A stretch of DNA of 64,000 bases from NCBI GenBank assembly GCA_017935505.1, contig JAGBHM010000032.1, positions 1-64,000 on the forward strand, read 5' to 3'. The notes under the pieces were generated by a model. That model saw only the letters and a program-made list of their open reading frames with translations. It was not told the DNA's origin and ran no database searches. This document shows, in pieces, positions 1 to 64,000 of the stretch (position 1 is the stretch's first letter; every line of letters starts with the position of its first letter). The DNA is from Bacteroidales bacterium. Its GTDB lineage: Bacteria > Bacteroidota > Bacteroidia > Bacteroidales > UBA932. Made by a program: the position numbers and the translations under genes.

Positions 1-52
1 GTTAAGTATATACGCTATTACAATAATTATAGAATCAAACTGAGGCTAAATG

Positions 53-80
53 GAAAAAGCCCGGTACAATACCGAGCTTT
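53..80 (-). terminator. Intrinsic terminator after tlpA-like gene
   Basis: On the minus strand a stem of about 10 bp with one mismatch (arms 57-66 and 70-79) closes a 3-nt loop and is followed by five T. It lies about 110 bp past the stop codon of the thioredoxin lipoprotein gene and would end the trkA/ABC-F/tlpA run. Positions 81-187 hold nothing else I can support. Confidence 0.6.
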
Positions 81-187
81 ATTCCAATCTAAGCGAGCCT
101 CTTAATAATGTTAAACCGTCCAACTTTTGGGGGTCACATCAGATCCGGTGCTCTTCTTCGTTTTATAAGGTAATGTCGCCAAATAGA

Positions 188-787
188 CTACTTATTCAGC
201 TCTGCATTTATCAGTTCAACCATGCTGTTGAATTCGGTTTCATCAAACAGGCGGGTGAGCATGATGATTTTGCCTTCGCGATCGAGAATGATATTTCTGG
301 TAACACCGGCACCTTTAGCGCAGTAAAGTTCAAAAGTCTTGCCCTCAAGGTCGAGAGTAAGCGGGTAAGTTACAGGAATGAGATCTGCAAATTTTGCAGT
401 GGTCTCGGCATCCTCCTTAAGGTCAATACCGTAAAGTGCAAACTCCGGATTCTCCTTGAGTTTCAGCCAAATATCTTTCTCAATAAAAGGCATCTCCTTA
501 CGGCAAACACCACACCAGCTTGCTGTAAACTGGAGCATTACAACCTTGCCTTTCAGAGATGAGACAGGAACTTTTGTACCATCGAGAAGATGCAGGTCGA
601 ATTGGGGTACCATATCGCCAACTTTTACAATATAGCCTCTGTCATCAGCTTTTACAGAGTCTGCAGCCTGCTCTGTAGCTTTGGTCTGTTCAGGAATTTT
701 TGCATCCTTTGATTGGCTTTGTCCGCAACTTGCAGCAAAAAAGATCACTGCAGCAGGAAGAATGAGTGCCTTTACTAAATTTTTCAT
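188..787 (-). CDS. TlpA-family thioredoxin-like lipoprotein
   Basis: A 199-residue protein with a lipoprotein signal peptide (hydrophobic stretch, then AASC with the lipidated Cys near residue 21), a charged linker, and a TlpA/AhpC-like thioredoxin domain from about residue 55. The active site is WCGVC, preceded by FTAS as is usual for TlpA/ResA proteins. A cis-proline region (PVTYPL) and an FELYCAKG segment follow. The likely role is thiol-disulfide reduction or oxidative-stress defence at the periplasmic face of a membrane. It is the last gene of the minus-strand run trkA, ABC-F, tlpA, 31 bp after the ABC-F stop. The substrate cannot be told from sequence. Confidence 0.85.
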   Translation of the reverse strand: MKNLVKALILPAAVIFFAASCGQSQSKDAKIPEQTKATEQAADSVKADDRGYIVKVGDMVPQFDLHLLDGTKVPVSSLKGKVVMLQFTASWCGVCRKEMPFIEKDIWLKLKENPEFALYGIDLKEDAETTAKFADLIPVTYPLTLDLEGKTFELYCAKGAGVTRNIILDREGKIIMLTRLFDETEFNSMVELINAELNK

Positions 788-818
788 GATAATATTGGTT
801 TAATGTGTGTGTAATTTA

Positions 819-2723
819 TTATATATCCGACAATTCCAGCCATCTCATCTCCTTCTCATCCAGCAGGGTGATAACTTCACCTATGCGGGTGGATGAGGCG
901 GTAAGCTCCTCTGCAGAGAGTGTGCCCGAAGAGAGAGCCTCTTCCAGAGCAGCCTTCTCCTCATTAAGGGTTTCAAGCTCTTTTTCGAGTTGTTCAAGTT
1001 CCCTCTGCTCTTTATATGATAACTTGCGTTTTTTAGGTGCACCGGCCTCTTGCCGTCCGTTGCCCGAAGCCTTGCCCTGGCCACTCTGTTTTGCCTGTTT
1101 TTCAGCCAGTTCCCTCTCTTTAGCCCTCCTTTCAGCCTCTTTATCCTTCATGTATTGGCGGTATCCCGAGTAACTTCCTACAAAATCCTTTATAATGCCA
1201 TTGCCCTCAAAAATGAAGAGGTGGTCTGCAAGTTTGTCGAGGAAGAACCTGTCGTGCGAAACAATTATGAGAGACCCTGGAAAATCTTTCAAATACTCTT
1301 CCAATACATTGAGAGTGAGGATATCCAAGTCATTCGTAGGCTCGTCGAGAATCAATACATTCGGATTCTTCATCAGCACTGTGAGCAGATAGAGTCTCCT
1401 CTTTTCACCTCCGCTGAGCTTCTCAATCTTTATCCTATGGGTTGGCGGTGGAAATAGGAAATAGTTGAGAAAGGTTGTAACCGGAACATTTTTTCCATCT
1501 GAGAGGGTTACTGTTTCGGCAATCTTCTGCACAGCATCAATAACTGTATCATTTGGGTTGAACTCTATTCCGGATTGGCGGTAGTAGCCGAAAACAACAG
1601 TCTCACCTCTCTCAATCTCTCCCGAAGTGGGTTGCAGATCGCCTGTGAGAAGATTGAGGAATGTGCTCTTGCCGACACCATTCTTGCCAACAATTCCAAT
1701 CTTTTCACCAGGGGCAAACTTGTAGGTAAAGTCATCTATTCCAACCCAGTTGGCGTTATAGCTTTCGCTGCCGGACTTGCTGCTTGTAGGATTCTCCCAA
1801 ACATACCCTACATGTTCACAGTTTATTATCTTCTTTCCTAAACGCGATACTTTTACATTTATATCAATATTCTTTTCTGAAATCCTTTGGGAAGCTCTCT
1901 CTTTCAGATCATAGAAGGCATCAATACGGTATTTGGCCTTGGTCCCGCGGGCGCATGGCATACGGCGCATCCAGTCGAGCTCTGTGCGGAGCAGGTTGCG
2001 GGCCCTGTCGGTTTCAGCCTTGAAATTGTTTATCCTCTCATCCCTCTTCTCCAGAAAATAGGAGTAGTTTCCATTGTATTGGTAGAGATTTCCCTCCCAC
2101 AGCTCAAGAATCTGGTTGCAGATGCGGTCAAGGAAGTAGCGGTCGTGCGTAACCATGAGCAGTGTGCAACGGGTACGGGAGAGCATCTCCTCAAGATATT
2201 CAATTGTCTCCAGGTCGAGATGGTTTGTAGGCTCATCCATTATCAGAAAGTCCGGCTCTGTAATGAGCATGGCTGCAATGGCAACCCTCTTTATCTCTCC
2301 ACCGCTCAATTCGCAGATCTTATTGGAGGTATTTTCCAATTTCAGTCTGTAGAGAATCTCATTTATGCGGTACTCCTCTTCCCATTCCGGAACTTCGGCA
2401 GTGTCGGCAGCCCTTTTGTTGTAACTCTTCTTGTTTTTATCCCGACGGGCTTTCTGAACCACCTCATATATGCTCTCATCAGCAGGAAAGCAGCTCTCCT
2501 GCTCCAGAAAAGAGATTGTAATGTCCTTGAGAAACTTTACCTCACCTCCGCGGTCAGAAGAGTCTTTACCAGCCAAAATGCTCAGCAGTGATGTCTTGCC
2601 TGTACCGTTAGGAGCGATAAGGGCAATCTTGTCACCTTCATTTATATTAAAGCTTATATTGTCGAACAGAACTTTTGTCCCGTATGATTTTGAGATGTTT
2701 TCTACTTGTAGATAGCTTGCCAT
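819..2723 (-). CDS. ABC-F family ATPase, Uup-like
   Basis: A 634-residue protein with two ABC ATPase domains and no membrane segments, the architecture of ABC-F ribosome-associated translation factors. Domain 1 has Walker A APNGTGKTS (residues 37-45), signature LSGGEIKR and Walker B FLIMDEPTNHLD. Domain 2 has GKNGVGKST, LSGGEKRR and VLILDEPTNDLD. The linker between domains is charged and helical. A basic, Lys/Glu-rich C-terminal coiled coil (from about residue 540) is typical of Uup rather than EttA. It probably acts on the ribosome or on branched DNA intermediates. An antibiotic-protection role is possible but not indicated. It starts 4 bp after the trkA stop, so the two genes are probably co-transcribed. 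Confidence 0.88.
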   Translation of the reverse strand: MASYLQVENISKSYGTKVLFDNISFNINEGDKIALIAPNGTGKTSLLSILAGKDSSDRGGEVKFLKDITISFLEQESCFPADESIYEVVQKARRDKNKKSYNKRAADTAEVPEWEEEYRINEILYRLKLENTSNKICELSGGEIKRVAIAAMLITEPDFLIMDEPTNHLDLETIEYLEEMLSRTRCTLLMVTHDRYFLDRICNQILELWEGNLYQYNGNYSYFLEKRDERINNFKAETDRARNLLRTELDWMRRMPCARGTKAKYRIDAFYDLKERASQRISEKNIDINVKVSRLGKKIINCEHVGYVWENPTSSKSGSESYNANWVGIDDFTYKFAPGEKIGIVGKNGVGKSTFLNLLTGDLQPTSGEIERGETVVFGYYRQSGIEFNPNDTVIDAVQKIAETVTLSDGKNVPVTTFLNYFLFPPPTHRIKIEKLSGGEKRRLYLLTVLMKNPNVLILDEPTNDLDILTLNVLEEYLKDFPGSLIIVSHDRFFLDKLADHLFIFEGNGIIKDFVGSYSGYRQYMKDKEAERRAKERELAEKQAKQSGQGKASGNGRQEAGAPKKRKLSYKEQRELEQLEKELETLNEEKAALEEALSSGTLSAEELTASSTRIGEVITLLDEKEMRWLELSDI

Positions 2724-2727
2724 CGGT

Positions 2728-4077
2728 CTATATGAAGAAATTGTTTACTTTGGACAATACTTGAGGCAAGGCAAACACAACAACCCTGTCGTACGGTTTT
2801 ATTATAGTGTGCTCATTTGCAATAAAGCTCTCATTGCCTCTAATTATGCCACCGATAATTGCCTCTTTAGGGAAGTGGAGATCCTCTATAGGGCCTTTGG
2901 TGATGGAGCTGTCCGGGTTTACAATGAACTCTAGTACTTCGGCATCGGAACCGTTCAGACATTTGATAGAACGCACCTTATTGCTCAATGTGAAGCGGAA
3001 TATACGTCCTGCGGTACTGAGTTTCTTATTGATTACCGCATCAACACCCATTCCTTCCGCAAGTTTTATATATTCTATGTTCTCAACCTCTGCAATTGTC
3101 TCAGGAACGCCCATTTTCTTTGCTGCAACACATGCAAGGATATTTGTTTCTGAGCTGCTGGTGACTGCAACAAAGGCATCAAAATCCTTTACATCCTCCT
3201 CAATCAGCAGATCTGTATTACGGCCGTCGCCATTTATAATAATGGTATTGTCAAGTGTTTCAGCAAGATATTCGCACCGTTCTTGTCTCTGTTCAATGAT
3301 CTTTATCTGCTCGACAGAGTCTTCCATTTTATTTACAAGCATTTCGGCAATACGTCCGCCTCCAACTATCATGAGCTTCTTGATATCTATTTCATGCTTG
3401 CCCGAATAGCTCATTGCCTGCTTTACACCCTCTCTTGTACAGATTACAAATACAAGGTCGTTTTCGATGAATTTAGTGTCGCGGGTAGGGATAAGAGTCT
3501 TTCCGTCGCGTGAAATTGCTACCGGTTTGAAAGGAGAATCATTTCCCAGCTTGAGCATGTCATACACATGCTTCTGTATAAGAGGTGCACCATCATCGAG
3601 CCTGAATACAACCATCTGCAGCATTCCACGGCCAAACTCCATGAATTCGGTTGTTCCGGTCTGCTTGAGCAGGTCTGATATCTCATACGATGCAATCTTC
3701 TCAGGGTAAAACAGCAGATCAATGCCGAGCTCCGTAAAGAGAAGCTTGTTCTCGTGTCGCATGTACTCATTGTTGTTGATTCTGGCTGTTACCTTCTTGC
3801 AGCCAAGCTTCTTTGCAAGGAGTGCACTTATCAGATTCACATCCTGCTCCTGGGCAGGACTTACTGCAATGAACAGGTCGGCTTTGGCAACTCCGGCCTG
3901 CTCCAGTACAGAGATTGAAGTGGGATTTCCCAGCACTGTAACCACATCTGCTATTTGCGACAGATTGTTGAGATTGCTCTCTTTTGTATCAATAATGGTG
4001 AGGTCATTGGACTCATTGCTCAACATCTTGGCAAGATGGCTGCCTACCTCACCGGCACCTGCTATGATTATCTTCAT
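2728..4077 (-). CDS. trkA: Trk potassium uptake regulator TrkA
   Basis: A 449-residue cytoplasmic protein with two tandem RCK units, each a Rossmann NAD(H)-binding TrkA_N domain followed by a TrkA_C domain. The first unit opens with the nucleotide-binding loop GAGEVGSHLAKML at residues 7-19, and the second has the related GGGRIAEMLVNKM near residue 240. Length matches full-length TrkA (about 450 residues). It gates the TrkH/TrkG potassium channel in response to nucleotides. No trkH lies in this window. A TAnnTTTG box sits 31-38 bp upstream. The gene heads a run with the ABC-F and TlpA genes, whose functions are not obviously linked to potassium. Confidence 0.92.
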   Translation of the reverse strand: MKIIIAGAGEVGSHLAKMLSNESNDLTIIDTKESNLNNLSQIADVVTVLGNPTSISVLEQAGVAKADLFIAVSPAQEQDVNLISALLAKKLGCKKVTARINNNEYMRHENKLLFTELGIDLLFYPEKIASYEISDLLKQTGTTEFMEFGRGMLQMVVFRLDDGAPLIQKHVYDMLKLGNDSPFKPVAISRDGKTLIPTRDTKFIENDLVFVICTREGVKQAMSYSGKHEIDIKKLMIVGGGRIAEMLVNKMEDSVEQIKIIEQRQERCEYLAETLDNTIIINGDGRNTDLLIEEDVKDFDAFVAVTSSSETNILACVAAKKMGVPETIAEVENIEYIKLAEGMGVDAVINKKLSTAGRIFRFTLSNKVRSIKCLNGSDAEVLEFIVNPDSSITKGPIEDLHFPKEAIIGGIIRGNESFIANEHTIIKPYDRVVVFALPQVLSKVNNFFI

Positions 4078-4107
4078 GTAACCGAAAATTAAAACTCTTA
4101 AGTTCTA

Positions 4108-4115
4108 CAAAAATA
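4108..4115 (-). promoter_or_regulatory. -7 box upstream of trkA
   Basis: The minus strand reads TATTTTTG, a full match to the Bacteroidota -7 consensus TAnnTTTG. No TTTG lies 19-21 nt upstream, so only half of the promoter is supported. Confidence 0.4.
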
Positions 4116-4157
4116 CTCTTTTTTCAGCAAAAAATACATGCTGTGGATAAAACACAA

Positions 4158-4190
4158 GCGGGACAAACAAATTGATATTGTTTATCCCGC
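4158..4190 (-). terminator. Hairpin after the DUF2795 gene
   Basis: A 13-position stem with one mismatch (arms 4158-4170 and 4178-4190) closes a 7-nt loop 34 bp downstream of the DUF2795 stop codon. The T-run that follows on the minus strand is broken (TTGTGTTTTA), so termination is likely but not certain. Confidence 0.55.
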
Positions 4191-4223
4191 CGATATTCAG
4201 ATACTTAATCTAAGTTCAAGCTT

Positions 4224-4445
4224 CTAATACTCATCTTCGTTGAAGAAAAAGTCTTCTTTACTTGGATAATCTGGCCAAATCTCTTCGATGCTGTCGTAGA
4301 TTTCGCCGTCATCCTCAAGGTCATTCAAATTCTCAATTACCTCCAGTGGGGCTCCAGAACGGGTAGCATAGTCGATAAGCTCCTCTTTTGTTGCAGGCCA
4401 TGGTGCATCTTCGAGTTTAGATGCAAGTTCAAGTGTCCAATACAT
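4224..4445 (-). CDS. DUF2795 family small acidic protein
   Basis: A 73-residue, strongly acidic protein without signal peptide or membrane segment. The WPATKEELIDYA motif followed by AP.EVIENLNDL and an acidic tail matches the DUF2795 family, known mostly from Bacteroidota and actinobacteria as small helical proteins of unknown function. It is monocistronic, between hairpins, with its own -7 box about 55 bp upstream. That promoter core is identical over 20 nt to the one before the [FeFe] hydrogenase gene, which hints at shared control. No biochemical function can be assigned. Confidence 0.75.
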   Translation of the reverse strand: MYWTLELASKLEDAPWPATKEELIDYATRSGAPLEVIENLNDLEDDGEIYDSIEEIWPDYPSKEDFFFNEDEY

Positions 4446-4494
4446 AGTAAAAAAATAATAATTAGGTAATTAGTATTACTTGCTTTATTTTAAG

Positions 4495-4514
4495 AGGGCG
4501 CAAATATAGTAAAA
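4495..4514 (-). promoter_or_regulatory. Promoter core of the DUF2795 gene
   Basis: The minus strand contains TATATTTG (4501-4508), a full TAnnTTTG match, followed by GCGCCCT. The whole 20-nt segment recurs exactly at 39283-39302 before the hydrogenase gene. The matching -33 position reads TTAG rather than TTTG. Confidence 0.5.
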
Positions 4515-4552
4515 GTTTCAATACATCCTAATATTAAATTGAATATATGGTA

Positions 4553-5110
4553 TTATGGCAACCAAAATGTCTCATCTATACCATTTTTATGGCAGAAAAA
4601 GCGACCCAATGTAAACAGATAATCAGAAAGTCTGTTGAGATATCTGATTCCTATTTCAAGTTGCGTGCCTGTAATATCTTCATTCTCTTTTTCTTGGATT
4701 ATTGCAAGGGCGTGGCGTTCGGCCCGGCGGCAGACTGTTCTTGCAACATGGCACTCAGAGGCCACTCTCGGATCTCCAGGCAGTATGAATGCTATTTGTG
4801 GAGGCATCTCGCCGGTCATGATATCTATTTCAGACTCAAGCAGAGTAATGTCCTCCTCTGAAATGCCCTTCATCTTCTTTGAGGAGCCGTCGGATGCAAA
4901 ATGGGCAGAAACAAGCATAAGGTCTTTCTGTATTTTGCGGAGCAGCTCCTGCTCGTGCAGAGTGTCGGTATCACAAATTACAACACCAAGATAGGAGATG
5001 AGCTCATCAACATCTCCATATGCTTCTACTCTTGGGTGGTTCTTGGGAACTCTTTTTCCTCCAACAAGTGAGGTTGTCCCTTTGTCTCCTGTTTTTGTGT
5101 AAACTTTCAT
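4553..5110 (-). CDS. PduO-type cob(I)yrinate a,c-diamide adenosyltransferase
   Basis: A 185-residue enzyme that adenosylates cob(I)alamin with ATP to form coenzyme B12. The N-terminal ATP-binding motif KVYTKTGDKGTTSLVGG, the YGDVDELIS segment and the C-terminal RYLNRLSDYLFTLGR motif are diagnostic of the PduO/MMAB family, which works as a trimer. I chose the ATG at 5108-5110 (MKVYTKTG) because the three-codon extension upstream would begin with TTG. The gene follows the ABC ATPase by 5 bp and ends the response-regulator operon. Its product is the cofactor needed by the methylmalonyl-CoA mutase encoded at 54.7-58.7 kb. The symbol cobO would refer to the unrelated CobA-type enzyme, so none is given. 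Confidence 0.92.
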   Translation of the reverse strand: MKVYTKTGDKGTTSLVGGKRVPKNHPRVEAYGDVDELISYLGVVICDTDTLHEQELLRKIQKDLMLVSAHFASDGSSKKMKGISEEDITLLESEIDIMTGEMPPQIAFILPGDPRVASECHVARTVCRRAERHALAIIQEKENEDITGTQLEIGIRYLNRLSDYLFTLGRFFCHKNGIDETFWLP

Positions 5111-5115
5111 ATCTT

Positions 5116-5832
5116 TCAATTATTTATTGTATCACTCTCTATTTTGCCGTCGCGCAGCCGGATAATCCGCTTGGCATACATGGCAATATCCTCTTCATGA
5201 GTAACAACAATAACAGTGTTGCCATTGTTGTGTATCTGTTCAAATAAATTCATTATATCAACAGATGTTTTTGTATCAAGGTTGCCGGTGGGCTCATCTG
5301 CCAATATTATTGACGGGTTGTTTATAAGAGCTCTTGCTATGGCAACCCTTTGTCTTTGTCCGCCCGAAAGTTCTGATGGTCTGTGAGATATGCGCTCTCC
5401 CAAGCCCACAGTTTCCAATGCCTTGCGGGCCTTCTCCTCCCTCTCTTCTTTGGAGAATCCTGCATATATGAGCGGAAGTGCGGTGTTTTCAAGGGCTGTA
5501 TATCTCGGCAGAAGGTTGAATGACTGGAATACAAAACCTATCTCCTTGTTCCTCACTTCTGCCAGCTGTGAATCCTCCATTTTGCTCACATCGGTGCCAT
5601 TGAGTATGTAGCACCCTTCTGTTGGAGTGTCGAGGCATCCCAATATGTTCATCATTGTAGATTTACCGGATCCCGACGGTCCCATTATGGCTACATATTC
5701 ATTCTCCCTTATTACAAGGTCTGCGCCATTGAGGGCATTGACCTGCTGGTTGCCCATCTTGTAGATCTTTTTGAGTCCGCTTATGCGGATAATCTCTCTT
5801 CTTTGTTTGCTTTCCTCCTCCATAATCTCCAT
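5116..5832 (-). CDS. ABC transporter ATP-binding protein, LolD/MacB type
   Basis: A 238-residue single ABC ATPase domain. It has Walker [11 protein letters not shown]-loop region [18 protein letters not shown], signature [15 protein letters not shown] and Walker [13 protein letters not shown]. The [21 protein letters not shown] segment and GNLD are typical of the LolD/MacB/FtsE branch, which powers lipoprotein release or mechanotransmission rather than channel-type import. No permease gene is adjacent, so the partner must be encoded elsewhere. A second in-frame ATG lies three codons into the chosen start and is equally possible. The gene follows mqnB by 20 bp. Confidence 0.85.
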
Positions 5833-5852
5833 CTCCTTATTATAATTATATA

Positions 5853-6563
5853 TTACAACTCTCCCAAAAAGTCGTTCATTGCCCTTCTGAGGCTCTCAAG
5901 TGCAAGTGGGGTGTTCCATTTCTCCCTGTTCCTCTCTCCAACTTCATTAGAAACGGTTCTCAACTCAAAACATGGGATATCCTCAAGAAGACATACATAA
6001 TAGACAGCAGCTCCCTCCATACTCTCTATATGCGGATTGAACTGGTGGCAGAGCTCCTCTGTACGCCCTCTGTTGCCGGTAACTGTCTGAACAGTGACAC
6101 CTGTTGCCTTGCGGTATTTTTCAAGGACTTTCTCCAGCCTCTCCTCCAAAGGCCTCCTGTAGAGAGCTCCTCCTTTGAATGGAAATAGATCGGCATCGAG
6201 AATTTCATACTGGAAGAGTGTCTGGAATCCAAAGTTTGTCTCAAAACCAAGATCTCCAAAATACTCCTTCTCTATAATGGCGGTGCTTCCCATTGGGAAA
6301 AGGGCAGGGGTGCCCGGCTCATCGTTGAACGAATAGCTGCCAGCAATTCCTATGTTGATTACCAGATCATATGGTGTGCCGCTGACTTTTGCTTCGAGAA
6401 CTTTTTTTGTGAGTCTGTAGCAGGTTGATGTAGTTCCGATTCCCGTGAGCATGAACTCCACTTCAATGCCCTTGGATGCCAGTCTGTTTTCATTTATTCT
6501 GAAGGCCTGCTGTGCACAAACCAGCTCCTCCTGTTCTGCTGCTGTAATCAGTATTTTTTTCAT
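5853..6563 (-). CDS. mqnB: Futalosine hydrolase
   Basis: A 236-residue member of the MTAN/nucleoside-phosphorylase fold. The glycine-rich GIGTTST, the NIGIAGSY segment and the base/ribose-binding [12 protein letters not shown] motif, together with the length, fit futalosine hydrolase (MqnB). MqnB splits hypoxanthine from futalosine in the alternative menaquinone pathway. Methylthioadenosine nucleosidase is the nearest alternative, but the N-terminal sequence and the long central insert favour MqnB. No other mqn gene is in the window. It lies between the sensor kinase and the ABC ATPase with gaps of about 20 bp on both sides, consistent with co-transcription. Confidence 0.8.
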
Positions 6564-6582
6564 ATTTCTGTCGGGTAAAATG

Positions 6583-7953
6583 TTAAAGTGAATAGAGGTG
6601 GAATTTGAATATTACACCGCCCTCGGGACGGTTGTCTACCGTTACCTCTCCTCTATGGTACAATATTGCATTCTGTACTATGGCCAGACCCAATCCGCAA
6701 CCTCCGGTTTTGCGTGTACGGCCCTCCTCTATCCTGTAGAAACGCTCAAATATGCGTGGCAGATTCTCCGGAGGGATGCCTTTGCCTGTATCAGTATATG
6801 TAAAGTCTATCCTGTAGCCTCCATCTCCCGGTATCTGGTTGATTCCTGCGGAGAGGGTTATTGTTATATTTTTGCCTCCATGCTCTATTGAATTGTCTAT
6901 CAGATTTTTAAATAGAGAATATATTAGAGTGTAACAACCGTTGAGCCTCAAGTTGGTGCTGATGAGCGAAACAAATTCAATATTGTTTGCCTCTATCTTG
7001 TATCCTAGCTCATTGAGTACCTCTTTCAGACATTGCGATATTACCACATCCTCATTTTTGAATGAATCGGATTTTTCATCAAGTTTGTTGAGTGTAGAGA
7101 CATCGCTTATGAGAGATGAGAGCCTCATTGATTGGGAGTATGCCTTTTCTACAAATTTTGAAAATGTCTCCCTTCCCATATCAGGAGAGTTGAGGATGGT
7201 CTCCAGATAGGCTCTTATTGCGGTTACAGGAGTCTTTAGCTCATGTGCAACATTATGACTCATCTGCTCTTTGTATAATTTCGTCTCTTCGTATCTCTGG
7301 TATGTCTCGATAATTCGCTTGCTCACCTCTCCCAGCTCATCATTTGGAAATTTTATTTTGCTGAAATCCCTGTTGGGGCTGTTTACAATATTTATGAACT
7401 GGTTCAGGGCGTTTATGGGCTTGGTAAGCCGTCGGGTTACATAGAAAATAATTACAGCGAGAAGTATGAAGAGGAAGGCAATCAGATAGATATAGCGTTG
7501 CTCACTTCTTACATTGCGTAAAATCTCTTCATCACACTCCAATGCTGTGCGGAGGTAGAAATCGGGATATTTCTTTACATAGAAGAGGAAATGGGCATCT
7601 ATTGTATTTGCTTTCCTCAGCAGAGTGCTTGAACCATATTTTTTTGCAATGTCAAACTCCTCCCTCAGTACCTTCTCTCCAACTTGGTTGATGTTGAAGT
7701 TGTCGTATATGACCGAATAATTAGTGTCAAGAATGGAGACTCTTACTCTTGCCGGCAATGGGATGGAATCGTACGGAGTATTGTTGCAGATTGCCTTGTA
7801 TGCAATATCATTATACATTATGAGCCCTGTCTTCTTGGTCTTGAGGTTGTAGTTGATATCCACATTGTAAGAGAAGACCACAAAGGCCAACGCCATAACC
7901 GAGAGCGCCAGCAGAAAATATAATATAAGGTGGTATTGATACTTTACTTTCAT
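6583..7953 (-). CDS. Membrane sensor histidine kinase
   Basis: A 456-residue two-component sensor. A membrane segment at about residues 9-30 and a second at about 150-172 enclose a periplasmic sensor region of about 120 residues, followed by a HAMP-like linker. The HisKA domain has the phospho-acceptor His in SHNVAHELKTPVTAIRAYLE (near residue 240). The HATPase domain shows N-box NLIDNSIEHG, G1 DTGKGIP and G2 GLGLAIV. It starts 20 bp after its cognate OmpR-type regulator, forming a RprXY/PhoPR-like pair common in Bacteroidales. The signal is unknown. The distal genes mqnB, ABC ATPase and adenosyltransferase appear to be co-transcribed passengers. Confidence 0.9.
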   Translation of the reverse strand: MKVKYQYHLILYFLLALSVMALAFVVFSYNVDINYNLKTKKTGLIMYNDIAYKAICNNTPYDSIPLPARVRVSILDTNYSVIYDNFNINQVGEKVLREEFDIAKKYGSSTLLRKANTIDAHFLFYVKKYPDFYLRTALECDEEILRNVRSEQRYIYLIAFLFILLAVIIFYVTRRLTKPINALNQFINIVNSPNRDFSKIKFPNDELGEVSKRIIETYQRYEETKLYKEQMSHNVAHELKTPVTAIRAYLETILNSPDMGRETFSKFVEKAYSQSMRLSSLISDVSTLNKLDEKSDSFKNEDVVISQCLKEVLNELGYKIEANNIEFVSLISTNLRLNGCYTLIYSLFKNLIDNSIEHGGKNITITLSAGINQIPGDGGYRIDFTYTDTGKGIPPENLPRIFERFYRIEEGRTRKTGGCGLGLAIVQNAILYHRGEVTVDNRPEGGVIFKFHLYSL

Positions 7954-7973
7954 GAACTTTACCTATTGGACAG

Positions 7974-8720
7974 TTAATGTTGAGGTTGGAAACAGTATCC
8001 GTATCCGGATCTGTTTATTATCATGTTGCCGTACTCCCCAAGTTTTTTGCGGAGTCTGGCAATATGCACATCAACGGTTCTGTCCAGCACATAACTTTCG
8101 TTCTTCCACACATATTTCAGTATATCTTCGCGTGAATATATCTTATTCGGATTTTGTGTAAGGAGTATCAGTATCTCATTCTCCTTTTTTGTTAGAATCA
8201 CCTCAGTGCCACCGATATATACTCTTTTGTCGTTATAGTCGACAGTGAGCTTGCCTATGATATATTTGTCGGCCAATTCGTTTCTGCGTTCTCTTCCGGT
8301 ATTGGCACCTTCTGAATCGGCACTGTTGTCATTTGAAAGATAACATCTCTGCAATACTGCTCTGATTCTGGCTATAACCTCTTTCACTGAAAAAGGCTTT
8401 GGTATGTAATCATCACCTCCTTTCTCAAACCCGTTGAGGATATCTCCCTCTGTATCAAGGGCCGACAAAAATATAATAGGGATATTGCTGTTGTACTCCT
8501 CCCTGAGCAGTTGGGCCATCTTCAGACCACTTATTCCATCCATCATTATATCAAGCAGTATAAGATGGAACCCATCCCTTAGTTTGAAAAGTGCCTCTTC
8601 TGCATTCGCGGCAGTCTCTACTGTGTATCCGGCAGCAGTGAGATTGTAATGGAGGATTTCACAGATATCTTCCTCGTCATCTACAACCAGAATTTTGTAT
8701 TTGGTGAGATCTTTTTCCAT
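7974..8720 (-). CDS. OmpR-family response regulator
   Basis: A 248-residue regulator with an N-terminal receiver domain and a C-terminal winged-helix DNA-binding domain. Receiver residues are visible: acidic pair VDDEED, phospho-acceptor Asp in LLDIMMDG, conserved Ser in FLSALD and Lys in PKPFS. The C-terminal half has LTKKENEILILL and RTVDVHIARLRKKLG, the transactivation-loop and recognition-helix region of OmpR/PhoB proteins. A linker of about 25 residues joins the domains. It is the first gene of the run ending in the adenosyltransferase, divergent from folE across a gap of about 100 bp that holds a -7 box in each direction. Confidence 0.93.
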   Translation of the reverse strand: MEKDLTKYKILVVDDEEDICEILHYNLTAAGYTVETAANAEEALFKLRDGFHLILLDIMMDGISGLKMAQLLREEYNSNIPIIFLSALDTEGDILNGFEKGGDDYIPKPFSVKEVIARIRAVLQRCYLSNDNSADSEGANTGRERRNELADKYIIGKLTVDYNDKRVYIGGTEVILTKKENEILILLTQNPNKIYSREDILKYVWKNESYVLDRTVDVHIARLRKKLGEYGNMIINRSGYGYCFQPQH

Positions 8721-8770
8721 ATAGATTGTCTATTTTCCAGAAATATGTTGTCGTAAAGTATATGGTCTTA

Positions 8771-8778
8771 CAAAAATA
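8771..8778 (-). promoter_or_regulatory. -7 box of the response-regulator operon
   Basis: The minus strand reads TATTTTTG, matching TAnnTTTG, 50 bp upstream of the regulator start. No canonical -33 TTTG is found at the expected spacing. Confidence 0.4.
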
Positions 8779-8800
8779 GCATAATAATTTAAATTCTTTA

Positions 8801-8808
8801 TACCTTTG
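8801..8808 (+). promoter_or_regulatory. -7 box of folE
   Basis: TACCTTTG matches TAnnTTTG and lies 16 bp before the folE ATG, implying a very short leader with AAAGAGAGG ahead of the start. The divergent regulator box is 22 bp away. Confidence 0.45.
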
Positions 8809-8824
8809 CATAAAAAGAGAGGTT

Positions 8825-9424
8825 ATGGCATATACAAAAATAGAGCAGTTTGATGAGCAGACAACACTTGAGCTTGCAAGGCATTATAAGGCAATACTGG
8901 AGCTGTTGGGAGAGGATCCGCAGAGGGAGGGCTTGTTGAAGACCCCTGAAAGAGTTGCCAAGGCAATGCAGTTTCTTACCCAAGGATACTCGGCAGATCC
9001 GGTAGCAATACTCAACTCTGCAAGGTTCAAGGAGGATTATCAACAGATGGTGCTGGTAAAGGATATTGAGATCTATTCTATGTGTGAGCACCATATGCTG
9101 CCATTCTACGGCAAGGCCCATGTAGCGTATATACCAAATGGATGTATTACAGGATTAAGCAAGATTCCCCGTGTTGTGGATGCATTTGCCCGCAGACTGC
9201 AGGTCCAGGAACGCCTTACAGTCCAGATCCGCGACTGTATTCAGGAGACATTGAATCCGCTGGGTGTTGCCGTTGTTATTGAGGCAGCCCACATGTGCAT
9301 GCAGATAAGGGGTGTGCAGAAACAGAACTCAGTAACAACTACCTCTGCATTTACAGGAGTCTTCCTCAAGGATATAAGGACCCGCGAAGAATTCATGAAA
9401 CTTATTGGGGTAAGCCTGCACTAA
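8825..9424 (+). CDS. folE: GTP cyclohydrolase I
   Basis: A 199-residue enzyme converting GTP to 7,8-dihydroneopterin triphosphate, the first step of folate and pterin synthesis. The family core is intact: [15 protein letters not shown], the zinc-binding [10 protein letters not shown] (Cys and His ligands), [23 protein letters not shown], and CMQIRGV near the C-terminus with the third zinc Cys in AHMCM. Length is typical. It is monocistronic, divergent from the response-regulator operon, and closed by a perfect 9-bp hairpin directly after the stop. Confidence 0.96.
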
Positions 9425-9432
9425 TGGTGTAT

Positions 9433-9460
9433 AATAGATAAAGTATCATTATCTATTTTT
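9433..9460 (+). terminator. folE terminator
   Basis: Perfect 9-bp stem (9433-9441 with 9449-9457), 7-nt loop, then a run of T, starting 9 bp after the folE stop codon. Confidence 0.75.
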
Positions 9461-9477
9461 ATATTTTATCACATACT

Positions 9478-10908
9478 ATGAAAAAGTCTTCTGCATTATT
9501 GTTATGTGCGGCATTATTTGTTGCACTCTGTTGTTTTTCATGCAAATCTGAAAATAATACTCAAAACTATCCGATGTTCTGGACTTGGCTCGAGGACTTG
9601 CCTGATGTAGATATGGAAGAGGCCTTTGCCAATATGGAAGAGGCCGGTATTGAGGCTGTAATGTTGCATGCGGCATCTGTAGAGGATTATAAGAAGGATA
9701 TTGAGATTGCAAAGAGACACGGTATTAAAGTGTATGCTTGGTTATGGACCCTCAACCCTCCGCGTCAGGACAGGGCCCAAATGCTGGAGGCGCATCCCGA
9801 TTGGTTTGACGTAAACCGCAACGGTGAAAGTCTGGTTGATCACAAGGCATATGTGAGATCATATAAATTTGTGAATCCGTCGCTGCCGGAGGTAAAGGAG
9901 TGGCTTGTAAAGAGGACAAAAGAGATTTGTGAAATAGATGGTATTGAGGGTGTCTGCCTCGATTATTGCCGTCTGGTGGATGTAGTGCTGCCTATCTCAT
10001 TGAGTTATATTTATGGAATAACACAGGATACCGAAGTGTTCCCGCAGTGGGATTTTGGATATCATCCGGTTATGTTGAACAAGTTTATTGAGAAATATGG
10101 ATATGATCCACGTGAGCAGGAAGATCCGTCGAGAGATCTCAAATGGAGACAATTCCGTTGTGATGAGGTTACAGAGGCTGCAAACCTTATGGCGCAGACA
10201 ATACACTCTTATGGAAAGACTGTTACAGCATCTCCATTTACAACTCCTAAAATTGCTTCATTCATGGTTGCCCAAGATTGGGGAAAATGGGATGTGGATC
10301 TGATCTTCCCGATGCTCTATACCGATTTCTATACTCAGGATCCTGAGTTTGCATATGAGGGTACTGTTGAGAATAACCGCGATAAAAATCCAAATACAAT
10401 CCTTGGCGCTGGTCTTGATACAGAACTTGGCGGTCTGCCTGAGCATATATTTGCAAAGATGGATGCGGCATTCAGAGGTGGAGCCCAGGCAATTTCACTA
10501 TATACAATTGCCGGTTTGGATACTCCTGAACTCCGTGCCCGTTTCAAAAAATACTCAGACAGTCTGAGAAATGTAAGAGCGGAAAATGGCGGAGTTGTAC
10601 CATTTGTTGCAGCAGAGGCCGCCGACACAAACCCATTTGTACACAAAGGACTTATGGCAGTTGTTGAACGCAATATCCAGCGACTTGTGGCAGGCGAGGC
10701 CATTCATGAATATAGCGTTAATGGTATGGTGAAAGATGATCCGGCAAAATCATATCCGGCTCTTGATCTCAGTGAGTATGAGCTTGTAAGGGAGAATGAG
10801 CGTATCAAAGTATATAATGTAACCGACAAAGCCAGCAACAAGAGTTTTGAGGTGATATTTGTTGTGTATGGCGATATTATCTCCGGATGGGATGTGCGTT
10901 GCAAATAG
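9478..10908 (+). CDS. Secreted glycosidase-like (beta/alpha)8 lipoprotein
   Basis: A 476-residue protein with a lipoprotein signal (hydrophobic core then CCFSC, lipidated Cys near residue 22). The body resembles the GHL10/DUF187-type glycosidase-like TIM barrels. Segments such as EAGIEAVMLHA, HGIKVYAWLWTLNP, DGIEGVCLDYCRLVD and WDVDLIFPMLYTDFY sit at the beta-strand ends where these enzymes bind sugar. Acidic candidates for catalysis include the Asp in CLDYCR and the Asp/Glu around YTDFYTQDPEF, but I cannot assign them. About 100 C-terminal residues form a separate, probably beta-rich, module. It likely acts on a carbohydrate at the cell surface or periplasm. It stands alone between two terminators. 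Confidence 0.65.
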   Translation: MKKSSALLLCAALFVALCCFSCKSENNTQNYPMFWTWLEDLPDVDMEEAFANMEEAGIEAVMLHAASVEDYKKDIEIAKRHGIKVYAWLWTLNPPRQDRAQMLEAHPDWFDVNRNGESLVDHKAYVRSYKFVNPSLPEVKEWLVKRTKEICEIDGIEGVCLDYCRLVDVVLPISLSYIYGITQDTEVFPQWDFGYHPVMLNKFIEKYGYDPREQEDPSRDLKWRQFRCDEVTEAANLMAQTIHSYGKTVTASPFTTPKIASFMVAQDWGKWDVDLIFPMLYTDFYTQDPEFAYEGTVENNRDKNPNTILGAGLDTELGGLPEHIFAKMDAAFRGGAQAISLYTIAGLDTPELRARFKKYSDSLRNVRAENGGVVPFVAAEAADTNPFVHKGLMAVVERNIQRLVAGEAIHEYSVNGMVKDDPAKSYPALDLSEYELVRENERIKVYNVTDKASNKSFEVIFVVYGDIISGWDVRCK

Positions 10909-10927
10909 GTAAATGTCTAAAAATAGA

Positions 10928-10976
10928 AAAGAGGCTAACTTCAAAGTCAATTATTTGACTTTTTAGTCAGTCTCTT
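10928..10976 (+). terminator. Hairpin after the glycosidase-like gene
   Basis: A perfect inner stem (10943-10950 with 10955-10962) is extended by an imperfect outer stem, and T-rich sequence follows. It lies just past the lipoprotein gene and immediately before the 3' end of the convergent tRNA gene, so it may serve both directions. Confidence 0.6.
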
Positions 10977-10983
10977 ATTTGTT

Positions 10984-11060
10984 TGGTGGAGCATATCGGA
11001 CTCGAACCGATCACCTCAACACTGCCAGTGTTGCGCTCTAGCCAGATGAGCTAATGCCCC
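10984..11060 (-). tRNA. tRNA-Ala (anticodon GGC)
   Basis: The minus strand folds as a full cloverleaf. The 7-bp acceptor stem contains the G3-U70 wobble that marks alanine tRNAs. The anticodon stem CAACA/TGTTG encloses loop CTGGCAG (anticodon GGC, reading GCC/GCU). The T-arm carries GGTTCGAGTCC. The 3' CCA is encoded (10984-10986 on the plus strand read TGG). A -7 box lies 40 bp upstream. Confidence 0.95.
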
Positions 11061-11069
11061 AAAGAATCA

Positions 11070-11091
11070 GGGTGATTCCACTCAATCACCC
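11070..11091 (-). repeat. Perfect hairpin in the tRNA-Ala 5' leader
   Basis: Eight perfectly paired bases (11070-11077 with 11084-11091) around a 6-nt loop lie between the likely transcription start and the mature tRNA 5' end. No T-run follows, so it is not a standard terminator. It may shape the precursor removed by RNase P. Confidence 0.5.
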
Positions 11092-11099
11092 GTGGTGTG

Positions 11100-11107
11100 C
11101 AAATATA
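11100..11107 (-). promoter_or_regulatory. -7 box of tRNA-Ala
   Basis: The minus strand reads TATATTTG (TAnnTTTG) 40 bp before the tRNA 5' end. The -33 element is not recognisable. Confidence 0.45.
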
Positions 11108-11135
11108 TGAATTTTTTCAGATTCTGGGATATAAT

Positions 11136-12308
11136 CTATGATTTAATGCCGATTATCAATAGTTTGTCGCCTCCGGACCTGTTTTTTCCACACTCAATCT
11201 GTGCATCTTCATTCAGCATTTTGAAAAATAGTTCATGCTTTGTCTTGAAAATGAAATCGGTATATGGTTTCGGATTGTTGTAACATTCAATGTTATTCTC
11301 CCATGGGCTGCAATCTTTGTTGTCAGCTACATTCTTGTCGTGATTTTTTATGATGATTTTTTCGCAGTTCGGAGCAATTTTTTTCTCTATTTTCTGAGCC
11401 AGAACTCTCTCCTTCAGCAAATCTGTGAATTTGTTGTTGTCGAATGTGCTAATAACAGCCATGGCTTCATTTGAAAGGTTCAGACCATATCTCTTTGCAC
11501 ATGATTCTGCATATCTCTTCCATACCCTCTTACAATATTTTGACAGGAATCCGAGAGTTGATATCTCTGTGCGTATTTTCAGGCTGAGACCCTCAAGGGA
11601 TGCCAATACCTTTATGATTCTGTTTGTAAGATTTGCAGGCTTGAACAGGAGAGTATCAATATCATAATCAATAATTTCTTTTGCCAGTTTTGTGTTCTGG
11701 AAATGTTTGGAAGCCACCTCCAACTCGAGATTATAGTTTCTTAACTCTAATAAGAACTCATTGATTATGTTGTATTTATAATCGTCATTTACATATAGTT
11801 CGGGGTGGATGTTATTTGATGGTACTTTGGCTTTCTTAAGATGTATCTCAGATGGATAGGCCGTGTAGTATTGAACTGTGGATGAACCGGAAACCGGAGT
11901 CTCATTTTTCTGTTTTTTATTTTTGCGCATGTTATGCCTCATGGCTGCATCATCAATACGGTTTGTGATGGCCCACATAACTGCCATATTGCGGTAAAAG
12001 TGACGTACAAGATCGTATAAAACCTCCTCTTGCGCCTTATAGCTCAGCATACTTGTGTTCTCAGCAACTTTTTCCTGTGAATAGAGAGTCAATGCACTTA
12101 TACCCAAAGCAATTATTGAGGCAATGACAGCAACCCAATTGTATGTTCCTATAGGCGAGTTGTCTGCAACAACAACGGTATGGGTTGGCTGTGCCGATTC
12201 TTTTGATGAGTGCTCCTTGTCAAAGAATTTGTGGCTTGCTAAGGCTATCAGAAGTACAAATATGCCGGTCAATAGACTGCAGATGACTGATTTCCAAATA
12301 ACTTTCAT
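11136..12308 (-). CDS. Unknown membrane protein with two N-terminal helices
   Basis: A 390-residue protein I do not recognise. A membrane helix at about residues 7-26 (VICSLLTGIFVLLIALA) is followed by a short polar loop and a second helix at about 57-78 (WVAVIASIIALGISALTLY). About 310 mostly helical, Lys/Asn-rich residues follow and should be cytoplasmic if both ends are inside. No enzyme motif is visible. The layout resembles membrane-anchored DUF4760-like proteins, but that is only a resemblance. It starts 22 bp downstream of tdk on the same strand and may be co-transcribed with it. The tRNA-Ala gene follows. Confidence 0.6.
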   Translation of the reverse strand: MKVIWKSVICSLLTGIFVLLIALASHKFFDKEHSSKESAQPTHTVVVADNSPIGTYNWVAVIASIIALGISALTLYSQEKVAENTSMLSYKAQEEVLYDLVRHFYRNMAVMWAITNRIDDAAMRHNMRKNKKQKNETPVSGSSTVQYYTAYPSEIHLKKAKVPSNNIHPELYVNDDYKYNIINEFLLELRNYNLELEVASKHFQNTKLAKEIIDYDIDTLLFKPANLTNRIIKVLASLEGLSLKIRTEISTLGFLSKYCKRVWKRYAESCAKRYGLNLSNEAMAVISTFDNNKFTDLLKERVLAQKIEKKIAPNCEKIIIKNHDKNVADNKDCSPWENNIECYNNPKPYTDFIFKTKHELFFKMLNEDAQIECGKNRSGGDKLLIIGIKS

Positions 12309-12330
12309 TAGACTATGTTAAGTTTTAGTA

Positions 12331-12921
12331 TTATATGACAGCACTCTCCTTTCCCTCCTCTTCAAGTGCCTTGTTGAAGCAGTGGCGGCAGATTGGTTCA
12401 TATGTGTCTTTCTCACCAAGTTCAACGAGTTTGTTGCTTGCAGAGAGTCTGTGAGAGTGGTGGGCAAGGTTGCCGCACTTTACACAGATTGCATGAACTT
12501 TTGTAACATATTCGGCAACAGCCATCAGTTTTGGCATGGGACCGAACGGATTGCCCAGATAATCCATATCGAGTCCGGCGCAGATTACACGTACACCCCG
12601 ATTGGCAAGCTGCTGGCACACATTAACTATATTGTCATCGAAAAACTGCACCTCATCAATGCCTACAACATCCACATCACCAGTAAGGAGCAGAATGCTG
12701 TCCGATGTCTCCACCGGGGTGGAGAGGATTGCATGGGAGTCGTGGGAAACAACCTCTTCCTCTGAGTACCTTATATCTATTGCCGGTTTGAAAATCTCCA
12801 CTTTAAGGTTGGCAAATTTTGCTCTCTTGAGCCGACGGAGCAGCTCCTCTGTCTTTCCTGAGAACATTGACCCGCAAATAATCTCAATCCAGCCGGGATG
12901 GTTGGCATTTTCTAAGAACAT
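12331..12921 (-). CDS. tdk: Thymidine kinase
   Basis: A 196-residue type II thymidine kinase, which phosphorylates thymidine with ATP in nucleoside salvage. The P-loop [15 protein letters not shown] lies at residues 17-31. The Walker-B-like GIDEVQFF and the substrate-lasso region [17 protein letters not shown] are intact. Four zinc-binding Cys occur as CVKC and CRHC toward the C-terminus, as in the TK1 family. The start is the ATG at 12919-12921. It is divergent from the acidic coiled-coil gene and upstream of the unknown membrane protein. Confidence 0.96.
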
Positions 12922-12928
12922 TTTTTTG

Positions 12929-12936
12929 TATTTTTG
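12929..12936 (+). promoter_or_regulatory. -7 box of the acidic coiled-coil gene
   Basis: TATTTTTG matches TAnnTTTG, 50 bp before the ATG at 12987. No TTTG at -33 spacing, so support is partial. Confidence 0.35.
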
Positions 12937-12986
12937 TTGGGATAAAAATTCAGTTTTTCTTTTGCAAAGATATAAAATTTGATTTT

Positions 12987-13940
12987 ATGGAGAATGTGAA
13001 GATCAATTTTGAGGAGTTGAAAAAAATGTTGTCGGGAGCCCTGTCAATTATGGAAGAGTATGCAGAGGGCCTGGAGAAGAGAGTGTCGGAGCTTGAGGAG
13101 CGGCTGCAGAAACTTGAGCAGAAATTTGAGCAGGAGCATGTCGGGGCAGATGTTGTTTTGGGCGGAGTTTTTGAGGCAGATGCTGTAGCTGGGGATAATG
13201 CAGAGGATGATTCCGACAATGTCCGGGAGTCTGAAATGACGGCAGAAGAGGCCGTGGCGGATTTTGAGGATGAGCCATTGCAGGATTGCGTTGAGAATTT
13301 TGAGGATGCGCCGGAGGAGGAGAGCGAGGAGAATCCTGGGGAGGAAAATATTGTCGAAGAGAATCTTGAAGAGGAAGAGATTGGCGAGGAGAATTTAGAA
13401 GAGGTGGGTAAAGAAGTATCTGAGAAGTTGGCTGGGGAGAGAGAAGAATTTTCTGATATGATCCCTGAGAATGAGGATAATAAACCGGAAAGTGAAGTTG
13501 GAAAAGAGAGTGGAATTTCTTTTGAATATATGGCGGAGGATACTGGTATAGAGGAAATTGCTGAGAAAGAAGAGGTGTATGATGAGCCACTTGGTGAGAA
13601 TGATGGCCTGGGTTATTACGGTGAGGCCAAAATGATAAACGATGCTGCAAAACCTGATTGGTATGACTGGGAGGTTGACTATCCGGCATCATATATCGAT
13701 GATGTATATAAAGGTATAAGTTTTAATGACCGTTATGAGTTTGTAAAAGAGCTGTTCAATGTTACAGGAAATCTTGACGAGGCTGAGATGATCTTTAAGG
13801 AGACTCTTGATGCAATTAATGAAATGGAGAATTTCAAAGTTGTGGTTGCCTATATGCGGGAGAGGTTCCCCCAATGGGATGAGCAGAGCGACGAGGTGTA
13901 CAGATTCTATATGGCGGTAAGACGTAAATTCAATAGATAG
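12987..13940 (+). CDS. Acidic coiled-coil protein of unknown function
   Basis: A 317-residue soluble protein in three parts. Residues 1-50 are a predicted coiled coil (EGLEKRVSELEERLQKLEQK). Residues about 60-200 are low-complexity and extremely acidic, with repeated ENLEEEE/GEENLEE blocks. The C-terminal 100 residues form a compact helical domain with the pattern GISFNDRYEFVKELF, TLDAINEMENFKVVVAYM and a final FYMAVRRKF. I recall that C-terminal pattern from uncharacterised Bacteroidales proteins, but no named family. It is followed 11 bp later by rsmI, with a GGAGG-like site between, and is divergent from tdk. Function unknown. Confidence 0.7.
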   Translation: MENVKINFEELKKMLSGALSIMEEYAEGLEKRVSELEERLQKLEQKFEQEHVGADVVLGGVFEADAVAGDNAEDDSDNVRESEMTAEEAVADFEDEPLQDCVENFEDAPEEESEENPGEENIVEENLEEEEIGEENLEEVGKEVSEKLAGEREEFSDMIPENEDNKPESEVGKESGISFEYMAEDTGIEEIAEKEEVYDEPLGENDGLGYYGEAKMINDAAKPDWYDWEVDYPASYIDDVYKGISFNDRYEFVKELFNVTGNLDEAEMIFKETLDAINEMENFKVVVAYMRERFPQWDEQSDEVYRFYMAVRRKFNR

Positions 13941-13951
13941 GAGGGTGTGTT

Positions 13952-14659
13952 ATGGCAAAACTTTATTTGATACCTACTCCCATTGGTAATTTGGAAGACA
14001 TTACTTTGAGGGCACTGAGAATATTGAAGGAGGTAGATCTTATTCTGGCGGAGGATACCAGAACAAGCTCTGTGCTTCTGAAAAAATATGATATACACAC
14101 AAGGATGGAGAGCCACCACAAATTCAATGAGCATAAGACCGCTTCCGGTGTGTGTGAAAAGATATTGGCCGGTATGAATGTAGCACTTATTTCTGATGCC
14201 GGCACTCCTGGAATTTCTGATCCCGGCTTTTTCCTTGTGAGGACATGCGTTGAGGCAGGTGTTGATGTTGAGACTCTTCCGGGTGCAACAGCATTTGTTC
14301 CGGCATTGGTAAATTCGGGATTTCCTTGTGACCGTTTCTGTTTTGAAGGTTTTCTGCCTGTAAAGAAGGGTCGTCAGACAAAATTTAAGGAGATGGCTCT
14401 GGAGAAGCGGACAACAATTGTTTATGAATCTCCATACAGACTGGTGAAGACTTTGGGGCAGATTGTTGAATTTATGGGCCCCGACAGATATGTTGCAGTG
14501 TGTCGTGAGATCTCCAAAATGCATGAGGAGTGCAGAAGAGGCAGCGCACAGGAACTTTTTGAGTGGTATTCGAAAAATGAGCCGAAGGGTGAAATTGTAA
14601 TGATAATAGCGGGGGCGGATTATGAGAGGGGAAGAGAATTACAACAGGAAGAGGAGTAG
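13952..14659 (+). CDS. rsmI: 16S rRNA 2'-O-ribose C1402 methyltransferase
   Basis: A 235-residue tetrapyrrole-methylase-fold enzyme that methylates C1402 of 16S rRNA using S-adenosylmethionine. The signature is clear: LYLIPTPIGNLEDITLRAL at the N-terminus, AEDTRTSSVLLKKY, the GTPGISDPG loop, LPGATAFVPALVNSGFP, and a VYESPYR motif later. The family's C-terminal extension is short. The start has a GGAGGG-type site 8-13 bp upstream. It overlaps the next gene by 38 bp, so the two are translationally linked. Confidence 0.95.
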   Translation: MAKLYLIPTPIGNLEDITLRALRILKEVDLILAEDTRTSSVLLKKYDIHTRMESHHKFNEHKTASGVCEKILAGMNVALISDAGTPGISDPGFFLVRTCVEAGVDVETLPGATAFVPALVNSGFPCDRFCFEGFLPVKKGRQTKFKEMALEKRTTIVYESPYRLVKTLGQIVEFMGPDRYVAVCREISKMHEECRRGSAQELFEWYSKNEPKGEIVMIIAGADYERGRELQQEEE

Positions 14660-15656
14660 CGGAGAGGAGAACCTCTATGGAAGAAGCGGTATTTCAACGA
14701 GCCGTTCGGTTGGGGTAATTGTTCTGCTGTTGGCATTGCTCCTGTTTCAAATAGTGGTATTTGTGGTTGAAAAAATATCAGTTGCAGAGGAGGCTGATGA
14801 GCTTGTGGCAGAGGAATCCGTTTCCGACAGCCTGCAGAGTTGCACTGCCGGCCGGATTGCTCCGGAAAGATCCGGTAATAGGGTGAAAAATAGCGGAAGA
14901 ATAGAGAAAAAGAGTTCGGTAAAGAGGAATGTGATGCCATTTGAGTTTGATCCGAACACAATTTCTGAAGATAGTCTGGTGCTTCTCGGATTTTCGCAAA
15001 AACAGGCGCAATCAATAGTGAAATATAGAAATAAGGGTGGCAGATTCCGCAAAAAGGAGGATTTTGCACGGCTCTATGTAGTGGGTGAAGAGAAGTACAA
15101 CGAACTTGCCGGCTATATTGTGATAAAAGGTGTTGGAAAGCAGAAATCCACTGGTGTGCAACAGCGGCAAATTGGGCACAAGGAGAGTGCAGATTCTGTC
15201 GGGAAGAGAGTGGAAAGTGTGAAGAAGAGTATAGATAGACAACGCAAGGAGCGGGCTCCGTTGTTGGTTAATTTGAATATGGCCGATACATCGGATCTTA
15301 TGAAACTTTATGGGATAGGCCGCTACTATGCAGAGAAAATAGTTGCCTACAGGTGGAGATTAGGCAATTTTTATGCACCGGAGCAGCTGATGGAGATAGA
15401 TGGCATCGACAGTGCAAGATATGCAGGCTTTTCCGACAGAATTACCGCAGACCCTGCAGCTGTAAAACGCTTTTCACTAGATACTGCCGGAAAATATTTT
15501 TTGATAAATCATCCATACATAGGAGCATATGCCGCAAGAGGAATAATATTGATGCGCGAAAAAATGGGGCCGGAGGCCTGCACTCTCGAAAACCTTGTGA
15601 AAGAGAGGATCATCACCGAAGAGATGGCGCAAAAGCTCTGGTATTATGTGGAGTGA
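14622..15656 (+). CDS. Membrane-anchored helix-hairpin-helix (ComEA-like) protein
   Basis: A 344-residue protein with a basic N-terminus, one membrane helix (about residues 28-52, VGVIVLLLALLLFQIVVFVV) and a polar linker. Two helix-hairpin-helix modules follow. The first is near 110-170 (LVLLGFSQKQAQSIVKYR, GRFRKKEDFARLY). The second is near 215-290 (LVNLNMADTSDLMKLYGIG, YAEKIVAYRWRLGNF, LMEIDGID). HhH repeats of this kind bind DNA backbone in ComEA competence proteins. In Bacteroidota similar proteins are annotated only as HhH-domain proteins. The start lies 38 bp inside rsmI, and the next Met would remove the membrane helix. DNA uptake is an inference. Confidence 0.75.
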   Translation: MRGEENYNRKRSSGEENLYGRSGISTSRSVGVIVLLLALLLFQIVVFVVEKISVAEEADELVAEESVSDSLQSCTAGRIAPERSGNRVKNSGRIEKKSSVKRNVMPFEFDPNTISEDSLVLLGFSQKQAQSIVKYRNKGGRFRKKEDFARLYVVGEEKYNELAGYIVIKGVGKQKSTGVQQRQIGHKESADSVGKRVESVKKSIDRQRKERAPLLVNLNMADTSDLMKLYGIGRYYAEKIVAYRWRLGNFYAPEQLMEIDGIDSARYAGFSDRITADPAAVKRFSLDTAGKYFLINHPYIGAYAARGIILMREKMGPEACTLENLVKERIITEEMAQKLWYYVE

Positions 15657-15711
15657 TAGTGCTTTTATTTTTTAGGGAAACTGACACTTTGAGTTCTATA
15701 TATATGTACAT

Positions 15712-16293
15712 ATGTATTTCAAGGATCTAGACAAGGACTTAAGCAAAGAACTCTTCTTTGAGGAGGCCTATAATAGGTACTCAGGGAAAGTCTATTTTTT
15801 TGTCTACAGCTACATTAAAGATGGTGTACAGGCTGATGATATTGTTCAGGATGTATACATGGCTTTATGGGAAAAGATAGATTCACTCAATGATAGTGGT
15901 GAAATATACCCATATTTGCTGGTTATGGCAAAATACAGATGCCTAAATTTTCTTAGACATGAAAAATATCAGAAGAAATATAGTAAAGAGAAAAAGTTGA
16001 ATGCCTCAGATATATCAATTATAGCACTGCGCAATAGCTCGCTGGGAAATCTCTATTCGAAAGAGGTGGAAAAGCTCTATGCAAGTGCGATAGAATTGAT
16101 GCCTCCAAAAGTGAGGGAAACTTTTCTCTTTAGCAGAAAACAATTATTGAAAAACAGGGAAGTGGCACAGTTGCAGAATATATCAGAAAAAACTGTGGAA
16201 TACAGAATATCCTGTGCATATAAAATACTTAGAAAAGTGATGGGAGATTATTTCCTGCTCATTGTGTTAATGCTTCCTTATGTAGAACTTTAG
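15712..16293 (+). CDS. ECF sigma factor, FecI-like
   Basis: A 193-residue sigma-70 family extracytoplasmic-function factor. Region 2 contains QADDIVQDVYMALWEK, the -10 recognition helix. Region 4 contains KVRETFLFSRKQLLKNREVAQLQNISEKTVEYRI, a helix-turn-helix for the -35 element. The C-terminal tail is unusually hydrophobic (DYFLLIVLMLPYVEL). It is followed 6 bp later by FecR and then SusC/SusD, the standard order for a trans-envelope regulated import locus. The factor is expected to be held by FecR and to direct susC transcription when substrate is sensed. Confidence 0.92.
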   Translation: MYFKDLDKDLSKELFFEEAYNRYSGKVYFFVYSYIKDGVQADDIVQDVYMALWEKIDSLNDSGEIYPYLLVMAKYRCLNFLRHEKYQKKYSKEKKLNASDISIIALRNSSLGNLYSKEVEKLYASAIELMPPKVRETFLFSRKQLLKNREVAQLQNISEKTVEYRISCAYKILRKVMGDYFLLIVLMLPYVEL

Positions 16294-16299
16294 TAGTAT

Positions 16300-17349
16300 A
16301 TGAAAAAAGCATTATTAATAAAATATGTAAGTGATCAGGCCGATTCCAAAGAGATGGAACAAGTCCTGGAATGGGCATCAAAGGATGTGAGGAATGCTGA
16401 GTATCTGGCAAGGCTTCAGTCTGTGTGGGTGTGCTCGAATATTGCTGAAAAGATGGAACCTCGGGATGGCTTTGAGAAACTTAGGTACAGTATCGGGGTT
16501 AAGGAGAGTAAAAGGAGAACTATGCACAAACTGTTGCGTACAGCACTTTCTTCTGCTGCAGTTATATTGATACTTCTCCTTACCGGAATAAGTGGATGGT
16601 ATATTGGGAAAAATAGTGCTGTAGAGAGCTCTTATTCTATAGATAGGGCTGTGGCTGAACAGATAAAATTCAGGAAAATAAAACCGGCAAAGGAGTTTTA
16701 TACAAATAAAGGAGTGAAGGCCCGTCTTGTTCTTCCGGACAGTTCTGTTGTGATATTGAATTCAGATACTAAAATAAGTTATCCTGAGGAGTTTGGTGAT
16801 GAATTGAGAGTTGTGAATTTAAGTGGAGAGGCCTATTTTGATGTTGTGAAAAATCCTATGAAACCTATGATAGTCCATACAACAAGGGGATTCAGTGTGA
16901 AAGTTTTGGGCACCAAATTCAATGTGAAAGCGTATGAAGATGATTCTAAAGCGGAAACGACTCTTTATTCAGGGGAGATAGATTTGATAAGGGAGACAGA
17001 AATCGGGTATAAATATACAAGTGTAGCACCCAATCAGACAGTCGTTGTATCAGGCGGCGTAATGAGCCAGGAACCGTTCAAAAAAATAGAAAAAGAGTCT
17101 CCAAAGGATGATATTGCATGGGTTCAGGGGAAAATAATATTTGATGAGACTCCTGTTTATGAGGTTGTTAAAATTCTTGGCAGATGGCATGGCTGTGATT
17201 TTGTAATAAAGGACAACAGTATCAGCAATGTAAAAATTACAGCTACATTCAATTCTGAATCTCTTGTACAGATTATGGATCTTATCCAAATGACCTCTCT
17301 GGTGAGATATACCATAAAGGATAAGGTAGTCTATTTGTCGAGCAAATGA
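16300..17349 (+). CDS. FecR-type anti-sigma factor
   Basis: A 349-residue single-pass membrane protein. The cytoplasmic N-terminal part (residues 1-80) should bind the ECF factor. A membrane helix lies at about 85-108 (AVILILLLTGISGWYIG). The periplasmic FecR domain spans roughly 125-245 (YTNKGVKARLVLPDSSVVILNS, GEAYFDVVKNPMKPMIVHT, VLGTKFNVKAYEDD), and a C-terminal STN-like DUF4974 domain follows (FDETPVYEVVKILGRWH). The latter contacts the receptor's signalling domain in the family. It sits between sigma factor and SusC. Confidence 0.93.
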   Translation: MKKALLIKYVSDQADSKEMEQVLEWASKDVRNAEYLARLQSVWVCSNIAEKMEPRDGFEKLRYSIGVKESKRRTMHKLLRTALSSAAVILILLLTGISGWYIGKNSAVESSYSIDRAVAEQIKFRKIKPAKEFYTNKGVKARLVLPDSSVVILNSDTKISYPEEFGDELRVVNLSGEAYFDVVKNPMKPMIVHTTRGFSVKVLGTKFNVKAYEDDSKAETTLYSGEIDLIRETEIGYKYTSVAPNQTVVVSGGVMSQEPFKKIEKESPKDDIAWVQGKIIFDETPVYEVVKILGRWHGCDFVIKDNSISNVKITATFNSESLVQIMDLIQMTSLVRYTIKDKVVYLSSK

Positions 17350-17382
17350 CATTTTTATAATAATTATTAGGGTTTGTTTCGG

Positions 17383-17414
17383 TTTGTGTTCTTTATGATA
17401 GTATAGAACACAAA
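17383..17414. repeat. Inverted repeat between fecR and susC
   Basis: Ten bases, TTTGTGTTCT, are repeated as the exact inverted complement AGAACACAAA across a 12-nt spacer. It lies 13 bp before the susC ATG, without a T-run. It may be an operator or a leader stem-loop controlling susC translation. Confidence 0.55.
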
Positions 17415-17427
17415 TCTTAATAAACTT

Positions 17428-20400
17428 ATGAAAAAACGTTTTTCAAAAAAGCTATTGCTTTCAGTGATTGTATCTCTTGGGTTTGTATTTTCCTCTTTTG
17501 CCCAGGATATCAATCTAAATTATCGGGAAACTCCTATTAAAACAATTCTGAAAGAGATAACCGGGCAGACCGGATATTCATTTGTATATTCAGATGCCAT
17601 CAAGGAGTTGGACAAAAAAGTCACTTTAAATCGTGTTGAGAAAAATGCAGATATTAATTCTGTATTGAAGGAACTCTTGGTGGGAACAGGAATTACATGG
17701 AATATCAAGGGTAAACAGATTGCATTGCAGAATAGTGTAGTGAAGGGTAGTGCAAAAACTGCTCCTGAAAGGGTGAAAGGGTATGTTTCGGATAGTGATG
17801 GAGAACCTTTGGTCGGGGTTACAATTGTCAATAAAACAAATGGAGTGATTGCTGCAACAGATGTTGACGGTAATTATATTATCAGTGCAGATGAGGGAGA
17901 CTTATTGTCATTTTCTCTTATAGGAATGTCTGCTTATGAGGTATATGTCGGCAAATCAAATGTAATTAATGCAGTGATGACAGAGGATATCATTGCATTG
18001 GATGATGTTGTGGTAACCGGTTATCAGACAATATCAAAAGAGAGGGCTACCGGTTCTTTTGACATAGTTAAAAAAGCTCAGCTCGAGAAACCGGCATCCA
18101 ATATAAGCAGCCGTCTGATTGGTGCATCTCCAGGCCTTGCATATTCTCAGGATGTATATGGCAATCCCACATTCCAGATCCGTGGTATTTCAACGTTTGC
18201 AGCATCTGCACCACCACTCATCATTATTGACGGATTCCCTGTAGAGTCTACATTTGAATCAATAAATCCAAATGATGTAGAGAATATTACAGTATTGAAA
18301 GATGCGGCAGCTGCATCAATTTGGGGAGCAAAATCTGCTAATGGTGTTATTGTAATCACAACAAAAAATGCCAAGGCAAATTCAGACAAACCTGTAGTGA
18401 ATGTGGATTACTCTGCATTTTATAAAGTGTCTCCGAAACTGAATTTGGATTATACTCTTTCACATGCATCTGTGAATGACATAATTGATTATGAACTTGA
18501 AAACTTTGGCAAAGAGTGGGCAAATTCTTCTATTCCAACCACATCAACTTACTCCATCAACCCAAGGAGCAGTGTCTATTTGTATTTGACTGATGCATAT
18601 AATGGCATTATCTCTGAACAGGAAGCTATGAATAAAATTAATGCACTGCGTAAGAATAACAATTATGATCAGGTTAAAGATTTGCTTTTACAGAATGCTG
18701 CAACTCACCAGCAAAATGTGAACATCAGCATTGGAACCCGTCGTTCAAGTACAAATATCTCATTGCTGTATCAATCTGACAAAATGGTATACAGCGATCA
18801 GGACAGCAGAAAATACAATGTGGGATTACGTAACAGAACTCAGGTATTCAAATGGTTGGATTTGACATTGAACGGTACCATAAATTATAATAAAAATAAT
18901 AACAGCGGTTATGGCCTTTCAGGCCTTGCTCCATATGAAATGCTCTTGGATGATAATGGTGACTATGTGCGTTATCAGAGGAATTATTACGACGCTTATC
19001 TGTCGCAGAATGTGCCGTTGGAGGCTTTTCCGTATAGTGATTGGACATTTAATCCAGTAGAGGAGATGAGAGGAAGAAGTCTTGAATCCAATAATTTTTT
19101 GAGTAGGATTAATGCTGGACTTACATTCAAGATTATTGATGGGTTGACAATTGACACAAAGGCTCAGTATGAACTTATCAGAAATCGTGTCCATAATTAT
19201 TATAGCGACAAAACATATGAAGTGCGTACCATGATCAACACGGCCGCAACCTGGGATCATACAACAGATGATGTTGTGCTGAATCTGCCGGAGGGAGGTA
19301 TCCTTGATCAGAGTTCATCAGAAACTAGTGTCCTTACACTTCGTGCCCAGGTAAACTTTAACCGCACCTTTGCCGATAAACATACTGTAGCAGCTCTGGC
19401 AGGTATAGAGGCTATAGACAATGTATACCAATATTTCGGATATCCGAGAACATATGGATATAGTGATGATGCGCTTACTGTAGGTTCGCTTGTAAATGGT
19501 TTTGGCGGTACAGGAGATTATGCTCTAAAAGATTGGCAAGGTAACCCGCAGTCATTTGACTATTTGAATACATTCTCGCATACAGCAGACAGATACTTCT
19601 CTGCATTTGCCAATGCTTCGTATACTTATGATAATAAATATACAATATCTGGAAGTATACGTACTGATGCTTCAAATCTGATTACAGATGATCCTAAATA
19701 CCGTTATGCACCATTCTGGTCTGTAGGTGCCAGCTGGCAGATTGGTCGTGAGGATTTTCTTAAAAATGTAGAATGGCTGGATGCATTGTCAATACGTGCA
19801 ACATTCGGTTACAATGGTAATGTGGACAAATCAACTACATTCCAGCCATTGTTGAGTCCTGCTCCAACTCCAAGTATCATAACCGGTGAAAATATGTTGG
19901 GAATAAATGGAATGAATCCTATGGCAAGTTACGGTAATCCTACGTTGAGGTGGGAAAAAACCAAAACATTTGATATTGGATTTGATTTTCAACTCTTTGG
20001 AGGAAAACTTAGAGGTAAATTTGACTACTATAACAGGTTGTCAAGTGATTTGATTGCCAAAGTCTCTTTGCCTAAGGTTATGGGCACATCTTCGATATCG
20101 TTGAATAATGGTGAAATATCCAATAAAGGTATAGAGGTGGAAGTAGGTTCTACCATTCCGATAAATAAGAATATAGTATGGGATGGGTCACTCATGTTCT
20201 CATACAATAAAAACAGAGTGTTGACACTGAATGCGGTTCCAACTACAGCATATCAGCTCGTATATAGTCCAGAGGCCTCTGCAAAATGGTTAGAGGGATA
20301 TGATATGAATACTCTATGGTGCTACAAATATGGTGGACTTGTTAATAATGGAACAGATTCATCACCTGATCTGCAGCCTACAATTATTGGAAAAGATGGA

Positions 20401-20952
20401 GTTCATCAATTCCTTACAGCTTGGCCTACAGGCAGTGCAGATAATATTTCGTATGATATGGGTACAACCGTTGCTCCTGTAAATGTATCATTCAGTACTT
20501 CATTGAAGGTATACAATTTTGATTTGTCCCTGATTATAACAGGTAAATTCGGTCATAAATTCTTGCGCGAATCATTTAACTATCCTAGGATGGAAGATGG
20601 TGGAATCCCAAATTCAAAACTTGATGAAGTGCTGAATTGTGATCCTAATGAGATGGTTCCGCTTCCTCTTGATGATTCAGATGCTGGTGCCTCTTTCTGG
20701 GACAGATTCTATCCTCATATGTCTTATTTGACAGCCAATGCGTCACTTATCAGATTTCAAGAGATAAATTTGAGTTATAACCTTCCTAAATCATGTACTG
20801 ACTGGCTTGGTATCAAGGGGCTCAAAGTATACGCTCAGGCAAATAACCCATTCAATATCTATTTTAACAAATGGAATGAAGATTCTGAATTCCGCAGAGG
20901 TTCAGTTCGTCTGCAGCAGGCTTATTTGTTCGGAATCAAATGTAACTTCTAA
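17428..20952 (+). CDS. SusC/RagA-type TonB-dependent receptor with STN domain
   Basis: A 1174-residue outer-membrane importer. After a signal peptide (cleavage near FSSFAQ) comes an STN signalling domain (about 28-100, ETPIKTILKEITGQTGYSF), which talks to FecR. A carboxypeptidase-D-like domain (about 115-190, GYVSDSDGEPLVGVTIV) and the DDVVVTGYQ segment with the plug (QLEKPASNISSRLIGASPGL, FQIRGISTF) follow. About 800 residues of 22-strand beta-barrel end in aromatic-rich strands with a terminal Phe. It imports a ligand captured by the SusD lipoprotein 2 bp downstream. No glycosidase gene lies in the locus, so the substrate could be glycan, peptide or another oligomer. Confidence 0.95.
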   Translation: MKKRFSKKLLLSVIVSLGFVFSSFAQDINLNYRETPIKTILKEITGQTGYSFVYSDAIKELDKKVTLNRVEKNADINSVLKELLVGTGITWNIKGKQIALQNSVVKGSAKTAPERVKGYVSDSDGEPLVGVTIVNKTNGVIAATDVDGNYIISADEGDLLSFSLIGMSAYEVYVGKSNVINAVMTEDIIALDDVVVTGYQTISKERATGSFDIVKKAQLEKPASNISSRLIGASPGLAYSQDVYGNPTFQIRGISTFAASAPPLIIIDGFPVESTFESINPNDVENITVLKDAAAASIWGAKSANGVIVITTKNAKANSDKPVVNVDYSAFYKVSPKLNLDYTLSHASVNDIIDYELENFGKEWANSSIPTTSTYSINPRSSVYLYLTDAYNGIISEQEAMNKINALRKNNNYDQVKDLLLQNAATHQQNVNISIGTRRSSTNISLLYQSDKMVYSDQDSRKYNVGLRNRTQVFKWLDLTLNGTINYNKNNNSGYGLSGLAPYEMLLDDNGDYVRYQRNYYDAYLSQNVPLEAFPYSDWTFNPVEEMRGRSLESNNFLSRINAGLTFKIIDGLTIDTKAQYELIRNRVHNYYSDKTYEVRTMINTAATWDHTTDDVVLNLPEGGILDQSSSETSVLTLRAQVNFNRTFADKHTVAALAGIEAIDNVYQYFGYPRTYGYSDDALTVGSLVNGFGGTGDYALKDWQGNPQSFDYLNTFSHTADRYFSAFANASYTYDNKYTISGSIRTDASNLITDDPKYRYAPFWSVGASWQIGREDFLKNVEWLDALSIRATFGYNGNVDKSTTFQPLLSPAPTPSIITGENMLGINGMNPMASYGNPTLRWEKTKTFDIGFDFQLFGGKLRGKFDYYNRLSSDLIAKVSLPKVMGTSSISLNNGEISNKGIEVEVGSTIPINKNIVWDGSLMFSYNKNRVLTLNAVPTTAYQLVYSPEASAKWLEGYDMNTLWCYKYGGLVNNGTDSSPDLQPTIIGKDGVHQFLTAWPTGSADNISYDMGTTVAPVNVSFSTSLKVYNFDLSLIITGKFGHKFLRESFNYPRMEDGGIPNSKLDEVLNCDPNEMVPLPLDDSDAGASFWDRFYPHMSYLTANASLIRFQEINLSYNLPKSCTDWLGIKGLKVYAQANNPFNIYFNKWNEDSEFRRGSVRLQQAYLFGIKCNF

Positions 20953-20954
20953 AA

Positions 20955-22541
20955 ATGAAAGCTGTTATGAAATTTAAAAATATTATAATGTTATTTTTGA
21001 GCATCTGCTTGTTCGTTTTCAGCGGATGTGATCCTATAGATGATTTCCTAAATGAGGAACCGTCTAAGAATACTATGAAGCCTATCGAAACTGTAGAGCA
21101 GTTGGATGCTGTATTGGCATCGTATGCAGTATATCCTGTAAACTTCTTCCAAGAAAAAGGTGATATGATGGTTGCCAGTGATGATTATGCATTCCTTACA
21201 ATGATTCAGGACAATAAGAGCTATAATTTGGAGTATTTGTCTTATGGTCTTTGGAATGATGAAAGTACTACCGGCAGATACTCTTCATGGGGCGCAGAAT
21301 ATACAAAAGTATATTATGCCAATCTGGTTCTTGACTATATTGATAAGGTATCTGGAGATGAGCAGGCAAAGGCAAATCTTAAGGCTGATGCGCATTTTCT
21401 GAGAGCATATTGTTTCTTTACTATAGCCCTTGCCCATACACTTTATTATGATGGTACAAATGGTGATGAACTGGGAATAAGTTTGAAAAAGACTCCATCT
21501 TTTGAGGAGAATATTGCACGTGCGAATTTGAAAGATACTTGGGATTTTATTGAGGCTGATCTGCAGGAGGCCCTTAAAATTAAGAAAACTTTTATAAGGG
21601 CTGATGGTATGCATGTGAACTGGCGTGGTTCTACAGGAGCTGTAAAGGCGTTTGCGGCCCGTTATTACCTGTATCGCGCAGATTATGAAAAGGCGATGCA
21701 TTATGCGCTTGAGGCTCTAAAAGAGTATGGTGATTTTAAAGATTTTAATGATCCGTCAGAAATGTATTACAAGAGTTCTGTCGGGAAGTATACTTTGACA
21801 GATACTGGAGAAGAGGTGATATTGCGACGCCCTTATCTTTGGAACCAGTTGGTTACTTATTGGGGAATGGAACCAAATATGGAGGTGCTTTTGGGTTGGG
21901 ATGAATTGTTCTATGCAAGAACAACACAATGCGCAACTTCATGGTTTATACCAAGTGCGGAACTCCTTGCAACATTTGAAGAGGATGTACCAGAGGGAAA
22001 ACTGGAAAATGACTTGAGATACAAGTATTTCATGGCTCCATATTATAGTATCTCGACATTCAAGGAGAAGACTTCTGATAGAATTTATCCTGGGTATATC
22101 CAATTCATGGGTGAAATACTTTCGGGACCTACCGTTGCAGAGATGAATTTAATTGTGGCAGAGGCTCTTGCTAGAAGTGGTGATGCAACAGGGGCAATGG
22201 CACGTGTAAATGCTCTCCGTAAAAACCGTATAGAGAGGTCTGTCTATACAGATTTGACAGCGGCATCAGCTGATATCGCATTAAAGAAAGTGCTTCAGGA
22301 GCGTCGTAGAGAGATGCCATTCAGCATTCGTTGGTATGATCTGAAACGTCTTAATGCAAATGATCCTGTAAATAAGGTTACAATCAAGAGAAATTTCTAT
22401 AAATACACAAGTACCGCAGTCCTACCTAATGATGGTGTAGTCACTTATACATTGGAGCCTGGATCCCGTCATTATGCTATTCCGATCCATGCCGATGAGA
22501 TTGCAAAGTCAAATGGTGTGATAGAGCAGAATAAGTATTAA
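20955..22541 (+). CDS. SusD/RagB nutrient-binding lipoprotein
   Basis: A 528-residue surface lipoprotein, partner of the SusC above. The lipobox FSGC (Cys near residue 25) is followed by the family's N-terminal DDFLNEEPSKNT and helical TPR-like repeats. KADAHFLRAYCFFTIALAH is the first TPR region, and MNLIVAEALARSGDATGAMARVNALRKNR lies in the C-terminal half. The end has the canonical LQERRREMPFSIRWYDLKR. The start 2 bp after the susC stop implies translational coupling. A second Met four codons in gives an equally good signal peptide. A strong terminator follows. Confidence 0.95.
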   Translation: MKAVMKFKNIIMLFLSICLFVFSGCDPIDDFLNEEPSKNTMKPIETVEQLDAVLASYAVYPVNFFQEKGDMMVASDDYAFLTMIQDNKSYNLEYLSYGLWNDESTTGRYSSWGAEYTKVYYANLVLDYIDKVSGDEQAKANLKADAHFLRAYCFFTIALAHTLYYDGTNGDELGISLKKTPSFEENIARANLKDTWDFIEADLQEALKIKKTFIRADGMHVNWRGSTGAVKAFAARYYLYRADYEKAMHYALEALKEYGDFKDFNDPSEMYYKSSVGKYTLTDTGEEVILRRPYLWNQLVTYWGMEPNMEVLLGWDELFYARTTQCATSWFIPSAELLATFEEDVPEGKLENDLRYKYFMAPYYSISTFKEKTSDRIYPGYIQFMGEILSGPTVAEMNLIVAEALARSGDATGAMARVNALRKNRIERSVYTDLTAASADIALKKVLQERRREMPFSIRWYDLKRLNANDPVNKVTIKRNFYKYTSTAVLPNDGVVTYTLEPGSRHYAIPIHADEIAKSNGVIEQNKY

Positions 22542-22587
22542 ACGGCTAGTAAATAATCAAGTTATTCATAGGTTATTAATTAGGTAT

Positions 22588-22621
22588 GGCGCCACTCCAA
22601 TAGGATGTGGCGCCTTTTTTT
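22588..22621 (+). terminator. Strong terminator after susD
   Basis: Perfect 8-bp GC-rich stem (GGCGCCAC, 22588-22595, with GTGGCGCC, 22607-22614), 11-nt loop, then seven T. It ends the ECF-FecR-SusCD operon. Confidence 0.92.
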
Positions 22622-22644
22622 GAACATTTTACCAAAAAAAACAT

Positions 22645-22652
22645 TACATTTG
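22645..22652 (+). promoter_or_regulatory. -7 box of the NatAB-type operon
   Basis: TACATTTG matches TAnnTTTG. A TTTG lies 22 nt upstream (22619-22622), overlapping the preceding terminator's T-run; the usual spacing is 19-21, so the -33 match is approximate. Confidence 0.5.
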
Positions 22653-22674
22653 AGTCAAAAATAAAGAGATATTT

Positions 22675-23619
22675 ATGGGAATTATTACTTGTTCCAATGT
22701 TGTAAAGAAATTTGGAGATTTTACAGCTCTTAATTCTGTGAGTTTGGATATTCCTGAGGGTGAGATATTTGGATTGCTTGGCCCTAATGGAGCAGGAAAA
22801 ACCACTTTAATAAGAATCATTAATCAGATTACTGTGCCCGACAGCGGTGAGGTTCTGTTCGGCGGACGTCCTATGCGTGAAGAGGATGTGGAGAATATCG
22901 GCTATCTTCCGGAAGAGAGAGGCCTTTATAAAAAAATGAAGGTGGGAGAGCAGGCTCTCTATCTGGCACGTCTGAAGGGTATGGGAAGTGCTGAGGCTAC
23001 AAAGGCGCTCAAGGAGTGGTTTGTGAAGTTTGGAATACAGGCTTGGTGGAACAAGAAAGTTGAGGAGCTTTCGAAGGGTATGGCCCAGAAGGTGCAGTTT
23101 ATCACAACTGTGCTGCATCGTCCGAAACTTCTTATACTTGATGAGCCGTTCTCTGGATTTGACCCTGTAAATGTGAACCTTATCCGCAAAGAAATACTGG
23201 ATATGAAGGCTGCCGGCACAACAATAATCCTCTCTACACACAATATGGAGAGTGTTGAGGAGCTGTGCGACAATATAGCTTTGATCAACAAATCCAATCT
23301 GATTGTATCTGGCAATACCGATAAAATCCGCAGAGAATATGGCAGCAATCAGGTTGAACTGGTATACCGATCTTCTGATAATCTTGCAGATTCAATAAGG
23401 AGGGCAGGAGGCCTTACAGCCGGAGCGGGCAATATGCCTTTTGAAATAGTGGCGGATGAGCAGGGCCGTAACGGATGGCGTGCCATTCTGGAGGTGCCGA
23501 GGTCTGTCAATAATGCCCAGGTGCTGGCAAATGTAATTAATGCAGTGGATGTGGTCTCTTATCAGGAGCTGATTCCACGTATGAAGGACATTTTTATAAA
23601 ATTGGTAAGTAACAATTAA
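22675..23619 (+). CDS. ABC exporter ATPase, NatA-like
   Basis: A 314-residue ATPase with Walker A GPNGAGKTT, Q-loop region, signature LSKGMAQKVQF and Walker B LLILDEPFSGFDPVN. The GYLPEERGLYKKMKVGEQ segment and the C-terminal extension of about 90 residues (DUF4162-like) are typical of NatA/ABC-2 type exporters. It pairs with the permease 11 bp downstream. The NatAB name derives from sodium export in Bacillus; the cargo here is unknown. Confidence 0.9.
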   Translation: MGIITCSNVVKKFGDFTALNSVSLDIPEGEIFGLLGPNGAGKTTLIRIINQITVPDSGEVLFGGRPMREEDVENIGYLPEERGLYKKMKVGEQALYLARLKGMGSAEATKALKEWFVKFGIQAWWNKKVEELSKGMAQKVQFITTVLHRPKLLILDEPFSGFDPVNVNLIRKEILDMKAAGTTIILSTHNMESVEELCDNIALINKSNLIVSGNTDKIRREYGSNQVELVYRSSDNLADSIRRAGGLTAGAGNMPFEIVADEQGRNGWRAILEVPRSVNNAQVLANVINAVDVVSYQELIPRMKDIFIKLVSNN

Positions 23620-23630
23620 ATTGTGCTGAT

Positions 23631-24995
23631 ATGGGAAGGAGTAAAATTGGAATCATAATAGGCCGTGAATATGCCATAAGGGTAAAGAAAAAATCATTCA
23701 TATTTACAACCATCCTTACACCGCTGCTCTTTGCTGCACTTATGGTTGTGCCGTCGTTGATTGCACTCTATTCGAGCGGAGAGGAGGGTCAGATGGTGAA
23801 GGTTGTTGACGAGTCGGGTATTGTGATGCCCTATCTGGAGAGCAGTAAAGAGATAATTTTTGAGCAGGCTGCTCCAGAGGAGTCGTTGGCATCTTTGAAG
23901 GAGAACTTCAAGGATTCGGGACTATTTGCCATTATAGGAATCTCACCATTGGATTCGAACAAAAATCTCACCATTACAGCCTATTCGGAGAAACAGCTCA
24001 ATATCGATCTGCAGTCGCAGATACGCAAGAGTGTGAACAAGGCTGTGGAGGATAATAAATTGAAGGCATACAACATTCCGGATCTCGACCGTGTGCTCAA
24101 GGATATTGAATCTGATGTAAAGATGAATACCTACACTCTGGACGAGCAGACCGGCGAGGAGAAGGAGTCGATGGTTGAGATTTATATGGGAATAGGCTAT
24201 ATTGCAAGTTTTCTCATCTACATGTTCATATTCATGTTCGGAAGTATGGTTATGCGCAGTGTGATAGATGAAAAGACAACCAGAATAGTTGAGGTAATAG
24301 TCTCCTCTGTAAAACCTTTCCAGCTGATGTTGGGCAAGATTATAGGTGTTGCGGCTGTGGGACTTACACAATTCCTCATATGGGTGGTGCTTACCTTTGC
24401 AATTGTAACCGGTGTCTCTGCAGCAGTTGGTGTGGATAAGATCCAGGAGTCGGTAACAGCCGGAATGCCGGTTGAGCAGGTTATGGAGGAGATGAATGTG
24501 CAGAATATTGATATGCAGAATCTGGAGGTAGAAGAGAGTGAATTCGACGGAATATTGCGGGCCCTCAGAGAGGTCAACTATATTAAAATAGTGGTATGTT
24601 TCCTTATCTATTTCCTTTTGGGTTATCTGCTCTATTCCGGAATGTTTGCCGCTGTAGGATCGGCTGTGGACAATGAGGCTGATACTCAGCAGCTCATATT
24701 GCCTGTAACAATGCCTCTGATCATAGGCCTCTTCATTATGCTGCATACATTCCAATATCCCGACAGCTCTCTCTCATTCTGGGCCTCTGTGATTCCGTTC
24801 ACATCTCCTATGGTCATGATGGCAAGGATTGCATACGGGGTGCCTGCATGGGAGCTTGCATTATCTATCGGTTTATTGATTGTTACATTCCTGATCCTTA
24901 CATATATATCGGGCAAAATATATAGAATAGGAATCTTGATGTATGGTAAGAAGGCTACCTGGAAAGATTTGTGGAAATGGATGAAGATAAGATAA
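23631..24995 (+). CDS. ABC-2 type permease, NatB-like
   Basis: A 454-residue membrane protein. The first helix is near residues 20-45 (FIFTTILTPLLFAALMVVPSLIALY). A large extracytoplasmic domain of about 140 residues follows, then at least five helices from about 185 on, including MGIGYIASFLIYMFIFMFGS, the MRSVIDEKTTRIVEVIVSS motif after it and VVCFLIYFLLGYLLYSGMF. The EKTTRIVEVIVSSVKPFQLM-type element is diagnostic of the NatB/ABC2_membrane_3 family. It forms the exporter with the upstream ATPase. Confidence 0.9.
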   Translation: MGRSKIGIIIGREYAIRVKKKSFIFTTILTPLLFAALMVVPSLIALYSSGEEGQMVKVVDESGIVMPYLESSKEIIFEQAAPEESLASLKENFKDSGLFAIIGISPLDSNKNLTITAYSEKQLNIDLQSQIRKSVNKAVEDNKLKAYNIPDLDRVLKDIESDVKMNTYTLDEQTGEEKESMVEIYMGIGYIASFLIYMFIFMFGSMVMRSVIDEKTTRIVEVIVSSVKPFQLMLGKIIGVAAVGLTQFLIWVVLTFAIVTGVSAAVGVDKIQESVTAGMPVEQVMEEMNVQNIDMQNLEVEESEFDGILRALREVNYIKIVVCFLIYFLLGYLLYSGMFAAVGSAVDNEADTQQLILPVTMPLIIGLFIMLHTFQYPDSSLSFWASVIPFTSPMVMMARIAYGVPAWELALSIGLLIVTFLILTYISGKIYRIGILMYGKKATWKDLWKWMKIR

Positions 24996-25016
24996 CTTGC
25001 TAAAGTGGTGATAAAT

Positions 25017-25790
25017 ATGAAAAGAACAATTCTGATACTGATATTTGCATTGGGCGCAGCTCTCTGCTACGGACAAAATTACTCCAAAGCTGTGTGGAGC
25101 CGCACTAAAATGGATTCAACTTATAACTTCTCTACCGGGAAGGCAGCCAAGGTTATAGGCAAGTACAGACCGGCCGTAGATTCTCTGCTTGTTCCCATAG
25201 GAAAGACCAGAGAGGAGTTGAAATCATATCCTCCGGAGGATAAACTGTCTAATCTGGCAGGAGATATAATGTTGGCTTATGGTACCGAGTATCTGCAGAA
25301 AACTACAGGTAATGCTACCGCAAAGGCCGATATGTCGATAACCAATTTTGGCGGAATAAGGGCTTCCATGCCGGAAGGGGATGTCACATCATTTGATATT
25401 ATTTCAATTTTCCCTTTCGACAATAAAATCATGATATTGGATCTGGAGGGCAAGTATGTGCGTGAACTTATGGAGAATTTTGCAAAGCGAGGCCGTGTGG
25501 AGGCAATGGGTGGCGTGCGTCTGAAAATAGATAAAAATGTGCTTGTGGAGTGTACTGTAGCAGGAGCGCCAATTGATGATAACCGTATATATAAGGTTGT
25601 TACAATTGATTTTCTTCTTGGCGGAGGCGACAGTGTCTATGCTCTCAAATATGCAAAGCATGCCGAGGATTGTGGTGTATATATGAGGAATGTGGTGATA
25701 GAGTATATCAAAAACCTGTCGGCACAAGGGAAAATGGTTGAAGCTGAGATAGATGGAAGGGCTGTGGTGATAAAGGCCCCTAAAAAATAA
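25017..25790 (+). CDS. Secreted 5'-nucleotidase C-terminal domain protein
   Basis: A 257-residue protein with a signal peptide (ILILIFALGAALCYGQ) and the substrate-binding domain normally found at the C-terminus of 5'-nucleotidase/UshA enzymes. The signature pieces are SNLAGDIM-like NLAGDIMLAYG, TNFGGIRASMPEG with the base-binding Asn/Gly/Arg, and FLLGGGDSVYA. No metallophosphatase half is present; it is encoded by the next gene. I chose the ATG at 25017 because the 4-codon extension upstream begins with GTG and would spoil the signal peptide. It lies 21 bp after the permease gene. Confidence 0.88.
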   Translation: MKRTILILIFALGAALCYGQNYSKAVWSRTKMDSTYNFSTGKAAKVIGKYRPAVDSLLVPIGKTREELKSYPPEDKLSNLAGDIMLAYGTEYLQKTTGNATAKADMSITNFGGIRASMPEGDVTSFDIISIFPFDNKIMILDLEGKYVRELMENFAKRGRVEAMGGVRLKIDKNVLVECTVAGAPIDDNRIYKVVTIDFLLGGGDSVYALKYAKHAEDCGVYMRNVVIEYIKNLSAQGKMVEAEIDGRAVVIKAPKK

Positions 25791-25812
25791 TTGATACGTT
25801 AAAGAGCTAGAT

Positions 25813-26643
25813 ATGAAAAGAAAAGATATTTTATTGCTTGCCTTTATGATCTTCTGTACTGTAGCCAGTGCTCAGGATCTTGTGATATTGCATACAAATG
25901 ATACTCACAGCCAGATAACTCCGCAGGTGACAGGAGAAGGCAAGGGCCTTGGCGGATATGAAAGGAGAGAGGCCTATATCAAGGAGGTTGTGAAGAGGTA
26001 TGGACGTAAAAATGTACTTCTGCTTGATGCAGGTGATTTCAGCCAGGGAAGCCCCTATTTTTCATTATTCAAGGGTGATGTTGAGATAGAGCTGCTAAAT
26101 GCTCTCAATTATGATTGCGTATGTCTTGGAAACCATGAATTTGACAACGGACATCAGGAGTTGGCCCGCAGAATTGGCAATGCTGAGTTTGATGTTGTAT
26201 GTGCAAACTATGATTTTACAGGAAGTCCCCTTGACGGCCTTGTGAAACCTTATACTATTATTAAGAAGGCTGGCAAGAAGATCGGCATAATTGGCCTGAT
26301 GGTCAATATAAGAGGGGTGGTGTCGAGCAAATACTTGAAAAATGCCTCACATATACATCCGGTGAAGGTTTTGAACAGACTGGCTCTTGAACTGAAGAAT
26401 GTGCACAAGTGCGATCTGGTGATAGCTCTTTCACATTGCGGTCACTATGCCGGGCGAGAAAACAATCCTGGTGATGAGTATATTGCGCAGCAGTCAGAGA
26501 ATGTTGATATTATAGTAGGAGGCCATTCACATACCAGACTTGAGGATAAAGTGGTTGTAAAAAACAAGTTGGGCAGGGATGTGATAATAGTTCAGGATGG
26601 CGAAAAAGGGGAATATGTAGGACGCCTCGACCTGTGGTTCTAA
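25813..26643 (+). CDS. Secreted 5'-nucleotidase metallophosphatase domain protein
   Basis: A 276-residue calcineurin-like phosphoesterase with a signal peptide ending near VASAQ. All five metal-site motifs are visible: HTNDTHS, LLDAGDFSQGSPYF, CLGNHEFDNG, ALSHCGH and GGHSHT. This is the N-terminal catalytic half of UshA-type 5'-nucleotidases. The polypeptide stops where the C-terminal domain would start, and that domain is encoded by the preceding gene. The pair probably reassembles in the periplasm to hydrolyse nucleotides. The gene ends in a bidirectional terminator shared with the acyl-CoA synthetase gene. Confidence 0.9.
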   Translation: MKRKDILLLAFMIFCTVASAQDLVILHTNDTHSQITPQVTGEGKGLGGYERREAYIKEVVKRYGRKNVLLLDAGDFSQGSPYFSLFKGDVEIELLNALNYDCVCLGNHEFDNGHQELARRIGNAEFDVVCANYDFTGSPLDGLVKPYTIIKKAGKKIGIIGLMVNIRGVVSSKYLKNASHIHPVKVLNRLALELKNVHKCDLVIALSHCGHYAGRENNPGDEYIAQQSENVDIIVGGHSHTRLEDKVVVKNKLGRDVIIVQDGEKGEYVGRLDLWF

Positions 26644-26669
26644 GGAGATGGCAATGTTGCCGGAAAGAA

Positions 26670-26702
26670 AAAAGGTATCTCTTAGTTGTAGAGATACCTT
26701 TT
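26670..26702. terminator. Bidirectional terminator between convergent genes
   Basis: Thirteen paired bases (26670-26682 with 26690-26702) close a 7-nt loop. The stem ends are A-rich and T-rich, so each strand gets a T-run. The loop contains the TAA stop codon of the minus-strand acyl-CoA synthetase gene. Confidence 0.88.
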
Positions 26703-28577
26703 AATTTTACTTGTGGCTGTCTTCTGGAAGGCCTCATGCTGAATATATATTTCGGTAATGCGTGAGAATTTGTTTACACGGGCATTTACATATTCAGAAA
26801 CCTCTTTTTTCAGCGAGTCGAAAGAACTGCTCAGACTCTCTTTCAGCTCCTCTTTCTTGGAATGATATGAGGCAAAAGCATCCTCTCTCTTCTCTGCATA
26901 TGCCTTGTACAACTCGCGTCGTTTCTGGTCATATGCTTTTGCAAACTCGCTCTTCTTTAGGGCCAACTCCTTCTTCTTTAATTCATAAATGGCTGATATT
27001 TCAGCTTTTTTGCTGGAATAGGCCTCAATAAGCTCTGCTTTTTTTGCTTCATATTCCTGAATGAGTTCGCTCTTTTTCTCAAGGTAGGCTATGTAGAGCT
27101 CCTCTCTCTTCTTGTTGTAGGTCTCCAATTTATCGGGATTAGGATGTATCCTGGCAATCAGGTTACCTTTATGGGTTGTTACAAGAGATTCAACAACAGA
27201 GGCGTGCGAGTTGATTACAGTCTCAATCTCCTCCGGGTAGATGTTCTCTCCGCTTGGTCCGAGAATCATATTTTTGAGTCGGCCTCTGATTGAAAGCCAG
27301 CCCTTCTCATCAATATATCCAAGATCTTGTGTCCTGAACCAGCCATCCACTGTAAAGGCCTCAGCTGTGGCTTTAGGATTCTTGTAGTATCCCATCATTA
27401 TATTGTCGCCCTTTGCAACAATCTCGCCTTCGCCTGTCTCCGGATTTACATTGTCTATTCTCAATTGTACTCCCGGAACAGCAGGTCCTGTAGTCTGCCA
27501 TTTGACCATGCTTGGAATTGCTCCTGCAAGCAGTGGACAGCACTCTGTAAGGCCATAACCTATTGCATAAGGGAATTTTGCCTCATAGAGGAAGCGTTCC
27601 ACTGTTCCGTCGAGCTTTGCACCTCCTATACCAAAGAAACGTACATTTCCTCCAAACATCTCCTTCATCTGTTTTCCTACAATTTTATGCACAAGTTTTC
27701 TGCCCAGTACTGTCTTGTACATGGTTGCAGTGATCTTCTTTGCATTGATCTTTGGCAGGATTGAGTTCTTGTATATTTTCTCGATAATGAGCGGAACTAC
27801 CAGGATAGTTGTCGGTTTTACAACTTTGAATGCCTGGAGCAGAGCTGAAGGGGTAGGGGCTTTGTCGAGATAATATACTGAGGCTCCGCTGGAGAATGGA
27901 AGCAGAAGCGAAAGGCTGTTTTCCAATGTATGCGACAGTGGTAAAATTGAAAGCCATACGTCCCATTCAAAACTTGGGCGCAACTGCATTGCTGATTTAA
28001 GATGTGAGCAGAGGTTCTTGTGGCTCAGCATTACACCTTTTGAATTTCCTGTAGTACCTGAAGTATATATAATTGTAGCAAGCTCCTCCTCTTTTGGAGT
28101 GAATTCCGGTGCCAGGAGGGCCTCTTTAAGTTCAGATGCAGGCTTATTGCATGCACTTTCCCCTTTCAATACAGTGAAATCATCAATTTCAATGATTGTC
28201 TGCAGTTTCTCCTTTATTGCTCCCGACAGCTTCCTGGAGAGCTTTTTCGATACAAATATCGCTTTGGCTTCCGAGTGCTCCAATATATTTTCAATCTCTG
28301 TCTCCGAAAAATCGGGCAGCAGGGGAACTGCAATTCTGTTGTATGCTGCACAACTGAAAAAGGCTACACCCCAGTTGGGCATATTTTGGGAAAGGATACC
28401 TACTTTATCTCCCGGCTGGATGTTATTGCTCAGTAAAAGTTCTGATATCTCCTCGGTTTTATACCCGAATTGCTCATAAGTGTAAAAATCGCCACCTATT
28501 GTGCAGAGATATTTGTACTTGCTGAAAGCCTTTGTTTTACTGATAAATAGCTCCTTTATTGTTTTAAAATTCATCAT
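26682..28577 (-). CDS. Long-chain acyl-CoA synthetase with hendecad-repeat insert
   Basis: A 631-residue AMP-forming synthetase that activates fatty acids to acyl-CoA. Visible motifs are the P-loop IIYTSGTTGNSKGVMLSH (near 170), GYGLTECCP, the DGWFRTQDLGYID hinge motif, GRLKNMIL and the lid motif KTATSKIKRYL at the extreme C-terminus, containing the candidate catalytic Lys. Between hinge and lid, residues 487-581 form tandem 11-residue units beginning with Tyr and containing KK.EL (YEAKKAELIEA, YSSKKAEISAI and so on), interrupted once by a 7-residue unit. This adds about 90 residues of amphipathic helix to a normal enzyme. The stop codon sits in a terminator loop. Confidence 0.88.
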   Translation of the reverse strand: MMNFKTIKELFISKTKAFSKYKYLCTIGGDFYTYEQFGYKTEEISELLLSNNIQPGDKVGILSQNMPNWGVAFFSCAAYNRIAVPLLPDFSETEIENILEHSEAKAIFVSKKLSRKLSGAIKEKLQTIIEIDDFTVLKGESACNKPASELKEALLAPEFTPKEEELATIIYTSGTTGNSKGVMLSHKNLCSHLKSAMQLRPSFEWDVWLSILPLSHTLENSLSLLLPFSSGASVYYLDKAPTPSALLQAFKVVKPTTILVVPLIIEKIYKNSILPKINAKKITATMYKTVLGRKLVHKIVGKQMKEMFGGNVRFFGIGGAKLDGTVERFLYEAKFPYAIGYGLTECCPLLAGAIPSMVKWQTTGPAVPGVQLRIDNVNPETGEGEIVAKGDNIMMGYYKNPKATAEAFTVDGWFRTQDLGYIDEKGWLSIRGRLKNMILGPSGENIYPEEIETVINSHASVVESLVTTHKGNLIARIHPNPDKLETYNKKREELYIAYLEKKSELIQEYEAKKAELIEAYSSKKAEISAIYELKKKELALKKSEFAKAYDQKRRELYKAYAEKREDAFASYHSKKEELKESLSSSFDSLKKEVSEYVNARVNKFSRITEIYIQHEAFQKTATSKIKRYLYN

Positions 28578-28616
28578 GTTGTAGGTTGTGTATAAGTTTA
28601 GGCGAGTGTAGTTTGC

Positions 28617-28648
28617 AAAAAATGTGCCACCGAGGTCCGGGACACATT
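28617..28648 (-). terminator. Terminator after plsC
   Basis: Minus-strand hairpin with arms 28643-28648 and 28621-28626 plus an inner CCG/CGG stem, followed by six T. It begins 6 bp after the plsC stop and ends the parE-plsC pair. Confidence 0.75.
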
Positions 28649-28653
28649 ATGCT

Positions 28654-29214
28654 TCAGGCAATATCTTTGCCGGTGGTGAAGAGTTCGGGGTGTTTTCCTT
28701 TAAGCCCCATCTCTTTATAGATCTGTCTGATACGTTTCAAATCAGCCTGTGCATCATCCGTGAGCTCAAACCTTTCGCCACGGCTGATCTGTTTTCTGCC
28801 CCAATCGAAGTATCCAAGGTATACTGGAACATCGCAGGCTTTTGCAATTGTGTGGAATCCGGTCTTCCATTTTTCTGTAAGCTGTCGGGTTCCCTCAGGA
28901 GCTATGGCCAGATGCATCTTCTCTGCCTTGTTCATTGCATCAATCATCTGCTTGGCAACGGTAGCTCCTCTTTTGCGGTCTACAGGAACTGCTCCCAATG
29001 ATCTCATTAGTGGAGCCAGCGGCCCCCAGAAAAACTCTTTTTTTACCATAACGCTGGCTTTGCCGCCAACTGATGTATAGTATATCCATGAAATCACAAA
29101 GTCCCATGCAGAGGTATGTGGAACGCCCAAGATAATGCCTTTAGGACCGTCGATTGGCGGCAACATTGCCTTCCAGCCAAAAATCCATAGTAAAAATTTG
29201 CAGATGTATTTCAT
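28654..29214 (-). CDS. 1-acylglycerol-3-phosphate acyltransferase family protein
   Basis: A 186-residue PlsC-family acyltransferase. The catalytic HX4D box is present as HTSAWD near residue 33, and the phosphate-binding motif as APEGTR near residue 107. An N-terminal hydrophobic stretch (residues 3-20) would attach it to the inner membrane. It is short and may act on lysophospholipid or another acyl acceptor. It follows parE by 11 bp and ends in its own terminator. The adjacent acyl-CoA synthetase is separated by that terminator, so any functional link is by proximity only. Confidence 0.85.
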   Translation of the reverse strand: MKYICKFLLWIFGWKAMLPPIDGPKGIILGVPHTSAWDFVISWIYYTSVGGKASVMVKKEFFWGPLAPLMRSLGAVPVDRKRGATVAKQMIDAMNKAEKMHLAIAPEGTRQLTEKWKTGFHTIAKACDVPVYLGYFDWGRKQISRGERFELTDDAQADLKRIRQIYKEMGLKGKHPELFTTGKDIA

Positions 29215-29225
29215 CTTTCTCTCTT

Positions 29226-31214
29226 TTAGTTATTAGCAGTTTCAATGATCTCCTCCATTATCAGATCTGAACGGAGATTCTGTTTGATGAAGTTCTGTCG
29301 CTCCATGGTATTTTTGCCCATGTAGAATTCGAGCAGCTCGTGGATTGTGTCATCCTTGCTGAGTCTCACTCTGTCGAGTCTGATATCATCCCCTATAAAG
29401 TTGGCAAACTCATCCGGAGAGATCTCTCCAAGACCTTTGAATCGGGTTATCTCAGGGTTCTTGCCCAATTTTGCGATGGCCCTCTCCTTCTCCTCTGCAG
29501 AGTAGCAGTAGTAGGTCTCCATATCATCTTTATCAGCTCCTTTGCCACGTCTTTTTGAAGCACCTGCCTGGGAAGGTCTCTTTTTCCTCACCCTGAATAG
29601 CGGTGTCTGGAGTATGTAGAGGTGTCCCTGCCTGATTACATCCGGGAAGAACTGGAGGAAGAAAGTGAGCAGAAGCAGACGTATGTGCATGCCGTCCACA
29701 TCGGCATCGGTAGCAATTACAATTTTGTTATATCTCAGATTTTCAATATCCTCCTCAATGTTCAGTGCAGCTTGCAGCAGATTGAACTCCTCGTTCTCAT
29801 AAACAATTTTCTTGCTCAGGCCATAGCTGTTGAGAGGTTTACCCCTCAAACTGAATACAGCCTGGGTATTCACATTCCGGCTTTTTGTGATAGAACCGCT
29901 TGCAGAATCTCCCTCTGTTATAAAGAGCATTGAATCCTGGTTACGCTCATCTTTATCGTGGTAGTGGATACGGCAATCCCTCAGTTTCCTGTTGTGCAGA
30001 TTTGCCTTTTTTGCCCTCTCCCTTGCCAATTTCTGAATTCCGGAAATGGCCTTTCTCTCCTTTTCATTTTCAACCACCTTTTTAAGCAACGGATCGGCGA
30101 CAGATGGGTTTTTGTGGAGGAAGTTGTCGAGATGCTCAGTAATGAAATCTACAATGAAATTCCTTACCGAAGGACCATCTTTTGCAACATCTTTTGAGTT
30201 GAGGAATGTCTTTGTCTGGTTTGAGAAAGATGGCTCCTCAACCTTTATACTTACAGCCGCAACAATCGACTGGCGCACATCTTTAGGGTCGAAATCTTTC
30301 TTGAAGAACTCCTTTACGGTCTTTGCCACACCCTCTCTGAATGCGGCAAGATGGGTTCCTCCATGTATTGTATTCTGGCCATTTACAAAGGAGCTTATAT
30401 TCTCTCCATTCTCGGTTCCGTGTGTAATTGCAATCTCAATATCCTTTCCCGACAGATGTATCACAGGATAGAGCGGAGTCTCCGAGAGGTTGTCGTTTAT
30501 AAGATCCAGCAGACCATTCTTTGATTTGAACTCTGTTCCGTTGAAATTAAGTGAAAGTCCTGTATTCAGATAGGCATAATTGCGGAGCATGGTCTCGAGA
30601 TACTCATAATTGTAGCTGTAGTTCTCGTAAAGGGTCTCATCTGCAATATATTTCACCAGCGTTCCGTTCTTCTCGTTTGGAGCACTGCATTCACCGCTTT
30701 TTACAAGATCTCCCTTGCTGAACTCTGCATAGAAACTCTCGCCGTCTCTGAATGACTGTATATAAAAATATGTAGAGGTGGCATTTACTGCTTTGGTACC
30801 AACGCCGTTCAGTCCCACAGATTTGTGGAAAGCACCGCTGCCGTATTTTGCACCTGTATTCATCTTGCTCACAGCATCAATGAGTTTGCCGAACGGGATG
30901 CCGCGTCCGAAATCCCTTACGGTAACCACATTGTCTTGGAGTGTAATATTTACAGCCTTTCCAAAGCCCATGATGAACTCGTCGATTGCGTTGTCTACAA
31001 TCTCCTTGAAGAGAACATATATTCCATCATCGGGGCTGGAACCGTCGCCAAGTTTGCCGATATACATACCAGAACGCCTGCGGATATGTTCATTCCAGCT
31101 CAGCGTTTCAAAATCATCTTCTGTATAGTCAGCGACGCCGGTATTGCCAGCTTTTGATTTGGCCTTGCTTTCGCTTTGTGCTTCAAACAGCTCGTTCTGT
31201 GTACTTTCACTCAT
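29226..31214 (-). CDS. parE: DNA topoisomerase IV subunit B
   Basis: A 662-residue type IIA topoisomerase ATPase subunit that pairs with ParC to decatenate chromosomes. The GHKL ATPase domain shows EIVDNAIDE (Mg-binding Asn), DFGRGIPFG and [12 protein letters not shown]. The transducer and TOPRIM domains carry [12 protein letters not shown] and DADVDGMHI. The C-terminal PLFRV...RFKGLGEI segment is conserved. It is shorter than GyrB and lacks GyrB's typical extensions, and the N-terminal [22 protein letters not shown] matches Bacteroidota ParE. parC is not in the window. plsC follows by 11 bp. Confidence 0.92.
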
Positions 31215-31235
31215 ATATAAAAATGATTATATTCA

Positions 31236-31263
31236 CATGCTTTACCATATCGGGTAAAACATG
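31236..31263 (-). repeat. Inverted repeat in the parE leader
   Basis: Eleven pairs (including one G-U in RNA) between 31253-31263 and 31236-31246 form a stem just downstream of the parE -7 box and about 20 bp before the start codon. It could be an operator or leader hairpin. Confidence 0.5.
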
Positions 31264-31271
31264 CAAATATA
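31264..31271 (-). promoter_or_regulatory. -7 box of parE
   Basis: The minus strand reads TATATTTG (TAnnTTTG), 50 bp before the parE ATG. The -33 position lies in the adjacent 80-bp repeat and is not TTTG. Confidence 0.45.
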
Positions 31272-31280
31272 ATCAAAATT

Positions 31281-31520
31281 ATTTTAAACTTTGTTTACAA
31301 TCACGCTGCGCCTCGGCATATCTTCAAGCAAGCTTGAGTTCTGCACTCGGCTTGCAGTTTATTTTAAACTTCGTTTACAATCACGCTGCGCCTCGGCATA
31401 TCTTCAAGCAGGCTTGAGTTCTGCTCTCGGCTTGCAGTTTATTTTAAACCTCGTTTACAATCACGCTGCGCCTCGGCATATCTTCAAGCAGGCTTGAGCT
31501 TTGCACTCGGCTTGCAGTTT
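31281..31520. repeat. Three tandem 80-bp intergenic repeats
   Basis: Units at 31281-31360, 31361-31440 and 31441-31520 are contiguous and differ pairwise at only a few positions. Each holds an interrupted palindrome (TCAAGC, 2 nt, GCTTGA) and a second potential stem (CTGCA, 7 nt, TGCAG, imperfect in two units). The array fills the gap between the asd stop codon, which it overlaps by two bases, and the parE promoter. An 80-bp period is not a multiple of three, so it is not coding. No spacers are present, so it is not CRISPR. Confidence 0.95.
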
Positions 31521-32589
31521 AGTTTATGAATCCTTTCTGGAGGAGCACTTCTGCAATCTGTACGGCATTGGTTGCGGCACCTTTTCTGAGGTTGTCGGCC
31601 ACACACCAGAGGTTAAGGCCGTTCTCAATGCTCGGATCTCTCCTTATGCGGCCTACAAATACCTCATCCCTGCCTTCAGAGTAGAGTGGCATAGGATATG
31701 GGAGTGCATTCGGATCTTTGCAGCCTATTGCCGGGTTCTGGTTCTCTCCGTCGGGTTTGATATTGTCCAGAACAACTACACCCGGTGTTGCAGAGAGAAT
31801 TTTTACAGCATCTTTTTCCTCAAATGACCTCTCAAATTCCAGATTTATCGACTCTGCATGGCCGCCTAATACAGGAATCCTTATGGCAGTAGGTGAAACT
31901 TTGATATTTTCGTCCCTCATGATCTTGTGGGTCTCATTTACCATCTTCATCTCCTCTTTGGTATAGCCGTTCTCCAGGAATTTGTCGATGTGCGGCAGAA
32001 GGTTGAGATCTATCTGGTAAGGATAGGCACACGGATACTCTCCGCCAATTATGTTGTGTTCAACGCCCTGCCACCTGCTTCTCTCTTCAACCAGCTGGTC
32101 TACAGCCTTTTGTCCTGTGCCGGTGATGCATTGGTAAGTTGATACTACAATTCTCTTTATCTTGTACTCTTTGTGGAGGTCTGCAATTGCAACGAGCATC
32201 TGTATTGTAGAACAGTTGGGATTTGCGATAATCATATCATTTTCCTCAACCACATCCGCATTGATCTCCGGAATGACCAGTTTTTTTGAAGGGTCCATTC
32301 TCCAACATGCGGAGTTGTCCACCACTCTGCAGCCAGCCTCTGCAAACATAGGTGCATATTTGGCTGAAGCATCGCTTCCAGCAGAGAAAATTGCCAGAAC
32401 AGGTTTCATCTCCACAGCCTCTTCGGGAGTAACAACCTCATATTCTTTGCCTTTGAAGGCGATTTTCTTTCCTTTGGATTTTGCCGAGGCAACCGGTATC
32501 AGTTCGCTTACCGGAAAATTCCTCTCTTCCAACACTTTCAACATTCTTGTGCCAACCAGACCTGTGGCACCCACTACTGCTACTTTCAT
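31519..32589 (-). CDS. asd: Aspartate-semialdehyde dehydrogenase
   Basis: A 356-residue NADP-dependent enzyme reducing aspartyl phosphate to aspartate semialdehyde. The N-terminal GATGLVG dinucleotide loop, the active-site NPNCSTIQ (catalytic Cys), the CITGTGQKAV substrate segment and GGHAESI with the catalytic His are present. I chose the ATG at 32587-32589 (MKVAVVGATG), since the 3-codon extension upstream starts with TTG. It is the last gene of the metY-metX-thrA-asd operon, 13 bp after thrA. The first of the 80-bp repeats begins inside its stop codon, and no classical terminator is visible. Confidence 0.95.
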   Translation of the reverse strand: MKVAVVGATGLVGTRMLKVLEERNFPVSELIPVASAKSKGKKIAFKGKEYEVVTPEEAVEMKPVLAIFSAGSDASAKYAPMFAEAGCRVVDNSACWRMDPSKKLVIPEINADVVEENDMIIANPNCSTIQMLVAIADLHKEYKIKRIVVSTYQCITGTGQKAVDQLVEERSRWQGVEHNIIGGEYPCAYPYQIDLNLLPHIDKFLENGYTKEEMKMVNETHKIMRDENIKVSPTAIRIPVLGGHAESINLEFERSFEEKDAVKILSATPGVVVLDNIKPDGENQNPAIGCKDPNALPYPMPLYSEGRDEVFVGRIRRDPSIENGLNLWCVADNLRKGAATNAVQIAEVLLQKGFIN

Positions 32590-32602
32590 ATATGTCAAAA
32601 TT

Positions 32603-35074
32603 TTATTTCAAAATATCATTCAACAATCCGCTGGCTGTTTGCCTTGCTCCTGCACCGGCGCCTTTGATTACTACCCCCTGAGGATAATATTCTGTGGTAA
32701 TTACCATGGCATTGTCGCTTCCCTCGAGAGAGTAGAACGGATGCGAAGAGTCTACCTCTGTAAGGGCAATCCTGTACTCTGGAGTTTCGCCACTTTTGTC
32801 GAGAATTGCCATGAAACGCAACTTCTTGCCATTTGATGCCGCATTCTCATAGGCCGCCTTCAATACCGGTTCCTCTGCCTCCAGTGCATTGTAGAAATAC
32901 TCCTGGTCATCAGCAAATGTTGCTCCCTGAGGTGCAAGTACAGAATCCGGCACAAATCCTTTGAAATTAATCTGTGATGATTCCAGCTCTTCTCCAGCCT
33001 CGCGTGCCGATATGATAAATTTTCTCAACACATCTGTACCCGACAGATCAAGTCTAGGATCCGGCTCAGTATATCCCAGCTCCTTGGCCTCTTTCACCAG
33101 CTGGGCAAAGCTCTTCTGTGCATTGTATGTGCTGAACAGGTAGTTGAGAGTTCCACTTACAATACCCTCTATCTTGAGGATCTTGTCACCGCTGTTCATA
33201 ATCTGCCTTATCATGGCAAGCACCGGCATGGCTGCACACACAGTTGTTTCATATCTGTAGGACACACCCTCTTCCAATGCACAGCTGAACAGCTCTTTGT
33301 ATGAATCGTAATTCAGTGAGTTTGCAATCTTGTTGCATGCAACAACCGAGATCTTGTTTCTGAACAGATCGGTGTACAAGCTTGCAATTCCTTTATTTGC
33401 AGTGCAATCCACAAATATCGCATCACTCAGTTTCAGCTCCGACAAAGCATCGATATATTCATTTGCAACATTAGACTCGCCGCTGCCCAATTGGGCAAGC
33501 ATCTGCTGCTGGTCACCAAGCTGTATGCCATTCTTATTTATAACGTAGTTCTTGCTGTTGCACAATCCGCAAACAACCAGTTCTTTGCCAAGTGTTCTTG
33601 CCAGATACTCCTTCTTTTCTCTGATTATTTCAACCAAAGCTTTTGATACAGTTCCGTAACCGGCAATGAAGAGGTTGATCCTTTTGCAGTTTCCTCCGAA
33701 GAACTCTTTATGGATTGCCCTGATGGCCTCGTGGACATGCTCTGTCTGTACAACAGCCGAAACATTCTTCTCAGAAGAGCCCTGTGCTATGGCGCGGATA
33801 TTTATTCCTTCGCGTCCCAATGCCTCAAACATCTTTCCGCTGGCTCCCGACTGGTTTTTCATGTCATCGCCAACCAGTGAAATGATAGAAAATCCCTTCT
33901 CCACGCGCAACGGATCAACTTTGCCTAATGATATCTCATAGGCGAAAAGCTCATCTGTGGCCTTTTTTGCTTTGTCGGCATCGGCTTCATCAATTGCTAT
34001 GCACATGGTGTGTACAGAAGAGGCCTGGGTGATGAGGATGATGTTTACATTATTTTTTGTAAGAGTGTCAAAGAGTCTGCTTGAATAGCCTGGGATACCC
34101 ACCATGCCGCTTCCCTCCATGGAGAGGAGTGCAATTTTGTTAGAGCTCGAAATTCCCTTTATCTTGCTATGGCCCTCAGGCGGGTTGCGCTCGATGAGTG
34201 TACCAGGATCCAATGGCTCAAAAGTGTTTTTTACATAAATTGGAATACCTTGTTTCACAACCGGTTGTATCGTTGGAGGATATACCACCTTTGCTCCGAA
34301 GTGCGAAAGTTCAAGAGCCTCTTTATATGATATGTTACGTATTGGATGAGCCTGTGGTACAACTCGTGGATCGGCAGTCATCATTCCGCATACATCTGTC
34401 CAGATCTCAAGGATTCTGGCCTGGGCTCCAACAGCAATCAGTGATGCTGTGTAATCAGAACCGCCTCTTCCCAATGTGGTTGTGCGACCCTTCTCATCCA
34501 TGGCAATGAAACCTGGCATAATGTAGAGCTTGTGGTTGCTCTGCTCAAAGAACTCTTTGATTTTCCAGTTTGTAAGATCTTGTATAACAATGTTTTTACC
34601 ATTTACAGGTTCTGTTGTTACAAGTTCCCGGGAGTCTTTCCAGATATGGCTTATGTTTAATGATTTGAGTTTTGCGCTTATAATTTTTGTGGAGAGAATT
34701 TCTCCAAAGCTTACAATATGGTCGAGGCTCAAATTACTCAGCTCCTTGAGAAGAAATACACCTTTGCAGATCTCTCTCAGTTTGTTGAAGAGCTCTTTGC
34801 ACTCCTGTTTTATTGATGTATAATCTTCTGCAGGGATAAGCTCCTCTATGAGTGATATGTGTCTCAATTCAAGCTGGTCTATGCGGACAGTATAATTTTC
34901 ATTCTGGCTGAGAGCCTCCTTGCCTATAGCAATAAGTTCATCTGTACATCCGCTTATGGCAGATGATACCACAACTGTCTTATCTTTCTTGAGGGCCTCT
35001 TTTACAATGGCTATTACTTTGTTTATATTTTTGGCATTGGCAACTGAGCTGCCGCCAAATTTCATTACTTGCAT
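32603..35074 (-). CDS. thrA: Bifunctional aspartokinase/homoserine dehydrogenase
   Basis: An 823-residue fusion. Aspartokinase occupies residues 1-300 (KFGGSSVANAKN at the start, GRGGSDYTA near 202). Tandem ACT domains for allosteric control lie at about 310-460. Homoserine dehydrogenase begins near 466 with INLFIAGYGTVSKAL and includes GTLNYLFS and GYTEPDPRLDLSGTDVLRK, and GATFADDQEYFYN is near the C-terminus. It controls entry of aspartate into the threonine/methionine pathway and also makes homoserine from the semialdehyde produced by Asd. Length matches ThrA/MetL. The start overlaps the metX end by 10 bp, so translation is coupled. Confidence 0.96.
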   Translation of the reverse strand: MQVMKFGGSSVANAKNINKVIAIVKEALKKDKTVVVSSAISGCTDELIAIGKEALSQNENYTVRIDQLELRHISLIEELIPAEDYTSIKQECKELFNKLREICKGVFLLKELSNLSLDHIVSFGEILSTKIISAKLKSLNISHIWKDSRELVTTEPVNGKNIVIQDLTNWKIKEFFEQSNHKLYIMPGFIAMDEKGRTTTLGRGGSDYTASLIAVGAQARILEIWTDVCGMMTADPRVVPQAHPIRNISYKEALELSHFGAKVVYPPTIQPVVKQGIPIYVKNTFEPLDPGTLIERNPPEGHSKIKGISSSNKIALLSMEGSGMVGIPGYSSRLFDTLTKNNVNIILITQASSVHTMCIAIDEADADKAKKATDELFAYEISLGKVDPLRVEKGFSIISLVGDDMKNQSGASGKMFEALGREGINIRAIAQGSSEKNVSAVVQTEHVHEAIRAIHKEFFGGNCKRINLFIAGYGTVSKALVEIIREKKEYLARTLGKELVVCGLCNSKNYVINKNGIQLGDQQQMLAQLGSGESNVANEYIDALSELKLSDAIFVDCTANKGIASLYTDLFRNKISVVACNKIANSLNYDSYKELFSCALEEGVSYRYETTVCAAMPVLAMIRQIMNSGDKILKIEGIVSGTLNYLFSTYNAQKSFAQLVKEAKELGYTEPDPRLDLSGTDVLRKFIISAREAGEELESSQINFKGFVPDSVLAPQGATFADDQEYFYNALEAEEPVLKAAYENAASNGKKLRFMAILDKSGETPEYRIALTEVDSSHPFYSLEGSDNAMVITTEYYPQGVVIKGAGAGARQTASGLLNDILK

Positions 35075-36117
35075 ATAATCACTTCTTTAAAAATGTCTGT
35101 AATCTGTTTCCATTCCAGCAGAAATCCGTCGTGGCCGAATAGGGAGGTGATCTCCCTGTACTGGGCTCCCGGAATATGCTCTGCCATAAATTGCTGTTCG
35201 CAGCAAGGGAAGAGTCCGTCGCTGTCTATTCCAACGCAGATGCAGTTTGCCTTTACCTGTTTCAATGCAGCCTCCACTCCTCCGCGTTTGCGTCCGATAT
35301 TATGGCTGTCGGTAATATATACCATAGAGTTGTAGGAATAGGCATCAAACCTGTCTACCAGCTTTTTTCCCTGGTATTGCTGATATGAGCCAACTCTTGT
35401 GCACCACATAGTATCTTCATCTGTTTCCGGTTGGGTTGTGAGATAGCCGGTATAGCTGCGATATGATATGAGGGCGAGAGCGCGTGCTGCGGCAAGTCCT
35501 CTCTTTCCACCCTTTGCAACTGCCTTTCCATCTGCCAGATCATATTCCTGAGCTTCAAATGTAGGGTCTGCATGGAGAGCCATCCTCATTGTTTCATTGA
35601 ATGCTCCGAGCCATGGGGTAACTCTGGCACCGCATGCCAGCAGAATCATATTTTTTATTCTGCTGCTGCTCATTATGCTCCATTCCAATGCCTGGAATCC
35701 TCCTACAGAACCACCAACCAGCAGTTCAATCTCCTCAATGCCAAGCTCTTTTCTGAGCAGTTCGTGACACGCGGCAATATCCCTTACCGTTGTTTTTGGG
35801 AATCCCAGCATGTATGGTTTTCCGCTATGCGGATTGATGGAGAGCGGGTTGGTGCTACCATAGCATGAACCGAGAATGTTTGCGCAGACAATTGTAAATT
35901 TGCGCGGGTCAAGATATTTGCCCTCGCCAACCATTGTATCCCACCATTCGCATGGGTTTGAATTGGCAGTGAGGGCATGTGTAATCCATACAACTTTTTT
36001 GGGCTGGGCCTCTTTGCCGTACTCTTTTGATATATGGTAGCAGATCTCTATACCGGAGAGTGTTTCGCCGCTCTCCAGAATAAGCTCTGCGTCATATCTG
36101 AAAAATCGTTTTTCCAT
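35065..36117 (-). CDS. metX: Homoserine O-acetyltransferase
   Basis: A 350-residue alpha/beta-hydrolase-fold enzyme transferring acetyl from acetyl-CoA to homoserine. The nucleophile elbow is GGSVGGFQALEW (usually GGSMGG), the oxyanion region HALTANSNPCEWW is clear, and the late Asp (GIDSDGLFP) and His (FGHDGFLLE) complete the triad. The ANILGSCYGSTNPLSINP block is diagnostic of MetX. I chose the ATG at 36115-36117 (MEKRFFRYDAELILESGE), where family homology begins; a longer reading frame would extend into metY. It lies 31 bp after the metY stop and overlaps thrA by 10 bp. Confidence 0.94.
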   Translation of the reverse strand: MEKRFFRYDAELILESGETLSGIEICYHISKEYGKEAQPKKVVWITHALTANSNPCEWWDTMVGEGKYLDPRKFTIVCANILGSCYGSTNPLSINPHSGKPYMLGFPKTTVRDIAACHELLRKELGIEEIELLVGGSVGGFQALEWSIMSSSRIKNMILLACGARVTPWLGAFNETMRMALHADPTFEAQEYDLADGKAVAKGGKRGLAAARALALISYRSYTGYLTTQPETDEDTMWCTRVGSYQQYQGKKLVDRFDAYSYNSMVYITDSHNIGRKRGGVEAALKQVKANCICVGIDSDGLFPCCEQQFMAEHIPGAQYREITSLFGHDGFLLEWKQITDIFKEVIICK

Positions 36118-36148
36118 AATTTTTGTCGGATTGATGAGCTTGCAACAA

Positions 36149-37429
36149 TTATCTGATTGATGCAAGAGCCTGTTCAAAATCGGCAATTATATCATCGATG
36201 TTCTCAATACCTATACATAATCTCAATGTTCCAGGTTTTATTCCTACATTAAGCAGCTCCTGGTCTGAAAGCTGTGCATGGGTAGTTGTTGCAGGGTGGG
36301 CGACAAGCGACTTGTTGTCACCAAGATTTGCAAGGAGGGTAAATATTTTCAATTTGTCCACAACCTTGCCTGTCTCCTCCCTCGAAGCCTTGAGGTCTAC
36401 TGTAATTATGCCTCCAAATCCGTTTCTGAGATATTTTTTTGCATTTTCATGGCTAGGGTGGCTCTCCAGACCGGGGTAGTTGACATGCTCAACGGCCGGA
36501 TGTTTCTCAAACCATTTTGCAAGAGCCATGGCATTGTCGCATACTCTCTGGCAACGGAGTGAGAGGGTCTCTACACCTGTAAGCAGCAGAAATGCATTGA
36601 AAGGGCTCAGACAGCACCCATAATCCCTCAAACCCTCACTTCTTGCCCTCACAGCAAATGCTGTATTGCCGAAAACTTTGTGGAAGCTCAACCCTTTATA
36701 TGCCGCTGCCGGCTGGGTAAATTGGGGGAAACGTCCGCTCGACCAGTCGAAATTTCCTGCATCAACAACAATTCCTGCAATTGAATTTCCATGTCCTCCA
36801 ATCCATTTAGTTGCAGAGTGTGTAATTATATTTGCGCCCCAATCGGCAGGAGCACACAAATATCCTCCGCATCCTACGGTATTATCCACAATAAGAGGCA
36901 GTTTGTACTTGGCACATACCTCTTTAAGCATGTCAAAATCTGGAACCGACAGATCTGAATTGGCAATAGTCTCTACATAAATTGCTTTTGTATTGTCATC
37001 AACAAGTGATTCAATCTCCTCTCTGTCTGTGCATTTGCAGAATTTTACATTTATGCCAAGTCTTGGAAGGGTAACCTTGAACTGGTTGTAGGTGCCTCCA
37101 TATAGTGATATTGAACTTATAATATTGTCTCCTGCTTCACAAAGATTCTGTATTGCAAGGAACTGTGCGCTCATTCCAGAAGAGGTGGCAACTGCCGCTA
37201 CAGAATTTTCCAGAGCTGCAATTCTCTTTTCAAGAACATCTGCGGTAGGGTTGCCCAGGCGTGAATAGATGTTTCCTTCTTCTTCGAGAGCAAAGAGCCT
37301 CCTTCCATGCTCTATATCTTTGAAGGCATATGCTGAAGTCTGGTAAATGGGAGTGGTGCATGCACCTGTTGTGGGGTCCGGAGTATGTCCGGCATGAACC
37401 TGTAGGGTCTCAAATTTATATTGTGACAT
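36149..37429 (-). CDS. metY: O-acetylhomoserine sulfhydrylase (aminocarboxypropyltransferase)
   Basis: A 426-residue PLP enzyme of the Cys/Met metabolism family that forms homocysteine from O-acetylhomoserine and sulfide. The start ETLQVHAGHTPDPTTGACTT and the active-site lysine segment HSATKWIGGHGNSIAG are characteristic, as are SGMSAQFLA and TLRLCIGIENIDDIIADFEQ. Length favours MetY over the roughly 390-residue cystathionine gamma-synthases. It is the first structural gene of a metY-metX-thrA-asd operon. About 260 nt of leader RNA with a Met-rich ORF precede it. Confidence 0.93.
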   Translation of the reverse strand: MSQYKFETLQVHAGHTPDPTTGACTTPIYQTSAYAFKDIEHGRRLFALEEEGNIYSRLGNPTADVLEKRIAALENSVAAVATSSGMSAQFLAIQNLCEAGDNIISSISLYGGTYNQFKVTLPRLGINVKFCKCTDREEIESLVDDNTKAIYVETIANSDLSVPDFDMLKEVCAKYKLPLIVDNTVGCGGYLCAPADWGANIITHSATKWIGGHGNSIAGIVVDAGNFDWSSGRFPQFTQPAAAYKGLSFHKVFGNTAFAVRARSEGLRDYGCCLSPFNAFLLLTGVETLSLRCQRVCDNAMALAKWFEKHPAVEHVNYPGLESHPSHENAKKYLRNGFGGIITVDLKASREETGKVVDKLKIFTLLANLGDNKSLVAHPATTTHAQLSDQELLNVGIKPGTLRLCIGIENIDDIIADFEQALASIR

Positions 37430-37481
37430 GATAATTTCTTTTAAATGGTTAATGCGACAGACCTTCTAAATCTGCCTGAAC

Positions 37482-37507
37482 AAAAGAGAGGCACTATCTC
37501 CTTCTCT
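37482..37507 (-). terminator. Candidate attenuator terminator before metY
   Basis: The minus strand folds AGAGA-GG with CC-TCTCT around one bulged A and an 8-nt loop, followed by TTTTG. It lies 53 bp before the metY ATG. The stem is weaker and the T-run shorter than in the leu attenuator. The sequence AGGGAG about 70 nt upstream could pair with the CTCTCT arm, with one G-U pair, as an alternative fold. Confidence 0.45.
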
Positions 37508-37547
37508 GAAACAATATTATATCGGATTTTACAGTTGGTTAGGGTTG

Positions 37548-37562
37548 ATGTTCCTGGAACAT
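37548..37562. repeat. Perfect 15-bp palindrome in the metY leader
   Basis: ATGTTCC T GGAACAT: seven bases mirrored exactly around a central base, in the leader between the Met-rich ORF and the terminator-like hairpin. It could be an operator for a dimeric repressor or a 6-bp RNA hairpin with a 3-nt loop. Confidence 0.6.
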
Positions 37563-37585
37563 GACTCCCTCAAGAATATTACACA

Positions 37586-37600
37586 GCATCTTAGCGATGC
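37586..37600 (-). repeat. Hairpin at the leader ORF stop codon
   Basis: On the minus strand GCATC and GATGC pair around GCTAA, with the leader peptide stop codon in the loop. A ribosome at the stop would melt this stem; one stalled on earlier Met codons would leave it free. Confidence 0.5.
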
Positions 37601-37692
37601 ATTCGCATTGATGAATCAAACATGCAATACATCATGCCTGCCATCTGGACAGACATCGCAATAGAAGAGTAGTTATGTATCGCTATGTTCAT
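37591..37692 (-). CDS. Candidate methionine leader peptide
   Basis: A 33-codon reading frame (ATG at 37690-37692, TAA at 37591-37593) between a consensus promoter and metY. Eight of its 33 residues are Met, at positions 1, 13, 17, 20, 21, 24, 29 and 31; the core reads MAGMMYCMF. It begins roughly 15-20 nt after the predicted transcription start and has no resemblance to a folded protein. The placement ahead of a methionine operon, the Met density and the downstream hairpin plus T-run fit a ribosome-mediated attenuator. The leu leader at 54527-54604 has the same layout. Translation is not proven. Confidence 0.6.
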   Translation of the reverse strand: MNIAIHNYSSIAMSVQMAGMMYCMFDSSMRMHR

Positions 37693-37715
37693 CAGCTATA
37701 TCGGATATATGGCTA

Positions 37716-37746
37716 CAAAATTATGGAATAAAATCCAAACATCAAA
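37716..37746 (-). promoter_or_regulatory. Promoter of the met operon
   Basis: On the minus strand TTTG (37743-37746) is followed after exactly 19 nt by TAATTTTG (37716-37723), a full match to the Bacteroidota primary sigma consensus. It lies between the hydrogenase terminator and the leader peptide ATG, predicting an RNA leader of about 280 nt before metY. Confidence 0.82.
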
Positions 37747-37760
37747 ATTATATGTATAAA

Positions 37761-37799
37761 GAAAATAAAACAGCCCGATAGTTGAATTTATCAGGCTGT
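37761..37799 (-). terminator. Terminator after the [FeFe] hydrogenase gene
   Basis: Minus-strand stem of 11 pairs (37789-37799 with 37770-37780, one of them U-G), 8-nt loop, then TTTTATTTTC. It starts 9 bp after the hydrogenase stop codon and separates it from the met promoter. Confidence 0.88.
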
Positions 37800-37807
37800 C
37801 GTGGTTA

Positions 37808-39250
37808 TTATTTCATCTTCTGAAGTTCGGTATTCATCTGTTTAACAGAATTCACTTTGTCGTTGTAGATACAAGGTCCGGTAACACATCCGCTCTCACA
37901 TGCCATAACTTCAATGAATGGTGACGGTGCCTTGCCGGTTTTTGCGTAGAGTCTCAACAGACCAATGTTTTTCTTGTCTAGATTTGCAACGAGTGTAGCA
38001 TTCAGGTTTGCTTGTGCAAGGTAAGCTTTCACTGCGCCTGTAACACCACCTGTCTGTGCAAATCCGTGAGCCTCCATCACAGATTTGAACTTCATCTGGT
38101 AAGGCTCTACTGTATTTATGTCGATATCCATTCCTGAAAGGATAGAACCCATCTCCTCAAAAGTCATGGCATAGTCCACAAACTCAGGATATTTCCTTGC
38201 CTCTTTCCTTTTGGCGATACATGGACCGATAAATACAGTAAGTGCTTCTGGATCCTCTTTCTTAACTATCTCACCTGTATAGTACATAGGTGATTTTGTT
38301 GTAGAGATGTATTTCTTGATATCAGGAATATGCTTCTCTGAAAGTTCTATGTAAGAAGGACAACAGCTTGTAGTCATGAATGGAGCACCCTCCTCAAGTC
38401 TCTCCTTAAACTCCTCAGATTCGATTCTTGTTGTCTCCATTGCACCTTGGGCAACCTCAATCACATCAGAAAAACCGACAGCCTTGAGAGCTCCGTAGAT
38501 ATTCTCGATAGGGGCATTGAATTGTGCAAGAATTGCAGGGGCAACCATTGCAACCACCTTCTTGCCCTCTTTTATCTTCTGCAGGATGTCAAATACCTGT
38601 GAAATTTCAAATATGGCACCAAATGGACATGCATTCAGACATTTTCCGCAATAGATACACTTGCTCTCATCGATATGCTCAATTCCGTACTCATCCTTGC
38701 TTATTGCCTTTACAGGGCATGCATCTTCACATGGTACAGGAATATATACAATAGCATGGTATGGACAGCTTTTGTGGCATTTTCCACAACTGATGCACAA
38801 ATCGTGGTCAATCTCTGCCTGTCCTTTCTTATTGAAATGTATAGCATTCTTGGGACAGTTCATATAACAACTGCGGGCTACACAGCCGCGGCAAAGGTTG
38901 GTAACCTCGTAATTTGTCTGCACGCAAGAAGAGCAGGCCTCATCTATTACGCAAAGAATATTCTCCTTGAGATTCTTGTTGCGTGTTACAGCCTGTTGTG
39001 CATAATAAGAGAGAGGAGCCAGCTCATCTTTCTCATCATTCATATCAAAACCCAGCAGAGGTAGTGATTTGTATTTCCATACTGCGCGCTCCTTGTGAAT
39101 GCAGCAACGTCCCATGACTTTGGATTTTCTGGGACTCAATTCTATAGGCAGACGATCGATCTTGTCTGTAAGGGAGTCCTCTTTCCAGAGTTTAACCAAT
39201 GTGGCCAACAGTTTGTGGCGCACAATCATTACATTATTAGTAAATGCCAT
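37808..39250 (-). CDS. Monomeric [FeFe] hydrogenase, probable group B
   Basis: A 480-residue iron-sulfur enzyme. Residues about 100-140 carry extra Cys motifs (CSSC, CRGCVARSCYMNCP), then two ferredoxin-type clusters, CISCGKCHKSCPYHA and CIYCGKCLNACPFGA. The C-terminal H-cluster domain has modified forms of the three signatures: TTSCCPSY, GPCIAKRKEA and EVMACESGCVTGPC. These supply the four Cys that hold the H-cluster, so activity toward H2 is plausible. The truncated architecture without NADH- or flavin-binding modules fits the poorly characterised group B enzymes of gut anaerobes. Maturases HydEFG and an electron partner are not in the window. It is monocistronic. Confidence 0.85.
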   Translation of the reverse strand: MAFTNNVMIVRHKLLATLVKLWKEDSLTDKIDRLPIELSPRKSKVMGRCCIHKERAVWKYKSLPLLGFDMNDEKDELAPLSYYAQQAVTRNKNLKENILCVIDEACSSCVQTNYEVTNLCRGCVARSCYMNCPKNAIHFNKKGQAEIDHDLCISCGKCHKSCPYHAIVYIPVPCEDACPVKAISKDEYGIEHIDESKCIYCGKCLNACPFGAIFEISQVFDILQKIKEGKKVVAMVAPAILAQFNAPIENIYGALKAVGFSDVIEVAQGAMETTRIESEEFKERLEEGAPFMTTSCCPSYIELSEKHIPDIKKYISTTKSPMYYTGEIVKKEDPEALTVFIGPCIAKRKEARKYPEFVDYAMTFEEMGSILSGMDIDINTVEPYQMKFKSVMEAHGFAQTGGVTGAVKAYLAQANLNATLVANLDKKNIGLLRLYAKTGKAPSPFIEVMACESGCVTGPCIYNDKVNSVKQMNTELQKMK

Positions 39251-39282
39251 ACAATAATTAAATATAAGGGGAGTGTTCTATT

Positions 39283-39302
39283 AGGGCGCAAATATAGTAA
39301 AA
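39283..39302 (-). promoter_or_regulatory. Promoter core of the [FeFe] hydrogenase gene
   Basis: The minus strand contains TATATTTG (39289-39296), a full -7 match, 39 bp before the ATG. The 20-nt segment is identical to that at 4495-4514 before the DUF2795 gene. No TTTG at -33. Confidence 0.5.
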
Positions 39303-39305
39303 AAA

Positions 39306-40205
39306 CTAACTGTTCCTATATTCTAAAGGCGTCATTTTAACATATTCCAAAAAATAACGGTTAAAAGCTGCCGGAGTGAAACCTAACGACTTTGCAATTT
39401 TGTTTATTCTGGTGTCTGAACTTTTGAGCTGGGCTTTTGCATCAGTTATAATCAGCTCCCTGATTATCTCCTGTACGGTTTTTCCGGTTGCCTTTTTTAT
39501 TGTTGCGCAGAAATGGGAGAGGGAGAGCCCTATCTCATTTGCATAGAAAGTTGCTTTATGCTCAGACATATAGTTCTCAAAGGCCAGTCTGATGAATTCC
39601 CTGAGTACATCATATTCGCGTGGGTTCTTTTCCGGCCCGGACTGTGTGTATTGTGGATATATGGTGGAGAGGGTATTGTATATGATCTCCAGAACATGCA
39701 TCATGATCTCCCTGTTCAGCAGTTTGTCGGGCGACTCCTCACCTTTGATGAGAATGGATATTGTGCCTTTGAAAAAATCTGCAGTCTCCTTTTTCAGGTG
39801 TATTATGGGGGTATTGATTATGCTGGCCAGACTGGTTGTTATATTTTTCCAGAAATGTACGGTGTTTATGAAAGAAGAGGAAAAACCTATGAATGCAATT
39901 ACTGTATCTTCAGTGACATCATGTATCTGAAGGAAGCTGCCTGGCAGGATTGTTACAAAATCATTATCCTTTACAATATATTCCGACAGATTCAGTGTAG
40001 CTTTCACCTCCCCTTTGAGGCATATGGCAAAGACCCCGGCCTTTATTTTGGCGGGAAACATTTTGTAGAACTCCAGAATACGTCCGGTGAGGGCATCATC
40101 CATGATATAGTCTATAGGAATGTCATACTTTGGAAAAGAGTCGCCTATGCTCATTGTTTGTGTAGTATTTTTTACAAAAATAGGCAAATTTCCCACCATA
40201 AACAT
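39306..40205 (-). CDS. AraC-family transcriptional regulator
   Basis: A 299-residue regulator. The N-terminal 180 residues are a cupin-like ligand-binding region (GVFAICLKGEVKATLNLSEYIVKDNDFVTILPG). The C-terminal 100 residues hold two helix-turn-helix units: YANEIGLSLSHFCATIKKATGKTVQEII, then RINKIAKSLGFTPAAFNRYFLEYVKMTPLEYR, the AraC signature. A later Met at residue 18 is an alternative start. It is divergent from the DUF4493 surface cluster across about 100 bp and convergent in position with nothing else, so it is the best candidate for that cluster's regulator. The stop lies 4 bp from the hydrogenase promoter core. Confidence 0.9.
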   Translation of the reverse strand: MFMVGNLPIFVKNTTQTMSIGDSFPKYDIPIDYIMDDALTGRILEFYKMFPAKIKAGVFAICLKGEVKATLNLSEYIVKDNDFVTILPGSFLQIHDVTEDTVIAFIGFSSSFINTVHFWKNITTSLASIINTPIIHLKKETADFFKGTISILIKGEESPDKLLNREIMMHVLEIIYNTLSTIYPQYTQSGPEKNPREYDVLREFIRLAFENYMSEHKATFYANEIGLSLSHFCATIKKATGKTVQEIIRELIITDAKAQLKSSDTRINKIAKSLGFTPAAFNRYFLEYVKMTPLEYRNS

Positions 40206-40302
40206 TAAAAATCGATAAATTTGGATATAAAATACGATAAAAAAAGTTGTGAGATAAAATGAATATAGGCAATTTTGCAGCAGTTTTTAAAATTGGACAA
40301 TT

Positions 40303-42525
40303 ATGAAGTTTTTTAAAGCGAGTGTCCTTATTGTACTCATGGCGGCATTATGTGCCTCATGCGGAAAGGACGCTTACGATTTTGGAGGTGGCAGTGCGAA
40401 GTTTGCATTGTCGGCCGACTACACCACATCAGCGGTTGGAACAAAATCAGGGGAGGAGCTATCATTGGATGTGAATGATTTTACTCTTGAGGTCTTCAAT
40501 TCGTCGGGTGTGAAATTCAAAAAATGGAAATATGGCGACATCAAGGATGAGAAGGTGCGCATGAATAAAGGCAATTTTACCGCGCATGCATTCTATGGTG
40601 ATTCTTTGGCTGTAGGCTTTGATGCAATCTATTTTGCAGGTAAAAGTACATTTGCTGTCGACGGACAATCTACAACTGCCGTATCTATGGTATGCCGCAT
40701 GGCAAATGTGAAGGTTGCCGTTGAATGGGGTGACAATGTGAAGGCAGATTATTCAGACTGGTCTGTGAAGATATACCGTGAAGGCAAGAGTGGTTCCCTC
40801 TCATTCGGAAAAGATGAGACCCGCAGCGGATATATTCCTGCAGGTGATATAAAGATGGATATCACCCTCGTAGATGGAAATGGCAACACAAGGGTCTATT
40901 CGCCTAAAGCAATCGCTTGTGCAGCAAATGATTTCATAACTTTTAAAATCGATACTAAAGAGGCTGCCAAAGAGGAGGTTACAATATCATTCCAGCTCGT
41001 TACAGGAACTGATGACAAAATTGAGACTGTTGTAATACCTGCAACACTTGTGGCAAAGGATGCTCCATCTTTTGAAGCTGTAGGATTTACAAATAATACT
41101 GTTTCGTTTGTGGAGGCTTCAGGAGTTGAGGGCGATCTGTATGTTGGAATTACAGCTCCGGCCTTTATAGAGAAATGTGTATTGGTGTCGCAATCGGAGT
41201 TTTTGCCTAGCAACTGGCCTCAGGAGATAGATTTGCTTGATTCAAATGAGGAGCTGCTCAGTACAATAAGGGCTTATGGTATCAAATGGAGTTTGAGCAA
41301 AGGCGAAAGCCGTTACGGTATTGTACGTTTTGCCGAATTGACAAAGAGACTCAGAATGGTGGGAGAGAATGTAAATAAATTCACCCTGCGTGTTACCGAT
41401 GTAAAGGGCAAAGTATCGGAGATAGAGCTTACTTTGAACCTTGTTGGGGCAACAGTTGCCATAAATGCCATACCTGATTATGATATGTGGGCGACAAAGG
41501 CATATATCGAGGTTACAACAAATGCAACAGATGCCAGCCAGTTTGTAATTGAGGCAATGGATGGTACATCGGCGGTTGCATTGAATACCGAATTTGTCAG
41601 CAGAACTTCGGATGTGAGCAGATTTATGGTTACAGGACTTGTTCCGGCCACTGCATATTCATTCAGGGCGAATTACAGTAACGGATTGAAATATACAGAG
41701 CAGACTGCCGGAACAACAGAGGCTGCACAGCAGCTTGTAAACGGTGATATGGAGAGCTGGAGCAATACCAAGTACAATACATATGGCCTCAAATCACTAT
41801 ATCTGTATTATCCTGGAAATTCAGCGTCTGATAAGGCGTGGGGTACAAAAAACACTCTCACAATGGATGGTGTGGAGGATGGAACAAGTTCTGGTACTAC
41901 CAATCAGGTTACTGCATACAGATGGAACTCATGTACAATTCCTACAACTGATGCTGTAAGCGGAAATGCCGCTGAGATAAGGACTATGGCGATGTCGAGA
42001 GTTGGTCTGGGTGGAACTGATGTAGGTTCAGGATTGTTCTGGGCTGAGAAAGCTGTAGCCGAGGCGGTACAGAAAGATTATAGAGTTTATGCAGGAACCT
42101 TGTATACTGGCAAAACTGATGTTACAGCATCTGCCGAAACTCCTGACAAACTTGGAATATCCCACCAGTCAAGACCGGCATCCCTGACATTCAGCTACAA
42201 ATATGCCCCTTACAACGGTGATAACTGTAAAGTATATGCAAAATTATATAATGCGGCAGGCGAGGAGATTGCTTCGACAGATGAGTTTACAACTGCGGCA
42301 ACTGTAAGCGGTTATACTGAGTATACGCTCAATTTCAAATACTCAAGAATGGATTCAAAGGCAGCATCTGTGTTTGTGATATTCCAGTCGGGTGTAAATG
42401 AGGGAATAAATGAGAAGTGGGAGTACGTTACACATATTGATGGAAGTTATGATGCAAATCCATGGTCATTGGATTCATTTGTGGGAAGTGTGCTGAAGGT
42501 GGATAATGTGATACTTAATTATTAA
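40303..42525 (+). CDS. DUF4493-type surface lipoprotein with C-terminal PCMD-like domain
   Basis: A 740-residue lipoprotein (lipobox CASC, Cys near residue 20). An N-terminal DUF4493-like beta domain (residues about 30-220) contains the VGTKSGEEL segment and a fimbrillin-like layout (DFTLEVFNSSG, GNFTAHAFYGDS, AVSMVCRMANVKVAVEW). A middle Ig-like domain, an Fn3-like stretch near 385-475 (LVPATAYSFRANYSNG) and a C-terminal domain starting VNGDMESWSNT follow; the last resembles the putative carbohydrate metabolism domain. It is first of six co-directional genes. A role in surface carbohydrate binding or adhesion is inferred from architecture. Confidence 0.72.
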   Translation: MKFFKASVLIVLMAALCASCGKDAYDFGGGSAKFALSADYTTSAVGTKSGEELSLDVNDFTLEVFNSSGVKFKKWKYGDIKDEKVRMNKGNFTAHAFYGDSLAVGFDAIYFAGKSTFAVDGQSTTAVSMVCRMANVKVAVEWGDNVKADYSDWSVKIYREGKSGSLSFGKDETRSGYIPAGDIKMDITLVDGNGNTRVYSPKAIACAANDFITFKIDTKEAAKEEVTISFQLVTGTDDKIETVVIPATLVAKDAPSFEAVGFTNNTVSFVEASGVEGDLYVGITAPAFIEKCVLVSQSEFLPSNWPQEIDLLDSNEELLSTIRAYGIKWSLSKGESRYGIVRFAELTKRLRMVGENVNKFTLRVTDVKGKVSEIELTLNLVGATVAINAIPDYDMWATKAYIEVTTNATDASQFVIEAMDGTSAVALNTEFVSRTSDVSRFMVTGLVPATAYSFRANYSNGLKYTEQTAGTTEAAQQLVNGDMESWSNTKYNTYGLKSLYLYYPGNSASDKAWGTKNTLTMDGVEDGTSSGTTNQVTAYRWNSCTIPTTDAVSGNAAEIRTMAMSRVGLGGTDVGSGLFWAEKAVAEAVQKDYRVYAGTLYTGKTDVTASAETPDKLGISHQSRPASLTFSYKYAPYNGDNCKVYAKLYNAAGEEIASTDEFTTAATVSGYTEYTLNFKYSRMDSKAASVFVIFQSGVNEGINEKWEYVTHIDGSYDANPWSLDSFVGSVLKVDNVILNY

Positions 42526-42537
42526 TAGGATATAAAA

Positions 42538-43866
42538 ATGGTAATATATATGAAAAATTTATTTTTGATTGCAGCATTTGCCCTACTTATGTTGTCGGGC
42601 TGTTCAAAAGAGGGTTATGACAGTGGCATTAAAGAAGGCTATGGCGCTGTTTCAATTGGATTGGAGAGCAGTGGTGAATTTACTCAAACCAAGGCAGAGA
42701 GTGTTGAGGTTGCTGATTTCTACGTAAAAATCTTGAAAGGGGAGACTGTTGTGAAGAGCTTCAACAGATATGCTGATATTCCTAATGCAGTGGAGGTTAC
42801 TCCTGGTACCTATACAATTCAGGCGGGATCTCATGGTAATGATCCGGCTGCATTTGACCAGCCTATATATTTTGGAGAGGGCGATTTTACAGTTCAGGCA
42901 GGAAAAGTAGTTCCTGTAGATGTAAAATGTACACTCCAGAATATGAAGGTTACAATCAAGTATACAGAAGCTTTCGGCAAGGAGATATCGGACAATTTTG
43001 AGATTGCTGTGACAAATGGAACTGGTAATCTGGTATTTACTAAAACAATAATAGACAATAACCAGAGCGGATATTTCTCTGTTGGCCCTCTTTCTATAAG
43101 ATTGAACGGAACAAGAAAATCAACTGGAGAGGAGATTCTGCACTCTATAGATATTCCTGATGGAAAGGCTCAGGACCATTTTGTATTGACGTTTGATGCT
43201 CAAGAAACAGGTGATATCCAGTTCGGAGACGGTACAAATAGCGGAATAACAATTGATTATACTGTAAATAACAGAAATGTGGAGATTATTGTTCCAGGAG
43301 AAGACGAAACTCCTATACCGGATGATGGTACCGGCAGCGGCAGCGGTGACGGCGGTTCTGGTGAAGGTGGCGGAACTGAAGGCGGCGAAGGCGGTGGCGA
43401 GAGCGTCAATGAGTATTTGCCTGCAATTTCCGGCGACGGTATAACCACTCCTGTCCAGATTTCAAAGAGTGCAACAGACGCAGAGTTGGCAGCAATGACC
43501 GTTGATATCAATATTGCAACATTGAACTCAAAAACAATTAATGATATCCTTGTAACAATTTCATCAAATCCTTCAAGTTTGCAGGAGGCTGCAGCAGCTC
43601 TCGGCTTGAGCGGAACATTCAGTATTGTGAATTTTGATGATGCAACCGGTGCAGACAGAAAAGCACTTCTGATAGAGCTTGGACTTATAAAAGATCCGGC
43701 AACAGACCCTATCAAGGGACAAAGCAGCTATGTGTTCAAAATCGGATCGTTCATGAGCGCTTTGGCTGCAGTTGCAGAGCCTGGAACCTGTAATTTTGAG
43801 GTGAAGGTAATAGATAGCCAGGCTAAGGAGTCGACTGCAAATTGTATTGTAAATATTGTAGAATAA
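42538..43866 (+). CDS. DUF4493-type lipoprotein with Gly-rich linker
   Basis: A 442-residue lipoprotein (lipobox LSGC). The N-terminal domain is homologous to the DUF4493 domains of its neighbours (QTKAESVEVADFYVKIL, GTYTIQAGSHGND, VDVKCTLQNMKVTIKY). A linker of about 40 residues rich in Gly, Ser and Glu (GSGSGDGGSGEGGGTEGG, near 263-280) leads to one C-terminal Ig-like domain matching the middle domain of its neighbours. It lacks the PCMD-like domain of the other two. A second ATG four codons in gives a more typical signal peptide. It lies 12 bp after the preceding gene and 15 bp before the next. Confidence 0.72.
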   Translation: MVIYMKNLFLIAAFALLMLSGCSKEGYDSGIKEGYGAVSIGLESSGEFTQTKAESVEVADFYVKILKGETVVKSFNRYADIPNAVEVTPGTYTIQAGSHGNDPAAFDQPIYFGEGDFTVQAGKVVPVDVKCTLQNMKVTIKYTEAFGKEISDNFEIAVTNGTGNLVFTKTIIDNNQSGYFSVGPLSIRLNGTRKSTGEEILHSIDIPDGKAQDHFVLTFDAQETGDIQFGDGTNSGITIDYTVNNRNVEIIVPGEDETPIPDDGTGSGSGDGGSGEGGGTEGGEGGGESVNEYLPAISGDGITTPVQISKSATDAELAAMTVDINIATLNSKTINDILVTISSNPSSLQEAAAALGLSGTFSIVNFDDATGADRKALLIELGLIKDPATDPIKGQSSYVFKIGSFMSALAAVAEPGTCNFEVKVIDSQAKESTANCIVNIVE

Positions 43867-43881
43867 CGGATCGGCATTATT

Positions 43882-46017
43882 ATGAATATATTGAAAAAAA
43901 TATTGATTGTACTTTTGGTGGGATTCGTTACCTCCTGCAATAAGGATGGCGGTTCTGCCGGTACTGGATTTTTGAAGCTCAACATATCACAGGATGAGTC
44001 TTTGGTGGTTGTGGGTACAAAGGCTGAGGCTGATCCTGTCTACAAAGTTGAAGTTCAGAATTCAGAGGGAGTGGTAGTGGCATCATATGACAATCACAAT
44101 GATCTGGCCACCTCTCCGTTGAAACTGAAAGCCGGAAAATATACCGTAATAGGCACTACCGGTGAGAATGGAGGGCATGCAGCATTTGGTATGCCTGTCT
44201 ATCAGGGTAAGGATGAAGTTGAAGTTGTGGTGGGACAAACCACTACAGCAGAGGTTGTCTGTACTCTTTCACAGGTGAAGGTGACTGTAAAATGTGATAA
44301 GAGTGTGACAGATGCATTCAAGACAGTAATAGTGACCGTCACAAACCATACAGATTTTTCTGATGGCAGCAGAAACCTGATCTACAGTTCCGACAAAGGA
44401 GTGGCTGATGACGGCTCAATTGGAGGAGAGGGTTATTTCCAATGTACAGGCATGTTGAAATATAGCATATATCTGATAAATCAGGATGATGAAATATCTG
44501 ATGGTGATGTCTTTGGAACTATAGAGAATGTAAGCCCAAAAGAGCATTATATCTTCAATCTCTCGTTGTCTGAAAATGATGAGGGTGGAGCAATCATCCC
44601 TGGAATCGGAGTTGATACTTCAACAAATGACCGCGAGTATGATGTTAATGTAAACCTTAATAAAAAGGCGAAACCTGCCTTCTCTACAAGCGGATTCAAC
44701 CTCGACAATACCGCTTATATATCAATAGGTTCAACTTTGACATGGCAGGTTAATGTAATATCAAAGGCTGGTATTGAGAAATTGGTTGTGAGCCATAATT
44801 CAGCAGAATTGACAAATCGTGGCATACCGGCTTCATTCAATTTGATATCAATGTCTGAGACCGACAAGAGCGCGGTGAACAATGCCGGTCTTGTATGGAG
44901 TGGTGTTGTTGCAGGAACTAAAGAGACAATGACTCTCGATTTCTCAACATTGCTCTCTGCATTGCCTCTTGGTGATTATGAGTTTATCTTCACTGCTCTC
45001 GATATGCAGGCTCAGGAGGTGATAAAGAGCTTTAAGTTCAAGGTAATACCAGCGGTGGAAACCTCTACCATAAGTGCAGATCCTTGGGGAAGGCATGCAT
45101 TCCTGTATGGTATGTACAATACAGTAGAACAACCATCTGGCGTAGGTTTCGAGTACAGGAAGGAGAGCGATGCCACATGGCAGAAGGTTACATCAGGCCT
45201 CACTTTCGACGGTGCAAACTACTCTGTGAAAGTTACAGCTCTTGAACCGAGGACCAAATATATCTTCAGGACAGTTTCTGATAAAGAGCCGTCGAATGAG
45301 ATAGAGTTCACTACTTTAGGTGCAGACCAGATTGCAAACATGAGCTTTGATGCATGGTACAAGAGCGGAAAACACTGGTACCCTAATGCATCTGCAGACA
45401 ACTTCTTGTGGGATAGTGGAAACGAGGGCGCAAATACACTCTCTGAGGTTAACCCTACCCAGCCTACAACCAATGTGGCTGTGGCCGGTACAGACAAACA
45501 GGCTGCAATCCTCAAATCTGCTACAGCTGCCGGACAGTTTGCAGCAGGAAGCCTCTTCCTTGGTGATTTTGTGAAGGCAACGCTGTCACCTTTGGGAGCA
45601 AATCTCCATTGGGGACGTCCATATGACTGCAAGCCTCTGTCGCTTAAAGGATACTATAATTATACACCTGTTACAATTAACAAAACAAAAGCTCCTCATA
45701 CAGACAAGCAGGGAACAATGGATATTTGTCAGATTTATGTAGTATTGGCAGATTGGCCTGCAGGATACTTTGAGGTGAGTACAGGAGACAGCAAGTTCAT
45801 TGATGTGGAGAATGACCCTAATATAATAGGTTACGGTTCTCTTGAGAACAATGCTGCCACTAACGGATGGTTGAGTTTTGAGATTCCTATCGAGTACAGG
45901 AACAATAGAATACCTACAACTTGTGTGATAGTATGCTCTTCGAGCAAGTATGGTGACTATTTTACCGGTGGCGTAGGAAGTACCCTTATTGTTGATGAAT
46001 TTGAATTTACTTTTTAA
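43882..46017 (+). CDS. DUF4493/Ig/Fn3/PCMD surface lipoprotein
   Basis: A 711-residue lipoprotein (lipobox VTSC near residue 19). The order is a DUF4493 domain (VGTKAEADPVYKVEVQNSEG, GKYTVIGTTGENGGHAAFG, VVCTLSQVKVTVK), an Ig-like domain (near 265-390) and an Fn3-like domain (YRKESDATWQKV, LEPRTKYIFRT). The C-terminal PCMD domain begins with MSFDAWYKSGKHWYPN and includes AAGSLFLGDF, GRPYDCKPLSLKGYYNYTP and ICQIYVVLADWP. It is the fullest member of the three paralogues. The PCMD family has solved structures but no proven activity. The next gene begins 3 bp after the stop. Confidence 0.75.
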   Translation: MNILKKILIVLLVGFVTSCNKDGGSAGTGFLKLNISQDESLVVVGTKAEADPVYKVEVQNSEGVVVASYDNHNDLATSPLKLKAGKYTVIGTTGENGGHAAFGMPVYQGKDEVEVVVGQTTTAEVVCTLSQVKVTVKCDKSVTDAFKTVIVTVTNHTDFSDGSRNLIYSSDKGVADDGSIGGEGYFQCTGMLKYSIYLINQDDEISDGDVFGTIENVSPKEHYIFNLSLSENDEGGAIIPGIGVDTSTNDREYDVNVNLNKKAKPAFSTSGFNLDNTAYISIGSTLTWQVNVISKAGIEKLVVSHNSAELTNRGIPASFNLISMSETDKSAVNNAGLVWSGVVAGTKETMTLDFSTLLSALPLGDYEFIFTALDMQAQEVIKSFKFKVIPAVETSTISADPWGRHAFLYGMYNTVEQPSGVGFEYRKESDATWQKVTSGLTFDGANYSVKVTALEPRTKYIFRTVSDKEPSNEIEFTTLGADQIANMSFDAWYKSGKHWYPNASADNFLWDSGNEGANTLSEVNPTQPTTNVAVAGTDKQAAILKSATAAGQFAAGSLFLGDFVKATLSPLGANLHWGRPYDCKPLSLKGYYNYTPVTINKTKAPHTDKQGTMDICQIYVVLADWPAGYFEVSTGDSKFIDVENDPNIIGYGSLENNAATNGWLSFEIPIEYRNNRIPTTCVIVCSSSKYGDYFTGGVGSTLIVDEFEFTF

Positions 46018-46020
46018 TTG

Positions 46021-46812
46021 ATGAAATCGTTTTATCGGACAATTATACTTTTATTGGGTTTGACAGCACTGCCGCTTTTCACCGGCAGTGCCCAGGCCCG
46101 TGAAAAGGAGGAGTTCAGCAGGGGCATTGAGATGTCTACTTTTGTCCCTAAAGGAAACTGGATTGCTGGAGGTTCATTCTCCTACAGCGAAAATACGGCA
46201 AGCGACTATGAGATGCTCATTGTTGAGGATATCGACGGTACAAACTACTCGTTCAAGGTGAGTCCGTTTGTGGGATATTTCTTCAAGGATAACTTGTGCA
46301 TAGGAGGAAGGTTCGGCTACAGCCGTTCAATGATAAAGCTCAATTCCACATCATTGAACATCTCTGAAGATCTCAATTTTGATATAGAGAATTTCTACAA
46401 TCTCAGACACATATATACGGGAGCTGTATTTTTTAGAAACTATATCAGCCTTGGCAACAGCAAGCGGTTTGCATTGTTCAATGAGGTGCGTCTCTCTGCA
46501 GGCGGCGGACAGGGAAAGACAATCTCCGGAGTGGATGAAGAGCTGAAGGGTTCATACCAGGATATACTCGAGATGGAGTTGGGCCTTATTCCAGGTGTAA
46601 CAGCATTTATCGCTGAGAGCGTTGCTGTGGAGGCCTCCATTAATGTACTGGGATTTAGTTATAAAAAGTATGACCAGACACGCAATCAAGTTTATCAGGG
46701 CTCTTTTGAGAGTAGTGGCGTGAACTTTAAAGTTGACATACTCTCAATAAATATAGGAGTCTCTTTCTATTTTGACCGTCTGTTTGGAAATTCTAAAAAG
46801 AAAAAGAACTGA
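46021..46812 (+). CDS. Outer-membrane beta-barrel protein
   Basis: A 263-residue protein with a signal peptide cleaved near GSAQA. The rest alternates short hydrophobic strands and turns, as in an 8-stranded beta-barrel: NWIAGGSFSYSE, YSFKVSPFVGYFFKD, LCIGGRFGYSRS, HIYTGAVFFRNYI, FALFNEVRLSAGG, VAVEASINVLGFSY and LSINIGVSFYFDRLF. I chose the ATG at 46021, as the codon before it would be TTG. The stop overlaps the next ATG by one base (TGATG), so translation is coupled. Within the cluster it may anchor or export the neighbouring lipoproteins. That role is inferred. Confidence 0.75.
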   Translation: MKSFYRTIILLLGLTALPLFTGSAQAREKEEFSRGIEMSTFVPKGNWIAGGSFSYSENTASDYEMLIVEDIDGTNYSFKVSPFVGYFFKDNLCIGGRFGYSRSMIKLNSTSLNISEDLNFDIENFYNLRHIYTGAVFFRNYISLGNSKRFALFNEVRLSAGGGQGKTISGVDEELKGSYQDILEMELGLIPGVTAFIAESVAVEASINVLGFSYKKYDQTRNQVYQGSFESSGVNFKVDILSINIGVSFYFDRLFGNSKKKKN

Positions 46813-48362
46813 TGAGAAGTTTCAGGCTATTTTTTGCGGCACTCCTGCTGTTTGCACTTGTGGCGGGATGTATAAAGAATGATGTGCCCTATCCGGTTAT
46901 AGAGGCTGCTATTACGGTATTCAGGGTGCAGGGGCAGAAGGGTGCGGCCAATATAAATGTTGCAGAGAGGAGTGTAACAGTAGATCTTGCAGATACTGTA
47001 GATGTTAAGAAAGTAAAAATTCTGCAGTTTGAGGTTTCCGACAATGCAACAGTCTCTCCGGATGTTGTATCGGTTGTTGATATGTCACAACCATTGGTAT
47101 ATACTCTTACAACATTTCAGGATTATGTATGGACAATTAAGGCTACCCAATCGATAGAGAGGAGCATTGAACTTGAAAATCAAGTTGGAAGTGCTATCTT
47201 CGATGAATTCAGCAAAATAGCGATAGTGAGTGTGTCAAACACAACCCCTTTGAACAATATCAAGGTAAAGAGTATGAAGATTGGTCCACAGGGGAGTGTG
47301 ATAACTCCCGACTTTACCACTGTTACAGATTTTACAACTGCCAGGGAGTTTAAATGGGACTACAAAGGCAGAAGTGAGACATGGCTCATTAAAGTGGTGA
47401 AATCAGATGTGAGCGTTGTAACCGGAACAGCAAATGCATTTGCCAAGTATGTGATGGCAAATGGTGAGTTCCAGGCAGGCTCAGGAAATCCAACCTTTGT
47501 GTACAGAAAGGCTTCTGAATCTTCATGGACAACATTTTCTGGAGAAGTGGCTGTAAATGGCGGTACATTCTCAGCAAAAATTGCTGATCTTGAGCCTTCA
47601 ACTGAGTATGTGATAAAATCGAAGGTGGGGGAGTTGTATGGATCGGAAGTAACATTTACAACAGAGGCTGCCTTGCAGGTGGAGAATTCAGATTTTGAGA
47701 ACTGGATAAAGGAGGGAAAATCATGGTTCCCTAACCTTGATCTGACATCAGAGCACTACTGGTGGGATTCAGGAAACCGCGGTGCAAATACTTTGGGAGA
47801 GAAGAATCCTACTGTAGCGGAGGAGAGTGTGGTTGTGAAGGGAAAGGCTGCAAAACTCTCATCAAGTGCAATTGTAGGGGTGTTTGCTGCAGGAAATATC
47901 TATACAGGAAAATATGTGAAGACAGTTGGTATCGGTGCCCAATTGGATTTTGGAATACCTTTTACCAGTCGTCCAAGCTCTTTGAAAGGATACTATAATT
48001 ATACCTCAGGTACAATCGACAAAACCAAGGATAAATTTGCACACCTTAAGGGAGTGAAGGATACCTGCCACATATATGCAGTTCTTGCAGATTGGCCTGC
48101 TCCATATGAAATCAATACTACCAAGGAGATATTTCTGGATGTGGCAAATGACAAGAATATCATAGCATACGGAGATCTGCTTGATGGCGCTGGCACCGAC
48201 GGCAAGTATAAGGAGTTTGAGATAAAACTCACATACAGGGACCTCTCCCGCAAGCCAAAATATATTCTTATTGTGGCAGCTGCCAGCAAGTATGGCGACT
48301 ATTTTACAGGAAGCACAAGCTCTGTGCTCTATGTGGATGAATTTTCTTTATCATACGATTAA
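46812..48362 (+). CDS. PCMD-domain surface lipoprotein
   Basis: A 516-residue lipoprotein (VAGC, Cys near residue 20). Two small beta domains at about 25-115 and 120-195 resemble DUF5018-like modules (VTVDLADTVDVKKVKIL, then IAIVSVSNTTPLNNIKVKSMKIGP). An Fn3-like domain (YRKASESSWTTFSGEV, LEPSTEYVIKSKVGE) follows, then a C-terminal PCMD domain (NSDFENWIKEGKSWFPN, FAAGNIYTGKY, PFTSRPSSLKGYYNYTSG, DTCHIYAVLADWPAPY). The PCMD part is clearly homologous to that of the gene two upstream, but the N-terminal half is different. It is coupled to the barrel gene. Confidence 0.75.
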   Translation: MRSFRLFFAALLLFALVAGCIKNDVPYPVIEAAITVFRVQGQKGAANINVAERSVTVDLADTVDVKKVKILQFEVSDNATVSPDVVSVVDMSQPLVYTLTTFQDYVWTIKATQSIERSIELENQVGSAIFDEFSKIAIVSVSNTTPLNNIKVKSMKIGPQGSVITPDFTTVTDFTTAREFKWDYKGRSETWLIKVVKSDVSVVTGTANAFAKYVMANGEFQAGSGNPTFVYRKASESSWTTFSGEVAVNGGTFSAKIADLEPSTEYVIKSKVGELYGSEVTFTTEAALQVENSDFENWIKEGKSWFPNLDLTSEHYWWDSGNRGANTLGEKNPTVAEESVVVKGKAAKLSSSAIVGVFAAGNIYTGKYVKTVGIGAQLDFGIPFTSRPSSLKGYYNYTSGTIDKTKDKFAHLKGVKDTCHIYAVLADWPAPYEINTTKEIFLDVANDKNIIAYGDLLDGAGTDGKYKEFEIKLTYRDLSRKPKYILIVAAASKYGDYFTGSTSSVLYVDEFSLSYD

Positions 48363-48410
48363 CGGATATTGGGAGTAATTTGTTACTTTTACAAAAATAT
48401 TCCTGATATT

Positions 48411-49844
48411 ATGAACAAGAACTTTCGTTTTTACGGCAAATATATTTTGGGGATACTGGCTTTCGGGCTGGTATCTCTCTCTTTTTCATGTACAAAAGAG
48501 GACTCTCCTTCAGATGGGAGAGAAGAGGTTGCAGCATCTGTAAAGCTGACAAATGAGTTTGTTCTTAAATATAGCAAGGCATATTATTTATGGAACGACA
48601 AGGTCTCGTATGAAAATAAAGATCCCCGCTATATCGAAGATCCGTTTGAATTGTTCGACAGCCTGATATATGAAGAACTTGACCAATGGTCATATCTTAC
48701 AGATGATTCAGAGGCCATGTTCAACAGTTATGAAGGAGTTGAGACCACCTATGGATATAACCTGGTTCTTGGAAAGTTCTCCAATTCTGAGGCATATTTT
48801 GCCGTAGTGCAGTTTGTCTATCCCGATTCTCCGGCGGAAAAGGCTGGAATCAAGAGAGGAGACATCATACTCAAAATTGATGGAGCCGATATCTCCGACA
48901 GCAACTACCGCAATCTCTACTACTCATCCAATATACAGCTGCAGCTTGGTGAGTATTCTGCGGCAGACAAGACAATATTCCTGTCGGAGACCAAAATATC
49001 AATGTCTGCGGTAAAGATGGTCATAGATGCTGTAAATACCTATAAAGTAATAGAGTCATGGGGTCATAAGGTGGGCTATATCTGCTATACCGACTATGTT
49101 CCGGCTTCGCATGCAAAGCTTGCGGAGGTATGCACAGAGTTCAAAAATGCCGGAGTTACCGATGTCGTGCTTGATCTGAGGTACAATCCTGGAGGAGCTG
49201 TAGCCTCTGCCCAGTATCTTAGCAGTCTGTTTGTTCCAGAGCACAATATGTTGGATGAGGATGTCTTTCTCAATGAGATATGGAATGAACAAATGACAAA
49301 ATATTGGAAAGGAGAGGGAGAAGAGCTCACTACGAGATTTACAAAAAGTGTAATGCCGTATAATCTGAACCTGGAGAGGATCTACATACTTACAACCAGC
49401 GGAACAGCCTCGGCTTCAGAATCTACAATCGTAGGCCTCTCTCCATATATGGATGTAATTACAATTGGTGGTAGGACTCATGGTAAATATTGCGGAGCAA
49501 TGCTGCTCCAGCCTCTGGATAAAAACGGTAAAGTGATAAGCAGCATAAAGAACTGGGCAATGAGTCTGGTTGTCTATAAATTTGCCAATAACGACAACTA
49601 TACCGATTTCAAAGGAGGATTGCTTCCAGATTATGAGGTCGAAGATGACCTTATTGGTGCTGTATATCCTTTTGGAGATGTAAATGATCCGCATCTTGCC
49701 AAAGCCCTTGAACTTATAACAGGTATAAAGAGTTCTCCTACAAAGGTTTCTGAAGACAATGCCGATGTTTGTGCTTTTGAAATTCTTAAAAAAGAAACCC
49801 GACAGCTTAATGGCCGTCGGGGTGGATATTTGAAGAAATTGTGA
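48411..49844 (+). CDS. S41 family C-terminal-processing-like peptidase lipoprotein
   Basis: A 477-residue lipoprotein (LSFSC, Cys near residue 27). An N-terminal helical region precedes a PDZ domain (PAEKAGIKRGDIILKIDGADIS, near 145-170). The S41 protease core has VLDLRYNPGGAVASAQYL and the nucleophile Ser in LTTSGTASASESTIVGL. I chose the ATG at 48411; the reading frame is open further back only to a TTG. It ends the surface cluster. The last codons overlap, on the opposite strand, the terminator of the leu operon. It may trim neighbouring lipoproteins, but S41 proteins are common and the link is by position only. Confidence 0.85.
   Translation: MNKNFRFYGKYILGILAFGLVSLSFSCTKEDSPSDGREEVAASVKLTNEFVLKYSKAYYLWNDKVSYENKDPRYIEDPFELFDSLIYEELDQWSYLTDDSEAMFNSYEGVETTYGYNLVLGKFSNSEAYFAVVQFVYPDSPAEKAGIKRGDIILKIDGADISDSNYRNLYYSSNIQLQLGEYSAADKTIFLSETKISMSAVKMVIDAVNTYKVIESWGHKVGYICYTDYVPASHAKLAEVCTEFKNAGVTDVVLDLRYNPGGAVASAQYLSSLFVPEHNMLDEDVFLNEIWNEQMTKYWKGEGEELTTRFTKSVMPYNLNLERIYILTTSGTASASESTIVGLSPYMDVITIGGRTHGKYCGAMLLQPLDKNGKVISSIKNWAMSLVVYKFANNDNYTDFKGGLLPDYEVEDDLIGAVYPFGDVNDPHLAKALELITGIKSSPTKVSEDNADVCAFEILKKETRQLNGRRGGYLKKL
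49788..49821 (-). terminator. leu operon terminator inside the S41 gene
   Basis: On the minus strand CCCGAC (49816-49821) pairs with GTCGGG (49798-49803) and is followed by TTTCTTTTTT (49788-49797). It lies 31 bp past the leuB stop codon and within the last 60 bp of the convergent S41 peptidase gene. Confidence 0.75.
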
Positions 49845-49851
49845 TACTCCT

Positions 49852-50916
49852 TTAAATCTGGCTACAGATGAATTCTCCTACCTCGGTGGTGCTGTAGCTC
49901 TGCTTGTCTGCTGCAAGGTCTTCTGTAACAATACCTTGCTCAATACTCTCTCTGCAGGCCTGCTTTATGGCATCGGCCTCCTGTTTCATGCCGAACGAGT
50001 ATTCCAGCATCATTGCGGCAGAGAGAATTGTTGCCACCGGATTGGCGATATTCTTACCCTTTGCTTGTGGATATGAGCCGTGGATCGGTTCATAAAGAGA
50101 GAGATTCTCTCCAACTGATGCAGAAGGCAACAATCCTATGGAGCCAGTAATTACACTCGCTTCGTCACTTAAAATATCACCAAAGAGGTTTTCTGTAAGC
50201 AGCACATCAAACTTTCCTGGAGCGGTTACAAGCTGCATTGCAGCATTATCTACAAACATGAAATCAAGTTCAATATCGCTGTAGAGCTCCTTATGAAGTT
50301 CCTTTACAGTCTCTCTCCACAATCTGCTTGTAGCAAGCACATTGGCCTTGTCTACCAAAGTTACCGAACCTCTTCTCATCTTGGCAAGTTCAAATGCCTT
50401 TACCGCGATGCGTCTGATCTCATCTTTACTATACACGCATGTATCAAAGGCAACATTGCCATTCTCACTTCTTCCTCTCGGTTCACCAAAATAGAGACCT
50501 CCGGTAAGCTCCCTTACAATCATAAGATTGGCACCTTCAATCCTCTCCTTTTTAAGGGGAGAACGTTCTATAAGGCAGCTGAAAGGCTCTATGGGTCTTA
50601 GATTTGCAAAAAGTCCGAGACTCTTGCGCATCTTGAGTAATCCTTGCTCCGGCCTCACCTTTGCGTTGGGATTATTGTCATATTTAGGGTCTCCTATTGC
50701 CCCGAACAGTATGGCATCACTCTCCATACAGAGTTCGTGGGTCTTCAGGGGATATGGATCGCCGCACTCATCAATTGCACAGGCTCCCACAATTCCCTCC
50801 TCAAATTCAAATTCATGATTGTATCTCTTCCCTACAGTCTCAAGCACCTTTACCGCTTGGGCTATAATCTCCGGGCCAATGCCGTCTCCAGGAAGAACTG
50901 CTATCTTTTTTTTCAT
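49852..50916 (-). CDS. leuB: 3-isopropylmalate dehydrogenase
   Basis: A 354-residue NAD-dependent decarboxylating dehydrogenase of leucine synthesis. The N-terminal LPGDGIGPEII, the substrate-binding REL(T)GGLYFG segment, VDKANVLATSRLWRE and NLFGDILSDEASVITGSIGLLPSAS, followed by EPIHGSYPQAKGKNIANP, are all typical. Length matches the family. It is the last gene of leuA-leuC-leuD-leuB, 26 bp after leuD. Its stop is only 7 bp from that of the convergent S41 gene. Confidence 0.97.
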   Translation of the reverse strand: MKKKIAVLPGDGIGPEIIAQAVKVLETVGKRYNHEFEFEEGIVGACAIDECGDPYPLKTHELCMESDAILFGAIGDPKYDNNPNAKVRPEQGLLKMRKSLGLFANLRPIEPFSCLIERSPLKKERIEGANLMIVRELTGGLYFGEPRGRSENGNVAFDTCVYSKDEIRRIAVKAFELAKMRRGSVTLVDKANVLATSRLWRETVKELHKELYSDIELDFMFVDNAAMQLVTAPGKFDVLLTENLFGDILSDEASVITGSIGLLPSASVGENLSLYEPIHGSYPQAKGKNIANPVATILSAAMMLEYSFGMKQEADAIKQACRESIEQGIVTEDLAADKQSYSTTEVGEFICSQI

Positions 50917-50942
50917 ATGTAAACCCTTTTTATTCTCTTCTG

Positions 50943-51536
50943 TTATTTTCTGTTTTTCTCGAAATCCTCTATTATCGGTTTGGTTGTAATCAGATAATCA
51001 ATATCCTCCAATCCATTCTCGAGACAATGCCTTTTGTATTCACCTATCGGGAAGAACTCTTTTTCTCCGGTTGAGCAGATGCATATACTCTTCTCGGGCA
51101 GATTTATTATAAGTTCCATTTTATCGGATTTTGCAGCTTCAGAAAAGATTTTCTGCAAAAATTCTTCACTCACCTGCACCGGCAGAAGGCCGTTGTTCAG
51201 TGCATTGTTTTTGAAAATATCTGCAAAAAAACTCGATACAACAGCCCTGAAGCCATAATCTGCAATGGCCCATGCTGCATGCTCTCTGCTCGAACCGCAT
51301 CCGAAATTTTTTCCTGCCACCAGAATCCTTGCATTTTTGTCTGCTTTTGCAAATACAGAGTCCTCTATAACTTTTCCCTCTGATGTATATCTCCAGTCCC
51401 TGAACATCGCCTCTCCAAATCCCTCCCTCTTTGTTGCCTTGAGGAATCTTGCCGGTATTATCTGGTCTGTATCAATGTTCTCAACCTGTGTGGCGACAAC
51501 TGTTGAGGTGAGTATATCTATTTTTTCAAATCCCAT
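50943..51536 (-). CDS. leuD: 3-isopropylmalate dehydratase small subunit
   Basis: A 197-residue aconitase-swivel subunit that works with LeuC to isomerise 2- to 3-isopropylmalate. NIDTDQIIPARFLKATKREGFG at the N-terminus and AGKNFGCGSSREHAAWAI in the middle are the family hallmarks. VVSSFFADIFKNNALNNGLLPV follows. The gene lies 24 bp after leuC and 26 bp before leuB. Confidence 0.97.
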   Translation of the reverse strand: MGFEKIDILTSTVVATQVENIDTDQIIPARFLKATKREGFGEAMFRDWRYTSEGKVIEDSVFAKADKNARILVAGKNFGCGSSREHAAWAIADYGFRAVVSSFFADIFKNNALNNGLLPVQVSEEFLQKIFSEAAKSDKMELIINLPEKSICICSTGEKEFFPIGEYKRHCLENGLEDIDYLITTKPIIEDFEKNRK

Positions 51537-51560
51537 CTTCTATAATTTTAAGCTTTATGT

Positions 51561-52931
51561 TTAAATTCGGGGGTCAGTCACCACTCCTGTTACAGCAGCG
51601 GCAGCTGCCACTATCGGGCTACAGAGCATGGTTCTTGCCCCTTGTCCCTGGCGGCCTTCAAAATTTCTGTTGGAGGTAGAGAGCGAGTAGGCTCCCGAAG
51701 GCACTTTGTCTTCATTCATTGCAAGGCATGCAGAGCATCCCGGCTGGCGTATTTCAAAGCCTGCCTCCGATAGAATTTTGTCGATGCCCTCATTTTTAAT
51801 TTTCTGCTCCACTTCAACAGAACCCGGAACAAGCCAGACTGTAATTCCATCTGCCTTCTTTTTGCCTTTTACATATTGAGCGAATGCTCTGAAATCCTCA
51901 ATGCGGCCATTTGTACAGCTGCCTACAAAAATATAGTCTACCTTCTTGCCAAGCATCTTTTCCCCCTCTGTAAAGCCCATGTATTGCAGACCTTTGAGTC
52001 CGCTCTCATCACATTGCGGGATAGTGCCTGTAATTGCAATTCCGCGTCCTGGGTCTGTTCCGTATGTAATCATGGGCTCAATATCCTCGCCTCTGAATGT
52101 AAACTCTTTGTCAAATTTGGCATCTTTATCGGAGTAGAGTTGCTTCCATATAGCAACTGCCTCTTCAAACGCCTCCGGTGCGGGAGCATATTTTCTTCCT
52201 TTAATATAATCGAAAGTTGTTTTGTCAGGCGCCACAAAACCTCCGCGGGCACCCATCTCTATACTCATATTGCACACTGTCATCCTTCCCTCCATACTCA
52301 TATTTTCAAACACCTCTCCAGCATATTCAACAAAGTGGCCTGTGCCTCCGCTTGTGCCGAGCCTGGATATTATATAAAGTATTACATCTTTTGGTGTAAC
52401 ACACTTCCCGAGTTTGCCGGAGACTGTAATGCGCATCTGCTTCGGTTTGTTCTGCAGGAGCGTTTGGGTTGCAAGAACCATTTCAACTTCACTGGTGCCG
52501 ATTCCAAAAGCAATTGCGCCGAAAGCTCCGTGTGTGGCTGTATGGCTGTCGCCGCACACTATGGTCATTCCAGGCTGTGTAATACCCTGTTCAGGGCCTA
52601 TTACATGCACAATGCCATTCGACGGATGTCTCAATGGAAAATAGGAGATTCCATGCTCTGTGCAATTTTTTGCAAGTGTCTCGACAGGAATTCTGCACGA
52701 ATCATCAGCAATAGGCTTCTCCTGGTTGAGGGTAGGGGTGTTATGGTCGCATGTTGCAAATGTCTGCTGCGGTCTGAATACCTTTACCCCACGTTTTTTC
52801 AAACCTTCAAATGCCTGTGGCGAAGTTACCTCGTGGATAAAATGTCTGTCGATATATAATTGAGTGGGGCCATTCTCCAATTGCTGGACAACATGAGCGT
52901 CCCATATTTTGTCAAAAAGTGTCTTTCCCAT
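51561..52931 (-). CDS. leuC: 3-isopropylmalate dehydratase large subunit
   Basis: A 456-residue [4Fe-4S] aconitase-family subunit. The three cluster Cys occur in [11 protein letters not shown] and [34 protein letters not shown] and [18 protein letters not shown] are diagnostic. I chose the ATG at 52929-52931 ([15 protein letters not shown]), where homology begins. An ATG three codons upstream (52938-52940), 4 bp after the leuA stop, is also possible; longer forms would overlap leuA. Confidence 0.96.
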
Positions 52932-52944
52932 TAGATCCATTATA

Positions 52945-54441
52945 TTAGATAAATTTGGAAATTGCATCCACAAATGCCTCTACGGAGGCTGTTATGATAT
53001 CTGTATTTGCAGAGAAACCGTAATATAGATTGCCTCTGTTCTCTACCTGTACATGAACCTTTCCTACATCATTCGAACCTCTGGTGATGGCCTGTACAAG
53101 GAACTCCTCCACAACAATCTTTCTGTTGACCAGCTGTTTTACAGCTGAGAATGCCGCGTCTATAGGGCCATTTCCACTGCTTGTTGCAGTGCATATCTCT
53201 CCATCAATGTTGAGCTTTACAGTTGCCATAGGGACAGAGCCTTTACCTGATATTACCTGCAGGAATTTCAGGCGGATCTTGCGTGCAGCCTCGTTGCGGT
53301 TCACTCCAACTATAATGAGGAGATCGCTGTCGTTGACATCTTTTTTTGTATCGGCAAGGAGGAGGAATTTCTCATAGGCATGGTCGAGCTCTTCCGGAGA
53401 GAGATGGATTCCAAGTCTTTCGTAGTGATGTTTGAGGGCTGCTCTTCCGCTTCTGGCGGTCAATGCTATAACAGAATCGTTCACTCCCACATCCATAGGG
53501 TCGATAATCTCATAGCTCTCCCTGTTTTTCAGAACGCCATCCTGGTGTATTCCAGATGAATGGGCAAAGGCATTGCGGCCCACAATCGCCTTGTTCGGCT
53601 GTACAGGCATTCTCATGAGAGTTGATACCAGGCGGGAGTTCTTGTAGATCTGTCGGGCATCAATATCGGTATAGAATGGTAGGTCTTTGCGGCATTTGAG
53701 GGTCATTACAACCTCTTCTAAGGAGGTATTGCCGGCCCTTTCTCCAATTCCGTTGATTGTAACTTCAACCTGTCGGGCACCATTCATTACTCCTGATATG
53801 GTATTTGCAGTGGCCATGCCCAGATCATTGTGGCAGTGGGTGGAGATGATTGCCTTGTCGATGTTAGGCACATTGTTCATCAAAAACTTTATCTTCTCGC
53901 CATACTCCCAAGGGGTGCAATAGCCTGTTGTGTCAGGGATATTTACAACAGTTGCTCCTGCAGCAATTACAGCCTCAACCACTCTTGCCAGATATTCATT
54001 GTCTGTTCTTCCTGCATCCTCTGCATAAAATTCAACATCATCAATCTTATTGCGGGCATATTTTACAGCTTTGACGGCACGCTCGATAATCTCCTCCCTA
54101 TTTGAGTTGAATTTGTACCTTATATGTGAGTCTGAGGTGCCGATACCGGTATGTATTCTTCCCTTTTTTGCATAGTGCAGGGCCTCTGCTGCAACATCTA
54201 TATCATTTTCAACGGCACGTGTAAGTGCACATATCCTTGCTTCTGTAACATTTTTTGAAATTTCTACTACGGAATTGAAATCACCTGGGCTGGAAACAGG
54301 GAAACCGCATTCGATGATATCAACCTTCAATGCTTCAAGAGATTTCGCCAACTCTATTTTTTCAATAGTATTAAGCTGGCATCCAGGTACTTGTTCGCCG
54401 TCTCTCAAAGTGGTGTCGAAGATGTAAATTTTCTGGTCCAT
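52945..54441 (-). CDS. leuA: 2-isopropylmalate synthase
   Basis: A 498-residue enzyme that condenses 2-oxoisovalerate with acetyl-CoA, the committed step of leucine synthesis. The DRE-TIM barrel has [16 protein letters not shown] (metal and substrate binding), the HxH metal motif [15 protein letters not shown], and [16 protein letters not shown]. The C-terminal allosteric (LeuA dimer) domain begins near 390 and ends in the [10 protein letters not shown] region, which should bind leucine. Transcription appears to be attenuated by the leader and terminator just upstream, giving control at both enzyme and RNA level. Confidence 0.96.
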
Positions 54442-54465
54442 TGTAATAAAATGTAAGTGTAAAAT

Positions 54466-54493
54466 AAAAAAGCCGCTCTAAAATGAGAGCGGC
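54466..54493 (-). terminator. Leucine attenuator terminator
   Basis: The minus strand carries GCCGCTCT and AGAGCGGC as a perfect 8-bp stem (54486-54493 with 54472-54479), 6-nt loop, then six T (54466-54471), 24 bp before the leuA ATG. The leader segment TGAGAG (54544-54549), inside leuL, is the exact complement of CTCTCA in the 5' arm and loop edge (54484-54489), giving a mutually exclusive antiterminator. Confidence 0.92.
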
Positions 54494-54526
54494 ATTCAAT
54501 TATAATCCAATATGAACAAATTCTGA

Positions 54527-54604
54527 CTATATAACGAAATACCCTCTCAACATGATGATGAGCAGCAGTTGTAGGGACAGCAACAGTCGGAATTGGTTGT
54601 TCAT
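54527..54604 (-). CDS. leuL: Leucine operon leader peptide
   Basis: A 25-codon frame (ATG at 54602-54604, TAG at 54527-54529) between a consensus promoter and the attenuator terminator. It has eight Leu (positions 7-9, 11, 13-15 and 19), plus three Ile and one Val; the core reads RLLLSLQLLLIIML. When leucyl-tRNA is scarce, a ribosome stalled on codons 7-15 would leave codons 19-20 free to pair with the terminator's 5' arm. This is the classical branched-chain leader design and is well supported by the complementarity, though not by expression data. Confidence 0.88.
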   Translation of the reverse strand: MNNQFRLLLSLQLLLIIMLRGYFVI

Positions 54605-54629
54605 AAATATACTTTTCATTGTTGGTCTA

Positions 54630-54660
54630 CAAATGTAGAAATAAAAAATGAAGTTACAAA
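54630..54660 (-). promoter_or_regulatory. leu operon promoter
   Basis: On the minus strand TTTG (54657-54660), 19 nt, TACATTTG (54630-54637): a full match to the Bacteroidota consensus, placing the transcription start about 20 nt before the leader peptide ATG. Confidence 0.87.
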
Positions 54661-54680
54661 TTGAAAGTTGCATTTAATTA

Positions 54681-54711
54681 AAAAAAAGGCAGCCAAAACT
54701 GACTGCCTTTT
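54681..54711 (-). terminator. Terminator after mutB
   Basis: Nine-bp stem (54703-54711 with 54684-54692), 10-nt loop, then a run of seven T on the minus strand. It starts 29 bp after the mutB stop and lies just upstream of the leu promoter. Confidence 0.9.
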
Positions 54712-54739
54712 CATTATTGATTTGCTTTTCAGATGAGGA

Positions 54740-56869
54740 TTAGTCCTCGAATTTCTGGTTAAGCATCTCTACCAATTTGATAGCTGCATAAGCAACTGGA
54801 GTACCAGGGCCAAAGATTGCAGCAGCACCTGCTTTGTAAAGAACATCGTAGTCCTGAGCTGGAATTACACCACCTGCAACAACGATGATATCTTCTCTAC
54901 CAAGTTTCTTGAGCTCTGCAATAATTTGAGGTACAAGAGTTTTGTGACCAGCTGCCAATGAAGATACACCTACAATGTGAACGTCATTCTCAACAGCTTG
55001 TTTAGCAGCCTCTTCTGGAGTCTGGAACAAAGGACCCATATCAACATCGAATCCGCAGTCTGCGTAACCGGTAGCAACAACTTTTGCACCACGGTCGTGA
55101 CCGTCCTGACCCAATTTTGCAATCATGATACGAGGCTGACGACCCTCTTTCTTAGCGAAGGCAGCAACCATCTCTTTTGCTTTCTCAAACTCTGAATCGT
55201 TTTTAACCTCAGAAGAATATACGCCTGTATTCATACGGATAACTGCTTTATATCTACCAACAATAGCCTCGCAAGCATCTGAGATCTCTCCCAATGTTGC
55301 ACGTGCTTTAGCTGCCTCAACTGCAAGCTCCAACAAGTTGCCAGTTTTGTTCTTAACAGCCTCAGTGATAGCTGCAAGGCACTCTTGTACTTTTGCATTG
55401 TCGCGGTTAGCTCTAAGCTCTTTAAGTCTTGCGATCTGTTGCTCACGAACTTTAGCGTTGTCAACGTCAAGAATCTCGATAGGATCCTCTTTCTCAAGAC
55501 GATATTTGTTGATACCAACGATTGTATCCTCGCCAGAGTCGATTCTAGCCTGTTTACGTGCAGCAGCCTCCTCGATTCTGAGTTTAGGAATACCGGTCTC
55601 GATAGCTTTTGCCATACCACCAAGTTTCTCAACCTCCTGGATATGACCCCAAGCTTTCTGTGCCAACTCATTGGTAAGAGCCTCAATGTAGTAAGAACCT
55701 GCCCATGGGTCGATAGAACGGCATACATTAGTCTCCTCCTGGATGTAGATCTGAGTGTTACGTGCAATACGTGCAGAGAAGTCTGTAGGAAGTGCGATAG
55801 CCTCATCAAGAGCATTTGTATGCAATGACTGAGTGTGGCCGAGAGCTGCACCCATAGCCTCAACACATGTTCTTGCCACGTTGTTGAAAGGATCCTGCTC
55901 AGTAAGTGACCAACCTGAAGTCTGACAGTGAGTTCTCAATGACAAAGACTTAGGATTCTGAGGGTTGAACTGGCTTACCAATTTAGCCCAGATCATTCTG
56001 GCAGCACGCATCTTTGCAATCTCCATGAAGTGGTTCATACCGATTGCCCAGAAGAATGAAAGACGTGGTGCGAATGCATCAACTGAAATACCAGCTTTGA
56101 TACCTGTTCTCAAATACTCAAGACCGTCGGCCAAGGTATATGCCATCTCGATATCGTTGGTTGCACCAGCTTCCTGCATGTGGTAACCTGAGATAGAGAT
56201 AGAGTTGAACTTAGGCATATATTTAGAAGTATAAGCGAAGATATCGCCGATAATTCTCATTGAGAATTCAGGTGGGTAAATATAGGTATTACGAACCATG
56301 AACTCTTTAAGGATATCGTTCTGGATAGTACCAGCCATCTCCTCAAGTTTTGCACCCTGCTCCAAACCTGCAACAATGTAGAATGCCATAACTGGAAGAA
56401 CGGCACCGTTCATTGTCATTGAAACAGACATTTTGTTGAGAGGAATCTGGTCGAACAAAATCTTCATATCCTCTACTGAACAGATAGATACACCTGCTTT
56501 ACCAACGTCTCCAACTACTCTTGGGTGGTCAGCATCGTATCCACGGTGTGTAGCAAGGTCGAATGCAACTGACAAACCTTTCTGTCCTGCTGCCAAGTTT
56601 CTTCTGTAGAATGCATTTGACTCCTCAGCTGTAGAGAAACCTGCATACTGACGGATAGTCCAAGGTTTTTGAACATACATAGTGCTGTATGGTCCACGAA
56701 GGAACGGAGCAATACCTGCTGCGTAATTCAAATGCTCAAGTCCTTCCAAATCTGATTCGTTGTAATTTGTCTTTACAACAATCTTTTCGGGTGTCAACCA
56801 CTCGCTGTTTTCAGCTTTTGAGCAAGCTGCACCACCATTATATTTTAAATCTGAAAAATTCGGACGCAT
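54740..56869 (-). CDS. mutB: Methylmalonyl-CoA mutase large (catalytic) subunit
   Basis: A 709-residue adenosylcobalamin-dependent mutase subunit interconverting succinyl-CoA and (R)-methylmalonyl-CoA, the route to propionate in these anaerobes. The N-terminal TIM barrel has [28 protein letters not shown], the substrate channel segment, and [16 protein letters not shown]. The C-terminal B12 domain has the DxHxxG motif in [17 protein letters not shown], with SLAAGH and VVAGGVIP following. The start is 2 bp after the mutA stop. A strong terminator follows. Confidence 0.97.
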
Positions 56870-56871
56870 AA

Positions 56872-58737
56872 TTATTTAATCCCAAGTTTAGTTTGATAAT
56901 CCTTTAATGTCTCAAGAACGTTGCTCTTCACGCTGATGAAGTTAGTAATGCCTTTGGCTACCAACTCCTCTTTGCAAGCAGGCTCTCCGGCAACAACTAC
57001 AATAGCTTTGTCGCCTGCAAGTGCAGCTATTTGAGGAGCACCCTCTGCGTACTCTTCGTCTGAAGAACATGCAACGATGATGTCAGCTTTAGCCTCCAAT
57101 GCAGCTTTAACACCCTCTTCTACAGTAGCAAAACGGTTGTTGTCAACAACTTTGAAACCGGCTACAGCAAAGAAGTTGCAAGCGAACTGTGCACGTGCAC
57201 GGCACATTGCAAGATTACCGTATGTTACCATGAATGCAACAGGCTGTTTTCCGCTCTTGTCAGTAGTGTATCTCATTGCCTCAAAAGCCTGAGCACCTCT
57301 GTATTTCTCAAGTGGAGCACCTACCATTGCGCCTGAAACCTCAGGAGCTGGTTTTCTTGTAACAACCTCTGCAGTAACATCTGCATCGATTTTCTCTGTG
57401 AAGTTAGGATATTGGTTAGTACCCAGGATAGTCTCTCTGCGGGTAGCTATATTCTTATCACGTTTGTCAGCAGTCTCTTTGATTGCATTCTGAACGAAAC
57501 CAGCTTTGAATGCCTCAATGTAACCGCCCATCTTCTCAACCTCGTTGAAGAGTTTCCAAGCAGTGTCTGCGATAGACTCTGTAAGGTTCTCAATGAAGTA
57601 TGAACCTGCTGAAGGGTCAACAACTTTGTCGAAATGACACTCCTCTTTAAGAAGAATCTGAGTATTTCTTGCAATACGGTTGCTGAACTCGCCTGGAGCA
57701 CGGAATGCATAGTCGAAAGGAAGAACCTCCAATGAATCAACACCGGCAATAGCAGCACTCATAGCCTCAGTTGTACCTCTGAGCATATTTACATATGCAT
57801 CGTAAACTGTCTGGTTCCAAGAGCTTGTAACAGCGTGGATCTTCATCTTCTGGCAGCACTCTCTCTCTGAACCATAAGCCTTCACGATATTTGCCCACAA
57901 CATGCGTGCAGCACGGAATTTTGCAATCTCCATGAAGTAAGTTGAGCCTACTGAGAATGTGAATTTGATTCTTCTTGCAGCGTCATCTGCGCTCAAACCA
58001 GCCTCCATCAATGTATTGAGGTACTCGCTACCCATAGCAAGACCGAATGCAAGCTCTTGAACGATGCTTGCTCCTGCATCATTGAATGAATAAGCCTCAA
58101 CACCGATAACTCTTACGCGAGGGAAATCTTTGGCAGCCTCGATAACATCTTTAAGCTGTGAAAGTGATTTCTCTGAACAGAAAGCACCAGTCTGGTTAAG
58201 AACTCTAAGCGGATCGAAGTCGAATGAAGCCTTCAAATCCTCTGCACCTACACCCTGAGCTTTGGCAACGCTCAAGAATGAGTTTACAATCTCTGCAGTA
58301 GCGCAGCAGCAGCCGGTGAAGTTAACTTCAACTTTTGCAAGGTCAATACCGTTGAGCAGAGTCTGCATCTCAGCCTCGCTGATTGCTTTTTTGCCGTCGA
58401 TACAGAAACCTACAGACTCAACGCCTTTCTTAAGACCGTCCAAAGCCTGTGCATTAGCCTCTGCATAGTTGCCTGTGCAAGCGCAATAGTCCTGACGAAC
58501 CAACCAGTTGTTATTGTCTTTTGTGCCTCTTACAAATGGGAAACATCCGGCCTCAGTGCCCAAATGTTTCAAATTTGTCAAGTTCTCGGCACGATAGTAA
58601 GGGCGAACAGAAAATCCCTCCTGGGTTTTCCATACGAGTTTTTTCTCGTAGTCGGCACCTTTCAAATCTTTGATTATCACCTGTTCCCATTGTTCGGTAG
58701 AAACCGGTGGAAATTCAGCAAATAGTTTTTCTGCCAT
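56872..58737 (-). CDS. mutA: Methylmalonyl-CoA mutase small subunit
   Basis: A 621-residue partner of MutB with the same fold but lacking the B12-ligating DxHxxG motif (its C-terminal domain reads [17 protein letters not shown] at that place). [19 protein letters not shown] and [21 protein letters not shown] match the beta subunit family. I chose the ATG at 58735-58737 ([17 protein letters not shown]). A reading frame extends 18 codons further back, but that part overlaps the -7 box at 58789-58796 and would not be transcribed. The adenosyltransferase at 4.5-5.1 kb makes the cofactor. Confidence 0.93.
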
Positions 58738-58788
58738 GTTTTTTGTTTTTGTATAATTGGATGTAAATATTTGGTTCAAAATATCACA

Positions 58789-58796
58789 CAAAGGTA
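58789..58796 (-). promoter_or_regulatory. -7 box of mutAB
   Basis: The minus strand reads TACCTTTG (TAnnTTTG), 52 bp before the mutA ATG. No TTTG at the expected -33 spacing. Confidence 0.5.
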
Positions 58797-58840
58797 AGTA
58801 AATTCTTTTTATTAAAGAATGGTTTCATACTAAATAAAAT

Positions 58841-58886
58841 AAGAAAATAGCCAAATAACAAAGTGGTTCTCATGCTATTTGGCTAT
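58841..58886 (-). terminator. hutU terminator
   Basis: Eleven perfectly paired bases (58876-58886 with 58847-58857) around an 18-nt loop, followed by TTTCTTATTTT on the minus strand, 19 bp after the hutU stop codon. Confidence 0.8.
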
Positions 58887-58904
58887 CATATACCATTTCA
58901 GGGT

Positions 58905-61007
58905 CTAGAATAGAGATTCAATAAGATTATCATCTGCGATATTTGGAACAGTAACCTTCAGACCTGGAGTCCTTTCCATCTCCCTCTTGATGGCAAACAT
59001 GGCTCCTTTGTTGCGGGCCCAGCTGCGGCGTGCAATACCGTTGTTCACATCCCAGAGCAACATATTCTTTATTCTGCGGTCTGCATCATCACTGCCATCT
59101 ATCACCATGCCGAATCCACCGTTCATCACCTCTCCCCAGCCTACACCTCCGCCATTATGTATGGATACCCATGTGGCACCTCTGAATGAATCTCCAATGA
59201 CATTGTGTACTGCCATGTCGGCCGTTAGATTAGATCCGTCATATATGTTTGAGGTCTCCCTATATGGTGAGTCGGTTCCTGAGACATCATGATGGTCGCG
59301 GCCAAGAACTATCGGTGCACTGATTTTGCCCTCCCTTATTGCGTTGTTCATGGCAAGGGCAATTTTTATTCTACCCTCAGAGTCTGCATAGAGTATTCTG
59401 GCTTGTGACCCGACAACCATCTTGTTCTTGCCGGCCTCCTTTATCCAGTGGATATTGTCTGCCAGCTGCGATTTGATCTCATCCGGTGCTGTGGCCATAA
59501 TCTCCTCCAGAACATCAGCCGCAAGCTTGTCGGTATATGCCAGATCTTCCGGTTTTGAAGAGGTGCATACCCAGCGATAAGGACCAAAGCCGTAGTCGAA
59601 AAAGAGAGGGCCCATAATATCTTGAACATAAGATGGATAGCGGAATCTTCTCACCTTCTCCGTATCTTGAGTGGAGGCATTGGCCCCCGGTGTGAAGATA
59701 TCAGCTCCGGCTCTTGATGATTCGAGCAGGAAGGCATTGCCATAATCGAAGAAATACATTCCTTTTGCAGCAAGTCTGTTTACTGCAGCCACATGCCTGC
59801 GTAGGCTCTCCTGAACACACTCCTTGAATTTCTCAGGCTCCTCTGCCATCATTCTGTTACTCTCCTCAAAAGAGTATCCAACCGGATAATAGCCTCCTGC
59901 CCAAGGATTGTGGAGAGAACTCTGGTCTGAACCCAAATCAACTTCAATATTCTCATCTGCAACTCTTTCCCAAAGATCAACCACATTTCCGTGATATGCT
60001 ATTGAAACAGTTTCGCCGCCATCCACAGCCAATCTGATACGTACCATCAAGGCATCAAGATCTTCGAAAACCTCATCAACCCATCCTTGTGAGTGGCGTG
60101 TTTTTATAGCCTTTTCATTAACCTCTGCAATTACACCTACCATACCTGCAATTACAGCAGCCTTAGGCTGAGCCCCTGACATTCCTCCCAATCCGGAACT
60201 TATGAAGAGTTTGCTTCTCTTCTTTATCCCGACAGTCTCTGCATTACCGCATGATGCAGCCTCTTCGCCCTTCTTCACATCCTGCATGCGTGCTGCATTG
60301 AGCAGTGTAATGGTTGTTCCATGTACAATTCCCTGGGGGCCTATGTACATGAATGAACCGGCGGTCATCTGGCCATACTGGGAAACACCAAGTGCATTGA
60401 ATTTCTCCCAATGGTCTTTGCTCGAATAGTTTGGAATTACCATGCCGTTGGTTACAACAACTCTCGGTGCATCTTTGTGGGATGGGAAGAGTCCCATAGG
60501 GTGGCCTGAGTAGAGTACAAGGGTCTGCTCTTCGGTCATCTGTGCCAGATATTGCATTGCAAGACGGTATTGGGCCCAGTTCTGGAAAACAGCTCCATTT
60601 CCTCCATAGGTTATCAGCTCATGCGGATGTTGTGCAACAGCGTGGTCGAGATTGTTGCTGAGCATGAGCATTATGGCAGCAGCCTGGGTGCATTTGTGAG
60701 GGAAATCATAAATACTTCTGGCTGTAATCTTGTAGCTTGGACGATATCTGTACATATATATACGGCCATAATCCTCCAGCTCCTTTGCAAACTCAGGAGC
60801 CAGCTGTGCATGCTGCTCTGCAGGAAAATATCTGAGGGCATTTTTCAACGCCAGCCTCTTTTCGCTGACAGAGAGTATATCTTTTCTCTTTGGGGCATGA
60901 TTGACAGATTTGTCATAGGGCTTTGCCTGCGGTATTACGGCAGGAATTCCCTCCAGTATCTCTTTCTGGAAATCGGTCAAAGTGCTGTTAACTGACATGA
61001 TATTCAT
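58905..61007 (-). CDS. hutU: Urocanate hydratase
   Basis: A 700-residue NAD-dependent enzyme converting urocanate to imidazolonepropionate in histidine degradation. Hallmarks include THE ELITYGGNGAVFQNWAQY substrate region, LYSGHPMGLFPSH, GRDHHDVSGTDSPYRET, SGLGGMSGAQPKA with the NAD-binding glycines, and HNGGGVGWGEVMNGGFGMVIDG. It is longer than the 550-residue proteobacterial form and closer to the long type also found in eukaryotes. No hutH, hutI or hutG lies nearby. Another ATG three codons in is a possible start. It has its own -7 box and terminator, so it is monocistronic here. Confidence 0.96.
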   Translation of the reverse strand: MNIMSVNSTLTDFQKEILEGIPAVIPQAKPYDKSVNHAPKRKDILSVSEKRLALKNALRYFPAEQHAQLAPEFAKELEDYGRIYMYRYRPSYKITARSIYDFPHKCTQAAAIMLMLSNNLDHAVAQHPHELITYGGNGAVFQNWAQYRLAMQYLAQMTEEQTLVLYSGHPMGLFPSHKDAPRVVVTNGMVIPNYSSKDHWEKFNALGVSQYGQMTAGSFMYIGPQGIVHGTTITLLNAARMQDVKKGEEAASCGNAETVGIKKRSKLFISSGLGGMSGAQPKAAVIAGMVGVIAEVNEKAIKTRHSQGWVDEVFEDLDALMVRIRLAVDGGETVSIAYHGNVVDLWERVADENIEVDLGSDQSSLHNPWAGGYYPVGYSFEESNRMMAEEPEKFKECVQESLRRHVAAVNRLAAKGMYFFDYGNAFLLESSRAGADIFTPGANASTQDTEKVRRFRYPSYVQDIMGPLFFDYGFGPYRWVCTSSKPEDLAYTDKLAADVLEEIMATAPDEIKSQLADNIHWIKEAGKNKMVVGSQARILYADSEGRIKIALAMNNAIREGKISAPIVLGRDHHDVSGTDSPYRETSNIYDGSNLTADMAVHNVIGDSFRGATWVSIHNGGGVGWGEVMNGGFGMVIDGSDDADRRIKNMLLWDVNNGIARRSWARNKGAMFAIKREMERTPGLKVTVPNIADDNLIESLF

Positions 61008-61039
61008 TTGTTTTTGTAAAAAATCGTGAGTGTATTACA

Positions 61040-61047
61040 CAAAGATA
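61040..61047 (-). promoter_or_regulatory. -7 box of hutU
   Basis: The minus strand reads TATCTTTG (TAnnTTTG), 33 bp before the hutU start. The -33 element is not clear. Confidence 0.45.
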
Positions 61048-61097
61048 ATAAAACTTTATGCAAAAATAATTTGCCACATGCTTATTCCGGGCAAAGT

Positions 61098-61517
61098 CTA
61101 TTTTTTGATCGCCTTTTCAACCTTTTCTATGAAGATTTCCAGTTTTCCTCCGCCTACGACACGGCCCAGTTCATTACCGTCGCCATCGAGAATAAGAAAA
61201 GTAGGGTATGCCCTTACTTTATATTTTTTTGCAATCTCAATGCCCTCTCCCTTCTCCATATCCATTTTGGCATTTATAAATTTTTTGTTGAAGTAGTCTC
61301 CAGCCTCTTTTGTGGTGAAAACATTCTCTGCCATAAACTTACAAGGTCCGCACCAAGTTGTATAGCAATCGAGGAATACGATATTTGGTCCTTGCTTGTT
61401 CTCTTTGGCTTTATTGAGAGTTTGCTGGAATGTTCCGGTCTCCCATTTGATTCCCTCTTGTGCATATGCCGCAAAGGTCAGAGCTATAGCAGCGATAAAA
61501 GTTAAAATTTTCTTCAT
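61098..61517 (-). CDS. Secreted thioredoxin-like protein
   Basis: A 139-residue protein with a signal peptide cut near FAAYAQ and a thioredoxin domain. The active site is YTTWCGPCKFM near residue 50, and the cis-proline is in VRAYPTFLILDGDGNELGR. Such periplasmic thioredoxins with a single domain are common in Bacteroidota and help reduce or remodel disulfides. It is divergent from rpsU and followed by hutU on the same strand after about 90 bp; the hutU -7 box lies in that gap, so the two are probably separate units. Confidence 0.88.
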   Translation of the reverse strand: MKKILTFIAAIALTFAAYAQEGIKWETGTFQQTLNKAKENKQGPNIVFLDCYTTWCGPCKFMAENVFTTKEAGDYFNKKFINAKMDMEKGEGIEIAKKYKVRAYPTFLILDGDGNELGRVVGGGKLEIFIEKVEKAIKK

Positions 61518-61557
61518 GTTTAAAGCGATTATTTAATTAAATGATTTGTTTATGATT

Positions 61558-61565
61558 CAAATATA
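61558..61565 (-). promoter_or_regulatory. -7 box of the secreted thioredoxin gene
   Basis: The minus strand reads TATATTTG (TAnnTTTG), 40 bp before the ATG. No matching -33 TTTG. Confidence 0.45.
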
Positions 61566-61627
61566 ACAATTTGACAGATATTATACATACATTAATTATG
61601 CCTTATCTCCTTATTTTGCAAAATAAT

Positions 61628-61658
61628 TTTGGCAGTTTGCAAAAAATCAATACTTTTG
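61628..61658 (+). promoter_or_regulatory. rpsU promoter
   Basis: TTTG (61628-61631), 19 nt, TACTTTTG (61651-61658): a full consensus match, 31 bp before the rpsU ATG. Confidence 0.85.
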
Positions 61659-61670
61659 CAGTCCTAAAGA

Positions 61671-61680
61671 AAAGGAGGTG
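61671..61680 (+). promoter_or_regulatory. Exceptionally strong Shine-Dalgarno before rpsU
   Basis: AAAGGAGGTG is complementary over ten bases to the usual 3' end of 16S rRNA and stands 9 bp before the ATG. Few other starts in the window have anything comparable, in line with the weak use of such sites in this phylum. Confidence 0.9.
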
Positions 61681-61689
61681 GTTTAAGTT

Positions 61690-61881
61690 ATGATTATAGT
61701 ACCTATCAAAGAAGGCGAGAACATCGAGAGAGCGTTGAAAAAATTCAAACGTAAATTCGAGAAAACCGGTATCGTTAGAGAGCTTAGAAACAGAAAAACT
61801 TTCGTTAAAAAATCTGTAGCAAGACGTGACGAGCTTAAGAAGGCTATCTATGTACAGAAGCTTCAACTTAGAGACGAGTAA
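61690..61881 (+). CDS. rpsU: 30S ribosomal protein bS21
   Basis: A 63-residue, highly basic ribosomal protein. The start MIIVPIKEGENIERALKKFK and the RRKTFVKKS-like RNRKTFVKKSVARRDE segment are standard for Bacteroidota bS21. The protein sits near the 3' end of 16S rRNA, where in this phylum it helps hide the anti-Shine-Dalgarno. Its own mRNA has the strongest such site in the window, suggesting self-control: ribosomes without bS21 would prefer this message. It has a consensus promoter and a terminator and is monocistronic. Confidence 0.97.
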   Translation: MIIVPIKEGENIERALKKFKRKFEKTGIVRELRNRKTFVKKSVARRDELKKAIYVQKLQLRDE

Positions 61882-61907
61882 TTCAACCCGTTTCATCAAA
61901 ATATATT

Positions 61908-61936
61908 GAGCCGCCCTTTTTGAGGACGGCTCTTTT
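61908..61936. terminator. rpsU terminator
   Basis: GAGCCG (61908-61913) pairs with CGGCTC (61927-61932), with further inner pairs past one mismatch, then TTTT. It also lies 2 bp below the end of the convergent FeoB-associated gene and may stop transcription from both sides. Confidence 0.85.
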
Positions 61937-61938
61937 AT

Positions 61939-62109
61939 TTATTTGTTGCCACAATAAAATTGGCCATTATTGCAATGATTGGCCTTGCTGCATCCGTTGC
62001 AACCGCTGCAGCCGTCGCATTTTCCCTTATTCTTTATGCCCTTGCGGATCTTCAGAACAAGTGCTGTAGCGGCGGCAGCCACAATTATATATACAACAAT
62101 ATCTTCCAT
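61939..62109 (-). CDS. FeoB-associated Cys-rich membrane protein
   Basis: A 56-residue protein. One membrane helix (residues about 3-20, DIVVYIIVAAAATALVLK) is followed by a basic patch and a Cys-rich tail (CDGCSGCNGCSKANHC) containing evenly spaced Cys. Position and composition match the FeoB-associated Cys-rich family, small proteins of unknown function encoded after feoB in many anaerobes. The ATG abuts the feoB stop codon with no gap, so it is surely co-translated. It may bind iron or help gate ferrous-iron uptake. Confidence 0.85.
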   Translation of the reverse strand: MEDIVVYIIVAAAATALVLKIRKGIKNKGKCDGCSGCNGCSKANHCNNGQFYCGNK

Positions 62110-64000
62110 CTAGAATAACATACATATATTATATACTACAAAAGAGGCCAGCCAGGCAATGGTGCAGCTGTAGACAAACGAGAATGCAGCCCATTTCCAG
62201 CTGCCCGATTCGCTCGCAATTGCAGCCAAGGTTGCAATGCAAGGGAAGTAGAGTAGGGCAAAGACCATGAAGGAGAGGGCGGAGGCTGTTGTAAAATCTC
62301 CAGATCTTAGGAGCTGGGTCTTGAGCAGAGCATCATCGTCTGCACTCTCTTGAATTGCCACAGTTGGCTCTTCCGTTGCCCCTTCAGTAGTCCCTTCCGC
62401 TGTTTCTGTTGCCACCTCTGCAGAGGTGTGCTCATTTTCGGCATAGAGTACTCCCAAAGTGCTCACTATTATCTCCTTTGCTGCAGCACCTGAAATGAAT
62501 GCAACTCCTGCTTTCCAATTGAGGCCGAGAGGTTCAATTACAGGTTCGCAGGCCTTGCCTATCTGCTCGAGATAGGAGGCAGTATGTTGTTCTGGTGCCT
62601 GTGAAGAGTCTGCTGAGAGTGTGGTATCTGTAGCTACGGTATCACTTGGCCTCGGATAATATCCTAAAAACCATATTATTATAGAGGCAAAGAGAATTAC
62701 GCTGCCAATCTTTTTAAGATATTGGGCACACTTTTCCCACATATGCTGCAGGGTCGCATTGAGGGTAGGGACCCTATATGGCGGAAGTTCCATCACAAAT
62801 GGGGTCTCATCCTCTTTGAAGAGGAAACGGCGCAGCAGTTTTGCGGTAAGCACGGCTGCAAGTATTCCTGTGAGATAGAGCAGCATAAGCACACTGCCTG
62901 AATTTCCGGGGAAGAAGATTCCTGCAAGAAGTATATATACCGGCAGTCTGGCACTGCAAGACATGAACGGGTTTATCAGTATGGTTATCAATCTGCTGGA
63001 ACGGCTCTCTATTGTTCTGGCCGACATTATTGCAGGGACATTGCATCCGAATCCCATAATGAGCGGAATGAATGATTTGCCGTGCAGACCTATCTTGTGC
63101 ATGAGTTTGTCCATAATGAATGCGGCACGGGCCATATAGCCGGAATCCTCCATTAGCGAGATGAACAGATATAATATAAGTATATTCGGCAGGAATACGA
63201 TAACGCTTCCTACGCCGCCAATAATTCCGTTAACCACCAGATCTTTGAGAGCTCCTTCACTCATCATGCCGCTTACAGTGTCACCTATGAATGCCACAAG
63301 ACTCTCAATCCACTCCTGTGGGTATGCACCCAAGGAGAATGTGGTGTTGAACATGAGCCACATAAGAAACAGAAATATAGGAAATCCAAAGACTTTATTG
63401 GTTACTACGGAATCGATAATTGTAGTATTTTTATTCTGCTCTTTGCTGCCAGGAACATATGTCTCCTTCAAAGCACCGGAGATGAATCCATATTTTTCAT
63501 CAGAAATTGCGCTCTCCACATCTTCGCCAAGCTGTTTTTTTACTCTCTCAACAGCAGCATCGCGCAGCTCTGCCCATTTGTCGTACTCCTGTGATGCGTG
63601 CAGTATCTTTTCAACCTCCTTGTCGCCTTCAAGCAACTTTACAGACCAGTAGCGTGGCGGAAACATTTTTGGGAAGAGTTCGTCATTCTCCCTTATCTTT
63701 TTGGAGATCAAAGTAATCTCCTTCTCTATTGCAGGGGAGTATTTGATATGTATATGCCGTACAATTGATGATACATCATTAGATGCCCTCTTTGTTGTGC
63801 CGTTTTCATATACATCAATTATTGTATTGAGCAGCTCCTCCAGACCCTCCTTGGCTTTGGCTACAACTGGTACCATCGGAACTCCTGTAAGTTTGCCCAG
63901 ATTCAGATAATCGAGCTGCGCTCCGCTTTTGCGGTGTTCATCAAACATGTTGAGGGCAACAACTGTCTTGAGGTTTATATCAATAAGTTCAGTTGTAAGA
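62110..64000 (-). CDS. feoB: Ferrous iron transporter FeoB, 5' part outside the window
   Basis: The C-terminal 630 or so residues of a GTP-gated ferrous iron permease; the frame is open to the window edge, so the start is missing. At the edge, LTTELIDINLKTVVALNMFDE is the end of the G domain with the G4-like NMFD motif. A helical insertion and switch region follows. The membrane domain has GSVIVFLPNILILYLFISLMEDSGYM, MGFGCNVPAIMSARTI and NPFMSCSARLPVY, the two Gate motifs. A low-complexity Thr/Glu-rich loop of about 40 residues lies near the C-terminus (EVATETAEGTTEGATEE). Its stop directly precedes the Cys-rich partner gene. Confidence 0.95.
   Translation of the reverse strand, partial: LTTELIDINLKTVVALNMFDEHRKSGAQLDYLNLGKLTGVPMVPVVAKAKEGLEELLNTIIDVYENGTTKRASNDVSSIVRHIHIKYSPAIEKEITLISKKIRENDELFPKMFPPRYWSVKLLEGDKEVEKILHASQEYDKWAELRDAAVERVKKQLGEDVESAISDEKYGFISGALKETYVPGSKEQNKNTTIIDSVVTNKVFGFPIFLFLMWLMFNTTFSLGAYPQEWIESLVAFIGDTVSGMMSEGALKDLVVNGIIGGVGSVIVFLPNILILYLFISLMEDSGYMARAAFIMDKLMHKIGLHGKSFIPLIMGFGCNVPAIMSARTIESRSSRLITILINPFMSCSARLPVYILLAGIFFPGNSGSVLMLLYLTGILAAVLTAKLLRRFLFKEDETPFVMELPPYRVPTLNATLQHMWEKCAQYLKKIGSVILFASIIIWFLGYYPRPSDTVATDTTLSADSSQAPEQHTASYLEQIGKACEPVIEPLGLNWKAGVAFISGAAAKEIIVSTLGVLYAENEHTSAEVATETAEGTTEGATEEPTVAIQESADDDALLKTQLLRSGDFTTASALSFMVFALLYFPCIATLAAIASESGSWKWAAFSFVYSCTIAWLASFVVYNICMLF

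Follow-up and report, generated by a model that had tools for sequence, protein, structure and literature searches.

Ribosome-mediated transcription attenuation is known from the trp, his, thr, ilv, phe and leu leaders, and in E. coli trpL the leader ORF runs into a hairpin whose loop holds the stop codon. Methionine is usually sensed via SAM riboswitches, T-boxes or repressors, and AUG also initiates most proteins. According to the available excerpt of a survey of Actinobacteria, methionine operons are S-box controlled in other species, with no conserved RNA structure in the survey's own set, while Mycobacterium and its relatives have cysteine leader peptides with runs of Cys codons by the stop codon and no conserved terminator hairpin (PMC1262725). 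Clues to leader peptides ahead of amino-acid operons have been reported in Flavobacterium psychrophilum (PMC9723704), and short ORFs within 5′ UTRs in Bacteroides thetaiotaomicron (PMC7366714). Both cases share the phylum and the general idea with the locus described below, but the excerpted text of these papers names neither a methionine leader nor a conserved hairpin (PMC9723704, PMC7366714). Likewise, the excerpts of two further papers mention no methionine leader (PMC2965389, PMC4833913). In the open-licence literature no methionine leader-peptide attenuator was among the matches listed, and the survey that Lopatovskaya and co-workers published in 2010 may hold cases; within the literature searched, methionine would be a new amino acid for leader-peptide regulators.

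The window, as the whole 64,000-nt stretch of Bacteroidales DNA that was analysed is called here, carries on its minus strand the genes metY-metX-thrA-asd behind a leader that is probably a ribosome-mediated attenuator, predicted to consist of a Met leader peptide and a conserved hairpin. The leader lies between metY and a terminator-like hairpin of the gene upstream, which encodes an [FeFe] hydrogenase (TIGR04105, 523.4 bits against a cut-off of 450). In the direction of transcription the features are:

37769 to 37800, minus strand: terminator-like hairpin 3′ of the [FeFe] hydrogenase gene, a 12-pair stem with a T-rich tail, setting the hydrogenase gene apart from the leader.
37716 to 37746, minus strand: predicted promoter of Bacteroidota type, TTTG (37746-37743), 19 nt, TAATTTTG (37723-37716), from the sequence.
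37591 to 37692, minus strand: predicted leader ORF of 33 codons, eight of them Met, MNIAIHNYSSIAMSVQMAGMMYCMFDSSMRMHR, from the sequence.
37586 to 37608, minus strand: core ATGCGAATGCATCGCTAAGATGC, the codons M-R-M-H-R-stop overlaid on a hairpin, from the strict family pattern and the arms and loops of 50 leaders.
37548 to 37562, no strand assigned: 15-bp palindrome ATGTTCCAGGAACAT, forming an RNA hairpin in the window.
About 37482 to 37507, minus strand: weak terminator-like hairpin with a TTTTG tail, -6.5 kcal/mol, about 53 bp before metY.
37456 to 37476, minus strand: hairpin GGCAGATTT-AGA-AGGTCTGTC close before metY, -8.9 kcal/mol, equalled by 4 of 200 mononucleotide shuffles.
36149 to 37429, minus strand: metY, O-acetylhomoserine sulfhydrylase (TIGR01326, 606.9 bits against a cut-off of 495.1), ATG at 37429.
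35065 to 36117, minus strand: metX, homoserine O-acetyltransferase (best match TIGR01392, 300.7 bits, under the equivalog cut-off of 500).
32603 to 35074, minus strand: thrA, bifunctional aspartate kinase/homoserine dehydrogenase (NF006959, 878.2 bits against a cut-off of 726).
31519 to 32598, minus strand: asd, aspartate-semialdehyde dehydrogenase (NF011456, 415.7 bits against 223; TIGR01296, 407.8 against 324.2).

The start of metX was taken at the ATG at 36117, the profile scan having covered 35065-36120. The few closest named MetY proteins come from Bacteroidales and Rikenellaceae MAGs, and for the MetX of a relative the named neighbours belong to Bacteroidales and Candidatus Cryptobacteroides MAGs. 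The TTTG and TAnnTTTG boxes, which we take to be the Bacteroidota promoter consensus, predict the 5′ end of the leader transcript, and the leader ORF starts 23 nt past the -7 box. Its stop codon, TAA, sits in the loop of the 5-bp core hairpin at 37600-37586 (GCATC 37600-37596, loop GCTAA 37595-37591, GATGC 37590-37586). The promoter, the Met-rich ORF, the stop-in-loop hairpin, the palindrome and the weak T-run hairpin listed in the first-pass annotation are all present on the minus strand; the metY-proximal hairpin at 37456-37476 was absent from it. Stems ending in CTGTCG like this last one, at a different spacing, were seen by eye in L082, L083 and L146, three out of five further genus members with the core.

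Like the attenuators of the trp and his type, the leader has a short ORF with end-product codons, here at the predicted 5′ end and rich in them, and this ORF closes in a hairpin that has the stop codon as part of its loop. The amino acid is different, being methionine (plus cysteine in the sister genus g19, in Balneola and in others), as are a core hairpin that is near-invariant and the lack, in most leaders including that of the window, of a strong intrinsic terminator. In the proposed mechanism, scarcity of charged Met-tRNA would halt the ribosome at Met codons of the leader, the stall would alter which downstream RNA hairpins form, and the altered hairpins would likely let expression continue into metY. 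As such, the signal would be charged elongator Met-tRNA and the output premature transcription termination. It is hardly credible that the ORF is there by chance or is a non-regulatory small gene. Short ORFs are indeed common, with 745 of 20-60 codons in the window, but among these the leader ORF ranks first for internal Met codons (seven, the runner-up having five), only 1 of 5000 dinucleotide shuffles of the leader region yields a short ORF with at least seven, and the arrangement is conserved at the same place in 14 genera.

In the window's family, a strict 23-nt form of the core, ATGCGAATGCATCG-loop-GATGC, was found in 31 of 149 genomes as 32 copies (two in one genome, and one perfect copy in the window's own), with no match to a reversed control pattern among those listed for the same 149 genomes. 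Judged by coordinates and reading, 31 of the 32 copies precede metY or metX and the remaining one lies at a contig end. Five copies before metX were read, and in all three loci that reach the next gene this encodes an aspartate kinase. For comparison, a metY relative at E <= 1e-150 is present in 48 of the 149 genomes. Within the window's genus, six of 12 sampled genomes have the element, before metY in every case; the remaining six lack it and also gave no metY or metX match at the thresholds used. At one locus (L146, genome G003) the metY frame behind the leader appears to be split into 222 and 199 codons in different frames; G003 gave no metY or metX match at the thresholds used, and the gene is possibly decaying or the assembly in error.

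The first-pass annotation had proposed that the phylum at large may sense charged Met-tRNA through a leader of this kind. Related genera of the family do share it, but the core form stops there: a somewhat looser core pattern was found in three of the six family genomes of an order-wide sample and in none of the 387 others, and a peptide regex applied to 80 metY loci (the best 80 of 508) gave three matches (L030, L048 and L067), none of them MRMHR. Spread of the core beyond the family was rejected on this evidence.

Leaders were compared across 114 upstream regions (50 of metY, 64 of metX) from 103 genomes and 21 genera, in which loci within one genus are related and the counts hence non-independent. 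By a peptide-frame criterion the core is present in 50 regions, each from a different genome and together spanning 14 genera, and absent from 64, some of which perhaps do not precede the first gene of an operon. The set omits a core before metX in G009 (L136), where the start pattern missed the gene, and G137, which was too short; G059 (L250) was used only in the locus reading and the stall calculation, and the metX matches left out mostly lie directly behind metY by coordinates, with a few others (G085, G121). That the Met-rich frame would recur in relatives was borne out: within 20 codons upstream of the core the 50 leaders of the 14 genera have 100 ATGs in the MRMHR frame, some of them leader start codons, against 3 and 2 in the other frames, and since the leaders were picked by the peptide regex the frame is partly given by construction downstream and is independent upstream. 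Codon -2 is ATG in 36 of the 50. Of 49 relatives (L101 being excluded for too little upstream sequence), 47 have a TAnnTTTG box no more than 160 nt before the core, compared with 17 on the antisense strand and 12.6% of dinucleotide shuffles; a full TTTG-N17-23-TAnnTTTG promoter occurs in 22, compared with 5 on the antisense strand and 0.7% of shuffles. An in-frame start at most 35 nt from the box, with the frame open to the core, is found in 45 of 50 leaders as against 1 and 4 in the shifted frames. The frame-specific ATG excess and the in-frame starts argue that the leader frame is translated. The leaders vary in length and sequence, having in common the Met codons (SMSMSM, MMMMM, MAGMVRTMCMMSM) and the end. 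The AUG a single nucleotide past the stop (UAAGAUG) was considered as the restart point of a second ORF and rejected, the open length from it being no longer than that of other frames (median 20 codons against 25 and 18.5, in 28 out-of-frame leaders).

The arms of the core, ATGCATC and GATGCAT, pair at five or more of the seven positions in 50 of 50 leaders, taking the best register at short range; two g17 leaders are register-shifted, and in the window's leader (L001) the script chose another register, five in-register pairs being plain in the sequence. Two leaders have changes on both arms, CAAC/GTTG in g11 and CGTA/TATG in g20, and further leaders preserve the pairs through G-U. The compensated change in g11 turns His into Gln in the peptide with the pairing intact, indicating that there the pairing and not the residue is maintained. 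The loop form GNTAA places the stop codon inside the loop, while in g10 and g5 the loop length brings the ATG of the 3′ arm into frame and the ORF continues; overall the loop has 4-9 nt (g17 aside). The near-invariant core letters exceed what pairing or Met codons alone would need.

Such invariance, together with pairing compensated at the expense of the peptide in g11, is what a small RNA aptamer or a protein-binding hairpin would display, the reading frame then being a by-product. This is unlikely, given that an untranslated RNA would not be expected to have the ATG excess in one frame or, in 45 of 50 leaders, a start in that frame behind the promoter box, that the loop length is variable and that Rfam gave no match over the window's leader or in 20 relatives. 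In the window (36500-38500, E up to 5) the Rfam scan returned four weak snoRNA/TUC338 matches, none overlapping 37586-37746, and 20 core-bearing loci scanned at gathering thresholds returned zero. A known riboswitch was accordingly rejected for the window and these relatives, in agreement with the first-pass annotation, which had recognised none over the leader. The peptide might alternatively act as a nascent chain, with the MRMHR end arresting the ribosome and sensing methionine or S-adenosylmethionine inside it, and conservation of the peptide across genera was seen at the C-terminal MxMRMHR only. Its residues vary with the RNA pairing kept, however (MRMQR, MRMRR, MRMRI, KRMHR, MRMHL, MQMHR), and the number of upstream Met codons varies as it would for a codon sensor, making an arrest peptide very unlikely.

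The sensing half of a ribosome-mediated attenuator is well supported: what is observed is a reading frame whose Met codons are conserved in frame, a promoter box just upstream of it, a hairpin that is likewise conserved, and a position before metY or metX that recurs. The first-pass proposal of leader-peptide attenuation holds for this half and falls short at the window's output, where the terminator is weak and no switch could be computed. At -6.5 kcal/mol the terminator-like hairpin is equalled by 3 of 30 shuffles, as weak as had been claimed; a longer stretch around it is matched in folding by 43 of 200 mononucleotide shuffles, and the 287-nt leader, taken as a whole, does not outdo its shuffles in folding (z -0.20), 79 of 200 equalling it. 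In the stall calculation, pairing of the terminator arm in the window was 0.50-0.55 with a stalled ribosome, 0.48 with the ribosome at the stop and 0.61 without a ribosome. With a simulated stall barely shifting this pairing, an intrinsic switch in the window was rejected and, as no stall-dependent antiterminator was seen, its leader is called attenuator-like and is not filed as a member of the class. The palindrome, which the first-pass annotation had offered as a further control element, was by eye absent from the five other core-bearing members of the genus; it was rejected as a conserved element and is probably incidental.

A different picture of the output emerges from leaders of another build. 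In the sister genus g19 the leaders are mostly Met/Cys-rich (e.g. MAMYMCCMC), without the core, and six of eight metY regions have strong terminators of -14.5 to -19.4 kcal/mol; near its end the leader carries GCCGG, complementary to the 5′ arm of the terminator. These leaders and those of Balneola resemble the classical attenuators in having a terminator and a competing antiterminator. With the ribosome stalled and its leading edge set at +12 nt, the calculated antiterminator P in six g19 leaders (five genomes, L102 and L155 sharing one) was 0.97-1.0 at 17 of 17 Met codons tested, all beyond the first six residues, as against 0.01-0.36 with the ribosome at the stop, while the latest 8 of 25 Cys codons tested gave low values of 0.01-0.24; for L159 the start was chosen inside a longer open frame. 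As modelled, g19 thus shows a complete computed switch in six of six terminator-bearing metY leaders. In five of five near-identical Balneola-type leaders the antiterminator value was 0.68-0.76 stalled against 0.23.

Seven of the 50 core leaders, from the five genera g1, g11, g14, g17 and g21, have a terminator-like hairpin with an energy of -8 kcal/mol or lower, and such a hairpin is also present in L250 (g23). Antiterminator pairing increases on stalling, at some or all of the Met codons tested, in four of eight core-type leaders: L163 (0.74-0.76 against 0.30), L219 (0.21-0.34 against 0.0), L093 (0.52-0.79 against 0.50) and L250 (0.08-0.49 against 0.0). No stall-dependent change was computed for L083, L146 and L092. 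By calculation, then, the termination step comes out well in g19 and Balneola and incompletely in some of the core-bearing relatives, and fails to appear for the window.

It is a lesser but real possibility that the leader peptide senses as proposed and that the output, exerted through the stalled ribosome or the core hairpin, is Rho-dependent termination, RNA polymerase pausing or the translation of metY. The 43 of 50 core leaders below the terminator threshold speak for such an output, as does the lack of a clear computed switch in the window. In nine g21 leaders the stretch 3′ of the core has a C content of 0.24-0.32 and a G content of 0.07-0.14, a composition that, being C-rich and G-poor like a Rho site, would suit Rho. 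The g10 leaders (e.g. L090, L091, L109) have two extra consensus hairpins 3′ of the core, GGGTC..GATCC and GGGC..GCCC, followed by an A-rich and not a T-rich stretch. The seven terminator-bearing core leaders and L250 point the other way, as does the stall-dependent gain in antiterminator pairing in L163, L219, L093 and L250. Transcription attenuation is the likeliest output, the window's own switch being conjectural, and in the window the output is possibly Rho-dependent or translational. The terminator-poor leaders of the core type resemble the cysteine leaders of Mycobacterium, which differ in amino acid, phylum and genes and for which the excerpt of the survey reports no core hairpin (PMC1262725).

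The SAM-I riboswitch (S box, RF00162) governs methionine genes in other bacteria, and it adjoins some Met/Cys-rich metY leaders outside the family. Core leaders, by contrast, are without a match to it in the window and in 20 relatives, and their signal would be charged tRNA and not SAM. In a wider set, made up of 78 metY loci of other Bacteroidota and of bacteria outside that phylum (from the best 80 of 508, with L018 and L040 dropped for short upstream sequence), a Met/Cys-dense frame lies within 400 nt upstream of metY in 11, five of them Balneola-type, against 0 of 78 on the antisense strand and 0 of 78 inside metY. In Thermonema (L002) the Met/Cys leader RFRMMQMCCCCM lies behind a SAM-I riboswitch (5626-5734) upstream of metY, as does the leader LMCCMCCRIY in Pedobacter (L011; riboswitch at 4173-4285). 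The SAM-I scan covered two of the five Balneola-type leaders and both were positive, with the riboswitch in tandem with the Met/Cys leader before metY (L054, 4108-4232; L065, 5788-5911). Breznakibacter has the Met/Cys-dense frame FMMMGMMCSMMMSC upstream of metY. Two Xanthomonadales/Lysobacteraceae MAGs (L033, L035) have the Cys/Met-rich frames CMCCRMCMCAPARG and CMCRCMCMCAPARG about 150-290 nt before metY, and a further MAG (L027) has two serial Met/Cys-rich short frames, MHVMRMCMCCCMMCS and ..GCCCMHMMCMCC.., less than 400 nt before metY.

Taken together with the core, these leaders allow a wider reading that is plausible but tentative. The core, ATGCGAATGCATC-loop-GATGCAT, may be an undescribed dual-code element, in which one stretch of 23-25 nt would supply both the Met codons that sense charged elongator Met-tRNA and the hairpin that switches, in most lineages with no intrinsic terminator. 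It may also be one of several independent Met or Met/Cys leader regulators of metY in Bacteroidota, Balneolota and Xanthomonadales, some of them in series with SAM-I such that one operon would read both charged tRNA and SAM. If true, a leader that counts Met codons makes charged elongator Met-tRNA the signal, and MxMRMHR together with the hairpin becomes a search signature for such control in uncultured Bacteroidales. Where Met/Cys leaders stand beside SAM-I in cultured genera, sensing of tRNA as against SAM is directly testable on one operon.

Elsewhere in the window's own genome no Ile/Val-rich leader was found by the criterion used before one ilvB-like gene (L253; three places with TPP enzymes were found). 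A His-rich leader ORF, MNFISQNHLHHHHHRQSALRADFLLLHVK (HLHHHHHR), lies just upstream of hisG (L252, G000:C16); this classical-looking histidine leader suggests that the window's organism makes use of leader-peptide control. In another part of the window (26682-28577, minus strand) the ORF list includes a 631-aa protein that by eye is AMP-binding-like and carries, close to the C-terminus, a long insert rich in Lys and Glu that looks like a coiled coil.
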